A stretch of DNA of 64,000 nt from Chrysopilus asiliformis (Eukaryota > Arthropoda > Insecta > Diptera > Rhagionidae): the NCBI GenBank assembly GCA_964034945.1, contig OZ035960.1, positions 88,253,848 through 88,317,847 on the forward strand, in the 5' to 3' direction. The first letter of the stretch is position 1, and the number at the start of each line of letters is the position of its first letter. This document shows positions 1 through 64,000 of the stretch, piece after piece. The notes under the pieces are model-generated. The model was not told the origin of the DNA. It ran no database searches and worked only from the letters and a program-made list of their open reading frames with translations. A program made the translations under genes and the position numbers.

Positions 1-720
1 CTAAAAAGGTCGTAAACCAGATTTTTTTCTTCTTAGACTCAAGATATCTTATGTGAACAGCACACGGCTTTCTTATACATAATCTACGTTTCTGCTTAAT
101 TTACACTATAACCCGACAAGTAAAATTTGTTTATATAAAAATATGATTTTTTTTTACAAAATCTGAAACATCTCGATAACGGTAAAAGATATCGATTTAC
201 GGTAAAAGGCAAAAATGTAGAGAATTTTTATGTCTTCTTTTAACTGCCGAAAAACCGTTAGTTTACAAGCAATTCGCAAAAACCTATTTTTTTACATTTT
301 AACGGAGATATCTCAATAACGGTAAAGATAACGGATAACAGTAAACGACAAAATTTTGGGAGATATCATTCTCTTCAATTCATTCCATACATTGAACTAC
401 CGAAAACCCGTTAGTTTTCGAGAGAATCGCAAAAACTGATTCTTTTTTTTTTAATAAATGTATATCTACAGACCGGTTTGAGGTATCGCGTTCTAGTAAA
501 AGACAAAAGTGTGGGAATTGCAGAATTCGAAACGGGAGGTGATGTAAGGAAAATTTGAACTCCCTTCTGCCATTTTTCCTCGAAAAATTTGACAATCGAG
601 GGTTTTCGGGGCCGCTGATATGAATCTGGTGTTAGAATGGCAAAATTCGGAACGCAAGATCCTGAAGGCATAACCCAAATAGCATCGAAAAGCACGGGCA
701 CTTGAGGTTTATTCTTTGCG
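1..720 (+). repeat. Family C interspersed repeat, 5' part (copy 1)
   Basis: The stretch shares long blocks with 21480-22000 and 61380-61990: repeated phrases of the type 'cggtaaaagatatcg' and 'aaaaccgttagttt'. Around 500-700 it passes into family D-like text ('gaatctggtgttagaatgg'). The short open frames here have no recognisable domains and are not called as genes. Family names A to D are labels used only in this annotation. Confidence 0.6.
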
Positions 721-1819
721 ACTTAAAAATGCAGCAATTTACACAATCGGGTCTAAAGATTTAGACCTATAATTCACATCCGCGTGTAAGAATCGTAAAA
801 GTGACGAGAACGACACACTGATTAATAATGTGTCTGCAAAGCCACAATTGCTTTAGTGGGGAAATTAGTGATCGACGGTTCATCTTTGGGTCAATATTCG
901 CTTCATGGAAATCTTGCAGCGATAGAGCGGCATTTGACGGTTGTAGGGTCGATACACTGATTAGTTGTGGGACCTGAATGTCAGTTTGACTTTGAAGAAG
1001 CGTGTAATGCGAACAGGGTTGACACGGTTACCATTAGAGTTACCTGAAAGCCCTCACTTTACAAACAAAAGAAAAAAAGTTGTTGCCTTCAGCCGCCATA
1101 TACCCCATTGACATTTGATTCAAACAATTTCGCTTCGAGAATTAAATATCTTATTTCAGTCTAATAACTGAAGGAAATTGCATAAAAATTGGATAGCAGA
1201 CATTTTTGAGACAGTACAATTTTATTGGCATCAAAACTTCATTGGAAAAGATAAAAAAACAATTGACCGGCAGAATAAAATTAAAGAAATTTTTCGTTAA
1301 AAACAAAAAAATTTGATGGCCCATCAAAATCCGTTTAAATTTTAGATTCAATATTGTCGAAAATTTTTAGTTGCAAATAAAAACACGGCTTGCAATCGTA
1401 GGAAAAATCCATTATAAAATAATACTCCACAAAAAGTTTCCATTAATTTAACGCCATTAGATTTTTCTTGTTCGCTTTCTGTTTACGTTTTTATTTGTTC
1501 ATCTCTTTTCGGTCGGTAAGCTATGTAAGCATTTGAGGGAGAAAGAAAACTCCGCTCGAAGATTTGTGTGATATAATGCCGTCAGATGACGCTCGCATAA
1601 AGCTTGAAGCAGGTAATTTTGTTAATGCGGGCGTCTTTTTTGTGAAATTGAGCGTCAGAATTACGTTCTTGTGTCATAATTGCGGCGTGACAAACCAACC
1701 ACTGAAAAGTGTTCCCCCACTATGGATTCGCACAATGGCGATGTGCCCGCGACAAAAATCGTTTATCATCGCGATTTGCATGGTGACGAAATATGTGAAT
1801 AAAGACGACACGGTTTTTC
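721..1819. other. No recognisable feature
   Basis: AT-rich sequence. A 146-codon frame starts at 1564 but runs into the TTAA element at 1824 and has low-complexity, non-domain content. I see no gene, RNA or repeat I can support. Confidence 0.4.
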
Positions 1820-1823
1820 TTAA

Positions 1824-2195
1824 CACGTTGAGCGCCACGTGCCCACCGGTGAGCATTTTAATTTTTAATTTTCCACAAGTGACAACCGGTGGGCATTATT
1901 GGATGTCGATGGTGGGACAACATGACCACCCGTGGTCACACTACTTGTTTCATTTCGAGACATCGTGTCCAATAGTGGGAACCTTTTGCATATATTTACT
2001 TTGAGAAATATTAAGTTTGGTCCCAGGATGTAAACCTATTTTACTTGGAAATGGTACTACTTGCAATAAATCAATAACAATAAATAAAAAAAATGTTGGT
2101 CCCAGAATGTCACCCAAGGAATACCCGTTCGTAAGCACGCGGTCTACTGTGTAATTCAAAGAATGACCACCGGTGGGCACGTGGCGCTCAAAGTG
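1824..2195. mobile_element. TTAA-flanked (piggyBac-type) miniature element
   Basis: The left end reads CACGTTGAGCGCCACGTGCC and the right end is its inverse with one difference near the tip (CACTTTGAGCG). Both ends abut TTAA (1820-1823 and 2196-2199), the duplication made by piggyBac transposases. At 372 bp it is non-autonomous. No transposase fragment is visible inside. Confidence 0.8.
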
Positions 2196-3470
2196 TTAAA
2201 ATGCTATTTGGGAACGTTTTTAGTTATTTCTTTGTTTTAGCTAGTAGAGTATAAAAGCAATTATTTGGCATTTAGAAAAGTTTTTGAGCGCGCGAAGCGT
2301 TTTTTGTAAAAGGCATATTTGCCAAAAGTATCTTTCTGTCAAGTGTCCACTTTTGACAAAAAACTTTATGCAAAATGATCTTTTTGTAAAATACACTATT
2401 TGCGGCACGTCATTTTTGCCAAAGGAACTTTGATAAACATAACTTTTGCGAAGTCGCTTTCGGCCAATTGTCACTAAATCGGTTTCAACATCGACTTAAA
2501 TTACTTAAAATTTTTCGCAATTGTTTCGCAAACTATTTACTGCTAGTTCAACCAAATAATGGAATTTCAAGATTTTTACCTACACGATCGAACGAATGAA
2601 TTTAAATTCAGCACTTGGCGAATTCATCACGTACTCAATTGAATCTCGAGCTATCAGCATTTTTCCTAATCCAATATTATTAACTTTTGGCAACATCAAT
2701 CACAATCACAAAAGGAATATATTTTTTATATTTTAGAATAATTTACACTAAACATATTTTTTCGTCTGCAATTTCTTAAATCGTTTCCTTCTTTTCATGA
2801 CTAGACTAATAATGTTGGTTGCAAAATTCAAATAACCAAAGATAGACTTCACATCACAACAACTGGAAACTTTCAAAATTAAAATTTCGAAAAATAAAAA
2901 CAATAAACACGATTTTAGTTGCACCGAGCCATATATAAGTAAATACGTTTTTAATGACAATGAAATTATATAGGCCTAAAATGTAAATAAATCAACTTGA
3001 CCGACAAGTTTATTTTATGATGGGCAAAAATTTTTCTGCCTGCAATTTGGAAATTTTCCTCGGCGTTATGTAAATATCTTTAAAGAGTGCCAGTCAAGTG
3101 TAATTTTTCGAATGTGTACCTACCTATGCGATCCGAAAATCGCCATTGATCGTCTCAAAAGTGATAAACTGATAAATAAAAATGTCAATAAATTAGAAGC
3201 CAAATATTTTCTTGGCTTGGGAACACTAAAGTTGGACTCGGAGTGATTTTATCAACATTCATGTACGTCAATTGAAATGTTAGGAATAATTTTTTTTCTA
3301 TTATGCTGTTGTTTATTCTATGATCAGCTTAATTATTTTCTTGAGAAAAGAAGAAATATTTTTCTAGAATGATTTTTGGCCTCCTACCACATTGCAGTGA
3401 TTCATGTTAGGATTTACTACAAATAATAGCCGGGTCTATACACATAGATTAGAGACTTACTATAGATAAG
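2196..3470. other. No recognisable feature
   Basis: AT-rich intergenic or intronic DNA. Two minus-strand frames of 70-77 codons show no domain, splice context or codon bias worth calling. Confidence 0.4.
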
Positions 3471-3757
3471 ACACAAACGTGGTTTTCCGTTTGCCGCCTG
3501 TAGAAAGAAGTAGTCGACAGCATCATTCCGTAGTCGACAGCATCATTTCTCTCTTTTTATCATTTAGCTCAAATGGACTTGTTGAAAAAAATCATTTTGT
3601 AATACTCGCACAGAACAAACCAAAATATTGGACCAACACATACACAAGGGCCGCCAGCGGCCTTTCACAATTTCTTCAACTGTCAATGGCGATAGGTTTT
3701 TTTTTTTAGCAAAAAAAACACTTTTATTTCACTTGTTACGTTGCTTAAACAGAAAAA

Positions 3758-3943
3758 ATGCCTGGCAAGGAACATTTCAAATGCCTTGTTGCGGAATGTT
3801 CTGCCGACAATACGAAATCCCGAGAGTTTTGCATTTCTCACACAAAAGCAATTAGTGTCTTTACAAAGCAAATGAAACAGACGATAATGTACTCTTCTTC
3901 AGGGAAAAATTTTCTTACGCGTTTCCTAACTATATATCTCTAA
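3758..3943 (+). CDS. Small unidentified ORF (61 aa), doubtful
   Basis: ATG in an A-rich context (aaaaaATGCC) opens a 61-codon frame starting MPGKEHFKCLVAEC, with cysteines at residues 9, 14 and 25 and a histidine shortly after the last. A Cys-rich start of this kind could be the beginning of a small zinc-binding domain, but the spacing does not match a family I can name. The frame ends in AT-rich, non-coding-like text. It could be a gene fragment or chance. Confidence 0.15.
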   Translation: MPGKEHFKCLVAECSADNTKSREFCISHTKAISVFTKQMKQTIMYSSSGKNFLTRFLTIYL

Positions 3944-4107
3944 ACTATGCTATACATTTACGATTTTTTATCCCAAAAAAAATATATATACAAAATTCTA
4001 ACCATTATAAAGTAGGTACCTAAATTTTTTTTTCGAAAATTTGATAAAATTTTTCGATATTTATTCAGGAAACTCTCGACTTATAAAACATACGAAGTAT
4101 CGATATA

Positions 4108-4320
4108 CAGTACACTCGCGATTATATGGACATGAAATTTTAAGCTGTTCATATAACAGAGTATTTAATATCAAACATTTTCATATTTGAAGTTAAATAC
4201 TCTGTTATATGAACAGCTTAAGTTTTCATGTTCATATTTAATACAGCCGTTCATATAATAAAAAGTTCATATAATAACACGTTCATATAATAAAACGTTC
4301 ATATAATCGCGAGTCTATTG
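4108..4320. mobile_element. pogo-like miniature inverted-repeat element (213 bp)
   Basis: The left end CAGTACACTCGCGATTATAT pairs with the right end (about 4297-4320), and both sides are flanked by TA. The interior repeats 'gttcatataat'. TA duplication and tips of this kind fit the Tc1/mariner superfamily, probably the pogo branch. It has no coding capacity. Confidence 0.65.
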
Positions 4321-4564
4321 TATAATGCAAAATCTCGAAGTTTTACCCGCCCAAAAACTTTGCAAATCGAGGGTTTCCTGTAGTATTCCACAATTGCATA
4401 AATGCATTCTTTGTCAACGATTTTCACTTTCTTATACGAAGTACGTAGTAGGTAGTATAATTACTTTTTTGTACGTAGCATTGTGATAATGAAAAATTTC
4501 GATCTCTAATTTTTGCCTAAAAACCCATTTTCCAAACACACCCGAGTAGGTTGGAGTTATATTA

Positions 4565-5240
4565 CAAACATAAGAAAAGCTACAATCGCCAAATACTCTA
4601 TATGATGACACACAAAATATTTGTTTAAAAAAACTTCATTTGTATAGGATAGGGGAAAAGCAGTGGTCCGATTGGATTTTGATGTATGGAACGGTTATGT
4701 AAAATCATATTCTAAACCGATTTTACCTTAATACGACTCGCCGTTTTCGAGAAAATAGAAAAAAAATACTATTTGTATGGGGGAGGGGAAACGAGTGGTC
4801 CAGCTGGATTTTGACGTTGATAAATTTTTCGATACGATGCACAGTTTTCGAGAAAACAGGAAAAAAGTATTCCATTTTTATGGGAGAGGGGGAAGCAATG
4901 GTCCGATTGGATTTTGATGTATGGATGAGTTATGTAAGATTTTATTCTAAATAAATTTTGCTTTTATAAATTTTTCAATATAACTCACCGAGGAAGGTAT
5001 GGTCCAATTTTGCCAGTTCAAAAATTTAGCTTAGCCATTTACGAGAAACGCAATCATACAAAAAATTTCAGGACTCTAGCTCAATCCTTTCGAAAGTTAT
5101 GGTGTTCACGGACAGACAAACAGACGGGCGGAAATCAAAATCTTTTGTCATTCCTAACACCCTGGTGTAGTTCATTTTTGTGCCCGGTGATTGGTTCGCT
5201 GCCTTACAAACGGTCATATAAAGTATAAAAATGATTTCTG
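4565..5240 (+). repeat. Family A interspersed repeat (near full length)
   Basis: Order of blocks: 'gaaaagctacaattgccaa'; two to three degenerate copies of a module of about 145 bp ('attggattttgatgtatgg', 'gttatgtaaaatc', 'accgttttcgagaaaa', then a G-rich stretch); 'ctctagctcaatcc'; a short GACA-type run; 'cctaacaccctggtgtagtt'; 'acaaacgg'. Other copies lie at 7925-8260, 14780-15940 (interrupted), 19361-20010 (minus) and 46917-49905 (interrupted). This copy is an uninterrupted paralogue of the site hit by mariner at 48072. Confidence 0.75.
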
Positions 5241-5261
5241 CCTGTCAGTCTCTTAGTCTAT

Positions 5262-5420
5262 GTACCATATTTTTTTTATAATTTCAGCCAGAGAGGAGAA
5301 GACCCTTTAATGCTGAAGCATAGCTCAGGATGGACGGAAGAACGAAAGGAGATGTCGGTTTATGTTCTCCTTGAACCTCTACAGGTTATAGTCCGGGGGG
5401 AACACATCGGATGGTAAAAC
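5262..5420 (-). pseudogene. Non-LTR retrotransposon 3' remnant (jockey-clade RT C-terminus)
   Basis: Read on the minus strand, one frame contains LPSDVFPPDYNL and, after a stop, RFKENINRHLLSFF. This resembles the conserved C-terminal tail of jockey-type reverse transcriptase proteins. Stops and frame breaks show it is dead. An A-rich tail follows on the minus strand (the T-rich run near 5270). A second copy is at 12880-13080. Confidence 0.6.
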
Positions 5421-6341
5421 ATTCTTGTCGTTTTTATTTTATTTCTCAAATACTTGAGTTAGTCATGAAATTTTACAGTGGTATTGGGTCCTGGAAAAGG
5501 ACGATCCCATAAACTGTTGGTAGAATTCCGGTTGCCGGAACTGACCAAAATGGCAGCTTTTTAAAATTTGCTATTTCCTATACTTAACTCGATATCTCAA
5601 ACCGTTAACCAGATATACCGTTATTTCAAAAATTTCGGTTTTCTCGATTATCTTGGAAACGAAGGATTTTTTTGATTATTTTATATATAAGATGAATTGA
5701 AGAAAATTGAAATACCTACAAGTTTGCCCTTTATCGATATCCGCTGTCTTTAGCTCTGTTCTTAACCCGTCTAGAATTAGCAATTCCGCGTTAAGAACAA
5801 TCCAGGTTTATGTGAGGAAATTGCAAATATTTTGGCAAGCCTACAATTCATCAACGCGTGAAAATTGAAAAAATCCCAAGCCAATTTCCTCAAGTGGTCG
5901 GTTATCGAATTTTTTCTAGCAGTGTTTGGCAGACCGCTTGGATCTGCGGCTTCTGTATAATACTATATATGAAAAGTGGACAGAACGCAGAACGTTGAAT
6001 ACAACGGTCGTTAATGAGTTAAGGAAGAATTAAAAATATTAAAATTCTTAACATTTTTGCATTTGATCGTAAAACGATATCTTTTATCGTTAGCGAGTAT
6101 TAAAGATTTTGTAATAAATGGATGTTTTTATGTAAACTAATATTATATTCGTCGCTTTATAATGCATATTCGATGGGGACGTAGATTTTGTATGAAAAAA
6201 TCATATGCTGTTCACATCAAATATTTTTTTTCTTCCTTAAATAAATTTTTACATTCAATTTGGAAACAAAAACCACCAATAAGCAAATTCACTTTTAAAA
6301 TTACTAAAAAATAAATAATCAACAATTATTTATGCACTCAC
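5421..6341. other. No recognisable feature; probable first intron of the 6342-6451 gene
   Basis: No domain-bearing frame is visible on either strand. If the exon at 6342-6451 is real, this is downstream intron sequence. Confidence 0.35.
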
Positions 6342-6451
6342 CTGGTAATTGATAGCGGAGTCTCTTCATTTTTCTGATTAACAGCAACACTGGCGGCACG
6401 AGTGATACGTCTTGGTTTCGTGGATCCTTCCTTATAGCCCAAATTTTCCAT
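6342..6451 (-). CDS. Possible first coding exon of an unidentified gene
   Basis: On the minus strand an ATG at 6451 opens a frame beginning MENLGYKEGSTKPRR and continuing ITRAASVAVNQKNEE, then TPLSITR, and reaches a textbook donor (CCAG|GTGAGT) at 6341/6340 after 110 nt. The peptide is basic and Ser/Thr-rich, with no domain. The DNA is less AT-rich than its surroundings. A low-complexity N-terminus before a splice site is common in nuclear regulatory or lamina-type proteins, but I cannot assign a family. No following exon could be recognised further left in the window. A DRE-like promoter motif lies upstream at 7250. The call rests on codon content and the donor only. Confidence 0.4.
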
Positions 6452-7330
6452 CACAGCGGAAACCCCGGAACAAAACCACCGAACTTCGGCACCAACCGAA
6501 ACCAATAAAAAATCTAACTCACAATTTTTGAATTTTTACCAGAAAAACTCGAAATTCAAGCAATTTGTTTTTCGTGCACTCTTAATTTCTTCTACTTGAG
6601 TTTTTTTTTCAAACACCACAAATTGTAGTATTATTAACATAAAAAAAATTCTAGAAATGTTTAAATTAAATTAAAAGTCGCTTTAACATTTAAATCACTT
6701 TTGATCACCATTGATGCAATCCGCCACAGTGACACAACTCTAAAACGGAAACAAAATTAACTTCCGGATGAAATATTCGCACCCTCAACTTGGTGTGTCG
6801 TCACTGTTATGAATGAATATTCAATTGAATTTTTTTTCGATTTTTTTAATCTGTTTGAATTTTTTTTTGCACTTCCTCCGGTCGTTGTTACACTTCACTG
6901 ATTTATTTCAATTTTACTTGATTTCATTCAAATAAATTGAACGTTATTTTTTTCAACGCTGATTAATAAATTTCTAGATCGGATTGGAACAAATCTTCTT
7001 TTGAAACCGCAATTAAATCGCCGGTAAATCCAAATTTCAAAATTATGCACAAAATTGACGTCTTCGTTCGATTTATTGTTCGTTGACGATAGTATTATAT
7101 CACAAATATTAACATATATTGTAAGAAATCTTCCTCCTTTTTGAGAAAATAAAATAAAAATATTAAATCGTTTTATCAAATTCAAAATAAACACAAAGAT
7201 TTATCGGAAAAATATTTTTCTTGTGCTTCGATTTGTTTTGTTTGCGCACTATCGATAATGGCGACATCAGCACTGCATTATCATCGACTTCCGTTTCGGT
7301 TTGATCCATAATGAAGTTAGCCACCAATCA
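6452..7330 (-). promoter_or_regulatory. Possible 5' UTR / promoter region with a DRE-like motif
   Basis: TATCGATA at 7250-7257 matches the core of the Drosophila DNA-replication-related element (DRE), common in housekeeping promoters. It lies about 0.8 kb upstream of the candidate minus-strand exon. The 700 bp between are AT-rich and could be a 5' UTR with an intron. Single short motif, so weak. Confidence 0.25.
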
Positions 7331-7920
7331 AACAAATTTTTAAAAGACATTTTTCTGTCGATCGCTGCCAGATTTTATCAAATACTGTTCCGTTGGCCGT
7401 CAATGTGGCCACTATTTATACCTTTTGAAGTATTGGCGAGTGATTAAAATGACGATTTTTTTTATCCATTATCGATTAAGTCATCCTTTAAGAATGTTGA
7501 CGCAAGGAGTTTGAGCTTCTAATCAGGCAAATTGTTCAAACTGTGAAGTTGGGTGCGGTTATCTGTGTTTGTTTTTAGCAAAGAAGTGGGATCACGTATA
7601 GATTTGAACAATTTTAAGAAGGAAAGTAAATTTTTAACCATAAAAACCTGAAATCTTGCTAAGCCCACGCCATCAAAAAGAAAGATTTGTTAGCTGGATT
7701 TTTTTTAAAGATGCTTGACGTTGATATGATAGTCAAAGCCGGATTTATTTGCAAATTAATTGGCATGATTTCTTCATTTTTTTGTCTTTAAGTTTTGTAA
7801 TTCATTGATTTATTCTTATAACTCAGTAAAAAAATGCTTGGGATTACCAATAGTTTACCAACTTATCAAATTCTCCATTTAAAAAATTGTACAACAAATA
7901 TTTATTTTTGAAAACAAAAC
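7331..7920. other. No recognisable feature
   Basis: AT-rich sequence with no supported gene or repeat. Confidence 0.4.
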
Positions 7921-7924
7921 AAAA

Positions 7925-8260
7925 ACATAAGAAAAACTACAATTGCCAGTGGCTAATCGTAAAATATGATAATAGACAAAAGTTTATTTTAAAAAATCCA
8001 CTTGTATAGCAGATTGGAAAAGGAATGGTCTGATTGTATTTTGATGTATGGAACAGTTATGTAAAATCATATTCTAAACAGATTTTACCTTCATAAATTT
8101 TTCAATGCGACTCACCGTTTTCGAGAAAATTGAAAAAAAAAAGTATTAAGTTTGTATGAGGGATGGAGAGGGCGGGGATGAAGGGGGATTGGGGGTGGGG
8201 GAAGTAGATTTGTAGTATAGACAAGTTATGTAAAATCATGTTCTAAACACATTTTACTTA
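7925..8260 (+). repeat. Family A repeat, 5' part only
   Basis: Starts with 'gaaaaactacaattgccag' and carries one full module of about 145 bp plus a partial second. It breaks off before the GACA core and is followed directly by a family B copy. Confidence 0.65.
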
Positions 8261-8267
8261 TATTTAT

Positions 8268-8805
8268 ACCCGTATGGTGAAACCAAAGGGTATATTAACT
8301 TTGCCGTACCGTTTGTAACGCCAAGATTCCGTCATCACACACAAAAATGAATTACACCAGTGTGTTTAGAATGATCAAAATAATAATTAATTTTTGCATG
8401 TCCGTCCGTCTGTGGCGCGGATTGCGGGCGCACGCATTGAGCTAGAGACTTGAAATTTTGCTCAGATCCGTTTTTTGTAAAATGAAAGGCTAAGTTCGTT
8501 CATGGGCAAAAAGGGACCATTAGGGGGGGTACCCCCCATACGAACGATAACGATTTTTGCGAATATTTCAAAAACGGTGCATCTTATCCAAAAAGTGCAA
8601 GACCAAAAGTTATTTAGGATATGATTCTACATAAAACTCCCATACATGAAAATCCGATTGGAACAAATTTTAAAAAAATCTTGTTGGAAAGTTTGACCGC
8701 AAAGTGGAATTTTGGTACAACTGTTCGAATTTTGATACGAATATCACCATACGGGTCTCCAATGATTGCCAGATTGGTAATTATAGCTTTTGTTATGTTC
8801 TATTA
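8268..8805 (+). repeat. Family B interspersed repeat (full-length copy)
   Basis: Begins 'tatacccgtatggtgaaacc', then a GTCY run (tgtccgtccgtctg, near 8399), 'gagctagagacttg', a block of G runs ('ggggggtacccccc'), 'aaaacggtgcatcttatc', and closes with 'attgccagattgg' near 8768. Other copies are at 18350-18610, 23868-24190 and 34640-35190 (minus), with a related one at 26696-27240. The GTCY core and the 'tatacccgt' start resemble dipteran mini-me elements. Confidence 0.7.
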
Positions 8806-9210
8806 TATAAAAATGGAATCTTGCCTGTTGGTCTGTCTGAGATCACAAAACTCAAAAACTACTGGACCGATTTTAACGCGGTTTTTTGCAAAATGATCTG
8901 CGTTACCAGGAGCAGGTTTTTAGCTATGTTAGATTTTTAAAATTCGAAACAGAAGGTCCTGTAAGGATAACGCAAATATCCTTTTTCCCGTTTTCCCCGG
9001 GAAAATCGGCATTAGGGGGTTTCCGAGGTCACCGATCACGAATCCGGTGTTGGAATTTCAAAATGCGAAACAGGAGGTCCTGTAAGGATAACAGTTTTCC
9101 CCAAAAGTTTTTAAGTTATTTATTGTTTTTTGGCATTCTAAAATTTATACAAAAAACTTTAAGCTGGCAAAAATTTATACAAAAAACTTTAAGCTAGTAG
9201 AGTATAAAAA
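8806..9210 (+). repeat. Family D-like fragment with a short direct repeat
   Basis: Contains 'ggtcctgtaaggataac' twice (near 8955 and 9077), the same phrase that starts each 122-bp unit at 22150-22880. A 26-bp sequence ending 'aaaaaactttaagct' occurs twice (near 9140 and 9169). Confidence 0.55.
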
Positions 9211-10762
9211 TTTACTTTTATGACTAACATCTCCGGATTGGCAACCCTTCAAACAAGTATATCTTGATAAAAATTGTGAAATTAGATGGAACATCATGTC
9301 GTGAAAAAAGTGAGAAAAATAAACAAAATATCAAATACAGAGAATGTAAAGCACATTCCGAATAAAAAATTTCAGTGTGGCTTCGCCAAAATTCTGATTT
9401 CTTAATGGCATCAATACAAACAATCTCTGAAAGTTTCATTCAGTAATTCCAACGCATTTTGTTAGTGGTTGTTAATGATTTCATGGTACATGAATTTGTA
9501 GGGATGGGACGGGGAACCTTGGGTCAACTTACAAACTACAACTCGCTCTTTGATGCCACTAAGCTCCCCTGAAAGTTTCATTCAAATCGGTTTAGTGGTT
9601 CTTGAGTTTTACGCGAACAAACAGGCAGACACACAAGCCTATTATAAAATAGATAGAATCTTCTCATAAAATCAATGAAATCTTCAGAAAATCAATGAAA
9701 TATTCAATGTTTCATAGTATTTTTCCATAAATTTTTGCTTGCGTATAGGACCCGTGTTGGGTCCAGTATCGGTTACCCTGCCTTAATTAACAAATTGCAT
9801 GTAACGAAAAATAACAAAAGTTCTGATCTAAAGTCTTTTCAAACTGCTTTTTAAATGCGGAATTTCCTATAAAAGATTTGATAAATTTGCTTTCTTTATT
9901 TAATCTAACACCGTATTGTTTGATTAATAAAAAGTAGTGAGATATTTCAAAGAATTTATTCTACGTACAAACTTAAAAAAAAACCTCAATTTAAAAAAAC
10001 AATTTTTTTTATAAATATCAGAACAATATAATTATTAAGAAGTAAATTTACTTTAACGTCAAAAAATCTTTGGAATGAAGACCAGTTTCTTATTAGAAAT
10101 CATTTTCTATATACTCGTATCTCTACTATGAAACAAAAATGTTTAAGAGCTCTGACTTAAAGAGAGAAGCACGTGTTTAATTTAAAATCATTATTCATCA
10201 AATTTTAAGGTGACTTATCAAAAATCTCGATTTATCAATTTTTCATGTTATTCTTTCTATTTTAAAGCTGAAATTTGAACTATGCAAACGCGAAGATAAA
10301 TCGTGTCAATGGTTAGAATTTTAGAGATGATTTAATCGAAAAATATGACCTACGTGTTAAAAAATTGACAATATTACTAAATTTTGACAAAGTCCGTCAT
10401 AACTGATTTATTATTAATTTTAAATTCGTCGCAAAAAAAACAATACCATTAACGAAATTTAAAACATTTAAATAAAAAAATCCACACGGCAAAACATCCT
10501 GGAGTACTTTTCAATCCAAAAATGATATAGACGAAATTTTAAAACAATTTTGGACTAGAATTTGATACATGCGAATTATTGAAAATATTGTAATATTTTT
10601 TTCATAACACATGCATCGAAAATATGCCTTTCGAAGCCTCCGTAGCGGACCGAAAGTTGCGTTTTCGGTCCTAGGGGCGAAAGTGCGATCAGTTTCTCGT
10701 ACCACAGAGTAAGCAGTACAGCCATATATGCTTCTAACCGAAAATTTATGAATGAAACTTAA
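9211..10762. other. Mostly unrecognised; one retroelement-like 3' phrase
   Basis: At 9540-9655 the text 'gaaagtttcattcaaatcgg' followed by 'gtggttcttgagtttt' resembles degenerate retroelement 3' ends common in arthropods. The rest is AT-rich with no supported gene. The 103-codon minus frame at 10511-10822 shows no domain. Confidence 0.3.
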
Positions 10763-11152
10763 CGAGTGTGAAGTTAGCTGCACGAGGGAAGTGTGATTTA
10801 GTTGAGCATTGCCGATTTCCATTTTTTGTTATGTTGATTTTTTATTTCAGAGAAGAGAAATTTAAAAATTAAAATCTGTTTTGGCCAACATTTCACAGTA
10901 ATAAAACTAATTTATAAAATATAGTTGTTTTGTTTCTTTTAAAAATTTACTTCTGCTAAAGTCAGGGGGCTTCGCCCCCCACACCCCATTTTGCGTTACT
11001 CTCCAATACGAAAATCGCATTTAAATGCCATCTCGAGTCATATTTTCAGTGAATTCATCATGAAAAATTGTATACGCAACTCGGAGCGAGTCAACGATAT
11101 CACTCGTGTGATATTTGCGCTCGCTTCGCTCGTGCAGCTAACTTCACACTCG
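10763..11152. mobile_element. Foldback-type element with perfect 24-bp inverted ends
   Basis: The 24-bp left arm (10763-10786, starting CGAGTGTGAAGTTAGCTGCA) is exactly inverted at 11129-11152. The interior contains 'gggggcttcgcccccc' near 10974 and a Ser/Arg-codon-like 'cgctcgcttcgctcg'. I see no clear target duplication, so the class is unknown. Confidence 0.5.
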
Positions 11153-12879
11153 TGAAATCATTGACTTTCCCCCTTGTTGCGTAATATACTATTGTCTTCT
11201 TATTTCAATTATTTTTTAATATATATTGAATTTAAATACTTTTAATATTAATGTCCACAATTTGTCTACAATAATGTCTACAATAGAACTGAACTGTACT
11301 AGACAACGTCGACTAAATAAAAAAAATCTCTAGACTCCACTAATGAGATAATTACTTCTGGTCAGCAATTTTTCATTGCGATAAAGTGTGCAATAATTTT
11401 TTTTTTAAATTAATACGGAATTGCAATCGGAAATTTGTATTGTTTTTAATTCAGTTGTCAAGTAATTTCAAACTCCCAACTCTACAGAATAACTCTACGA
11501 AGTTCAGTTAAAATGAAATATTACGGTTTTACACGGAGAAAAATCGTGTTTGGAATCATTTCTTTATTTTCTAGTAGGTCAAATTTCAGCAATCTCCTAT
11601 TTTTTACAAATCTTATTGCCAAAATACTTGTAACATATGCAAAATATTCGTACTGTATAGGAAAACAAAAAAAAAATCGGAAAGATTCCTCAATTGTCTG
11701 AGAAGCTTTCCTATCTAACCCTTCTAACTTTTTAGTGAAGGTATCAGAAATTTTGTGGGAATCATTTTTTGTCAAACTTGAACATTTGCAACTTTTGTCG
11801 AAATCAGTCCAAATATCTTAGGAACTGTTTCCCGTATTGGAAAAATTTGTATTATTTTTTATTGTAACGGGTCCAAACAAAATAGTAATAGTTCTAATCA
11901 AATTCGGTATTCATTCCAATTCACATAGGAACGCTTCCGACAAAAAAAGTAAATATTTCCATCACACAATGGAATCGCTTCCATTCAATTTTTGGCTGTA
12001 CATATAATTCGCATGTGAACAGCAATTGCGCTCCATTGGTTTAAAAAAGTGCCGCGACGGCAAATCTTTACTTACAAAACCCCCAACGAGCAGCGCTACT
12101 GTCTACCCAGAATTAGTAGCAAAATCCATCACGAGCGGCGCTACTAGTTGCCTATGCTAACTTTTGACAGAAAATGATGACAGCCGTCGACGCTTCCCAT
12201 TGTGGCAAGTCGGCGGCAATAGTCGACAGCAATATGCCGCCTGCCGTGCGCCGCGCCGTTGACGCTGCAATTCTGTTTAACTCTTAACCCTTTCGGCATT
12301 CCCATCACATGCGGGAAAGCCTACAAAAAATAGGAATAATTGACGAATTTGTCAAGGATGGAATAATTGACGAATTTGATAGGAATGATTGACGAATTTG
12401 ATTGGGACTATTACTATTTTTTTTATCGCGTTCCCATCAAAAAAAAAAGGAAAAAATTCTACAAAAAGGGAAGTTGTCCAAAAAATATTTGGTTTGATTC
12501 CCCAAAAATGTTTAGAATTATTCAACTATGGTTTAGAGTAATTCCCACAAATTTGTTATATTTCCACTCAACAGTAAAAGATTTTCCAATGATGATTGGA
12601 AGCGAAAAAAATTATTATAAGAACCAGTACAAATACTCGCACTGTTTCACATTAAAAAAAAAAATAATAACAAAAACCTCGTTCCCATTGACAAAATTTG
12701 TTGGCATTGTTAATTCCACAATTGTTTTATTGATTTAACAAATCCTCATTTGTAAGTTTATTTTTGTTAAAATAACATTTTTTTGTTGAACAAAAATTTC
12801 TCTCCAAAAATTATTCCAATTGACAATTTTTTTTGGAATTTTAACAAAAATTTGGTTAATTTAACAATGATTTTATTTA
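11153..12879. other. No recognisable feature
   Basis: A stretch with higher GC at about 12050-12290 is notable but has no open frame of quality. The 123-codon frame at 12367-12738 is built of A/T-rich codons (many Lys, Phe, Tyr, Ile) and has no domain. Confidence 0.35.
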
Positions 12880-13080
12880 TTTTTTTATAGTGTCAGCCAG
12901 AGCTTAGGGGAAGACCCTTTAATGACAAAGCACTGCTGAGGATGGTCAGAAAAACGAAAGGAGATGTCGATTTGTATTCTCCTTGAACTTCTGCAAAATA
13001 TAGTCCGGGAGGAACACATCGGATGGTAAATCGTTCCAAAGTCTTGTCCGAGGAATAAATTTCCCTTTGTTGATTTAACA
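12880..13080 (-). pseudogene. Non-LTR retrotransposon 3' remnant (jockey-clade RT C-terminus), copy 2
   Basis: Homologous to 5262-5420. The minus strand reads LPSDVFPPDYILQKFKENTN with frame breaks, ending in an A-rich tail (the T-rich run at 12870-12890 on the plus strand). It is more complete at its 5' side than copy 1 and is surrounded by 'gttaatttaacaatgatttt' on both sides (12857 and 13118), a possible target duplication. Confidence 0.6.
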
Positions 13081-14248
13081 AAATTATTTTGTTAGCTGAT
13101 ATAGGACAAAAATTTTGTTAATTTAACAATGATTTTATTCATATGACCAATGTTTTCTCTGAGTGCATATATCGTCATCCGAGTGGTAGAGCTTCACCAG
13201 AAAATTCGATAATGGCTCCAATTTTTTTCTCTCCGTGTACAAGTGGATCGTCGGCTCGTCGATCAACATTATTAACCCAGGTAACTGGACAAGGTCAAAT
13301 TCTATCTGAATGATTATGTTCTGTTCGATTCATTCAATTAAATGAATGAATGGGAAAAAATTGAATGCTATTATTAGCAATCAGATAAGTTTTTACTATC
13401 ATTTTGATTTTTACCTTATGGTGATCTTCTTTTTTCCTCATTTGAAATTACAGAAAGCGAAAATGTAGGAAATTATCTCTGATGATTAGAGAAATAGAAT
13501 GAGGAAATGTTGCAGATACGAATGCTTGGATACTTTGGTATATTTTTTTAAATTATTTGGACTAAAAAGTTTTGTTTTTTGTTAGAATTTTAGTTTTTAT
13601 TAATCAAAAAAAACAATTTTCTGTTATGTAGCTCTACCCAAGAAAATCTCTTCAGGCAGAATCGCTAAACGTCTGCAAAATGCTTACAAACACTTCATAA
13701 AAATCGGCTGAGTGGTTTTGGATTCTAAGCATGGTTGCCGCGGACTCTAGCTTCCGTATTCGCAATGTTAAGAAGGAAATCAAGAGATGATCATTTTACT
13801 GTGAGAAATTGAACAAAAATACATCAATTTTCTCATATGTAATATTTATAAAAAAATCAGTTAAAAAACGTAAATACTCAAATGGTGTTCAAACAAGATC
13901 ACCACATATAAGAAAAAATTTCTCGTGCACAATCTACAAATTCATATTGGCAATTAAAATTCTAACAAATATGATTAATCGGGATTTTAATCAATGATCA
14001 GGTATAAAATAGTTACACGGCAGTGTTTAAATGTCACACGACGTTAATAATAATCACAGCTATTTGAACTTTAAGATTACTTCCCATGGAATGTTTTGTA
14101 TTTTTTAAAAGCCCATAAATGTTGTATTAGCACTTGACGGAAAAAGAAATTTTATATTGGGGAAATCAGTGCAATTGGAGACTAAGATTATTTTTCCTTA
14201 AAATGTTTCAAACAGTCGAAAATTACTATAATTTTTATAAAATGTATA
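13081..14248. other. No recognisable feature
   Basis: AT-rich. A degenerate phrase at 13690-13730 ('cataaaaatcggctgagtgg') resembles arthropod retroelement 3' ends. Confidence 0.35.
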
Positions 14249-14461
14249 TAGTAGAGCCTCGGTTTGTGTACTTTTCGGTTCGTAAACTACTTTTGAACCG
14301 CAGTTCGTAAACAATGTTTCGGTTTGTGAACAAATTATGAGTTCTTGAACAGGTGTTTCGGTTTGTAAACGTTCTTTAGAAATTATTTAATTTTCTCGAC
14401 CTCTAGGATTTTTCAGCCTAAATCAACAGAAATGTTAAGTTCATGAACCGAAGTTCGACTG
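14249..14461. mobile_element. pogo/Tigger-like miniature element (213 bp)
   Basis: The left end TAGTAGAGCCTCGGTTTGTG is inverted at the right end (14438-14461, CAGTCGAACTTCGGTTCATG on the minus strand), with TA on both sides. The interior repeats 'cggtttgtgaac'-like words. Confidence 0.6.
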
Positions 14462-14564
14462 TATTCTTTTCAAATTTTATTTCGGCCAATCTACATAAAG
14501 GTCCCTTGACAATTGAAAATTTTGCCGATATTTATTTTTTAGGAGCTGACCAAAAAAATGTTAA

Positions 14565-14721
14565 GCCCAATTGCTTACGATTGAGCTTCCTCGACCAATT
14601 ACGATTGAGCTTCCTCGACCAATGATATTCAAGCTTTAATTTTCCTAAGCTTGGATCTCATGGGTCGAGAAGCTTCAATCGTATTCACAATCGTGATCGC
14701 AATCATTAGTCTTAATTGGGC
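14565..14721. mobile_element. Miniature inverted-repeat element, 'GCCCAATT' family, copy 1
   Basis: Starts GCCCAATTGC right after TTAA (14561-14564) and ends AATTGGGC before TTTA. It is nearly palindromic, sharing 'cgaccaatga' and 'gattgagcttc' with the copy at 45278-45420. The left TTAA suggests piggyBac-type mobilisation. Confidence 0.55.
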
Positions 14722-14952
14722 TTTACACTTTTATGAGGTAGAGGTTTACGCTAGTGCGACAGCGGTGTTCAATTTGATACAAAAACATAAGAAAAGCTAC
14801 AATTGCCAAGGGTCAATCGTCAAATACTCTATATGAGAACAGACAAAATGTGTACATATTTAAAAAAATCCATTTGTATGAGAGATGGAGGAGGAGTGGT
14901 CCAATTGGATTTTGATGTATGGAACGGGTATGTAAAATCTATTTCATTTGTA

Positions 14953-15515
14953 TCGGATCTTTCAATAAGGACATAACAATTTTGTATTTAAATAAAACAC
15001 AGAATAATTGAGATATCGGGCTGAAATTTATTCCAGGTGTAGTGGACGTGTTACATTTAAGTATGAAATTCGATGTCTTTCATATGGCCACCGCGAGCAC
15101 GTTTGCAGATTGATTCTTTGGAGCCAATTTTCCACCACTCTTCCACACATATCGGCCGGAACGTTGGCAATTTCGCGTTCGATATTGTTCCTGAGCTCCT
15201 CTAACGTTGTTGGCTTGTTGGCATAAACCAACGAATTAACATAACCCCATAAAAGTAAATCCAACGGCGTTAAATCGCATGAGCGAGGTGGCCATTCGAC
15301 CAGACCATTTATCGAGATTACACGATTGCGACCACCGACTCAGAATTTCGGTAGTAAGTTTTAATAATTTCCAAACGTTGCTCGTTCGTGAACTTCACCA
15401 TGATAAAAATGTGAACCTTGACTGACGTTTTAGCATTACCAGATCATAAAAAAAGTTTTAGGGTGCGTTTTTATTAAAATATAAAATTGTTATGTCCTTG
15501 TTGAAAGACCCTTTA
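14953..15515 (-). mobile_element. Internally deleted Tc1/mariner-superfamily transposon
   Basis: The ends share the inverted phrase 'caataaggacataacaattt' (left, from 14963) and its complement near 15478-15505. TA flanks fit the insertion into family A. The minus strand keeps the two extremes of a transposase and lacks the middle (see 15028-15403). Confidence 0.7.
15028..15403 (-). pseudogene. Deleted transposase of the helix-turn-helix 'DUF4817' type
   Basis: From ATG at 15403 the frame reads MVKFTNEQRLEIIKTYYRNS, the start of an insect IS630/Tc1-mariner-type transposase with an N-terminal HTH. After about 27 codons the sequence jumps to its C-terminus: a WPPRSCDLTPLDLLLWGYV-type segment, then SLVYANKPTTLEELRNNIER and VVENWLQRINLQTC, stopping at 15028. 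The internal catalytic core is missing. The surviving 'DLTPLD' aspartate is the usual third catalytic residue. Function is lost; it can only be moved in trans. It is related to, but not the same as, the N-terminus in the chimera at 46220. Confidence 0.75.
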
Positions 15516-15950
15516 TAAGGGAGGGGGAAGGAGAGGTTCGAATGGATTTTGATGTGTGCATGTGTTAGCTATGTAAAGCCCTATTCGGAATACATTTTAC
15601 CTTTATAAATTTTCCAATGCGACGCACCGTTTTCGAGAAAAATATAAAAAACTATGTCGTTTCTATCAGGCAGGTGAAAAGAATGGTCTGATTTTGCCCG
15701 TTCAAGAACTTAGCCTAGCCAGGTACGAGAAACGCAACTATACAAAATTTCAAGTCTTTAGGTCAATCCTTTCAAAAGTTATGGTGTTCACCAACGGACG
15801 GACAGATAGACGGAAATGCGGAAATCAAAATCTTTTGTCATCCCTAACACCCTGGTGTAGATCATTTTTGTGTCTAATGATTGGATCGATGCGTAACAAA
15901 CGGCATAATAAATCTAATATACTTTTATATGATTCTCATATACACTGAAC

Positions 15951-16412
15951 TAGGGATGTCAAAAAAGAACCGGTTAATCCGGTTACCCGATGTTTTTGTT
16001 TCGGTTAACCGGTTTTTTTCGGTGTTTTTTTTTTTGCACGGTTATACCCGGTGTTTTTTTTAAAAGCCAAAAAAAAAACCGATCATTCTTTTTTGTATGG
16101 AAAAATAATTTTAAACCAATTTTTGTGCAACTGATTTGTTAGAAACACTCCTTTTTAGCCACTCTAGACCAAATACAATATTATATTGTGCCATTTATGG
16201 TCTCTTAATGGATTATATGGCATTTCTTGTCTTTTGTTTGTATTATAGTGTATTTGTTGTGTCTAAGACCTAACCTACCCAATTTGAACAAAACGGTTTT
16301 TCGGTGTTTTAATAACCGGTTTTTTGGACCCGGTTAAACCGGCCCGGTTTAAACCGAAGTCTTAAAAACCGGTTTAACCGAAAACCGGTTTTTTCAAAAT
16401 TTTTACATCCCT
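15951..16412. mobile_element. hAT-like non-autonomous element rich in AACCGGTT
   Basis: The ends are TAGGGATGTCAAAAA and the inverse TTTTTACATCCCTA. Flanks are CACTGAAC (15943-15950) and CACTGAAG (16413-16420), an 8-bp duplication with one change, as hAT transposases make. The subterminal regions are packed with 'aaccggtt' words, which may be transposase binding sites. No coding region. Confidence 0.75.
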
Positions 16413-17637
16413 ACACTGAAGGGGACATATTATCAATATAACAAAAAACAACATGTTAAAAATGAATAATTTTGTGCCATTAATTCCATAATTTTTTGTA
16501 GATACAACAAAAATTTTGTTAATAAAATAAAAATCTATCGCTTGGCTTGATTTTATCTATAAGACAATTTCATTTTGTTCGTTTTATAAAATTTGATTTA
16601 TAATTTTTATATAATTTGGTTATAATTATAGAAATTTATCAAGTGAATAAATAGTTTTCATCATAAAAATATTTTATTAAAAAAAAAGATCACAAGTGAG
16701 AAATTTCCTTTTTTGTCAATCCAACAACGAGTTTTGTTAGCTGGTATTTAATAACGCTTTTGCTACATTAACGTGTATCTTTTCGATATGATCACAAATT
16801 ATTTTAAGTGTAGAGTATAAAAAAACCCGAACGGGGACAGAATTTTGTATCGAGATGTAAATGTTGGCAACCACAAATTTCCTGTAACAAACTAAGATGT
16901 TAATCAGGCCAAAAACTCCGAAATATCGAAATGATTGCTGAGAGAAAGTCTTTCCCATTTCTTTTAAAACAGTTTTTCCCACCCTCATCCGATAATTGTG
17001 TTTTAAAATTCAAATTTTTACTAAAATAATTTTAGGATGAATCACCGTCCCCAACATTCACCTAATAAAATATCGCAAATTTATTCAAATCGCTACTAAA
17101 CTTTCTGTTTTGACTTCTGGCGCAAGCCATTTTTTGGCTCTAATCCGGTTTTTTTTCTTCTTTAATTTGCATAAATATTTCGATTAAATTGACAAAAAAA
17201 CCTAACAGCAAATTAAATTTTTCGTCAAAGTGATCAATCTTGAATAATGAAACATTTGAAAGGCCTAGACTGGTTGTCTCCAAAATCCAATTTTTTGAAA
17301 AGCGAAAAGTGCGGCGCACAAGTTATAAGTAATCAAATTATACTTTTTTTTTTAATAAATCAAGAAAATATATTGTAAAAATCTTTTTTTTTTAATTTTT
17401 TGAAACAAGTATTTTGGTTAACACAAGAATAAATAAAAATAAAAGAATTTTAAAAACACAAGAAATATGACCTGTACACAAAAGTCTTTTTGTTAGACTT
17501 GATGGAGCAGGTAAACTGGATTTTCAGGTGTTGCATTCAAATTTTTTCTTCTTTCGATGTGATTCATTTGGAAAGAATTCAAAAAGGTTGAAACAAAACA
17601 TTTACAAAAATAGATAGAACGGAGAATTTTTTAATGC
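16413..17637. other. No recognisable feature
   Basis: AT-rich DNA with several 'aacaaaattttgttaa'-like words, and an 83-codon minus frame (16737-16988) without a domain. Confidence 0.35.
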
Positions 17638-17731
17638 AGTAAAACCTGTATAAGCGGGACTCGCACGGGACCAAAAAATTTGTCTGGCTTAGACAGATTT
17701 CCGGCTTACACATGATGGACCATCATAATAG
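17638..17731. repeat. Solo pogo/Tigger-like terminus
   Basis: 'CAGTAAAACCTGTATAAGCG' followed by 'gcttagacagatttccggct' resembles one end of a Tigger-like element. The partner end was not found. Confidence 0.35.
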
Positions 17732-19360
17732 AGGTGGTGAATTCCACACCAACTCATACTCGACTTGTATGGAGCTTGGAAGTCACCTCTGTTTTTTTAA
17801 CTTTTTTCATTTGGATGTTGTTAGGGACTTAAAAAAAAGTTACCCGTATTTTTTTGTTTGGCGGAATAACGCCCGGAAGGCGGAGGGGAGGGGGTCAAAG
17901 TCGGCGAAAACTGGAAATCACAAAAACTTTAAAAATTCGTAACTTCTGAACGACTTTACCGATTGTGATGATATTAAACATTTTGGAAAGGTAATTAAAT
18001 TACCTTGTCACGCAAAAATACTTTTTGACTCCCCCCCTCACTTTTATATTGTAAAATTCAATTTAGTGACAAAATTTAAAATATCTTGAGAAAGACATTT
18101 TTTTTTCTTTTGAAATTTTTTCTGTAAATACCTACCATTATACCATACAAATTCACTAAATAAAATTTGGGGGTAAATGCGTTGTTGATTTTTAAAAAAA
18201 TTTCAAAAAAATCGAATGCAAGAAAAATTTACATATTCTACTGATTTTCGATTGGTTTTTATGTTCTATGTACATAATATTAATGCAAAAGTTTTAGGAG
18301 ATTGAAATTAATTAAAAATTTATTTAAAAGAAAAAGTTTTAAATATATGGGGTGTACCCCCCTAATTGTCCATTTTTTGCGAATTACTCAAAAACGGTGC
18401 ATCTTATCAAAAAAGTCCAAGAACAAAAGTTATTTAGGATATGATTCTACATAAAACTTCCATACATCGATATCCGATTGGAATAAATTTTAAAAAATAT
18501 TGTTGAAAAGTTTGCCTTCAAAGTGAAATTTTGATACAACTGTTCGCCGTCAATCACCATACGGGTTTTGAAAAATTGCCAGATTGGCAATTATATCTTT
18601 TGTTAAGTTTAATTTGTAACACAGAGAGAATATGAGGTAAAACAACTTCAAAGAAGGTTTGAAAGTGTCAAAACACTTCCAGGATCTCAAAATTTTCACG
18701 GATTTATTCAAAACGGAAATTTTCTCAAAGTAAAAAAATTTTCTAATGGTGATATGTATATTTAAAACTTTTCTTTTAAATGAATTTCTAATTAATTTTA
18801 ATCTCCTAAAACTTTTGCAATAATATTATGTACATAAAACATAAAAACCAATCGAAAATCAGTAAAATATATGAAAAATTTTGTATTCGATTTTTTTTGA
18901 AATTTTTTTAAAAATCAACAACGCATTTACCCCCAAATTTTATTTAGCGAATTTGTAAGGTATAATGGTAGGTATTTACAGAAAAAATTTCAAAAGAAAA
19001 AAAAAATGTCTTTCTCAAGATATTTTAAATTTTGTCACTAAATTGAATTTTACAATATAAAAGTGAGGGGGGGAGTCAAAAAGTATTTTTGTGTGACAAG
19101 GTAATTTAATTACCTTTCCAAAATGTTTAATATCATCACAATCGGTAAAGCCGTTCAGAAGTTACGAATTTTTAAAGTTTTTGTGATTTCCAGTTTTCGC
19201 CGACTTTGACCCCCTCCCCTCCGCCTACCGGACGTTATTCCGCCAAACAAAAAAATACGGGTAACTTTTTTTTAAGTCCCTAACAACATCCAAATGAAAA
19301 AAGTTAAGAAATCGAACATGACTGTAAACGTGAGTATGAGTTGAGGTGGAGTTCACCAGG
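17732..19360. repeat. Large inverted repeat flanking a family B fragment
   Basis: The left arm of about 0.6 kb (17732-18345) is inverted at about 18760-19360. Pairing positions sum to 37104 (for example 17881 with 19223). Identity is very high in the inner 0.5 kb and drops toward the outer tips. The loop carries a partial family B copy (18350-18610) and AT-rich DNA. No gene is visible. A large foldback element is the best reading. Confidence 0.75.
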
Positions 19361-20010
19361 TATATTAGATTTAGTATACCGTTTGTAAAGCATCGAACCA
19401 ATCATCGAACACAAGGGTGTTAGGGATGACAAAAGATTTTGATTTCCGCATGTCCGTCCATCTCTCTGTCTGTCTGTCCATCTGTGTGTCCATCTGTCTG
19501 TCCGTCCATCTGTCTGTCAGCCTGTCTCTCTGTCCGTCTGTCTGTCTGTCCGTGAACACCATAACTTTCGAAAGGATTGAGCTAGAGACTTAAAATTTTG
19601 TATAGCTGCGTTTCTCGTAAATAGCAAAGATAAGTTCTTGAACGGGAAAAATTGAACCATTCTTTCCCCCTCCCCCATACAAACGAAACCATTTTTTTGC
19701 GATTTTCTTGAAAACGGCGATTCATATTGAGAAATTTTCTAAGAATAGGGCATAACTCACACATACATCAAATCCCAATCGAACCTATGCTTCCCCCCTC
19801 TCCCATTCAAATGAAGTACTTTTTTCCTGTTTTCTCGAAAACGGTGCATCGTATAGAAAAATTTATAATAATGAAATGTGTTTAGAATATGATTTTACAT
19901 AACTTATCCGTACATCAAAATCCAATCGGACCTCCCACATACAAATTGATTTTTTTTTCTATCTTCTCGAATACGGTGAGTCGTATTGAAAAATTTATAA
20001 AGGTAAAATC
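19361..20010 (-). repeat. Family A repeat, minus orientation, with a GTCY array
   Basis: Contains 'acacaagggtgttaggga', a GTCY run of about 105 bp at 19449-19553, 'ggattgagctagagactt', and two or three modules of about 145 bp, all inverted relative to 4565-5240. It directly adjoins the outer edge of the large inverted repeat. Confidence 0.7.
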
Positions 20011-21048
20011 TGTTGCCTGTGTGAGGAAATGGGACGGAATCACAGTTTCTCCTTCACACTAATGTTAGTAAATGTAATTAAAATTAAGTTAATTCCTTTC
20101 AAAAACGAAGCAAGATCTTTTGTGTGCCCCCTCTCTCCTGTTCTAAACTATTGAATGAATTTAATGTCAGTTTTACAATTTTTAATGTCAATTAGTAATG
20201 TTTAAATGTTAAAAATTATTACGCCAACGTTTGGCCAGGGGCGTAACTAGAAATTTTTGCCAACCGAAACTTTAAGGACCTTGTTTTCGAGAATTGGCCT
20301 TTGGGATCTGCAAAACCTCTTACATTTAAGCGCACTAAATTAGTTTTGATTTGATTTTCGCTATTGGGTAAAACTATTCTTGACAAGTGTTGAGTGCACA
20401 AAATGTGCAATGTTTCCCAACTTTTATTCAATTTCGTTAACATATTGTGAGGAGTTCACTATTGCGTAATTCCTCGCCTGAATGGACGCTAATATAACTG
20501 CTAATTACTAAAAACCATTCAATATTTGCTACAGAATGAAGAAAATATCTCCAAACACTTTTTTGACGTCGTAAAAATTGTTAGTTTTTAAAAAATTCTG
20601 ACAAAAAGGCATTTTTTTAACCGATTAATATAGGCTGCAAAAATATTGTTTCGTTAACCCAATGTTTGAATAAAAATTACAGATCATTCACATAAAAGTA
20701 AACATTCTTTAAAAACATAATTTATACGAATTTGCAATTTATATATTTTTAAATGGGATATCAATTGCCATGCGCCTTTAGTGTTTTGTTTTATAGGAGA
20801 AAGCAGTCGACCAGTTAATTTGGCACACCTACAGACGATGACGACAATCCAAAAAATCTCCACAACTTCTGATTCAAGAGATGAAGAACAAATTTACACA
20901 TAATATTAAAACTTCACGCTGTGTGTGCATTTGAAGTGAATTGTGTAACGCAGATATAGTAAAACGCCCGCAAAATAAATATGGATAATGCAAATATGAT
21001 CACTGATTTAGAAACAATTACGAGTATTTAAGAAAAAAAAATTCGTAA
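20011..21048. other. No recognisable feature
   Basis: AT-rich. The 74-codon minus frame at 20219-20443 has no domain. Confidence 0.35.
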
Positions 21049-21318
21049 CCCTTAACTGTGGACGTGGGGTCCCGCAGGACTCTCGTTTTTTTCGATTTAT
21101 ATGAATCGAAAACTTCTCCCCAATTCTCCCACCCACAATAAAAGTTGATTGCTTATAAATAAATTCCTTTTATTTAGACCTGTAAACAAGCCTCAGTCGT
21201 TTTATTTTACAGCTTGATTATTATTTCTTGAAAACACTCAAAATCAAGTATAGAGGTCTTTGAGACTCCAAGTCGATGGAATTATGAAACATAAATCACA
21301 TCCATAGTTAAAGGTTAA
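21049..21318. mobile_element. Possible miniature inverted-repeat element
   Basis: 'CCTTAACTGTGGACGTG' on the left and the inverse of 'CCTTTAACTATGGATGTG' on the right suggest diverged terminal repeats about 270 bp apart. No clear target duplication. Confidence 0.35.
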
Positions 21319-22149
21319 TCAAAATTTTACCTAAATTATTCGATTGAAATTCATATAAGCTGTGTTAATTGTTTAAAAATCCTTTAATGAGGAACTTTAG
21401 TAATTGGGTTGTGTAGAAATTACTGATGATTTTAATTGGTTGAATATTTTTAGTGTTGTTGCATCAATAAAATTTAGACATTTTATCTCTCGAAAAACCG
21501 TTAGTTTGTAAGCAATTCGCAAAGATCTATTTTTTTACTTTTTAATGAAAAGATCTATATAAGATAATGGTAAAACACAAAAATGTAAATGTTTATTCAA
21601 TTAATCTCATGCATGGATATACCAAAAAACCGTTAGTTTTCGAAATAATCGCAAAAAATTAATTTTTTTAAGTAACGGTATATTTCGAGAACGACTTGAG
21701 ATACGGAGTTCTAGTCAAAGAGAAAAGTCTCCAACATTTATCATACATAAGACTGCTGGAAATGCGTTTTTTCGGAGTAAATCGAGAAAAACGAAATTGC
21801 GATTTTTGAAAAACCGCCATTTTGGATACTTCCGGTTAACGGATTTCCACCAAAAGTTGATAGGATCGTCCCATTTCAGGACCCAACATGCCTATAAAAT
21901 TTCATGGCTCTAGCTTTATTAGTTTTTGAGAAATCTTGTACACAGACTGACAGACAAACTGACAGACTGACAGACAGAACGACATTTTTTAAAAGCTTTT
22001 ATTTAGCTTGCCTTCGTGTCTGTCTGTTTGTCTGTTTGTCAGATCAAATCTTGCAACCCAATTTTGACCCACTTCCACTTGTCCGATTGACTTGAAATTT
22101 TGCACACTTATATAAGTCCGATGACAATACAATATTTTCACTACTTCGT

Positions 22150-22880
22150 CCTTGTAAGGATAACGGAAGGTCCTGTAAGGATAACGTGATTATCCTTTTC
22201 TCCAAATTTTCCGGAAAAAAATCTATTCTGGGGGTTTTTGGGGTCGCTGAATCCGAATCTGTCATTAAAAAATCAGTAAGGATAACGGAAGGTCCTGTAA
22301 GGATAACGTGATTATCCTTTTCTCCAAATTTTCCGGAAAAAAATCTATTCTGGGGGTTTTTGAGGTCACTGAATCCGAATCTGTCATTAAAAAGTCTGTA
22401 AGGATAACGGAAGGTCCTGTAAGGATAACGTGATTATCCTTTTCTCCAAATTTTCCGGAAAAAAATCTATTCTGGGGGTTTTTGAGGTCGCTAAATCCGA
22501 ATCTGCCATTAAAAAGTCTGTAAGGATAACGGAAGGTCCTGTAAGGATAACGTGATTATCCTTTTCTCCAAATTTTTCGGAAAAAAATCTATTCTGGGGG
22601 TTTTTGAGGTCGCTAAATCCGAATCTGCCATTAAAAAGTCTGTAAGGATAACGGAATGTCCTGTAAGGATAACGTGATTATCCCTTTCTCCAAATTTTCC
22701 GGAAAAAAATCTATTTTGGGGGTTTTTGGGGTCGCTGAATCCGAATCTGTCACTAAAAAGTCTGTAAGGATAACGGAAGGTCCTGTAAGGATAACGTGAT
22801 TATCCTTTTCTCCAAATTTTCCGGAAAAAATCTATTCTGGGGGTTTTTGGGGTCGCTGAATACGATTCTCAAGTTAAAAA
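22150..22880 (+). repeat. Tandem array, 122-bp unit, six copies
   Basis: The phrase 'ggaaggtcctgtaaggataa' starts at 22165, 22287, 22409, 22531, 22653 and 22775, exactly 122 bp apart. Each unit holds 'gtgattatcc', 'ccaaattttccggaaaaaaa', 'ctgggggtttttg' and 'ctgaatccgaatctg'. Copies differ by a few bases. Single diverged units occur at about 600, 8955-9100, 45540-45610 and 46055. Confidence 0.9.
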
Positions 22881-22958
22881 GCCTGTAAGGACATCTCAAA
22901 TGTAAGGATATATATTCGAAGACTAAAAAGAACAAAATAAAAAAAAATAAAAAAAAAA

Positions 22959-23188
22959 TTTTAAAAAAAAGCTTTTATTAAAAAGAATGCACTAAAAAGA
23001 AAAAAATAATTTTCTGGACGCTGTGTATCACAAATATAAAAGCTTTTAAAAAGCGAGATAAAGCATAAAACAATAAAATAAAAATTTTTCTCGCTTTTAA
23101 AAAGCTTTTATATTTGTGATACACAGCGTCCAGAAAATTATTTTTTTCTTTTTAGTGCATTCTTTTTAATAAAAGCTTTTTTTTAAAA
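22959..23188. repeat. Perfect hairpin, about 100-bp arms, 30-bp loop
   Basis: Arms 22959-23058 and 23089-23188 are exact inverse copies (positions sum to 46147) and include 'ttttctggacgctgtgtatc'. The hairpin closes the family D insertion and abuts the resumed family C sequence. Confidence 0.85.
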
Positions 23189-23340
23189 AATTTTTTTTAT
23201 TTTTTTTTTTTTAATATGACTCCAATCGACTCAGGAGTGACCGGGAAATTTTTTTAGGCAAAATTAAGTGGTCGAAATTTTTCATGAATACAATACTTTA
23301 TTGCACTCCGTAGAAGAAAGTAATTTTTTTTTGTTTTTCA

Positions 23341-23711
23341 CAATTAAATAAAGGGTAAACACTAATAATCTTATGCGACTTGTGACCACAAGAAGTACAT
23401 TTGACTTTATATCGATTATTTTTGGCACTTTCTTTTGTATTCAGATTTTATCCGAATCCAGTGTTGACATAAACTTATAAGAAATTAAATACATATTACT
23501 TGAAACAGTTCTTACCTATTCATTTGTTTAAAAAATCCGAACACCGATGGTACAACAATTACACTATATTTTCAAAACTCACTGTTTCAGCACGAATATA
23601 CTAGATCGCTCGATTTGCTGTCTCAAATGGTCCCATTTCAATACAGTTCAATGAATCAAAACGAGTTAAGTAAGAGCGAGATAACCGTATGACTATAAAT
23701 ATAGTCCTTTC
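23341..23711. other. No recognisable feature
   Basis: AT-rich, ending at the hAT target site. No supported gene. Confidence 0.35.
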
Positions 23712-23867
23712 GTTTAAACCAGCGGTGGCCAACCCGCGGCCCGAGACGTTTGAAAATGCGGCCCGCCAAATGATTTGAAATTTACAAAAAAAAAAAAAAA
23801 ATATGTAACTAATAAAATACAAAATACTAAAACTGCTCATAAAGTTTATATGCAATTTTACAATTTA

Positions 23868-24190
23868 ATTTTTATACCCGTATGGTGAAACCAAAGGGTA
23901 TATTAACTTTGCCTCATCGGGGTACCCACCATAACAAATGAAAACGTTTTTTGCGAATATCTCAAAAACGGTGCCTCTTATTTAAAAAGTACAAGAACAA
24001 AAGTTATTTAGGATATGATTCTACATAAAACTCCCATACCTCAAAATCCAATTGGAATAAATTTTAAAACATCTTCTTCGACAGTTTGACTTCAAAGTGG
24101 AATTTTGATATAACTGTTCGCCGTTCACTTAAATCACCATACGGGGTTTCAATAATTGCCAGATTGGCAATTTTAGTTTTTGTTATGTTT
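23868..24190 (+). repeat. Family B repeat, internally deleted, nested in the hAT element
   Basis: Starts 'tatacccgtatggtgaaacc', skips the GTCY core, continues with 'aaaacggtgcctcttatt' and ends 'attgccagattggc'. Confidence 0.65.
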
Positions 24191-24279
24191 TATTTTACAT
24201 AAGTACTACTCGTATATATACATTTACATTTACATAAGTCCATTTATACATATATTTGTTTAGCAAATTTTTTTTTCTT

Positions 24280-24839
24280 ACCCCACGACTCCATTAGACT
24301 CTTTTCCAGATTGGATTTAAATCCAATCACGAAAAAGTCTAATGGAGACTCAAAAAATCTTGCATCATGATTTAAATCTCCTTACTGTCATGATTTTTTC
24401 GGCTACTGAAAAGTAGGATTTTTTTTTGACATTTGTTCAGTCAAATTAGCTGATTTCTAGTTGGCTGCCTTGATTACCCCCTGCACAGAAAAAAATAATT
24501 GGTTTAACAAAAAAAAATTCGTAAATATTACTGAAGTTTTGTATATACTTCGTAATATTAACAAATTTTAGTAACTATACGAAAAAATATTTGTTAATAC
24601 TACGAAGTATATACAAAACTTCAGTAATATTTACGAATTTGTTTTTGTTAAACCCATTTTGTAAATAATACAAAATTATTTTTTTCTGTGTGGTTGACAT
24701 TTCTAAGTACGCTATGGAGACACGATAAATATGAAAAATCATGACTGAAGATGCCCACGCGGTGATTTCTTTATTCGCCAAAATATGGAGTAGGAGAAAA
24801 AATCATGATTTTTAAAAGCCCAATGGAGTCGTGGGGTTA
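24280..24839. mobile_element. Inverted-repeat element nested in the hAT element
   Basis: The left end ACCCCACGACTCCATTAGAC is inverted at the right end near 24813-24839. The interior holds a second foldback (24484-24698). Confidence 0.65.
24484..24698. mobile_element. Foldback element nested two levels deep
   Basis: Near-perfect inverted arms share 'cgtaaatattactgaagttt' and 'tatacttcgtaatatt'. Both tips read 'cacagaaaaaaataat'. The loop is about 15 bp. Confidence 0.65.
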
Positions 24840-25029
24840 TGCTCAACTTTTTGCATTTTGTTCTAAATTTTTTTTAAAACAAGTGACTGTTAAAAAACAA
24901 CAAAATATTATTAGAAAATTTTACTAAGAAACGGCGGTTATTCTATTTTTTCATGTGCGGCCCGCCAAAAAAAATGAATCATCAGTTTGGCCCGTGGAAC
25001 GATTTGGGTTGGCCAGGCCTGGTTTAAAC

Positions 25030-25429
25030 CGTGAGCTGTCAAAGGAAAATAGACTTTCGGAATGGTGTTGGCGCATAAAGTTAGTCTCAAACTTGTGAAA
25101 TTTGAATTTCGCGGCGGACGAAATTGGAATTTCGCGATATTATACAGTTCAGTGGATGCGTTTAAGTATGATAAAGAGGGAAATACTTTTGGGACCATTT
25201 TTCAGCAGAGCTTTGTGTCACCATACTATGTTATATAGTTCTGTGCCATAAACTGATGAGAACATTATACTCCCCCCATGGTCGAGTGTCTACTCTACTC
25301 TTTCAAAGCCTTTTATTCATTCTCTCCCAACTCGCTGTGACGCTGTCGCCAAAGCAGAATGGCATGTGGAAACACAAACAAGTCATAAAACACGTCTTTG
25401 TTCACTAATAGAAAATTTGAGGTAGAAAA
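25030..25429. other. No recognisable feature
   Basis: AT-rich, no supported gene. Confidence 0.3.
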
Positions 25430-25710
25430 AGACAAGTTGGGATTTTGGAAAATCGACAAAAGAGATTTCCCAACTTGGGAAATCTCACATCTTCAAGAAG
25501 TGAGATTTCCCAACTCCTAAGGGTCAAATTCCCAACTGAAGACTTATTGGGGGGGGGGGGAGACAGAGAAACTGACAGACTAACAGACAGAAACCCATTT
25601 TTTGTAATAATCCACCAATCAACTCAAGAGTGCTCGGGAAATGTTTTTTAGGCAAAATTAAGAGGTCAAAATTTTTCATGAATACAATACTTTATTATAC
25701 TTCGTATAAG
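25430..25710 (+). repeat. Family C 3' end (copy 3) with GACA run
   Basis: 'gacagactaacagacag' near 25571 is followed by 'ttttttaggcaaaattaag' and 'gaatacaatactttatt', the same order as 23214-23340 and 63300-63430. Confidence 0.65.
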
Positions 25711-26099
25711 TGAGTAAAAATAGCACGAGTTTAATGTTTTTACGCGATTGTACAAATCCAAGTATAAAATATCAATTGTGATCAACACAAAACTTTCGTC
25801 TGCAATATTTAATTTTAATATGTAAAAAAAAAATTTCGAGAACTGCTAAAGATATGTAAAAACAGTTGAAGGAAAAATCCAGGAAATTTTATTTCCTTTG
25901 AATTTGGTTTTATACATTTTTTCTCCAAAGCGCAGTTTCCGAGATTTTTTTTTATTATGTTGAGAACCATTAGAGATACGTAAAAGCCGTTAAAGCAAAA
26001 AAAATGTTAATTTTGTTTTATTCGTTTTATCCCAAAAGCACAAGAGTTTCAAATTTTTTTTTCAAAAAAAAAAAAAAATCGTATGGGAAGTACCCGTTA

Positions 26100-26620
26100 T
26101 AGCTAACGTTGCTTTTCCAAAAGTGGATAGAAAACTACGATTTTCGTAAAACTCATCCACAAAAAATTTCAAGACGCTAGCTCAACGCGTTCTTGAATTA
26201 TTTAAGCCTAAACCCCAATTACGCGTTCGTGCGTGCGGCATGATTTTGTTCTGGCATCTAGTAGTTGTCACCGCGTCTAAAAGTAGAAACTGAACCTACT
26301 CTACGCGGCACGGACGCGGCAACGCGTCTGAGCAACGCGCAATTATACATTTACTCATTTAAATGCGTAGTTTTTACCTTCACCGCGTGGGTGCCGCACG
26401 CACGAACGCGTAATTGGGGTTTAGGCTTTAAGATACGTACAACAGACAGATCGACAAACAGACCGACAGATGGACCGACAGACAGAGGCACGGACACCTC
26501 ATAATTTTACCAGAAACGGATTTCGTACTGATCAGAAAGTTTCCATCTGCCCCCGTTCTCAAATCGGTCCCCGTCATGAACACAATACTTTTCCTCTATA
26601 GCAGAGGAAAGTAAAAAGTT
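26100..26620 (+). repeat. GACA-bearing repeat (family C relative) interrupted by a TTTAA-flanked element
   Basis: 'gacgctagctcaacgcg' precedes the insertion. After it comes a GACA-type run (26444-26490) and 'gaacacaatacttttcctc', then 'agaggaaagtaaaaag'. Confidence 0.6.
26216..26426. mobile_element. Miniature element with 40-bp inverted ends and TTTAA duplication
   Basis: The left end GCCTAAACCCCAATTACGCG continues into 'ttcgtgcgtgcggca', and the right end is its exact inverse. TTTAA lies at 26211-26215 and 26427-26431. It is GC-richer than the surroundings and has no frame. Confidence 0.85.
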
Positions 26621-26695
26621 AAGAACCAAAAAAACATTTTGATATTAAGCCTTTTTTAATAAATTAGGCAATTACTGTCAAGAAATAACTATGTT

Positions 26696-27240
26696 TATAC
26701 CCTATATGGTGAAATCAAGGGTATACCACGGCATACAGACAACCAAGGTATGCTATAAACTCAAATCTGACGTTTCGTTGCTACGTCACTTGTGCCGATT
26801 AGTTCGTCAAGTGCAGAAGGAATTTTGTATTCTGGATGGTTTTTTTTAAATTTGTGCGATTTAAATAAGATATTTGTAAATTAGTGGACTGATTGCATTA
26901 AATAGTGATCAATAAACATAAAAATTAATTAAAAAAAGTCGGCACAAATGAAGTCACTCCTGACTATCAAAAGTTCATGGCATAGCTTGGTTGTCTCTAT
27001 GCCGTGGGGTATACTAGATTTGCTCTGACAGTTGTAACGCGTAGAACGAATCGTCGGACAAAAAAATGAATTACACCAGCGTGTTTGATGAACCCACTTG
27101 ATTTTTGCATGTCCGTTTGTCTGTCTTACTGTCTGTCCCGTCTGTAACTTGTGAACGAATTGAGCTAAAGATTTAAAATTTGTCACAGCCATTTTTTTTC
27201 GTAAAATGGGAGGTCAAGTCCGTTACCGGACAAAATCGGA
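26696..27240 (-). repeat. Family B-related repeat (mini-me-like), with an insertion
   Basis: 'ataccctatatggtgaaatc' starts the block. 'gtatactagatttgctctga', a GTCY run (27110-27150) and 'aattgagctaaagattt' follow after about 290 bp of foreign sequence bounded by 'ccacggcatacagac' and 'tatgccgtgg', an inverted pair that marks the insert. Confidence 0.55.
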
Positions 27241-28189
27241 CTAAATTGAATCTATTTGAAAGTTTAGAATCACGCCATAAGAGGTATTTTACGACTGCCT
27301 AGCAATCGTAATTTTTATTATGTTTTTAAATTAAATTTTGAGATAATTATCTAAAAAAACTTGTAAAACAAAACTTAAATTTCTCCATTTAAAAATGATT
27401 TTTAAGTAACAATTATTCAAGCTTGAATGCAGATGTGCTTCAGAAACTTTCAAACCTAAAATCTTCTTAGAATTTCTAAATTGTTAAAATGTGGCATTAA
27501 AACCTTTTTCAATTTGATTGATAAAAAGTAAAAGTCCTATCCAAACAGTATGCAAGACTAGTTACAACTAAGCGTGAATACCCGTATGGAAATTATTGAT
27601 TCTACATAGGTTACATTCTGGTTAAGAAACGTATTTGAAACCATACGTCACATTTCACATTTGGTTTCTGTAATCTTTCAGAAACGTTTCCGAAATCCCC
27701 ATTTAGAAGCTGGTTTCAGAATAACCGTTTTTGGCGGGTTTATTCGGAAACCATCTAAAATGTAACCTAAATTGAAGGCTTTTTTTGTAGCTACGGTTAC
27801 AAATTGTTTCTTGTGTAACAGCAACATGACAGAAATTTAAGAAAAATTCGAAAAAATATTGAAATTTTTCAATGAGACCGATTGTAATCAAAATTGGGTA
27901 TAAAAAATCAAAATTTGTACAGCATTTAATACGAGAGTTAAGTAACGTGTTATATGTTTATTTAAAAACATTACTTTGACCATTTGCAGATTGTTATAAT
28001 TTCGACAATTATATAGCTTCGAAATACTGAATCTCAAGTTGAATTTAAAATTTAGTAAAAATTGGAAAAATTCACAACTAATTAAACAACAAAAAAATGC
28101 GCAGAGAACATAAAAACACAATGAAGAATGTTAAAACGTAGTACAAAAATAATATTTTCATTCGAGATAAAAATGTAAAAAAAAAACTT
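27241..28189. other. No recognisable feature
   Basis: AT-rich DNA with short minus frames that show no domain. Confidence 0.3.
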
Positions 28190-28330
28190 ACACCAAACTC
28201 AATTGATTTAAACAAACCGTCATTTTCGCAAATAAATCCAGTCAACAATATAATATCATCCAGTCCGAGACAATCATTGATAGCATCAATATAAAAATAA
28301 ATCCCATGCATACAAAATATTCCCTCTAAA
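28190..28330 (-). other. Possible orphan exon of an unidentified gene
   Basis: On the minus strand, after a possible acceptor (CTGATTTAG near 28339), a frame reads GIFCMHGIYFYIDAIN then DCLGLDDIILLTGFIC and ENDGLFKSIEFG before a donor-like GTAAGT near 28190. The codons look coding-like compared with the surroundings. No family is recognised and no joining exon was proven. It could be a gene remnant. Confidence 0.2.
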
Positions 28331-29560
28331 TCAGAGTTGATTCATGGACTTCAGTCAACATTCAACAGGGAAAAAAATGACAAAAAAAAAACTTAATTCA
28401 CCGCTTATATTATAAAAGTATACCGAACACAAACACAAGAGATATTCTTTAGCATCACAAGAGTCATCATAATCATCATGTTATTATATATTATAGTTTT
28501 ATATCACTTTTAAAATAAATATAAATTGCCTTTTGACTACTTGTCTAGTTGTCCAAGACAATATGCCACTTTCTTTCACTCTAAAATCCGAAACGTTTTC
28601 AATTGCAGCTTACTTCACACCGATTACGTTACGAGGAATCTAGAACACATCATGGCGTTATCAACGTTTGGAGAAGACATGTAACTTTAATTTATCCGCA
28701 CAATTGAAGTCGCAATTTACACCCTTGAACTTGGACCCTGTATCCAAAGCGAAAGGGCAAAGGCACACATAAGTGGTAGCTATGACAGCATAGAAATTTC
28801 TTCGTTTCAGTCCAATGTCCAGCCAACCGGCGGCCATTGTGGAAATTACCATAATTGACCACGTGGCTTACTGGATCAATGAAGAAGGTCAAATAGCTTC
28901 CATATTTCGCAGGATATTTTGTAATTTTTCAATAAAAATCATCCTTTAATTGAGTATTTGTCAATCTAAGAAAAATATCGATTAAACCCCATTTTCTTCA
29001 AAATTTTGTGAAATCTCCTAATGCTCAGGCGAACCGGTTCAAATCGATAGTCGTTACTGAAAATTAGCCCAATGAATCTGACCCTCCCCTAAAATCCCGC
29101 CGACCACCATCGAAAATCACGCTAACCACCATCAGAGCTTTCCAATTTACTCATCGTACGCCTGACGAGAATTTATTTGATTGAAATGAATTCTTTCAAT
29201 AAATCCTGAATAGGATTTTATTATTGAATGCAATTTTCATATTTTTCTTTTGCTCTTTTTAACAATAATACACCGGATATGTGTGAATTGACTTTAAACA
29301 ATTTTTTTCAGATTGTATTTCGTTTATTCAACGGTTTTTTTATTGGTCGTCGCCATTTTTGTTGTTTTCAAATCAATCACAAAAAAATCGACGTGTCGAT
29401 AATGCAGTGCCTTAATTGCCATTAAAAATGCCACCATTAATCGAACGAAATGGAAGCTCAAAAAAAATATTATTCTGATTTTATTAAAAGCACTTTTAAA
29501 CACTATTTTTAAAAAAAAATCAACTGAAATAATTTGTGGGAAAAATTCCATCAATTAATC
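28331..29560. other. Unrecognised, one weak minus-strand coding-like block
   Basis: At 28690-28910 the minus strand has overlapping open frames, one starting MAAGWLDIGLKRRNF after CACAATGG, with a hydrophobic stretch. No splice framework or family could be confirmed. Confidence 0.2.
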
Positions 29561-31109
29561 CGTCATTATATTAACCTGAAAACTTAGAGGACGGTATAGC
29601 GTAGCGACTATTGTGGAAACGAACAATTGAGAAGTACTTGAGGTAAATTTATTGAAATTAATTTAATTCTATTTTTTTATTAATTCTTATCCGGACTATC
29701 AGCGAAATAGCGGTCTCGGTTTAAGTTCACCGACGAAGTTTTTGAAACTGACTTGGATTTTTGCGCACATCAAGCCTCCGGCCGCCTTTTCTCGGATACA
29801 TACTTGGATGGATGGATGGTGGGTTAATCTTTAGAAGGGAGGCGATCTCAGATCTGAGATCTGAATCTTTATTGAAACGCTTGATCTCTTCTCGAGTATA
29901 ACAATCAAAAGTTATTCTCTTGTACATAGCGACTTATATCTGCAGGCAAGGTAGGCAAACAGACATCGAAATTGAGACAGGCGCGGGCAAAGCTTCGAAC
30001 GACCTCCGCCCCAGCGGTGTGGCATGGCATGACATTCTAGACAGGTCGACACTGGCGGCGGTTAATTCATCTAAAGTCCCCCCTTCCCTTCTATCCATAG
30101 ACAATCGTCATTCCGTAATTCCTGGATAGCAATAGAAGGTATTTCTTCTCAATTTAGAAATGGAGGCATTCAATTTTCTTATCTTATCTATGTTGAAGAT
30201 GCGGAAAATCTTTCCGCATGCATGTGAATTTTTTTGTTATTTTAGATTCATCGTTTGGCGCTAATATTGATTTTGGAGACCCGGATTAATTTTTGGGTGA
30301 ATATTTGGATGATAGGAAGTGAAAGACTAGACGTCATCAGTTTTCATTATTAGATCTCATCAGTTTTCTAGAATCGGCAATAAATAATAAACCAAATTGT
30401 TTAAGGTTTTGGGGTTTTTCCATTTGATAATGACCCCATTATCGGAAAAAGTTTAATGGAAAATTCCGAGTTTGGATATTTTTTTTTCAAATCATTTTCT
30501 TTTCCATATAAATAGAAAACTTATCGTGATCTCTTCAAAAACGAACTGTTACAACTTTTTCAAAAAATCACAGGAAAAAATATTTCAACTTCAATTTTAT
30601 ATAACTTTTCCATACATTAAAACGATTTGCCCAATACAAATTCATAATGGGCGAAACAGGGATTTTTCTAAACCAACGGTTTTCTAAATTGAACCACTCA
30701 GAAGTTCACTACATAAAACCAAAACATGAAGCAAAAAATGGAATTATTCCTTTCTTGTAATAAATTTGAAGATTGTTAAGAGCATATTTAACCTTGACAA
30801 TCGAAAATTTTCACCTGCGGCATCATTTCTTTTAAAAAAAGGGCGTTTGCGACACATTTTTTTGAGGATTTTGCGTACGGTGAATTTATTTCGATTATTT
30901 TTGCTCGTGGGACACCTTTTGCTTTGGTGCTATCCATAAAATCATCATCCTTGGCGCAACAGCTCTCGAAGAGCCTGGGCCTCCTGAATTGAGGTTTCAT
31001 AACAATTTTCTCCCTGCTTCGCATCTACAGTTTTAACATGGATTGGCAACCATGGATGAATTACAACATTTGTAAGGTTTTTACGTTGCAACCCATCAAC
31101 AGCAGAGGC
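29561..31109. other. No recognisable feature
   Basis: Includes a GC-richer patch at 29920-30130 and a 78-codon minus frame at 30788-31024 (basic, Lys-rich), neither with a domain I recognise. Confidence 0.3.
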
Positions 31110-31285
31110 CGTGATAGCAATCTAGACAGATGATGTCGTTAGCACCAAGCGGCAACTATCACTACTCAATTTCGTAAAGCAAGTTGAGTGGACTTGAATC
31201 ACAGCATGCCACAGTCGGGAATTGAATCACCGACCTCCGGAACACGGGCCAAGTACTTTACCACTTGGACTACGCTGGATTTGAT
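31110..31285 (-). repeat. tRNA-derived SINE
   Basis: On the minus strand TAGTCCAAGTGG (31261-31272) fits the RNA polymerase III A box and GATTCAATTCCC (31217-31228) fits the B box, with tRNA-like spacing of about 33 bp between them. A non-tRNA body follows (about 31110-31200). The head is too diverged to be a functional tRNA. It was probably moved in trans by a LINE. Confidence 0.65.
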
Positions 31286-31957
31286 CCATAAAATACGCCA
31301 TTTTATTCTTGGAAAATAAAAGGGAAGGTTTACACTAATGTGAAAGCAATATTAAACTTCATACAAAAAAAACCAAAAAAAAATTTACTTGATGAAAAGA
31401 GACGGATGTTCCGAAAACCTTAACAGATCACCCCCTTTGAAAAATTGAGATTTGAAATTTGAATTCTGTCAAAAATTAGAAAAAGTCTTCAAGTTTTTAA
31501 TCGTTGAAAAAAGATTTAACAAAAGTTTAATCTTTTAGAAGGCCTAAAATGCCAATTTTTACTTTCTTATACGTAGTACGAAGTTATATTACAAAAATGT
31601 AATATTACAAAAATGTTAAAGTCATATTCAAGATTGTGGGGTCGTAGCGGGAACAAAATTATTGGTTAAGGAATCGGACTCGGTCAATTTTCACATGAGA
31701 ATTTTAGAATTGGTGCCGGAGTTAGAGAAAATTTGTCGACTCCAACTCCGAATCCGTTATTTTGTGTCCAAAACTTTCGCTGAATGCATCCGAATAAATG
31801 CAGTCGCCTTGATATGTTTTGATTCGCCTAAGTTTGACTACGTTCGGCATGAGTCAGACAAATGTGTCCAGTATCCTCACTCTTTTATTCTGTTTAGCTT
31901 TGCGGATAAAACATCTAGTAGTAATCCGCAATACTGATCAAACGCAAAAATATTCGA
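31286..31957. other. No recognisable feature
   Basis: A 91-codon plus frame at 31662-31937 has no domain. Confidence 0.3.
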
Positions 31958-32260
31958 GTGTTTGAGGTCTTTGAGAGATATCAGGACGTGCCCGTAGTCA
32001 AGCTCATAAGACTGAAAAGACTCCGGTGGGCTGGTCATGTAACTCGAATGAGTGAAAGTGACGCGGCTCGAAAAACCTTCTGCGGCAGGTTATTAACAAG
32101 ACAAGGAAGACGCAACCTCAGATGGCAAGACGGCGTTGACCAGGAGGCGAAGAGAATTGGGATGCAAAACTGGAGGATATCGGGGTGACAGGGACCTCTG
32201 GCGAGAGATATTGCGCCAGACCAAGACCGGGAACCGGCTGTAGTTCCGAGAGAAGAGAGA
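31958..32260 (+). pseudogene. Non-LTR retrotransposon 3' remnant
   Basis: The frame contains KLIRLKRLRWAGHVTRMSES, then RNLRWQDGVDQEAKRIGMQN, the C-terminal tail typical of insect endonuclease/reverse-transcriptase proteins. A frameshift after 'gaggatatcgg' separates the last part (RDLWREILRQTKTGNRL-like). It ends 'ccgagagaagagagag'. A second copy lies at 36920-37155. Confidence 0.7.
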
Positions 32261-34639
32261 GAAATTTTTATGTTGTTTTGAAAAAAGAAAAGAAAACTAT
32301 TGCAACGCCACGAATTTCAGCGAATTGTCCATAATTTATTGACGGTGACGACTTATATACTCCGCGCAGGTCTGCCGAATCGCTCTTCAAAGTTTAATAG
32401 GCTACATTTTATTGATTTTGAATAATTATATTTTTTTACTTGTCCAAAAATTATAATGAAAACTGAAAGAAACTGAAACTAAAAGGCTGGACCTTAGTCA
32501 AAAGACAAATTGGACCTTGCTCACCATCAAACGTCCTAAATTAAAAACCATTCGACCGATTGATCTGAAATGTTGGCTCAGGTTCTGGGAGAGGTAAAAA
32601 AATTCATCACAAATCCAGTGTCAATTTGTGGCCCAACAAATAACTATTCAAATTACCCCGGTATCAAGATTCTCTATTCCTTATCATTCTCTACATATTT
32701 TTTACAAATTTACATCAGCAAAAATACCTTTGCTAATTAAGCTTCATCTGATGGAACTCTTTAAGTATCGAATCAAAAACAGGCTCTTAAAGGGCCAAGC
32801 AGAGGAAATTCTTATACGCCAAGAATTTTACTGAGTGTTAAAATATTCCCAGCATATCGTAAAAAGCGAATAGAATAAAGTTCAATAAAGTTGAAGATCG
32901 TTAAAAAAAACCAAGTCTAGAAAATTCAGAACCAGAAATGGTTCAAATTTTCTATCATCTGCCATAACCTTTGAGGAAATCAAACAAAAATATCTTCAGA
33001 ATTTGTTTTACTCCCAATTTCATGCTACCAACTTTAAAAACTCAAAAATGAATCACAAAAGCCGATCGCATTTTTTTGCAAATACTTTCTACGATCAAAA
33101 GATCATGAGAAATGGAAAATCCACCGACCATGTCGAACAAAACTCATATAAGCATCAATTTTACACCATGCGGATCTGTCCACGTCTGAGACTACAAAAA
33201 GTTGTTGTCAAACAGTGACTGAATTCAAATTGGAAATTAGTATTTTAACAAAAGGTCAACAAACCACATTTTCATATTCATAAAATTGTGACCAGAGACA
33301 GGTGGAGTTATTCATGCACATTGATGGCTGTTATTTTTATTTAATGAATGGAGATTATGTGAAATTATTCCAATTTGTAAAAAAGGTTTTATTTAACGCA
33401 GCACACGGACTTGTTGAAAATCGTCATGACTCAATGCAAAGCCGATGATTTAATTTAGCATATCGCTGGTGGATTTTCAAGCTGCAGACTGACTCCTCAA
33501 GGTTGTTTCTGCTGCAGATTCCGGAATTCGCATCATAAAAATTGGGAGCTCTACTCATTGTTCAATCTGAAATAGTGATTACAATATGTTGGTAAAAACT
33601 TTACGAGCGGGCTCAATATTTTTAATTGTTTGCCTCGTTTTGCTTCTCGTTTCTGTCCGATCCAACCATGCTGCAGCTTAATTCGTAAAAATTTTCATGA
33701 TTTATGGAAAAAGCAATTGAAGAAAATCTACCGGTCAACTAGATGAGACGTTGAGCAATCGGTTAAGATCAATGAAACTCGCAGAACATGCAACAAATTT
33801 GGATAATCCAAAACAGTTTTTTTTGTGGGATGTTGAGAATGGAACCGTTTGTTACTTCTATGTGGCGGAAATGGCATTATTTTTGTTTTCATGTCGATTT
33901 CATTATGCGCTATTCGGTCAGCGATGCTTCTTTAAGAGCGTTTCTTAATTGACCGAATGTCTAAAAGTCGTTCTGTGATTATATGACCCGATGGCTGGTT
34001 AAGTGAATAAGTGGCCTCGTTGGAATTAAATTTTGCACGAAAATCTTTAAGTGTGTAGCCATTGACCTAATGAATTGCGTTTTATTACTTCATTGGTTCG
34101 CTGAGTTTTACATTTTTTTTTTTCGCTTCTAATATTCATATGTCGGGGTTTCCTTTCTAGGCGTAGTTGCAGCATCATGATTGTTGTAAAAATTGCTTGC
34201 TTCTTTCACATTGAACTTGAATTCGTTTTAAAAACAATCAAATCACTACGAAAAATGTCTAAAAATGTTATTTTAATTTCAATTAGTAGGCTGTTTATAA
34301 AATCAAATCTACCTGTAATTTGATAAGTTTTCTTTATTCGTTTTAAGTAGACTTTAAAGCAATTTTAAAATTTTTTAATTGTCGTTTACTATACTTTGCA
34401 ATACAGGTATTACAAAAACTGGGATCCCGGACCATTTTGGAATACTGAAATTCCGAAACCCAAATCCCGGAAGCATGTGCCAATACCGTAATACCTGTAT
34501 TACGCATTTCAATACCAGTTTTAGGAAAATCTTATTTTTCTTTCAAATTTCGCTATCAAATTAATTTACTTCGGTTCGAGTTATCTTCTTGAGGTATTTG
34601 AGTAATTTTGAAACTCTTGTTTTGTCGATTTCGATGAGT
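32261..34639. other. No recognisable gene; small inverted motif
   Basis: AT-rich. At 34400-34505 'caatacaggtatta' and 'gtaatacctgtatta' face each other about 100 bp apart and may be ends of a tiny element. Several 60-70 codon frames show no domain. Confidence 0.3.
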
Positions 34640-35190
34640 ACGCCAATCTGGCAATTATTGAAAACCCGTATGGTGATTTAAGTGACCGGCGAATAGTTGT
34701 ATCAAAATTCCACTTTGAAGTCAAACTTTCCAATAAGATTTTTTTAAATTTATTCCAATCCGATTTTGATGTATGGGAGTTTTATGTAGAATCATATCCT
34801 AAATAACTTTTGTTCTTGCACTTTTTTGATAAGATGCACCGTTTTTGAGATATTCACAAAAAACGATTTCATTCGTATGGGGGGTACCCCCCTTAATGGT
34901 CCATTTTTGCCCATTAACGAACTTAGCCTCGCATTTTACGAAAAACGGATCTGTGCAAACTTTCAAGTCTCTAGCTCAATCCGTGCGCCCGCAATCCGCG
35001 CCACAGACAGACAGACGGACGGACAGACGGACGGACAGACAGACGGACGGACATGCTAAATTCAACTTTTTTTATCATTCTAAACACACTGGTGTAATTC
35101 ATTTTTTTGTGCGATGACGGGATCTTGGCGTTACAAACGGTGAGGCAAAGTTAATAGACCCTTTGGTTTCACCATACGGGTATAAAAAAC
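34640..35190 (-). repeat. Family B repeat (full-length copy, minus)
   Basis: It is inverted relative to 8268-8805: 'gccaatctggcaatt' first, 'ggggtaccccccttaat' in the middle, a GACA/GACG run at 35005-35055, and 'ggtttcaccatacgggtata' last. The 77- and 90-codon frames across it are repeat-encoded. Confidence 0.7.
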
Positions 35191-35636
35191 AGGATAGCCT
35201 ATACCAGTCTCCATGATACCAGAAAAGTTTTTTGAGTGTGGTTCGGTTTTGATTCAAGGGGGTTTTTTTTGTTCCTGTTTAGTGGTTTGATGTTTCCTGA
35301 TAATATTAGAGGTGAACCTCCTGGAAAATGCCGTGTTGTAATAGAAAACTTGCCTTTTTTGGGGTGAAACTTGAGTTTTTATGGAATAAAATTCACAGTA
35401 GAATCAAAATTCAATATTAAACAAGCATATTGTCAAAAAAATTAATCTACTCTTCATTACCTTTCATTCGATACGCCTCCCTACCCCCTCATACAAACTA
35501 TTGTGGTTCTGGAGGCAGCAAGGGGGGCGAGCAATGGCAAAAATACTCATTTCGGACAAGGGAAAACTTTTCTCTACCCCGCCCTATTAACTGAACTTTA
35601 ACCAAAAAACATAAGCAATTTACCTGAAATGTAATG
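35191..35636. other. No recognisable feature
   Basis: No supported gene or repeat. Confidence 0.3.
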
Positions 35637-36217
35637 GGCTCTCTCCATTGCCAGGATATTTTAGTTGCGATAAAAATGTGTTACAAATAGAAAGAGACAG
35701 ATAGCTATAATTGTCAATGGGAAAGACAGAATACGGGCACGAGTCTTTATAGAAAGTTTTATAGGATAAAATCATAGGAATTTAAACCGTATTCCATGTC
35801 CAAAACATTCTATTTGCATCTCCGAATCACATATCTGTATGTCCTCTAATATCTCAAATTTCCTACCTGTAAATATGGTTATTATTATTATTATAGTCTG
35901 TATACCAAAACATGTAATAAATATAAATACCTTCGTTGTTATTCATTGTATTGTAAGTTTTGAAACTGCATATGTCAAAATCAGACAGATTTTGACTGCT
36001 TTTGTAGTTTATTTTATAGGAAGCGTACGTCTATTCAACTACATCTACCAAAGCGACACCTGGCGACGAACGCTTCCTATAAAATAAACTACAAAAGCGA
36101 CATCTGGCGACGTACGCTTTTTTTTGTTCTCTCTCTTTCTTACCAAGCCTTTGTTATATAAGTGTGTCCCTACATTTTATCGCAACTAAAATATCCTGGC
36201 AATGGGGAGGAGCCCTT
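35637..36217. mobile_element. Foldback element, inverted tips 'CCATTGCCAGGATATTTTAG'
   Basis: The 35-bp tip (from 35645) is inverted at about 36171-36205. An inner inverted pair 'gtttattttataggaagcgt' / 'acgcttcctataaaataaac' lies at 36007-36090. The inner words 'cgacatctggcgacgtacgc' recur at 42085-42145, so related elements are present in the window. Confidence 0.65.
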
Positions 36218-36421
36218 AACTCTTAGTTCCCTATTTTCGATAAATTCTTGGCACGATAACACTGAATTAACCAAACTTTTGTTTTTGTTATTTTATGAAT
36301 AAAGTTTATTTTAAGTTTATTTTATATTTAAAAAAAAAATAGTTTCAATAGGTAAGTATTTAGAAATACCACGAAATGATATTCTCATACCAAAATAGTT
36401 CAAATGAATCGCCATCCTTAA

Positions 36422-36906
36422 AGCAGGGTTTAGACGAGACAAGTAACTTGCGGCAAGTAGACGTAAATACACGCGATTTGACCTAGTGTGCGACGCTCGC
36501 ATATGTGTGAGAATACTTGCCGCTCTCTCGAAAATAATAGAAAGCCATTCTATTTTTGTGGCAAGTAAAACCAATACAAGAACATGGAACCGCGTACAAA
36601 TGAAGTGGTTTTATGTGTGTGTGTTTCGGTTCATTTTATATTTGCTGCTTTGCCAGAAAACGTCGTAACATTTTAAGGAAAAAACGACACGGATATAAAA
36701 AACTCGTCGGCAACAAACAGTTTCAGGTCGAAATTCGCAAATTTTTCCACAAAAAAGAGTCGTGATATTTTTTCTCAGAAAATTTTAGGTTATGTTTTCC
36801 TTCGGCTGTCATTCTACTTGAAATGATTTACTTGAAACGTGTAAACTAAGCAAACTACTTGCCTCTCTTTACTTGCCGCAAGTTACTTGCTGTGTATAAA
36901 CCCTGC
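36422..36906. mobile_element. TTAA-flanked miniature element (485 bp)
   Basis: Left AGCAGGGTTTAGACGAGACA, right the inverse of GCAGGGTTTATACACAGCAA. Further in, 'aagtaacttgcggcaagta' is inverted at the other end. TTAA lies at 36418-36421 and 36907-36910. The 60-codon frame inside has no domain. Confidence 0.75.
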
Positions 36907-36919
36907 TTAACCTTAAACG

Positions 36920-37155
36920 ATATTGATATTGAGTGAAAGTGACCCGGCTGGGAAAGTCTTCTACGGTAGGTTATTAACAACAAGGCGACGAGGAACACCC
37001 AACCTCAAATGGCAAGATGGCGTTGACCACGACGCGAAGAGAATTGGGATGCAAAAGTGGAGGAAATCGGCACGTCACCGGGACCTCTGGCGAGAGACAT
37101 CGCGGCAGGCCAAGACCAGAAACCGGTTGTAGTGCCGAGAGAGAGAGAGAATCGA
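36920..37155 (+). pseudogene. Non-LTR retrotransposon 3' remnant, copy 2
   Basis: Same tail as 31958-32260: GTPNLKWQDGVDHDAKRIGM, then RHRDLWRETSRQAKTRNRL and a stop, followed by a short 'gagagagagaga' run. It sits just beyond the last mRpS9 exon found, in what should be intron or 3' flank. Confidence 0.7.
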
Positions 37156-37351
37156 TATTGTTACCGTATGGCAACAAGTCCTAGAAAGATCCTGAATACT
37201 TCAAGGACAATTTTTTTATATGAATTTTTTTATATGAAATCAAGGAAACGTATGTAAACTCTTATGGTTTTACCTATCAAATGATTTATCACAACAGCAG
37301 CGATATTTGTATTACAGAATAAACATTAAAAATTAATAAAATCCCACTTAC

Positions 37352-38616
37352 TTGTTCTCGGGGCTGTGCTTCCTCGAAATAAGTGATGTCCTGCCCATTG
37401 ATTGAAATATTTCCAGTGCCCGGCGATCGAATAGTCACATCCCCTCGGGCTCGTTTTCTCAAACATTCTGTAAAAATTTTTTATTGCATTTCTTTCTTAA
37501 AATCACAATATCAAAAACTACCATAGATGGTAACATATTGCTTTCCATTTTCGTCAAACTGTGGCTTCGGAATATCATAAGCCGTTGTCTGTGATAGCAG
37601 CGGTTTTCGATATTTAACAATGAACTCTTTGCATTTGTACGAATAAGGAAGCGACAATAAACGCTCCATTGAATTAACAAAATTCTGATATTCAATATCA
37701 GCTATTTTTTCTACTAACTCCAATTCTAATTGTTCCTTCGGTAGCCATTCAGAACCACTCAATTCGCTAGAAATGAATTTCATAAATAAAAAATTGATTT
37801 TTGGCAAATTTCTTAGCAATTACAGCTTCAAATTAGGATCCGGTTGATTGTCCTTTCGCAGCATTCGCTCCTCAAAGTCATTCAATCCATTTATTTCTTC
37901 TACGATGTCCTGGAATCAAAGTTTTTTTTAAAATATGATTTTAAAAAACAGGCCATTTCCAAACCTACATAAAGCAATTGGAAGAAATTTGCTTTTCCGG
38001 TGTAAAACATACTGTGATAGGGTCTCCCGGTTTCATCGAATTCAGCCGCTTTTCTCGCCGGGAAAATTTCCTCTGGGGGCTTCATCATGGGACGCGCTTT
38101 CCGATCAAATAAACCCGATGGGAAAAGATATTCAATTGCACGCTAAAAATTAAATTTTGTCAAGGATTTTTGAAAGTTTCAACTTCATAACGGTACTTAC
38201 ATCGACATCCTCCTGTGTAAAAGTCTCTGGATTTTCACCCATCATGTTTGCAAGGTGCCGCTTCCCGATTTGGTACTCCAAATTCTCCGTCTTCATGAAC
38301 TCGTCATGTTCCCGGGCGCGTTCTAAATAGGCCTTCATCGCTTTGCTGATTTTCTCCTTCTTCATGGGAATTGGAGCCGCCGTGACTGTCACCTCATTGC
38401 TGTAGCTTCGATTCTAGGAATTTTAAAAAGAATTTGTGGAATTTTCAAGATTCGATATAACGTTTTTGAGGTTAGTGGAGAATGTCTTTGATTATCACAT
38501 GAAATTCTTACGGTTTGTTGAAGACATAATGGGGAAACTGTCACAGCCCGTGGATAGTTGAAATTGAGAAACCTTGCAAAACAATTTCTTGTTAAATTAG
38601 CCGAAAAACCAGACAT
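37352..38616 (-). CDS. mRpS9: Mitochondrial small-subunit ribosomal protein uS9m (partial, C-terminus not found)
   Basis: Structural protein of the mitochondrial small ribosomal subunit. Six exons on the minus strand: 38512-38616, 38201-38413, 37969-38142, 37824-37909, 37522-37766 and 37352-37467. All have GT/AG borders and compatible phases, giving 313 codons. Start at 38616 ([16 protein letters not shown]) gives a basic, mitochondrial-presequence-like N-terminus; an in-frame upstream ATG at 38691 is less likely. The last exon carries the uS9 signature region: [20 protein letters not shown], then [14 protein letters not shown] before GTAAGT. The family is about 395 residues, so roughly 80 conserved residues, including the Gly-rich loop and the Lys/Arg-rich tail, are missing. 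I did not find them to the left; a TTAA element and a LINE remnant lie there. Either the next intron is large or the gene is truncated. Family assignment is firm. Confidence 0.9.
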
Positions 38617-38853
38617 TTTGCGGCGTACAATCTTCACAATGTTTCCCTGAACCGAAAATAACTCTTCAGTGCAAACGAACCCAAATGTCAAATATTCTCG
38701 CCATTGTGAATTGTTTGGAAGTTCACAATTTTAAATTAAAAATTAACTAAAAAGTTTTAAGAAAAAATTGTTTAATTTTTTTTATGGGGAAAAAGTTTAT
38801 AACTGCTTCATAGTTAACATATTTAAGAGTTTTGCCTGAAATATATCCAACAT
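38617..38853. promoter_or_regulatory. mRpS9 upstream region
   Basis: About 240 bp between the mRpS9 start and the next transposon. No clear core promoter motif is visible, so the promoter location is inferred only from position. Confidence 0.25.
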
Positions 38854-38857
38854 TTAA

Positions 38858-39254
38858 GCTAGAACCTGAATCGTACGTCGATGCGTCCGTCATGCGTCCG
38901 TCCGATAGACAGTTTTATGCGGTGACAGTTGGGTACGTCAACAAATCACTTCTTCTTCACTTTTTTTGCATTTCTTCTATTAGTTTATCGTCGAAACAAT
39001 TACTTTCAATTTGTTCCATACTTAAATTGCTTAAATCGTAACCAAACTTTTTTGCGAAAAGACATTTCCGTGCGTTGCTGCATGTAAAAGTAGAAAGTCG
39101 ACCTACTCTATGCGGTGACGGTGCGTTGCCGCATCGAACAAACGCATTATTATGGAAGTACTCATAGCAGCCCATTGATTTTACTTTGACCGCATCGAAC
39201 TGTCAACGTGACGGACGCATGGCGAACGCACGGACATATGTTTCTGGTTCTACA
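38858..39254. mobile_element. TTAA-associated miniature element with long inverted ends, copy 1
   Basis: Left 'gctagaacctgaatcgtacg' then 'tcgatgcgtccgtcatgcgt'. The right end is a diverged inverse. TTTAA lies at 38853-38857 and 39255-39259. The short frame inside is shared with copy 2 and is not a gene. Confidence 0.75.
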
Positions 39255-39320
39255 TTTAATTATCTCACTGTTTTTTTTGGGGGTGTGGAGTCGGAGTTGT
39301 AGTCGCGAAGTCGAAGTAAA

Positions 39321-39706
39321 GGTAGAACCTCAATCATACGTCGATGCGTCCGTCATGCGTGCGTCCGTCTGACAGTTCGATGCGGTGACAGTTGGGTACG
39401 GCAACGAATCTGGAGTTAATCCATTGTTTTGCACTTCTTCTATTAGTTTATCGTCGAAACAATTACTTTCAATTTGTTCCATACTTGAATTGCTTAAATC
39501 GTAAACAAACTTTTTTGCGAAATGACATTTCCGTGCGTTGCCGCATGTAAAAGTAGAAATTCGACCTACTATATGCGGTTGCCGCATCGGAAAACGCATT
39601 ATTATGGGAGTACTCATAGCAGCCCGTTGATTTTACTTTGACCGCATCGAACTGTCAGACGGACGCACGCATGACGGACGCATCGACGTATGATTCAGGT
39701 TCTAGC
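39321..39706. mobile_element. Same miniature element family, copy 2
   Basis: Long inverted ends of about 60 bp, including 'catacgtcgatgcgtccgtc' on the left and its inverse on the right. The right end abuts TTAA (39707-39710); the left flank is AAAG. It shares the interior 'tttatcgtcgaaacaattac' with copy 1. Confidence 0.75.
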
Positions 39707-40018
39707 TTAATTAGTTTTTGTCTGGAGTTGTTAAAAAAATCTAAAACTCCGACTGCAACAAAAAAAATTTAAACAAAAATTTTAAAATTTCTCGAGCAAA
39801 CACGGCGACAAATTTGGGATCATTTTTTCAACTTCACTCAACTATTTAGTTATAAACATTTTCAACTGACGTTTTTTAAAAAATGAATTTTAGATTTTTT
39901 CAATTTCTAGGGTGAGTTTTTCGACTTTTTAGTTTATATGTGCCTATTTAAAGCAACTTAGTTGAAAATTTAAAACTCAAAAGCTAAATTTTCTAAAATG
40001 AAACTACGTAAATAAATA

Positions 40019-40340
40019 CATTGAAACCTCGATACTGTATACCGATATCAAACCGGGGTAGTATACAGTATCGAGGGGTATATAATATCGAGGGGTATTA
40101 TAAGAAAATAAAATATTGTCATGGTTTTAATTATAAAAAACAGAGAATACATTTTTTAATGTTTTACTCATTTACACATTTAATTTACAAAGTTATTTAG
40201 CAAAGTAAGAAGTTATTGTTTGTTGCTTAAGAAGTTTCTGCTGTTTCGGCCCCATTGCCTTCTCCTGACACTTTCTCTGTGGGGTATACACTATTGAGGG
40301 GTATACAGTACTGAGGGTATACGGTATCGAGGTTTCAATG
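40019..40340. mobile_element. pogo/Tigger-like miniature element (322 bp)
   Basis: Left CATTGAAACCTCGATACTGT, right the inverse of CATTGAAACCTCGATACCGT. TA lies at 40017-40018 and 40341-40342. Subterminal 'gtatacagtatcgaggggta' words are repeated in both orientations. Confidence 0.8.
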
Positions 40341-41212
40341 TAATTTAGTTTTTGAACTAAAAAGTTTAAAAATTTGATTCATTGTTAAAGAAATTACTAA
40401 AATACTCTGAAATTATTCGAAATGTCGCTTTGATCGCCGTGGCACAGAGAGGTTCACAATTAAAATTCATGGGCCAAAATTCCAACTTTTTGTGATAATT
40501 TAATATTTTTTTAATTAGGGTAAAGTCCGGATAGACCGCACCTTTCGCAAAAACACTATGAAATTCTCATTTTTAAAACTCTCATATCAACACCCTGGAG
40601 CGAGTAGTTAAAGAACAGGGGAGAAAATAAAAAGGATCGATTTTTGGTATGAATAGATGCTCTTGGGCAAAACGAAGATAAATAACCATTATTTATTGAA
40701 AAGCTAAATTCCTGGACACAATTCAAGAATATTAGAATTAACACAGTACAATAAATTGAACGATGTAGAAGATAGACGACCGAATACTGGAACTACTTTA
40801 ACACACCATTGTTGGGGGACCCCCACTTCCTCGTCTTGCCTGTAGTTTTGACAGTTTCGTTCAATGCCTGGCGCCTGGATCGGCTAATCTAAACAGGCTC
40901 TTAGACTTTACTTCCTTCAAAATACCTTTTCCAATATTTTCTGCCTCAAACTACGAATGGCCGTCAATATTTTAGCGTAAAAATGATTATTTTTTCCAAT
41001 TTCTATATTACATCTATCCATATTAATGTTAAGACCAAATGGGCCATCTATCCTCTGTGGACATCAATCCGTACCCAAAACTGGGCCAACTGTTATTCTT
41101 GGCACAGAAACGATTTTCTTGAATCTCATTTCACAAATATTCAAACAAACATAATTACTATTTAATTAACGGAATCAAATAAAAAAAATCTGAAATTATT
41201 TGTAAAATTAGT
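40341..41212. other. Mostly unrecognised; half of a Harbinger-like hairpin
   Basis: At 40812-40905 'cccccacttcctcgtcttgc' and 'gcctggcgcctggatcgg' match one arm of the hairpin at 43122-43286, diverged and without its partner. Confidence 0.45.
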
Positions 41213-41648
41213 AGTGAACATTGAATATGTACAAATATAGAAGAATAATGATTAGTTTTCACCTTGGGCCGATGGTGGCGAAAGTGTCTGCGGTTCAAGT
41301 ATTAAATAAAAATCCCCCAAACTTAAAGCTTAGGTATGTGTATTAACTAAAATACCCTAAAACTTTAAGCACAATGGGAAATTTGTAATCGCAATGATCG
41401 CGGTTTATCATTGTGTGCTGTACGTGTTCAGTTCATTCCTCGTATGACACCATAAGAATCAACGCAAAACCGCTTTGCTTCTTAAATGTGTGCGTGCTTT
41501 TTGGTCTGGGATATTTGTGGGGAAATTCTCAATTTGAATCTAAACTAAAAGCTACAATATTACATAAAAATGATCACTATCGCCACCATCGGCCCAAGTT
41601 GAAAACTAATCATTATTCTTCTATATTTGTACATATTCAATGTAGTGA
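41213..41648. mobile_element. Foldback element with about 70-bp inverted arms
   Basis: 41217-41290 ('gaatatgtacaaatatagaa', 'gggccgatggtggcgaaagtg') is inverted at 41574-41645. The 97-codon frame between is not convincing. Confidence 0.6.
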
Positions 41649-41687
41649 AGCAAAAATTTTTTGTTTCCAAATCATCCAGTTCAAGAG

Positions 41688-42840
41688 TGTTAGAGTGACT
41701 ATATAAAATTAGAGTGTGGTAATCCAAAAACCATTTTCGAAATAAGACAAGTTTTATTTCGAAAATTTTGTTCAAAAGTCAACTTTGTTTTCAGTTTTTT
41801 TTTTAAATATGTAGTATATTTGGAACTTTTTAAGTCTTTGATCTAGGAATACTGTACTTAAGTGAATCGATTAAAATATTTTTCGTTCAAATATGTGATA
41901 ATGATCAAAAAAATCAACGGACAATTTGAGATTTAAACAGTAATGACTCACGATGGCCACGCTCTCTGGTGGATCTCCATTACTGAAGCATTCGACGTGT
42001 GCAAAAATATAGAGACACACTTACGTAAAAAGGTCTTCGTAAAAAAGAGAGAGAACAACGTGTGCAAAAAAAAAAATGCAATACGTCGCCAGATGTCGCA
42101 TTTGTAGTTTTTTTTATAGGATGCACACGTCGCCAGATGTCGCGTTTGTAGATGAAGTTGCACGACTTTAACTTTTCCTATAAAGATCGTGTGCAACTAT
42201 AAAATTAAACTCACACATTCTCCGTAAACAAATAGTGAGGTCCGATTCATTTAAGTTGTGTTTTGACTGCTGTAAAATTACGCATAGTGGTTCGCGAATC
42301 ACTACTTGCTTCTGAATTAATGGCCCAACCATTTGGAGAAGCTCTTCAAATTGTGTGGCCGTCATTCGCAAATATTTGCAGAAGAAACTCGGATCGCGTA
42401 TACAACGTAATGCTCCAAAAACGCTCCCAAATGCCCCATTTATGTCCCAATCCTTGTAATATTCATGAACCCAGAACTTTCTCTTTTTTTTATGACACGG
42501 TCTTCATTGTCACTGTCACTTGTGCTATCTTCATCGAAAATTATATCGATTAGTAATTTTTTGCTATCCGAATCCATTTTATTACAATATTTAAAGACGA
42601 TGTCAACTGTCACATGGTTGGGAGATTTTTTTGAAGTCTAGCTAATGTTTGAAAGTTGAGTGTTGTGGTCATGGAATAAGGTTCAAATTCCTATGACGTA
42701 TATCATATAAAACTACCTATAAAAACATCGCGTTCGTCTTCTGTCTTTTCCACTGACAATTACAGAGATTTGTCTCTGCACACGTCGAATGCTTCAGTAA
42801 TGGAGATCCACCACTAGTTTTATATAGTCACTCTAGTTTT
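41688..42840. mobile_element. Nested foldback complex
   Basis: The outer pair is 'gagtgactatataaaatta' near 41691 and its inverse near 42815-42835. The inner pair is 'gtggatctccattactgaag' plus 'cattcgacgtgtgca' at 41969-42005, inverted at 42778-42814. Inside are 'cgtcgccagatgtcgc' repeats related to the element at 35637-36217. Frames of 67-96 codons here have no domain. Confidence 0.55.
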
Positions 42841-43121
42841 GTCGATCTTCGACCGAGTTTGGGGGTTTATTTCGATCGAAGTAAATGATGGGATGTATGA
42901 TGGGATGTATTTTACTACCCTACTTCGCACTCTACCCAATATACTTCTCTTTTCTATTTTGAAGACATGGTAATTTGTTTTTTTTTCAATATAATGCTTA
43001 TTGAGTCAAAAATCCATAAAATGAACTCATTTGCTCTACAAAAAGGGAAAATTTTTTTAAATATTCACTGCATTGGTTTTATATCATTATTTGTGAATTT
43101 GAGTTTTGATTATTGGTCTAA

Positions 43122-43286
43122 GTGGCTGTTTACACACGGTTGATCCAGGCGCCTGGCCATGAACAAAACTGTCAAAATACAGGCAAGACGAGGAAGTGGG
43201 GGACACCCCCACTTCCTCGTCTTGCCCGTATTTTGACAGTTTCGTTCATGGCCAGGCGCCTGGATCAACCGTGTGTAAACAGCCAC
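43122..43286. mobile_element. Harbinger-like hairpin element with TAA duplication
   Basis: A 165-bp near-perfect palindrome with tips GTGGCTGTTTACACACGGTT and its inverse, flanked by TAA at 43119-43121 and 43287-43289. A 3-bp TWA duplication fits PIF/Harbinger. The centre holds 'gggggacaccccc'. Confidence 0.75.
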
Positions 43287-43289
43287 TAA

Positions 43290-43651
43290 CGATTTCATTT
43301 GAGTGTATGGATGGTGGAGAAAAGTCCTTAATAGTAAAAGTTTAGCAATATTATTAAAAAAATGAATATAATTTTTTTTTTTAAAATCTACTTGGCTATT
43401 CTTCGAATCTATCACTTCGATTTTATTGGTGAAACTACTTCTCTCGGTCTATCCAAAAGTCCAAACCCTGGCTATGATGAGAGAAAAATTTCGTAACTAT
43501 CTGGTAACCCTGTTGTGAACAACCGTTAATTTCTTGCCGCCACGAGTTCGGGAGCGATTTCACTGTGTTCTTCGATTTGAATTTTTCGAAATAAATTCAA
43601 GTGATTAAATATTGTTAACCTTGTTCCATAAGATCTACAAATTCGTACAAA
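43290..43651 (+). promoter_or_regulatory. Histone H1 upstream region
   Basis: About 360 bp between the Harbinger-like element and the H1 start. The last 100 bp are less repetitive and end in a favourable start context (gtacaaaATG). No canonical TATA box is clear. Confidence 0.3.
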
Positions 43652-44377
43652 ATGAGCAATAAAGTTGTAAAGCCTTCTGATGTTGCAGAAGTTCTTGCAG
43701 ACAACGTGAAAACTCCGGAGAAGGCCCCAATCAAGGTGGTAAAAAAGTCGCCGAAGAAGAAATTGCAGAAAAAGAGTGCTCCCAGGGCAGGATCGTCGAA
43801 AACTACTTTAGCCCTGATTTTGAACGCCATAAATCGTCTGGATAATGGAAAAGGGTCTTCTTTGATAGCTATTAAAAAATTTATGAAAGATGAAGATCCG
43901 AAGTACGGCTTGCAACGCAACCAATTGTTGATCCGGCGGTTCGTAAAGAAAGGAATTGCTGATGGGATTTTACAGACCAAAACACGTGGAGTTTCAGGGC
44001 GATTCAAGGTAGTTTCTGGAAAGTCTCAGAAAAAACAAAATGGAGTCGCATCGAAGCCGAGAAACAAATCGGATCCAAGCGCACCACGTGCAGTTAAGAA
44101 GTCCGGGGAGATTGTGAAGAGGGTAGCGAGCCCCCAAACGAGCAAGAAGGGAAAGCGCACGAATGAAGATGTCGGGGAAGTCGTGGCCAAGAAGAAAAAG
44201 GCAGTAGCAGCAGGCGCTTCCAAGAAGTCAACATCATCCAAAGGAAAATCCCGCGCCAAGTCAGCTGGGAAGAAGCTGGAGAAAAACAGGAAGTCTCCCA
44301 CTGCCCCGAAATCGCCGAAGATGAAGACCACCAAAGCTGGAATGGGGACAAAGAAGAAGGTGGCCTCGACGAAATAA
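43652..44377 (+). CDS. H1: Linker histone H1 (intronless, polyadenylated type)
   Basis: Binds nucleosomal linker DNA and compacts chromatin. The 241-residue protein has the expected order: a Lys/Pro-rich N-terminal tail (1-48), a globular H15 winged-helix domain (about 49-121, with TTLALILNAINRLDNGKG, SSLIAIKKFM and GVSGRFKV), and a Lys/Ala/Ser-rich C-terminal tail (about 122-241). Length is close to insect H1 proteins. ATG at 43652 follows acaaa and is the first in frame. There is no intron. The 3' flank lacks a histone-type stem-loop in the first 100 bp and has AATAAA at 44521, so the transcript is probably polyadenylated, like a replication-independent H1. It stands alone here rather than in a core-histone cluster. 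Its last 53 codons and 3' flank are duplicated at 46567-46916. Confidence 0.93.
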   Translation: MSNKVVKPSDVAEVLADNVKTPEKAPIKVVKKSPKKKLQKKSAPRAGSSKTTLALILNAINRLDNGKGSSLIAIKKFMKDEDPKYGLQRNQLLIRRFVKKGIADGILQTKTRGVSGRFKVVSGKSQKKQNGVASKPRNKSDPSAPRAVKKSGEIVKRVASPQTSKKGKRTNEDVGEVVAKKKKAVAAGASKKSTSSKGKSRAKSAGKKLEKNRKSPTAPKSPKMKTTKAGMGTKKKVASTK

Positions 44378-44564
44378 GAACATCTTTTATGCTTTTTTTT
44401 TTAAAAAATAATTTACTCGTAAAGTATATTTAAATTACTAAACTTTATCTATAATAGATAAGAAAATGTACAATGAATTCCATGGTTTTATGTTTTGAAT
44501 GAAGATTGTTTTTTTTTCTAAATAAAGAATTGACCAACCTTAATTGCACTGCGTTTTTATTGAA
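44378..44564 (+). terminator. H1 3' UTR with AATAAA, start of the duplicated 3' flank
   Basis: AATAAA at 44521-44526. The sequence is repeated almost unchanged at 46730-46916, and the match stops sharply at 44564/46916. No poly(A) tract sits at the copy's end, so a DNA-level duplication is favoured over a retrocopy. Confidence 0.7.
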
Positions 44565-44920
44565 TTCCTTAAAAATTAAATTTTTTCATTGCACTGGGGG
44601 TCCATTATGGAAATGGAATACGATCGTAACGATCGGGAATTGTCGGTTAACAGAAAACTAACAAGTTCCGGTCGTTACACCGCGTCTTGACCTGGGATTT
44701 TTCATCGCAGAGATTTTTGATTGACCAATCAGAGCTCGAGTTGACGGAGGGGAAAAATCCCAGAGAGAAATTTCTTGAAATCTTGCAATAGCAAAATTTC
44801 TTGGAATTTCACAATTCAAGATGGCGGAATCCAATTTCTCCCGACAAGTAATTGCAAAAATAACTAATTTTTACAAAATACGATACAAAAAGCTTTGGAA
44901 GAGAATATATAACATTAACG

Positions 44921-45050
44921 GCCAATTTATTCACTAGGAGTTAAATCGCCTTAACTCCCTTAACTCACCTTTAACATGGAAAATAACGTTAGCTAACTCC
45001 CTTAACTCACTAACTCGGCTTAACTCCTAGTGAATAAATTAGGGGTAAGG
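44921..45050. mobile_element. Miniature inverted-repeat element, 'TTTATTCACTAGGAGTTAA' family, copy 1
   Basis: Left 'ccaatttattcactaggagt', right its inverse 'actcctagtgaataaatt', with 'cttaactcccttaactca' repeats between. Two more copies, head to head, form the centre of the palindrome at 56005-56240. Confidence 0.75.
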
Positions 45051-45277
45051 GGTTTTTCTTTTCGTCTGTTCATCTGTTTCAGCCTTTTCAATTTCACGTA
45101 TTGCATTAATTGCGAGAGCGGCGACTATGTGTTTTCTTTTCATCGGCATTTTGAGTACTAAATTTCAAGAGATTTTCGGCCCAGCTGTCAAAAAAATCTC
45201 ATTGCGGTGAGATATTTCTTCGGATGAAAAATTGTTAATCAAGACGCGGTGTTATGATTACGATCGTATTCCATAAA

Positions 45278-45420
45278 GCCCAATTTAGACTAACGATTGC
45301 GATCACGATTGGCTTCCTTGACCAATGAGATCAAAGCTTTCATTTTTCTATCCTTGAAAGCTTTGATCTCATTGGTCGAGAAACTTCAATCGAAATCGCA
45401 ATTGTTAGTCTGAATTGGGC
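45278..45420. mobile_element. Miniature element, 'GCCCAATT' family, copy 2
   Basis: A nearly perfect hairpin: GCCCAATTTAGACTAACGAT at the left, its near-inverse at the right, with TTAA at 45421-45424. It shares tips and inner words with 14565-14721. Confidence 0.7.
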
Positions 45421-46085
45421 TTAATAGGCCCACAGGAAATTTTATTTCCTTGGAATCTGGGGTGGCTTCATGTAACTTATTGTCGATCGACTAATTACTC
45501 GAAGGAAATCTTTAGTCGACCAAAAATGATAAAACAGGCCGACACCCAATCTGGTACACCCGACATAAGAGTCTTTTCTGGGTAATTTGGGATCGCTGAA
45601 TCCGAATCTGGCAGTAGTTTTGTCAGAGAACAAAGAATCTAGAGAAAAAACTCTTAGAACAAATTTTTAGAGAAAATTTTTCCACTGTGAGAGGAAGCAA
45701 GAGGATCCGATGTAACACGCAAAAAAAATATCCATTCGATTCCTCCATCTCATTGAATAGATACGACGAAAATGATTCTCTTTGCTTCGTGCTCCCTAGT
45801 CTAAAAGTATTTAACTTTTAGGCCGTAGCTAGTAAATGATAGGGACCATTCCCCCCCCTTCGACGGGGAAATTTGTCGAAAATTTGTTCGGCAGAGTTTT
45901 TTCTATGATTCCTTATTCTATGGTTTTGTTGTACCAGATTTACTTTTTCAGATATGAAGGAAAAAAGAATTGTTGATTTCCAGATTATAAACATTTAAAT
46001 CAATTTATGAATTACCTACCATATCGGAAAAAGTAGTGCTGGTACAGCCAAACTATTGTCAGATTCGGATTCAGCGACGTCAAAT
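45421..46085. other. Family D fragments, otherwise unrecognised
   Basis: 'gggatcgctgaatccgaatc' near 45590 and its inverse 'gattcggattcagcgac' near 46062 are single diverged family D words in opposite orientations about 0.45 kb apart. No gene. Confidence 0.4.
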
Positions 46086-46093
46086 TACCCAGA

Positions 46094-46566
46094 AAGGCCT
46101 CTAATAAAGGGTGGTTAAATTTTAAGAGCCGATGTTGAATGTGAACCACACCTAAACGTGAAGTTTTTTTCTGCATTTCATTTGACATTTCTCAATTTCA
46201 GACTAACTCAATTTGAACCATGGAAAGATACACAATCGAGCAACGCAATAAAGTTATTCAGGCTTATTATGAAAATGGGCGTTCAAATCAAAATGCATAT
46301 CGTGCACTTCGTGATTTTTTCGGTCAATTTAATCGTCCAAATGTGCGTACAATCGGAAAAATCGTGCAAAAATTTGAGCAAACCGGGTCTGTAGGAGATG
46401 TGAAAACACCAGTGCATGCTCGTACAGCTCGTACTGCAGAAAATATTGCTGCTGTTCGCGATAGTGTGGCTGAAGAGCCGTCCACCTCAACTCGTCGTCG
46501 TGCCCAACAATTGCACCTCCCACGCTCGTCGTTGATGAACATTATGCATAAAGACTTGCATTTACA
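46094..46566 (+). mobile_element. 5' part of an IS630/Tc1-mariner-type transposon
   Basis: 'agggtggttaaattttaaga' looks like the terminal repeat, followed by a 110-bp leader and the transposase start at 46220. The element stops at 46566, where H1 sequence begins; its catalytic core and right end are missing. Confidence 0.65.
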
Positions 46567-46729
46567 CGCTTCCAAGAAGTCAACATCATCCAAAGGAAAA
46601 TCCCGCGCCAAGTCAGCTGGGAAGAAGCTGGAGAAAAACAGGAAGTCTCCCACTGCCCCGAAATCGCCGAAGATGAAGACCACCAAAGCTGGAATGGGGA
46701 CAAAGAAGAAGGTGGCCTCGACGAAATAA
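46220..46729 (+). CDS. Chimeric ORF: transposase HTH domain fused to the H1 tail
   Basis: 169 codons without interruption. Residues 1-116 are the N-terminal DNA-binding part of an insect IS630/Tc1-mariner-type transposase (MERYTIEQRNKVIQAYYENG, QKFEQTGSVGD, AEEPSTSTRRRAQQ), of the helix-turn-helix class known as DUF4817. Residues 117-169 are the last 53 residues of the H1 at 43652, starting SKKSTSSKGK, with the same nucleotides, stop codon and AATAAA. The join keeps frame. The ATG is the transposon's own start. All catalytic residues are absent, so it cannot transpose anything. If expressed it would be a sequence-specific HTH domain with a strongly basic chromatin-binding tail. Whether it is expressed is unknown; it may be a neutral, very young rearrangement. 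Confidence 0.7.
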   Translation: MERYTIEQRNKVIQAYYENGRSNQNAYRALRDFFGQFNRPNVRTIGKIVQKFEQTGSVGDVKTPVHARTARTAENIAAVRDSVAEEPSTSTRRRAQQLHLPRSSLMNIMHKDLHLHASKKSTSSKGKSRAKSAGKKLEKNRKSPTAPKSPKMKTTKAGMGTKKKVASTK

Positions 46730-46916
46730 GAACATCTTTTATGCTTTTTTTTTAAAAAAAATAATTTACTTGTAAAGTATATTTAAATTACTAAACTTTA
46801 TCTATAATAGATAAGAAAATGTACAATGAATTCCATGGTTTTATGTTTTAATGAAGATTGTTTTTTTTTCTAAATAAAGAATTGACCAACCTTAATTGCA
46901 CTGCGTTTTTATTGAA
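46567..46916 (+). repeat. 350-bp duplicate of the H1 C-terminal coding region and 3' flank
   Basis: Matches 44215-44564. The coding part appears identical; the 3' flank has a few single-base and run-length differences (for example 'ttactcgt' versus 'ttacttgt'). Both copies are direct repeats separated by 2002 bp. Confidence 0.92.
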
Positions 46917-47061
46917 CGTCAAATACTTTATATGATGACAGACAAAATATTTATTTAAAAAAATCCCGTTTGAATAAGTGAGGGGGGAAAGGAGTGGCCC
47001 AATGATATAAAATCATATTCTAAACGCATTTCATCTTTATAAATTTTTCAATATGGCTCAC

Positions 47062-47189
47062 AGCAGGCCCGTAGTTTGAAGTCCCCCCCCCCCACCAAAT
47101 TTTGGTCTTTCATCCAAAAAAAAAAATTGGTTCTGAGAGTTCTAGAACCAAGCCTCCCCTCAGAAACGAAATCCTGGCTACGGGCCTGT
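47062..47189. mobile_element. Small hAT-like element within family A
   Basis: 'CAGGCCCGTAG' at the left and its inverse 'CTACGGGCCTG' at the right interrupt the family A phrase 'ctcaccgttttcgag'. No clean 8-bp duplication is visible. Confidence 0.55.
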
Positions 47190-48184
47190 TTCACCGTTTT
47201 CGAGAAAATGGCAAAAAAACTATTTTATTTCTATGGGGGAAGGGGGAAGGAGTGGTCCAACTAGATTTTGATGTATAGATAAGTTATTTTGTGTTTAATC
47301 ATGGTATAGTTTTTACGCGACCTTTCTAACATTGAATTCTATTCGAATTTCCCGGCTTATATTTAGAAGCTGGCAAAGCTGGCTCTGATGACAGTGAGTC
47401 AGCTTCCGTGCCAGAAACAGGCTCTAATAGGGTTTCGGGGCAAACATGCCTGACCTGTGGGGGGGAATTTTAGATGTGAAAAAATCCACAAAAATAATAT
47501 AACATTTTGTTATATTTTTTTTTAATGATCTATAAATCGGGAAATCCCAATAGATTTGATAAGTTGTGTAAAATCATATTATAAATACATTTTATCTTAA
47601 TAAATTTTTCGATACGATGTACAGTTTTCGAGAAAACGAGAAAAATGTATTCCATTTGTACGGGACAGGGAGAAAGCAGTGGTCCGTTTGGATTTTGATG
47701 TATGGATGAGTTATGTAAAATTTTATTCTAAACACATTTTATCTTAATAAATTTTTCAATATTGCTCATTGTTTTCGAGAAAATTGCAAAAAACTGCTTC
47801 GTTTGTATGGGGGAGGGGGAAGGAAAGATCCAATTTTGCCGAATTCAAGAATTTGGCCTAGCCGTTCACGAGAAACGCAACTGCACAAACTTTTAAGTCT
47901 CTAGCTCAATCCTTTCGAAAGTTATTGTGTTTTCGGATGGACAAATGTACGGACGCACAGACAAGCGAACAGACGACGGACAAACAAGCGAACAGACTGA
48001 CATACAAGCGGACAGACAGATGGACGGACATGCGGAAATCAAAATCTTTTGTCATCCCTAACACCCTGGTGTAACACATGGATCAATAAGTCCCGAGACT
48101 AACCCAGAGATGACGCTCGTAGTAAACCAGTAACCACGTCTTTCTAGAGTACTAACCTTTGCTTGAAACGTGTCAAAATTTTAA

Positions 48185-48643
48185 AAGCTGATTTACAATG
48201 AAGCAGCAACGCCAACAGCAACAGCAACGTCACGGAGAAAGTGTTTTGATTGGTCGAGAATCGACTCTTTGACGTCAGATTTTCAGAGAGATATTTTGCT
48301 GCCGATTCATTTCTAATCCTAAATTTGAGCAGCAACGCTAAGCAGCAACGTTGATAGCTGGTTTTTGTTGGTTATGTATACATGTGATTAACATTTTAGG
48401 AACGAATTTGGTGGCGAATTTTGTGTTTAAAATGAAGTTTAAGATTGTTAATTAATAAAAATTTAATTTAGGTAATCATGAAAGAAAGATTAATCCCCAA
48501 AAAACTTCTAACAATTCGGGAACGTCAATTTTTGCTGTTGCTGCTTCATTGTAATTCATCCGACAGCATTTCTCTTTTTGCCGTCGCTCTTTACGTCGAC
48601 GTTGCTGTTGCTGTTGGCGTTGCTGCTTCATTGTAAATTAGCC
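48185..48643. mobile_element. TTAA-flanked element nested in mariner (41-bp perfect inverted arms)
   Basis: Arms 48191-48231 and 48598-48638 are identical inverses, rich in 'cagcaacgccaacagcaac'. TTAA lies at 48181-48184 and 48644-48647. The tips differ slightly (AAGCTGATT versus GGCTAATT). There is no transposase, so it was probably moved in trans by a piggyBac-type enzyme. Confidence 0.88.
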
Positions 48644-48715
48644 TTAAGTCGATCGGACCAGAAACAGCTGAGTTATCGAGGTTGGAGTAAAGTCGTTTTG
48701 TAGTTTGTTTAAAAA

Positions 48716-49765
48716 ATGGAAAAAACCGAGTTTCGTGTTCTGATAAAACATTGTTTTTTAATGGGTAAAAACACCGTGCAAGCGAAACAATGGATTGAAA
48801 AATGTTACCCGGACTCTTGTCCATCAAAAGCAACGATTTGTCGGTGGTTTGCCGAGTTTAAACGTGGTCGTACCGACACAAATGACGCGGAACGCTCGGG
48901 TAGACCTGTGGAAGCCGTTACACCGGAAAATGTGAGTGAAGTGACAAAAATTATAATGAAAGATCGTAAAGTGAAGCTCCGTGAGATTGCTGAGATAACA
49001 CAGATATCATATGGAAGTGCATTTACTATCCTTCATGAAAAATTGAGCATGAAAAAGGTTTTTTCCAAGTGGGTGCCGCGATTGCTTTCGATGGAACAAA
49101 AACAGCAACGAGTCGATGATTCAGAAAGCTGTTTATCGCTATTTACTCGCAATAAAAAAGATTTCTTGCGTCGTTACGTGTCCATGGACGAAACATGGAT
49201 ACATCACTACACTCCAGAGTCGAAGCGGCAGTCATCTGAGTGGCGCACAGCTGGCGAAAGCCGTCCGAAGCGTCCGAAAACGCAGCAGTCAGCTGGCAAA
49301 GTCATGGCGTCAGTTTTTTGGGATACGCATGGCGTGATTTTCATTGACTACCTCGAAAAAGGTAAATCGATCAACAGTGATTATTATATTGACTTGCTGG
49401 TGCGTTTGAAGGAGGAAATCGCAAAAAAACGACCGCACATGCAGAGAAAAAAAATCCTTTTTCACCAAGACATTGCACCCTGCCACAAGTCGATGAAAAC
49501 AATGGCAAAATTGAACGAATTGGGCTTTCATCTGCTTCCCCACCCCCCATACTCGCCAGATTTAGCCCCCAGTGACTACTGGCTCTTTGCTGATCTTAAA
49601 AAAATGCTCCAGGGAAAAAGATTTGGCTCAAATGAGGAGGTCATCGCTGAAACTGAAGCTTATTTTGAAGCGAAAGATAATTTTTTTTATAAACATGGTA
49701 TTGAAAAATTGGAAAAGCGTTGGAACGATTGTATCACCCTAAAAGGTGATTATATTGATGAATAA
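48716..49765 (+). CDS. mariner transposase (irritans-type), intact frame
   Basis: Cut-and-paste DNA transposase that binds the element's terminal repeats and inserts at TA. 349 codons, the normal length for the family. The N-terminal paired HTH region spans about 1-110; the linker has WVPRLLSMEQKQQRVDD. The catalytic DDD triad appears complete: D158 in YVSMDETW, D252 in FHQDIAPCHKS and D287 in PDLAPSDYW, with 34 residues between the last two, as in mariners. Closest in style to the irritans subfamily (Himar1-like). One oddity is Ile after D252, where Asn is usual (QDNAP); this may lower activity. The nested TTAA element between the left end and the ATG may have separated the promoter from the frame. 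Confidence 0.95.
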   Translation: MEKTEFRVLIKHCFLMGKNTVQAKQWIEKCYPDSCPSKATICRWFAEFKRGRTDTNDAERSGRPVEAVTPENVSEVTKIIMKDRKVKLREIAEITQISYGSAFTILHEKLSMKKVFSKWVPRLLSMEQKQQRVDDSESCLSLFTRNKKDFLRRYVSMDETWIHHYTPESKRQSSEWRTAGESRPKRPKTQQSAGKVMASVFWDTHGVIFIDYLEKGKSINSDYYIDLLVRLKEEIAKKRPHMQRKKILFHQDIAPCHKSMKTMAKLNELGFHLLPHPPYSPDLAPSDYWLFADLKKMLQGKRFGSNEEVIAETEAYFEAKDNFFYKHGIEKLEKRWNDCITLKGDYIDE

Positions 49766-49905
49766 AAAAAAATTTGGCAAAAAAAATGTTGTTTTCATTG
49801 TTAGTCTCGGGACTTATTGATCCATGTGTTAGTTCATTTTTGTGTCCGATGTTTGGTTTGATGCGTTACAAACGGTATTCTAAATCTAATATACTCCTAT
49901 AGCAT

Positions 49906-50191
49906 ATATCATATAGAGCAAAAACAGAGAAAAAACTAACGTTTTGACAGACGTTTTAAAAATTTCCAAGTTAAAGTCGTGTTAAAAGTGGTCCGATTTT
50001 GAAGCCTTTCGCCTTGCGTAAAATTATCTAAAAAAACAGCTGAAAAACATGCATAAGTACACAAAAATAAATCTCCCTTGTAAGAAATGTTATATTCTTC
50101 TTATTATAAACAACCATTAACAAAATACAGAAGGAAAAAAATTTGTTCGTTGAGACGATTTTGGTAAACATTGGTCTAAGTTGCATGAAAA
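49906..50191. other. QARS 3' flank
   Basis: AT-rich DNA downstream of the QARS stop on the minus strand. A poly(A) signal is not unambiguous. It begins at the end of family A. Confidence 0.35.
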
Positions 50192-52644
50192 TTAATTCTT
50201 CCCTGCATCTTCCTTCAGCGTTACCGTCCGATTGAATACCAAATCACCATTCCCCGAATCTGGATCAACCGAGAAAAATCCAATTCTCTCGAACTGAAAC
50301 TTATCGAAGACCTTGGCAGCCTTGAGAGATTTATCGGCATAGGAAGCTAGTCTCGTCAACGAATCCTTATTGCAATCGCTAAGGAATCCCCCTGGAACCT
50401 CGTTGCTGTCTTCCGGATTTTTATGTTTGAACAAAAGATCATAGAGTCGCACTTCAATCTCAATCGGCTGTGACACCCACTGAATGAAGGCTTTCGGTTT
50501 TTCAGCGGTTTCGGATGATTCGCACGTGCACAGGACTTCGGTAACATTTCCACTTGAATCTCGTTTCACTTCGGCAACTTTGATTACTAATCCAGCATGC
50601 CGCAGACCCACGCTTTGATCTGGCGATAGACGACGATAGCCTTTTTCCGGTTCCGTTTTAAAGTCGCTGCGCTCGATAAAGATCACTTTATCTAACATCA
50701 CTTTGTGGCTGCCGCGTTCGGGACTTTGCGGAAAATCTGGCACTTCGATTTGAATTGGCTGGGAGTGGGGGAAATTCGTAATAGTAACCTTGAGTGGCTC
50801 TAAAACTACAAGAACACGAGGTGCGGTCACATTTAAAACGTCACGGACGGATGCTTCTAGCATTGATGGGTCAACGGTAACCTGAAATATATAAAAATAA
50901 ATATTTATTCAAATATGGAGACATTTTTGTAATATGACTCCAATTTACTCGGGAGGTTTTTTGAAACGTTTTTTAGGCAAAATTAAGTAAAGATCTCCTC
51001 ATAACCATAAAAAAAACCCACCTGAGCTCCAGTGACTCCCATTTGAGCACAAAAATTGTTAATAGCCTCCGCCGGAAATCCCCTCCTTCGAAGTGCTGTC
51101 AAAGTAAACAACCGTGGATCATCCCAATCGCTGACGATGTGCTCCGTTATCAACTTTGCGATTTTCCTCTTCGACACGACGGTGTAGTTCATATTCAACC
51201 GTCCGTACTCCCACTGAACAGGGCAGTAGATATCCAGCGCGTTGCACAGCCAGTAATATGACGACCTTCTCGATTGGAACTCTTTGGTGCAAAGTGAATG
51301 CGTGATGTTTTCGATGCTATCGCAAAGGCAGTGCGTGTAATCGTAGGTCGGATAAATGCACCATTCGCTCTTGGTTCGATGGTGCGGAATGAATTTTATC
51401 CGGTAGGCGACTGGGTCTAATTTCCCCTCCTCCAGAGTGACTTTCATTCGCAGTGTCGCCTTGCCCTCGTCGATCTTTCCGTTCTTCATGTCCTCAAACA
51501 GCTGCAGACTCTCTTCGACAGGACGATCACGCCAAGGGCTCGGAACTGGATTAAAGCCCTTCATATCGTCCGCCGTCTGATGGCAAACGTAGGCCAGTCC
51601 CTTTTTGATCAAAACCACCGCCCAGTCGAAAAGCTGTTGGAAGTTATCCGACGAGTGGGTGATTTTGTAGGGTTTATAGCCCAACCACTCGACCATGTCT
51701 TTAATTCCGACGAAGAACTTCTCCTCTTCCTTCTCGGGGTTCGTGTCGTCGTAGCGAAGGAAGCAAATTCCATTGTGAGCTGCCGCGTAACCGAAATTTA
51801 TGTTGATTGCCTTCGCGTGGCCAATGTGAAGGATGCCATTTGGTTCGGGTGGGAATCGCGTTCTTACTTGACTACCAGTCAACTTCAGGTGGTCCTTTAG
51901 CAGGCGTTCAGTATTGGGGGTAACTACGTATCCATCGGTTTTGTAGTTCTCGCCTGGCGCATGAAAGTGAACTTTCGTTTTCATCAATTCCGCGATATTG
52001 CTAGCACCTTCGCTGCGTTCAGTGGAGTCTGCCACTTTTTCTTGTGGTTTCGCTGGTTTCTCCTTCTTCTTTTCCACCTTCGGAGGTGGTTTCATGTCCT
52101 CCTCCGTTTTTGGACCTAACAGGTCAAAGATCTGCACCTCAACTTCGTTTTTAATGTGCTTTCCGTCTGCCCACTTGAGTTTCGCACGAACTTCTTGCAT
52201 TATTTTGCCTACATTGAACCTGTACCGCAGTTCCAGGATTGCCTCTTTGTTATTCCTTATCTCCTCCTGCACAACCTGCTCAATTTCCTCCCCAGTGACC
52301 ACAATACCCACTCCGCATTCCTTCTCGAATTCCGCCGTGTTTATCGCGTTTTTCTGGTGACCGTGGGTCAAGAGATACTCCAGACCAACGTCAATTCGAA
52401 CTGTGGTGTCCAGCTTCTTGGCTACAATATACTTAACCATGAGCGGTAGGTCGTCAATGATTTGGGGCTTAATTTTGGATGCCATGTGGTACAGCAGCAT
52501 GCCAACCCCTTCTGCCAACTCAGCGCCTTTGCATTCTTCAAGAGCTCGCTGGAGATTCTTCGTAACGTTGGCGTTCTTCAGGGTTTCCTTCGCCTTCTGC
52601 TCGGTCATGCCAAGCTTCTGGAACTGTGCCAAAAGATCCTCCAT
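50192..52644 (-). CDS. QARS1: Glutaminyl-tRNA synthetase, cytosolic
   Basis: Charges tRNA-Gln with glutamine using ATP, in the cytosol and in animals within the multi-synthetase complex. Two exons, 51022-52644 and 50192-50881, joined across a 140-bp intron (CTCAG|GTGGGT ... TTTCAG|GTTACC), give 770 residues, the usual animal length. The N-terminal eukaryote-specific domain (about 1-185) is followed by a charged linker ([13 protein letters not shown]). The class I catalytic domain starts near 260, with [15 protein letters not shown] containing HIGH at 272-275, and the KMSKS-like VVSKRK at 489-494. The C-terminal anticodon-binding beta-barrels lie in exon 2 ([25 protein letters not shown] at the end). 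Start at 52644 ([20 protein letters not shown]) matches the family. The intron contains a fragment of the family C repeat. Firm identification. Confidence 0.97.
50931..50988 (+). repeat. Family C 3' fragment inside the QARS intron
   Basis: 'atatgactccaatttactcg' and 'cgttttttaggcaaaattaa' match the 3' block of family C (23214 and 63322) and fill about 40 percent of the intron, ending close to the donor on the minus strand. Confidence 0.75.
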
Positions 52645-53198
52645 TTGCGGTGTTTTCTAGTTAAGTTGAGGTTATCTACGGGTTTTCTGGATTTATTCGA
52701 AAATCTTACCTAAATATTCAATCACTTAATGCTCGTTAAATAATCTCACGTGGTAACGGCGAGGAATTGCGTTTTTAATCACTTGTTTACTGGCCTATGC
52801 AACAAATTGTGCAAATATTTCATCAGAAAAGTCTCAGCAGACTTTTGAAACGTAAAAAAAAAAATTGCCAGCAAATCGTGTTGTTAATGGGAAATTCCTT
52901 CGTTTTGGTTTAACGGAAGGAATATTTTCGGAAATCCAGGCAATGAAATGTCAAAATGTTGGATAATAAAGGGATATTCACACTTGCGTACAATGTGAAA
53001 AAAGTTTTGATTTTTCAAGAAATTTTTTGTAATTTTGCATTACAGATGATTTTATTTTATTGATAATTGCCCTAAAATATATGCGAAAAAGCTAATATTT
53101 TTTGTATTTAATTATAATTTTTTATTTCTAAAAAATTGCATTCAAAATTTTCATAACAATTTGCAAATTTCTGAACGCAACCCAAACCCTTACAAAAC
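52645..53198. promoter_or_regulatory. QARS upstream half of a former head-to-head promoter region
   Basis: 554 bp from the QARS start to the palindrome. The other 113 bp before Gdown1 lie at 59041-59153. Without the palindrome the two divergent genes would share about 670 bp. No individual element is called. Confidence 0.4.
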
Positions 53199-53519
53199 AC
53201 CGATGTGAAGTTAGCGACCAAGTTAGCGACCAACTTTTTTCGCTTAATCGCCACTAAGGGCGCTGCCAGTTTAGCCAATCATCTTTCTACAGCAACAACT
53301 TAGCGACCAAAATTTCGACTTATCTGCAGTTTATTTAAATATTTTAAATCACTTGTTCCGATGTGAAAATAAATATAAATTGAATATTTATGAATTGTTT
53401 CATTTGAAAAAACCCTCGATCAGCTTTTCTTCCGTACTGATCGAGTAAAAAAAACTTTTTTTTCAGGTATTAAATATGGAATTTTTAAATCAAATTGTTT
53501 TTTCTCAAAAACAAAACAT

Positions 53520-54520
53520 AACACCAGATTTAAATTTTCACAGATTGTAGTCCTCCTCAAGGGCTTTCTACCGCCGCCACCCCCATATCCGGGGGACTGG
53601 GAATAAGGGAGCAATTCCTCTTTTTGTATGAAAATATACAAATTTGTATGGAAACAACGACATTTTTAATCAAATATTTCTCGGAAACGAAAGATATCAC
53701 CAGATTTAAATTTTTACAGTTTGCAGTACTCCTCAGGGGCTTTCTATCGATACCACCCCCATATCCGGGTGACTAGGAATAAGGGAGGAATTAATCCTTT
53801 AAGCGGCCTGTTTTGTGAGTGAAACTGGTCGAAAAATGCAAAATTTTCTATGACATATTTCTCGGAAACGAGAAATATCACCAGATTGAAATTTTTACAG
53901 TTTGCAATACTCGTCAAGGGCTTTCTATCGGCATCACCCCCATACCCCGGGGACTAGGAATAAGGGAGGAATTAACCTTTTAAGCGGCCTGTTTTCTGAA
54001 TGAAACTGGTCGAAAAATGCGATATTTTTAATCAAATATTTCTTGAAAACAAGAAATATCACCCGATTTAAATTTTTATAGTTTGTAATCACTGCCAAGG
54101 GCTTTCTATTAGTACCACCCCCATATCCGGGGGACTAGGAATAAGGGAGGAATTAATCCTTTAAGCGGCCTGTTTTGTGAGTGAAACTGGTCGAAAAATG
54201 CAAAATTTTCTATGACATATTTCTCGGAAACGAGAAATATCACCAGATTGAAATTTTTACAGTTTGCAATACTCGTCAAGGGCTTTCTATCGGCACCACC
54301 CCCATACCCCGGGGACTAGGAATAAGGGAGGAATTAACCTTTTAAGCGGCCTGTTTTCTGAATGAAACTGGTCGAAAAATGCGATATTTTTAATCAAATA
54401 TTTCTTGAAAACAAGAAATATCACCCGATTTAAATTTTTATAGTTTGTAATCACTGCCAAGGGCTTTCTATTAGTACCACCCCCATATCCGGGGGACTAG
54501 GAATAAGGGAGAAATTAACC
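53520..54520. repeat. Tandem array of about 181 bp, six units, left arm
   Basis: 'gggctttcta' starts at 53561, 53738, 53918, 54099, 54280 and 54461. Units 3 and 5 are nearly identical to each other, as are 4 and 6, giving a 362-bp higher-order period. Each unit includes 'ggggactaggaataaggg' and 'aaactggtcgaaaaatgc'. Confidence 0.9.
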
Positions 54521-56004
54521 CTTTTGCTTCTTAAAAAATACTTGGTATAAGAATTAATTTCTCGCTGGCATTCGGCGAATCTTTTGCATTTGACTTGTTT
54601 AGGATTCAGGTATTTGCTAACCCGCGTTGCATGGAATTTTTGACACAAACCATTTTTGATTTGAGTGACGTTTGACATATAGAAATTCCCGCCAAAATGA
54701 AAATAAATTAAATTTGCAATTTTCCTAATTTCTAAAAGAGGAAAATGCTTCGTTTTTATGCGTATCTATTTTGCAGGTATTTTCCCGTAAAACAGGTAAA
54801 AATCTGTGAAGAAAACAGCCCGGGAAGGACGAAAATCAGGGAAAATCTGACGGTGCATATAGAAAGGGGAAATTCATTTTTTAATTTTTCTATTTTCTTC
54901 CCATTTAATGGATAAAATTGAATAGAAATTGGCATTTTCAAAGCGAATTTGCATTTTCTAATCAAATCCCACAATTTGTATTAAAAATCTTTCGAAAAAC
55001 TATGAAAACTTTTTGAATCAAATCAAGTTTACATTCGATGTTCATTTGCTTATCTTTCCATGTGAAAATTTCTTCGATTTTTTTAACGAAATTTTTCGAT
55101 TTTCCAAACGACTTATGCTAGAGATTTGAAATTTTGCACAAATGCGAGTTTCGTAAAAAGAAAGAATTGGTGAAAAAATGGGAAAAATCGGATAACTCCT
55201 TCCCCCCTTACCGCTGAAAATTGATGTATTTGGTGATTTTCTCGAAAACGGTTTACCACATCAAAAAAGTTTCAAAGAAAAAAGTGTTTAGAATACAATT
55301 CTACATAATTTACCCATATATCATAAATTCGACCGACCGATATTTATGATGTTTTATGTCGCTCAAAGATTTTCGATTTTCTTCGAAGATTTTTTCCATG
55401 GCAGATTTACCTGAAATCAATTTTTTCCAAAAATTCATATCTTTTGATCTGTTCATCGTAGATACAGACTATTTACACCAAAATGTAGGGAAATTGTCTG
55501 AAATTTTCAAAAAAAGTATCATAAGAAAAAAATTTCATGCAAATTTTTTCAGGGCGAGGCAAAGTTTCGGTAAATTCGAAAAAACTCATTTGTTTGGTTA
55601 CTTATTTCAATGATTTTTTTTACTATTAGATACTAAATATAATTCTCTACAACTTCTTTAAAGACATAAAGGTGGTATTTCAAACTGTTTTGGTGTTATG
55701 AACCGAAAACTGACCCGTAGTGGCAGAAATTTTATTGAAAAATTTAAAAAGGGGGGAAAGAGTGGTCAGTTTGAATTTTGATATATGGCTGAATTATGTA
55801 AAATTGTATTCTAACAAAATGGAATTTATGTATATAATTCAAAGCCTTGTGTACATGCAAAGGGTCGAATCATCGTAGCAAAGGGGATTATCGGGATATT
55901 TAGGATTTTGTAAAACATTTTTAAATAAACTAATATTTTATTTCAGTATCTACAATCATTCCCGTACAACTGCTTCTCGAATAATTGCATAACCCTTTTA
56001 CCCC

Positions 56005-56240
56005 TAATTTATTCACTAGGAGTTAAGCCGAGTTAGTGAGTTAAGGGAGTTAGCTAACCTTATTTTCCATGTTAAAGGTGAGTTAAGGGAGTTAAGGCGA
56101 TTTAACTCCTACGGCCAATTTATTCACTAGGAGTTAAATCGCCTTAACTCCCTTAACTCACCTTTAACATGGAAAATAAGGTTAGCTAACTCCCTTAACT
56201 CACTAACTCGGCTTAACTCCTAGTGAATAAATTAGGGGTA
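56005..56240. repeat. Two head-to-head miniature elements at the palindrome centre
   Basis: The right copy (from about 56112) is complete like 44921-45050. The left copy is its inverse but lacks the outermost 18 bp, which form the unpaired centre. Confidence 0.8.
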
Positions 56241-57718
56241 AAAGGGTTATGCAATTATTCGAGAAGCAGTTGTACGGGAATGATTGTAGATACTGAAATA
56301 AAATATTAGTTTATTTAAAAATGTTTTACAAAATCCTAAATATCCCGATAATCCCCTTTGCTACGATGATTCGACCCTTTGCATGTACACAAGGCTTTGA
56401 ATTATATACATAAATTCCATTTTGTTAGAATACAATTTTACATAATTCAGCCATATATCAAAATTCAAACTGACCACTCTTTCCCCCCTTTTTAAATTTT
56501 TCAATAAAATTTCTGCCACTACGGGTCAGTTTTCGGTTCATAACACCAAAACAGTTTGAAATACCACCTTTATGTCTTTAAAGAAGTTGTAGAGAATTAT
56601 ATTTAGTATCTAATAGTAAAAAAAATCATTGAAATAAGTAACCAAACAAATGAGTTTTTTCGAATTTACCGAAACTTTGCCTCGCCCTGAAAAAATTTGC
56701 ATGAAATTTTTTTCTTATGATACTTTTTTTGAAAATTTCAGACAATTTCCCTACATTTTGGTGTAAATAGTCTGTATCTACGATGAACAGATCAAAAGAT
56801 ATGAATTTTTGGAAAAAATTGATTTCAGGTAAATCTGCCATGGAAAAAATCTTCGAAGAAAATCGAAAATCTTTGAGCGACATAAAACATCATAAATATC
56901 GGTCGGTCGAATTTATGATATATGGGTAAATTATGTAGAATTGTATTCTAAACACTTTTTTCTTTGAAACTTTTTTGATGTGGTAAACCGTTTTCGAGAA
57001 AATCGCCAAATACATCAATTTTCAGCGGTAAGGGGGGAAGGAGTTATCCGATTTTTCCCATTTTTTCACCAATTCTTTCTTTTTACGAAACTCGCATTTG
57101 TGCAAAATTTCAAATCTCTAGCATAAGTCGTTTGGAAAATCGAAAAATTTCGTTAAAAAAATCGAAGAAATTTTCACATGGAAAGATAAGCAAATGAACA
57201 TCGAATGTAAACTTGATTTGATTCAAAAAGTTTTCATAGTTTTTCGAAAGATTTTTAATACAAATTGTGGGATTTGATTAGAAAATGCAAATTCGCTTTG
57301 AAAATGCCAATTTCTATTCAATTTTATCCATTAAATGGGAAGAAAATAGAAAAATTAAAAAATGAATTTCCCCTTTCTATATGCACCGTCAGATTTTCCC
57401 TGATTTTCGTCCTTCCCGGGCTGTTTTCTTCACAGATTTTTACCTGTTTTACGGGAAAATACCTGCAAAATAGATACGCATAAAAACGAAGCATTTTCCT
57501 CTTTTAGAAATTAGGAAAATTGCAAATTTAATTTATTTTCATTTTGGCGGGAATTTCTATATGTCAAACGTCACTCAAATCAAAAATGGTTTGTGTCAAA
57601 AATTCCATGCAACGCGGGTTAGCAAATACCTGAACCCTAAACAAGTCAAATGCAAAAGATTCGCCGAATGCCAGCGAGAAATTAATTCTTATACCAAGTA
57701 TTTTTTAAGAAGCAAAAG

Positions 57719-58720
57719 GGTTAATTTCTCCCTTATTCCTAGTCCCCCGGATATGGGGGTGGTACTAATAGAAAGCCCTTGGCAGTGATTACAAACTATA
57801 AAAATTTAAATCGGGTGATATTTCTTGTTTTCAAGAAATATTTGATTAAAAATATCGCATTTTTCGACCAGTTTCATTCAGAAAACAGGCCGCTTAAAAG
57901 GTTAATTCCTCCCTTATTCCTAGTCCCCGGGGTATGGGGGTGGTGCCGATAGAAAGCCCTTGACGAGTATTGCAAACTGTAAAAATTTCAATCTGGTGAT
58001 ATTTCTCGTTTCCGAGAAATATGTCATAGAAAATTTTGCATTTTTCGACCAGTTTCACTCACAAAACAGGCCGCTTAAAGGATTAATTCCTCCCTTATTC
58101 CTAGTCCCCCGGATATGGGGGTGGTACTAATAGAAAGCCCTTGGCAGTGATTACAAACTATAAAAATTTAAATCGGGTGATATTTCTTGTTTTCAAGAAA
58201 TATTTGATTAAAAATATCGCATTTTTCGACCAGTTTCATTCAGAAAACAGGCCGCTTAAAAGGTTAATTCCTCCCTTATTCCTAGTCCCCGGGGTATGGG
58301 GGTGATGCCGATAGAAAGCCCTTGACGAGTATTGCAAACTGTAAAAATTTCAATCTGGTGATATTTCTCGTTTCCGAGAAATATGTCATAGAAAATTTTG
58401 CATTTTTCGACCAGTTTCACTCACAAAACAGGCCGCTTAAAGGATTAATTCCTCCCTTATTCCTAGTCACCCGGATATGGGGGTGGTATCGATAGAAAGC
58501 CCCTGAGGAGTACTGCAAACTGTAAAAATTTAAATCTGGTGATATCTTTCGTTTCCGAGAAATATTTGATTAAAAATGTCGTTGTTTCCATACAAATTTG
58601 TATATTTTCATACAAAAAGAGGAATTGCTCCCTTATTCCCAGTCCCCCGGATATGGGGGTGGCGGCGGTAGAAAGCCCTTGAGGAGGACTACAATCTGTG
58701 AAAATTTAAATCTGGTGTTA
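57719..58720. repeat. Tandem array of about 181 bp, right arm (mirror)
   Basis: Exact mirror of the left array, with the same six units and 362-bp period. Short frames of 72-85 codons occur in both arms as mirror pairs and carry no domain. Confidence 0.9.
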
Positions 58721-59040
58721 TGTTTTGTTTTTGAGAAAAAACAATTTGATTTAAAAATTCCATATTTAATACCTGAAAAAAAAGTTTTTTTTACTCGATC
58801 AGTACGGAAGAAAAGCTGATCGAGGGTTTTTTCAAATGAAACAATTCATAAATATTCAATTTATATTTATTTTCACATCGGAACAAGTGATTTAAAATAT
58901 TTAAATAAACTGCAGATAAGTCGAAATTTTGGTCGCTAAGTTGTTGCTGTAGAAAGATGATTGGCTAAACTGGCAGCGCCCCTAGTGGCGATTAAGCGAA
59001 AAAAGTTGGTCGCTAACTTGGTCGCTAACTTCACATCGGT

Positions 59041-59153
59041 AAAACATAACCTCAAAATAGAACTGTCACTTTTATTTGTGCAACAACCGTTTTTTAGCCT
59101 GTGGAACAGATTTTTCAGAATTTCTCAATTAAATCAATGAATAATATAACAAG
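59041..59153 (+). promoter_or_regulatory. Gdown1 upstream remnant
   Basis: Only 113 bp separate the palindrome from the Gdown1 ATG. The former shared promoter is now mostly on the far side of the insertion. Confidence 0.35.
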
Positions 59154-60673
59154 ATGATCCCAAGACCGGTTTTAACAAAAATCCCTGGGGAGCTTCCGAA
59201 GATAAAGGAAAATCATGTCGAAAACCTTGTGAAAATCTCGAAAATTCAACTTTTAGAATTGCGTGATCGCCAAACAAAACTGCTAGCAAACAAGTAAATT
59301 TCAACTTTTTAACACATTTTTAGAAATTCACGATTAAAATATAAATTGCAGAGGTAGAATATCAAAATTGCCAGACAAAGGAAAGCGAATACAAGACCTC
59401 TTCGAGCGAATTGAAAAAGAATTGGCCTCGAGGGATGAAATTGAAAAGGCGGCTGCGATGTTTTCCGAATTTAACATCACTTCCACTGGTCAAAAGAAGC
59501 TATCGAACTTGGAGTGGACAGGGAGGACTGAAAATGATGATTCTGGTATGGCTGTTGTAGACAGTGACGACGAAGAAGAACCTGTGGATCCGTTAAAAAT
59601 CATTGCACAGAGCAGAGGTGTTAGAACTGTAAAGATTTTGAAGCCCGAAAAGTCCTTGATAACAGAGGAGGATCTTAAGGAAATTTCTGAGTTTCAAGAA
59701 GAGAAAAATACGTCCACTAGTATTGCAGATAAAATAGAAACAAGCGGAGAAGAAAAAGATAAAACCAAAATCGTTCCAGCAGAGATAGTGGAAGTTGATG
59801 TTAAAACGAAACTCGCCTTAATAAAAAATGTACTTATGCCAACCACTAGCTGTTCGAAAACATCGCACGATCCAGTGGAATTAGAGCCTCATGCTCTTTA
59901 TTTGTGTGGCAAAGAACAAACCGGCCTTGAATCGAAAAAGGAAAAATTCCTACCCAATCGAACAACCAAAACGAATGTCCACTCCGTGGAGAAAGAAAGA
60001 GCGACCGTTTTGAAAAAGAATTGGGAAAATACTGCGGCTACTCCGCCGCCAATTAAACATTCTGCGGCACAACTGTTGAATCTGCAGGACTCGGTTCAGC
60101 TGCAAATGGAATATTTGGAGAGGATGAAGGTTTGTATGATCAAATTGGTTGTTATGCAGGCTTGGTGGTACTCGCGATGTACCACTTTTTTGTAACAAAT
60201 GCTGCACGGTGGTATCAAAATTGTACCTCTTATTAAATCAACTTACATTGCTGCATGAAACTTTGAAATAGTACTACTAAAAAAATTTAAAAAAAAATAC
60301 TTTAAAAATATTTGCTATTTTTCTGTGCCTCTAAAGGTTAAAACCACTATCCTATATTTTTTTTTGTCAATATCAACTTGGGGTAGAGAATATTTCACCG
60401 ATTTTCGATTAAATTCGATCGTATTTGCAGATATTCCAACAGAAACAAGCAGAAGAACGCTTATCCGCGAAATTAGCACGCCAGGCAGTAGCTCCTGTTC
60501 TTCCAGACGCCACTATTCGGAAGTTGAATGAATTCTTCACGAGCTACAGAGACGCTCCCGAAAGTGAATCCTCAGAATCGGAAACGGAACCCCACCACAT
60601 GGACAGCGATGAGGGCGTGAGAGACGATGAGGGAGATGACAAGGGGGGAGTTGTGTTCACAGTTTCTAAATGA
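59154..60673 (+). CDS. Gdown1: RNA polymerase II regulator Gdown1 (POLR2M / GRINL1A)
   Basis: Associates with RNA polymerase II and makes it dependent on Mediator by competing with TFIIF; nuclear and cytoplasmic. Three exons: 59154-59293, 59352-60129 and 60431-60673, with GT/AG borders (AACAA|GTAAAT, TTGCAG|AGGTAG, ATGAAG|GTTTGT, TTGCAG|ATATTC) and correct phases, give 386 residues, close to the family length. The hallmark is the segment after exon 1, K-LPDKGKRIQDLF (about 52-64), followed by an acidic, disordered middle (VDSDDEEEPVDP) and a C-terminal helical motif SAAQLLNLQDSVQLQMEYLE, continued by IFQQKQAEERLSAKLARQAV in exon 3, then a Ser/Glu/Asp-rich tail ending VVFTVSK. ATG at 59154 follows acaag. 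Divergent from QARS. Family assignment rests on the KLPDKGKR motif and the architecture. Confidence 0.88.
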
Positions 60674-61104
60674 GGTAATGATTTTGAAAGCGGTTTTGAA
60701 AGTTTTTTTTAGTGTTTTTTTTTTAAATTAATTTTGCTTCAGTGCCAAATAGTTTTTTTTAAATTAATCCGCCAAATACCTTAAAAAAATTGATTTGAAA
60801 TTTTGCAAGAATAAGGAGGAGTTCGCATAGCATAAAAAATATAAAATCAGATCCGAAAACCGGTATAAATACCAATTAAAAATGAACCGGAAATGGGTTA
60901 AGCTACAAAATTGTAAAATAGCTTTGTATAAGCCATTTATTTATTAAGATGAAAATGAAACTGAGATAATTTAAAAGACATTAATATAATCCGTGTTCGA
61001 GAGTTTTGTATTTATTTTAGGGAATATAAGGAAAAGCTCAATTTTTCAAGGAGACCAAAAACAGAAATACTTGAAAACAAAAGCTTCATTTTTGTAGAAG
61101 ATTA
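60674..61104. other. Gdown1 3' flank, nothing else recognised
   Basis: AT-rich. No clear AATAAA in the first 200 bp. Confidence 0.35.
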
Positions 61105-61379
61105 TACTGTAATCCCTCCAACTGCGCTGTAGATACGTTCCACAAGAAGAGCGCGCAAACTGAAACCGCGCACTGTGAACCCTACTTTGTATGAAATTTT
61201 GGGGTTAAGAACATGTTTTTTTAAACGAAAATTATAAAAAATATCAGTTGTGGTCTTCTACAATATCTACGACCCTGCGCAATTTACGCTAGAGCCCTGT
61301 CGCGTTGTCAACCTAAGACGACCTCCCAATAAATTGTTGGTTTATTCAAAAATATCAAAAACGTACAAAATTTGAGATA

Positions 61380-63430
61380 ACTTGAGAACTGTAAAAGATA
61401 TCAATTTACGGTAAATGGATAAAAAGGTAGAAAATGTTAACATCTTTAATTATTCTTTTAACTGATTTGTCGAAAAACCGTTAGTTTGCAAATTATTCGC
61501 AAAAATATGATTTTTTTACATATTAATGAAAATATCTCAATAACGGTAAAAGATACCGGATAACGGTAAGAAACAAAATTGTGCAGAATGCCATTCTCAT
61601 TAATTCACTTCATACATTCAGTCAGCAAAAACCCGTTAGTTTTCGAGATAATCGCAAAAAACTGTTTTTTTTTTTTTTTTGGAAATAACGGTTTATCTCG
61701 ATAACTGGTGGAGATATCGAGTTATAGCTAAAGACAAAAGTGTGGGAAATTTTATTTTCTCCAAGTTTTGTCATACTTAAGGCCACTAAAAAACGCGTAG
61801 TTTGGGAGTAAATCGAGAAAAACGAAATTGCGATTTTTGAAAAATCGCCATTTTGGATACTTCCGGTTAACGGATTTCCACCAAAAGTTGATAGGATCGT
61901 CCCATTTCAGGACCCAACATGCCTATAAAATTTCATGGCGCTAGCTCTATTAGTTTTTGAGAAATATTGTACACAGACTGACAGACAGACTGACAGACTG
62001 ACAGACTGACAGACTGACAGACTGACAGACTGACAGACTGACAGACTGACAGACTGACAGACTGACAGACTGACAGACTGACAGACTGACAGACTGACAG
62101 ACTGACAGACTGACAGACTGACAGACTGACAGACTGACAGACTGACAGACAGACTGACAGACTGACAGACAGACTGACAGACAGACTGACAGACAGACTG
62201 ACAGACAGACTGACAGACAGACTGACAGACAGACTGACAGACAGACTGACAGACAGACTGACAGACAGACTGACAGACAGACTGACAGACAGACTGACAG
62301 ACAGACTGACAGACAGACTGACAGACAGACTGACAGACAGACTGACAGACAGACTGACAGACAGACTGACAGACAGACTGACAGACAGACTGACAGACAG
62401 ACTGACAGACAGACTGACAGACAGACTGACAGACAGACTGACAGACAGACTGACAGACAGACTGACAGACAGACTGACAGACAGACTGACAGACAGACTG
62501 ACAGACAGACTGACAGACAGACTGACAGACAGACTGGCAGACAGACTGACAGACAGACTGACAGACAGACTGACAGACAGACTGACAGATAGACTGACAG
62601 ACAGACTGACAGACAGACTGACAGACAGACTGACAGACAGACTGACAGACAGACTGACAGACAGACTGACAGACAGACTGACAGACAGACTGACAGACAG
62701 ACTGACAGACAGACTGACAGACAGACTGACAGACAGACTGACAGACAGACTGACAGACAGACTGACAGACAGACTGACAGACAGACTGACAGACAGACTG
62801 ACAGACAGACTGACAGACAGACTGACAGACAGACTGACAGACAGACTGACAGACAGACTGACAGACAGACTGACAGACAGACTGACAGACAGACTGACAG
62901 ACACTCTCACAGACAGACTGACAGACAGACTGACAGACAGACTGACAGACAGACTGACAGACAGACTGACAGACAGACTGACAGACTGACAGACTGACAG
63001 ACTGACAGACAGACTGACAGACTGACAGACTGACAGACTGACAGACAGACTGACAGACAGACTGACAGACAGACTGACAGACAGACTGACAGACAGACTG
63101 ACAGACAGACTGACAGACTGACAGACTGACAGACTGACAGACAGACTGACAGACAGACAGACAGACTGACAGACAGACTGACAGACAGACTGACAGACAG
63201 ACTGACAGACAGACTGACAGACAGACTGACAGACAGACTGACAGACAGACTGACAGACTGACAGACAGACTGACAGACAGACTGACAGACAGACTGACAG
63301 ACAGAAAGACATTTTTTAAATATGACTCCAATCGACTCAGGAGTGAGCGGGAAATGTTTTTTAGGCAAAATTAAGAGGTCGAAATTTTTCATGAATACAA
63401 TACTTTATTATACTCCGTAGAAGAAAGTAA
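61380..63430 (+). repeat. Family C repeat (copy 4) with a hugely expanded microsatellite
   Basis: The 5' part (61380-61970) parallels 21480-21960, including 'ggatcgtcccatttcaggac'. The 3' part (63315-63430) parallels 23214-23340. The core between is the array at 61974-63304, which is only about 35 bp in the 21950 copy. Confidence 0.8.
61974..63304 (+). repeat. (CTGACAGA)/(CTGACAGACAGA) microsatellite, about 1.33 kb
   Basis: An 8-bp unit (ACTGACAG) prevails to about 62150, then a 12-bp unit (ACTGACAGACAG) for about 850 bp with rare substitutions (62537 g, 62590 t, 62903-62908 altered), then a mixture. All frames stay open because neither unit contains a stop on the minus strand, giving artefactual frames of up to 474 codons. 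Confidence 0.97.
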
Positions 63431-63753
63431 AAACCGCGCAGCTGCAAAATTTTTACGGCGCAGTTCGAAATTTTTTGTATTAAAAACTTAACCGCACAGT
63501 TGCGAAACCGCGCAGTTAGAAACCGCGCAGTGGGAGGGATCACTGTATACTAAAATAGACTAAATATTAATTTAATTAAGAATATTTCAAAACTGTTTGA
63601 AAAGCAAATGATCGGACATTTGTCCTGTCGGTTTCATGATTTTGAGGGCTGAGAATAATCGCTGTACAGGAACTTGAGTTGGTGGCAATGCCGTGGCGAT
63701 CAAAGCCATATTTCGAACAATTTCAAAGTATTTTAGTAATTTTCTATACTCTA

Positions 63754-63997
63754 TGATATTGAGGGGTTAGAATGAGAGTGAAGTAAGTCAGTTTACGCTT
63801 TTACAACTTCACAGCTATAAAAAAATGGTTTGTTCGCCTGACATAAATTGGTAATAACTACACTATTACTGATAATACTCTTGTAAGCAGTGGGGTTGGG
63901 TAACATTAGGAGTTTTTTACATATATATTCACAAAACCCTTGATTACTCAACACTAGTTCAACTTGACTTACTTCATTGTCATTCTGACCCCCTCAT
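63754..63997. mobile_element. Possible small inverted-repeat element at the window end
   Basis: 'gaggggttagaatgagagtg' near 63762 is inverted near 63965-63995 ('cattctgaccccctc'). The interior is AT-rich. The right flank runs to the window edge, so the duplication cannot be judged. Confidence 0.45.
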
Positions 63998-64000
63998 ATA

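What the first reader, a model, noticed from the sequence alone, without database searches (positions are those of the whole stretch)
53199..59040. A 5.84-kb near-perfect palindrome inserted between two housekeeping genes
Arms of about 2.9 kb are inverse copies with one mismatch seen, an 18-bp unpaired centre, and AAAAC on both outer sides. The 5-bp flanking repeat suggests a transposition-like insertion rather than a chance inversion. The arms contain tandem repeats, as in foldback elements, but the tips and 5-bp duplication do not match the 9-bp duplication of Drosophila FB that I know of. It may be an undescribed foldback family. An assembly artefact (collapsed hairpin read) is the main alternative.
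Basis: partly seen in the sequence, partly recalled or inferred. Interest (0 to 1): 0.88.

Follow-up and report, generated by a model that had tools for sequence, protein, structure and literature searches.

The report
Young fly foldback transposon, palindrome re-formed
A 5.8-kb DNA palindrome next to two fly genes is a real mobile element, one member of a young foldback transposon family in this genome, and its midpoint sits exactly at the end of a second, smaller transposon, which hints at how such huge palindromes can be made.

Summary
The palindrome is real: arms 53199-56111 and 56128-59040, 2,913 nt each, three mismatches, 16-nt centre. An assembly artefact is unlikely and the element is not alone: the same 429-Mb fly genome holds a family of them. 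Of 26 paired copies read, 19 have 8-9 bp target duplications; the window copy has AAAAC (5 bp), best read as a damaged 8-bp duplication. So "5-bp foldback family" is wrong; "foldback-type transposon" is right. The fullest sister copy is itself a near-perfect palindrome: 2,949-nt arms, 54-nt loop. The window copy lost that centre; its axis lies at the terminus of a PIF/Harbinger-type MITE (127 bp; TAA duplication in 12 of 12 copies fetched; 40 perfect places listed, its own included). The MITE's empty site is intact in three sister copies. Best explanation: a non-autonomous foldback element moved in trans; a break at the end of the nested MITE was repaired by copying the opposite arm, re-forming the palindrome (inferred). 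The transposase was not found; TSD length suggests Mutator-like.

The parts
53194..53198 (.). left flank AAAAC, probably the remnant of an 8-bp target site duplication (inferred)
   Evidence: family TSD 8-9 bp in 19 of 26 pairs
53199..53500 (+). left tip domain; terminal ACCGATGTGAAG, tandem AAGTTAGCGACC x2, second CCGATGTGAA at 53358 (possible transposase binding sites, inferred)
53501..54524 (+). 181-bp tandem array in left arm (higher-order period 362)
54525..55998 (+). inner part of left arm, contains an inverted-repeat stretch 55288-55814 with relatives elsewhere in the window
55999..56111 (-). mirror copy of the PIF/Harbinger-type MITE, lacking its last 16 nt at the axis
56112..56127 (.). 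16-nt unpaired centre = first 16 nt of the MITE
56112..56240 (+). MITE in right arm, complete (129 nt matched, including TA of the TSD at its outer end); 128 of 129 identical to the copy at 44919-45047
56128..59040 (-). right arm (mirror of left arm; carries the state of the other copies at the three mismatches)
59041..59045 (.). right flank AAAAC

Best explanation
It is one copy of a young, non-autonomous foldback (long terminal inverted repeat) DNA transposon family in a dipteran fly genome. The fullest copies are near-perfect palindromes of about 2.95-kb arms round a 54-nt loop; they carry only ends and tandem repeats, and are cut and pasted by a transposase encoded elsewhere, normally leaving an 8-bp target duplication (shown: anatomy, copies, TSDs; inferred: transposase in trans, perhaps Mutator-like). 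In the window copy a PIF/Harbinger-type MITE inserted into a TTA site near the inner end of one arm (shown by the empty site in three sister copies). A break then arose at the MITE's inner end, the old loop and inner arm ends were lost, and the gap was filled by copying the MITE-bearing arm in inverted orientation to within 16 nt of the MITE end, giving a new near-perfect axis (inferred). A small deletion at one outer junction probably cut the 8-bp TSD to AAAAC (inferred). The confidence given is for the foldback-family reading and the order of events; the repair-in-place step alone I put at about one half.
For: Tip found 16 times exactly and 55+55 times with up to 3 mismatches in the genome, against 4+7 for the reversed control (the mismatch count includes a sister tip family). 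19 of 26 paired copies carry 8-9 bp TSDs at different sites. No ORF of 110 aa or more in the window copy; the one arm ORF tested has no Pfam hit. L016 has 1 mismatch in 1,980 outer and 0 in 975 inner arm positions round the 54-nt loop, interrupted by a 1,125-nt insertion. L009, L013 and L016 read CCCTTTTA|AGTGCAACAG where the window arm reads CCCTTTTA|CCCC(MITE). The MITE is in the window element alone of 29 paired loci compared, sister family included; 40 places in the genome, the window's right arm among them, are 129/129 identical (40 scored of 782 candidates), with TAA on both sides in 12 of 12 fetched. The three arm mismatches are private to the left arm; the right arm, which holds the complete MITE, has the base of the other copies at each.
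Against: No transposase was recognised inside any paired copy; the one coding-looking ORF (L029) belongs to a high-copy element of its own. The window copy's flanking repeat is 5 bp, not 8. Seven of 26 pairs, the window copy among them, lack an 8-bp TSD, so some copies may be recombinants. Arms are not clearly more alike within than between copies (14 of 24 for the tip domain, 8 of 14 for the inner domain), so youth alone may explain the near-perfection. Repair by inverted copying is inferred from one junction with only 1 nt of shared sequence. Nine of 72 tip places with at most two mismatches listed were not fetched.
Confidence: 0.85

Rival explanations
1. Snap-back and move (a rival to the repair-in-place step only): the MITE-bearing arm broke at the MITE end, the 3' end folded back and primed its own copying (hairpin intermediate), and the resulting palindromic element then transposed to this site.
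For: [quoted passage not shown] 'large' there means 15 nt or more) (PMC7467729, passages read); the axis loop here is 16 nt; symmetry ends exactly at the tips.
Against: Only 1 nt of pairing at the turn (cta|CGGCC against the usual TAA|CGGCC); no second copy with the MITE axis among 29 paired loci compared, though not every tip was read.
Confidence: 0.3
2. Assembly artefact: an unsplit hairpin read or a duplicated arm.
For: Near-perfect palindromes are the classical product of unsplit hairpin reads (recalled); no reads were available to me.
Against: Different flanks with a gene on each side; the mismatches are three transitions, no indels, and private to one arm; sister copies with the same arms elsewhere with TSDs.
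Confidence: 0.03
3. An undescribed foldback family with 5-bp target duplications.
For: AAAAC at both sides; chance 0.0021. Another, 426-bp element in the window (41218-41643) does have a 5-bp duplication AGTGA.
Against: 19 of 26 family pairs have 8-9 bp; none but the window copy has 5.
Confidence: 0.03
4. The copy is a recombinant of two copies (ectopic exchange), and AAAAC is chance.
For: Five of 26 pairs show 0-2 bp of flanking match; chimeric Galileo copies likewise lack matching flanks (PMC3573991, passages read).
Against: A 5-bp match is expected in 0.2%; both arms are nearly identical and equally close to a sister copy (98.15 and 98.26% to the L013 left arm).
Confidence: 0.1

Closest known systems
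Tetris foldback transposon of Drosophila virilis (PMC4079207; abstract and passages read)
   Same: Non-autonomous, long terminal inverted repeats with internal tandem repeats (about 220 bp there, 181 bp here), no autonomous copy found, 8-10 bp TSD there and 8-9 bp here.
   Different: A variable non-coding middle domain there; here, in the window copy and L016, the inverted repeat reaches a 16-nt or 54-nt loop. Sequence relation not tested.
Galileo (P superfamily) of Drosophila (PMC3573991; first part of the discussion and passages read)
   Same: Two-TIR copies, about 210-bp tandem repeats inside the TIR, TIR extension explained by break repair from the other TIR.
   Different: 7-bp TSD; longest TIRs in the passages read about 1.26 kb, against about 2.9 kb here; P-type transposase known.
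Drosophila FB/FB4 foldback elements
   Same: Long repetitive inverted arms (recalled).
   Different: 9-bp TSD (recalled, and so given in the finding); end sequences not compared here.
Mu killer of maize (PMC3440606; abstract and passages read)
   Same: An inverted duplication of one transposon end with two TIRs from the same end beside a host gene; could yield hairpin RNA if transcribed.
   Different: Mu killer duplicates transposase sequence and silences MuDR; no coding sequence and no RNA evidence here.
PIF/Harbinger-type MITEs (class recalled; 3-bp TSD of the superfamily also in the abstract of PMC2213677, listing)
   Same: Central 127-bp element with inverted ends and TAA target duplication.
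   Different: Its autonomous partner was not sought.

Membership tests
Foldback-like elements (structural class) | Long terminal inverted repeats making up most of the element | tested here: met
   Arms of 2,913 nt in the window copy; long inverted arms in most of the 29 paired loci, less so in L024, L027, L028 and L039; L032 has an 18-nt ungapped end but inner inverted arms of about 1.8 kb at 93%
Foldback-like elements (structural class) | Tandem repeats inside the arms | tested here: met
   181-bp array; repeated off-diagonal matches in L009-L018
Foldback-like elements (structural class) | Target site duplication | tested here: met
   8-9 bp in 19 of 26 paired copies; the window copy itself only 5 bp
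Drosophila FB | 9-bp TSD | tested here: not met
   8 bp in 18 and 9 bp in 1 of 26 pairs; the 9-bp figure for FB is recalled
Drosophila FB | FB end sequence | not tested
   no FB sequence was held or compared
Galileo / P superfamily | 7-bp TSD | tested here: not met
   no 7-bp match among the 26 pairs
Galileo / P superfamily | P-type transposase | not tested
   no P-family search was run
Mutator superfamily | MULE transposase between matching tips | not tested
   PF10551 genome search did not complete; long ORFs of the pairs were looked at by eye only
Mutator superfamily | TSD of 8-10 bp | tested here: met
   sister tip family 9 bp in 3 of 4
PIF/Harbinger-type MITE (central element) | 3-bp TWA target duplication | tested here: met
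   TAA both sides in 12 of 12 fetched copies and at 44919
PIF/Harbinger-type MITE (central element) | mobilised by a Harbinger transposase | not tested
   no search run

The most novel reading that the evidence does not exclude
Cutting at the end of a freshly nested MITE drives re-formation of a kilobase-scale perfect palindrome inside a foldback transposon: the DNA end left by one transposase becomes the axis made by the host's repair. Repeated use of this route would explain how foldback elements gain and keep near-perfect arms, and such palindromes beside promoters could act as hairpin-RNA sources that silence their own kin.
Probability: 0.3. Interest if true: 0.6.

Novelty: new member of a known kind. 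Interest (0 to 1): 0.42.

Why it matters
Autonomous partners of foldback elements are often missing (Tetris). Here is a young family with many closely similar copies and clean target duplications, at least two of them (the window copy and L016) with near-perfect arms of about 2.9 kb that evidently persist in a fly germline. The window copy adds an ordered sequence of events (foldback element, MITE insertion, axis re-formation) with the empty MITE site still readable in sister copies, so the question of how foldback arms grow and stay identical can be tested on real junctions.

Tried and rejected
Tip 20-mer in viral contigs and genome contigs: 0 exact hits each; array 32-mer in viral contigs: 0. 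Arm ORFs as proteins (54451-54765 minus, 55350-55610 plus): no candidate shares three words. Rfam on the window: nothing at gathering score. ARAGORN: no tRNA. The L029 ORF was considered as the missing transposase and rejected: it is one of 150 scored matches (561 candidates) of a high-copy element, and of the matches listed only the L029 copy lies in a tip pair that I fetched (compared by eye with the list). Concerted evolution of arms was tested and not established (L032, L043 and the sister family were left out, and the inner domain was found on both arms of only 14 copies). The PF10551 search and a DNA search with part of L032 never ran. Paper searches (one search found no paper) showed no foldback family with 5-bp TSD in the titles, abstract openings and passages seen; nothing wider is claimed.
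Full report
Observation. The window holds an inverted repeat of 2,913 nt per arm (53199-56111 and 56128-59040) with three mismatches and a 16-nt centre. Chance is not an option. AAAAC stands outside both tips, and the symmetry stops at the first base beyond them. A random pair of 5-mers from outside the element matches with probability 0.0021.

Setting. The genome is that of a fly (inferred): the best-scoring named relatives of the glutaminyl-tRNA synthetase piece are hoverflies at 79-80% identity, other flies follow closely, and an unnamed sequence reaches 84%. The element lies 555 bp from that gene's first ATG and 113 bp upstream of the likely start codon of a gene with the GCOM2 domain on the other strand. 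The species was not determined.

The family. The terminal 20-mer occurs 16 times exactly in the 429-Mb assembly and 55+55 times with up to three mismatches, against 4+7 for the reversed control; those counts include a sister tip family, and only the first places were listed. Of the 72 places listed with at most two mismatches, nine were not fetched. I read 26 paired copies with this tip, counting the window's: 19 have target duplications of 8 bp (18) or 9 bp (L014), the window copy 5, L023 4, L027 2, and L020, L026, L028 and L033+L034 none. Among the 19, L010's is a run of eight A and one tip of L043 has five mismatches to the commoner tip. One doubtful pair (L045, one tip with five mismatches, no duplication) was left out, and eight further loci with a tip but no clear partner in the stretch read (L017, L040-L042, L044, L046-L048; L041 was not tested for a partner) were not counted. 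The sister family (tip ACTCATGTGAAG) has 9-bp duplications in 3 of 4 pairs. The family is therefore a foldback-type transposon with 8-9 bp duplications; the 5 bp of the window copy is an exception that a 3-bp deletion at one junction would explain (inference).

Native structure. L016 has arms of 2,949 nt round a 54-nt loop: 1 mismatch in 1,980 outer positions and 0 in 975 inner positions, with a 1,125-nt insertion in one arm. L013 has the same loop and lacks the inner part of one arm; L009 has the same loop with 97 paired positions beside it. A near-perfect palindrome is thus found in the family and is not peculiar to the window; most other copies have unequal or interrupted arms. Copies are young: stretches of L013 and L016 are 99.4-99.7% identical, the window arms 98.15 and 98.26% identical to L013's left arm. 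Arms within a copy were at least as alike as their best match elsewhere in 14 of 24 (tip domain) and 8 of 14 (inner domain) cases, which does not prove homogenisation.

What is special here. The axis of the window copy lies inside the end of a 127-bp MITE. A copy at 44919-45047 differs at 1 of 129 positions; 40 places in the genome, the window's right arm among them, match all 129 (40 scored of 782 candidates), and 12 of 12 fetched copies stand between TAA duplications. In L009, L013 and L016 the insertion site is empty (CCCTTTTA|AGTGCAACAG), while the window arm continues CCCTTTTA into the MITE. None of the other 28 paired loci compared, sister family included, has the MITE. In the right arm the MITE is complete, but is preceded by CTA instead of TAA; in the left arm it stops 16 nt short. 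The old loop and the inner arm ends are gone. The three arm differences are private to the left arm; the right arm has the base of the other copies at each (5 of 5, 27 of 27 and 31 of 31 arm readings in which the 51-base neighbourhood was found). Both asymmetries agree with the right arm as template and the left as copy, though three changes on one side can be chance.

Mechanism. Shown: transposon anatomy, copies, duplications, the order foldback element, then MITE, then new axis. Inferred: a break at the MITE terminus, perhaps an aborted MITE excision, repaired by copying the opposite arm. Repair of one TIR from the other has been proposed for Galileo (PMC3573991, discussion part 1 and passages), template switching for Pack-TIRs including Ssk-FB4 (PMC8277862, passages), and hairpin-primed inversions are described in yeast (PMC7467729, passages). 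The transposase was not found. TSD length fits the Mutator superfamily, to which Tetris was assigned on the same ground (PMC4079207, abstract and passages); Tm1, Mutator-like, has 9 bp (PMC3169594, passages). This remains a guess.

Verdict. A real element, a new family of a known kind, with one instructive rearrangement.

Noticed in passing
window 46217-46729: A 170-aa open frame joins a transposase-like N-terminal stretch (label by eye, no family search) in frame to a 98.9% copy of the linker-histone C-terminal region and 3' part found at 44215-44564.
   Followed up: partly
window 48072-49831: A mariner element with 32-nt perfect ends and an open 350-aa transposase frame (48713-49762); another inverted-repeat stretch (48191-48638) lies in its 5' part.
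   Followed up: partly
window 41218-41643: A 426-bp element with 69-nt inverted ends (ACATTG...CAATGT) and a 5-bp direct flank repeat AGTGA; no match to the palindrome arm at E 1e-3.
   Followed up: partly
window 17726-19367: A second large inverted repeat, arms about 620 nt at 92%, possibly another foldback-like element.
   Followed up: no
window 61973-63305 and 22153-22891: A 12-bp array of about 112 copies and a 122-bp array of about 6 copies.
   Followed up: no
L041 (about 1730-1800): The stretch ACCGATGTGAAGTT of the transposon tip stands three times close together at one end.
   Followed up: no
L036, L035, L037+L038, L039: A sister family with tip ACTCATGTGAAGTTGGCGAC and 9-bp duplications in 3 of 4; L036 (no duplication) is an 819-bp inverted repeat from end to end (95.9%).
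   Followed up: partly
L029:3595-4008: A 138-aa frame of an abundant element (150 matches scored of 561 candidates) with no Pfam match above its cut-off.
   Followed up: partly
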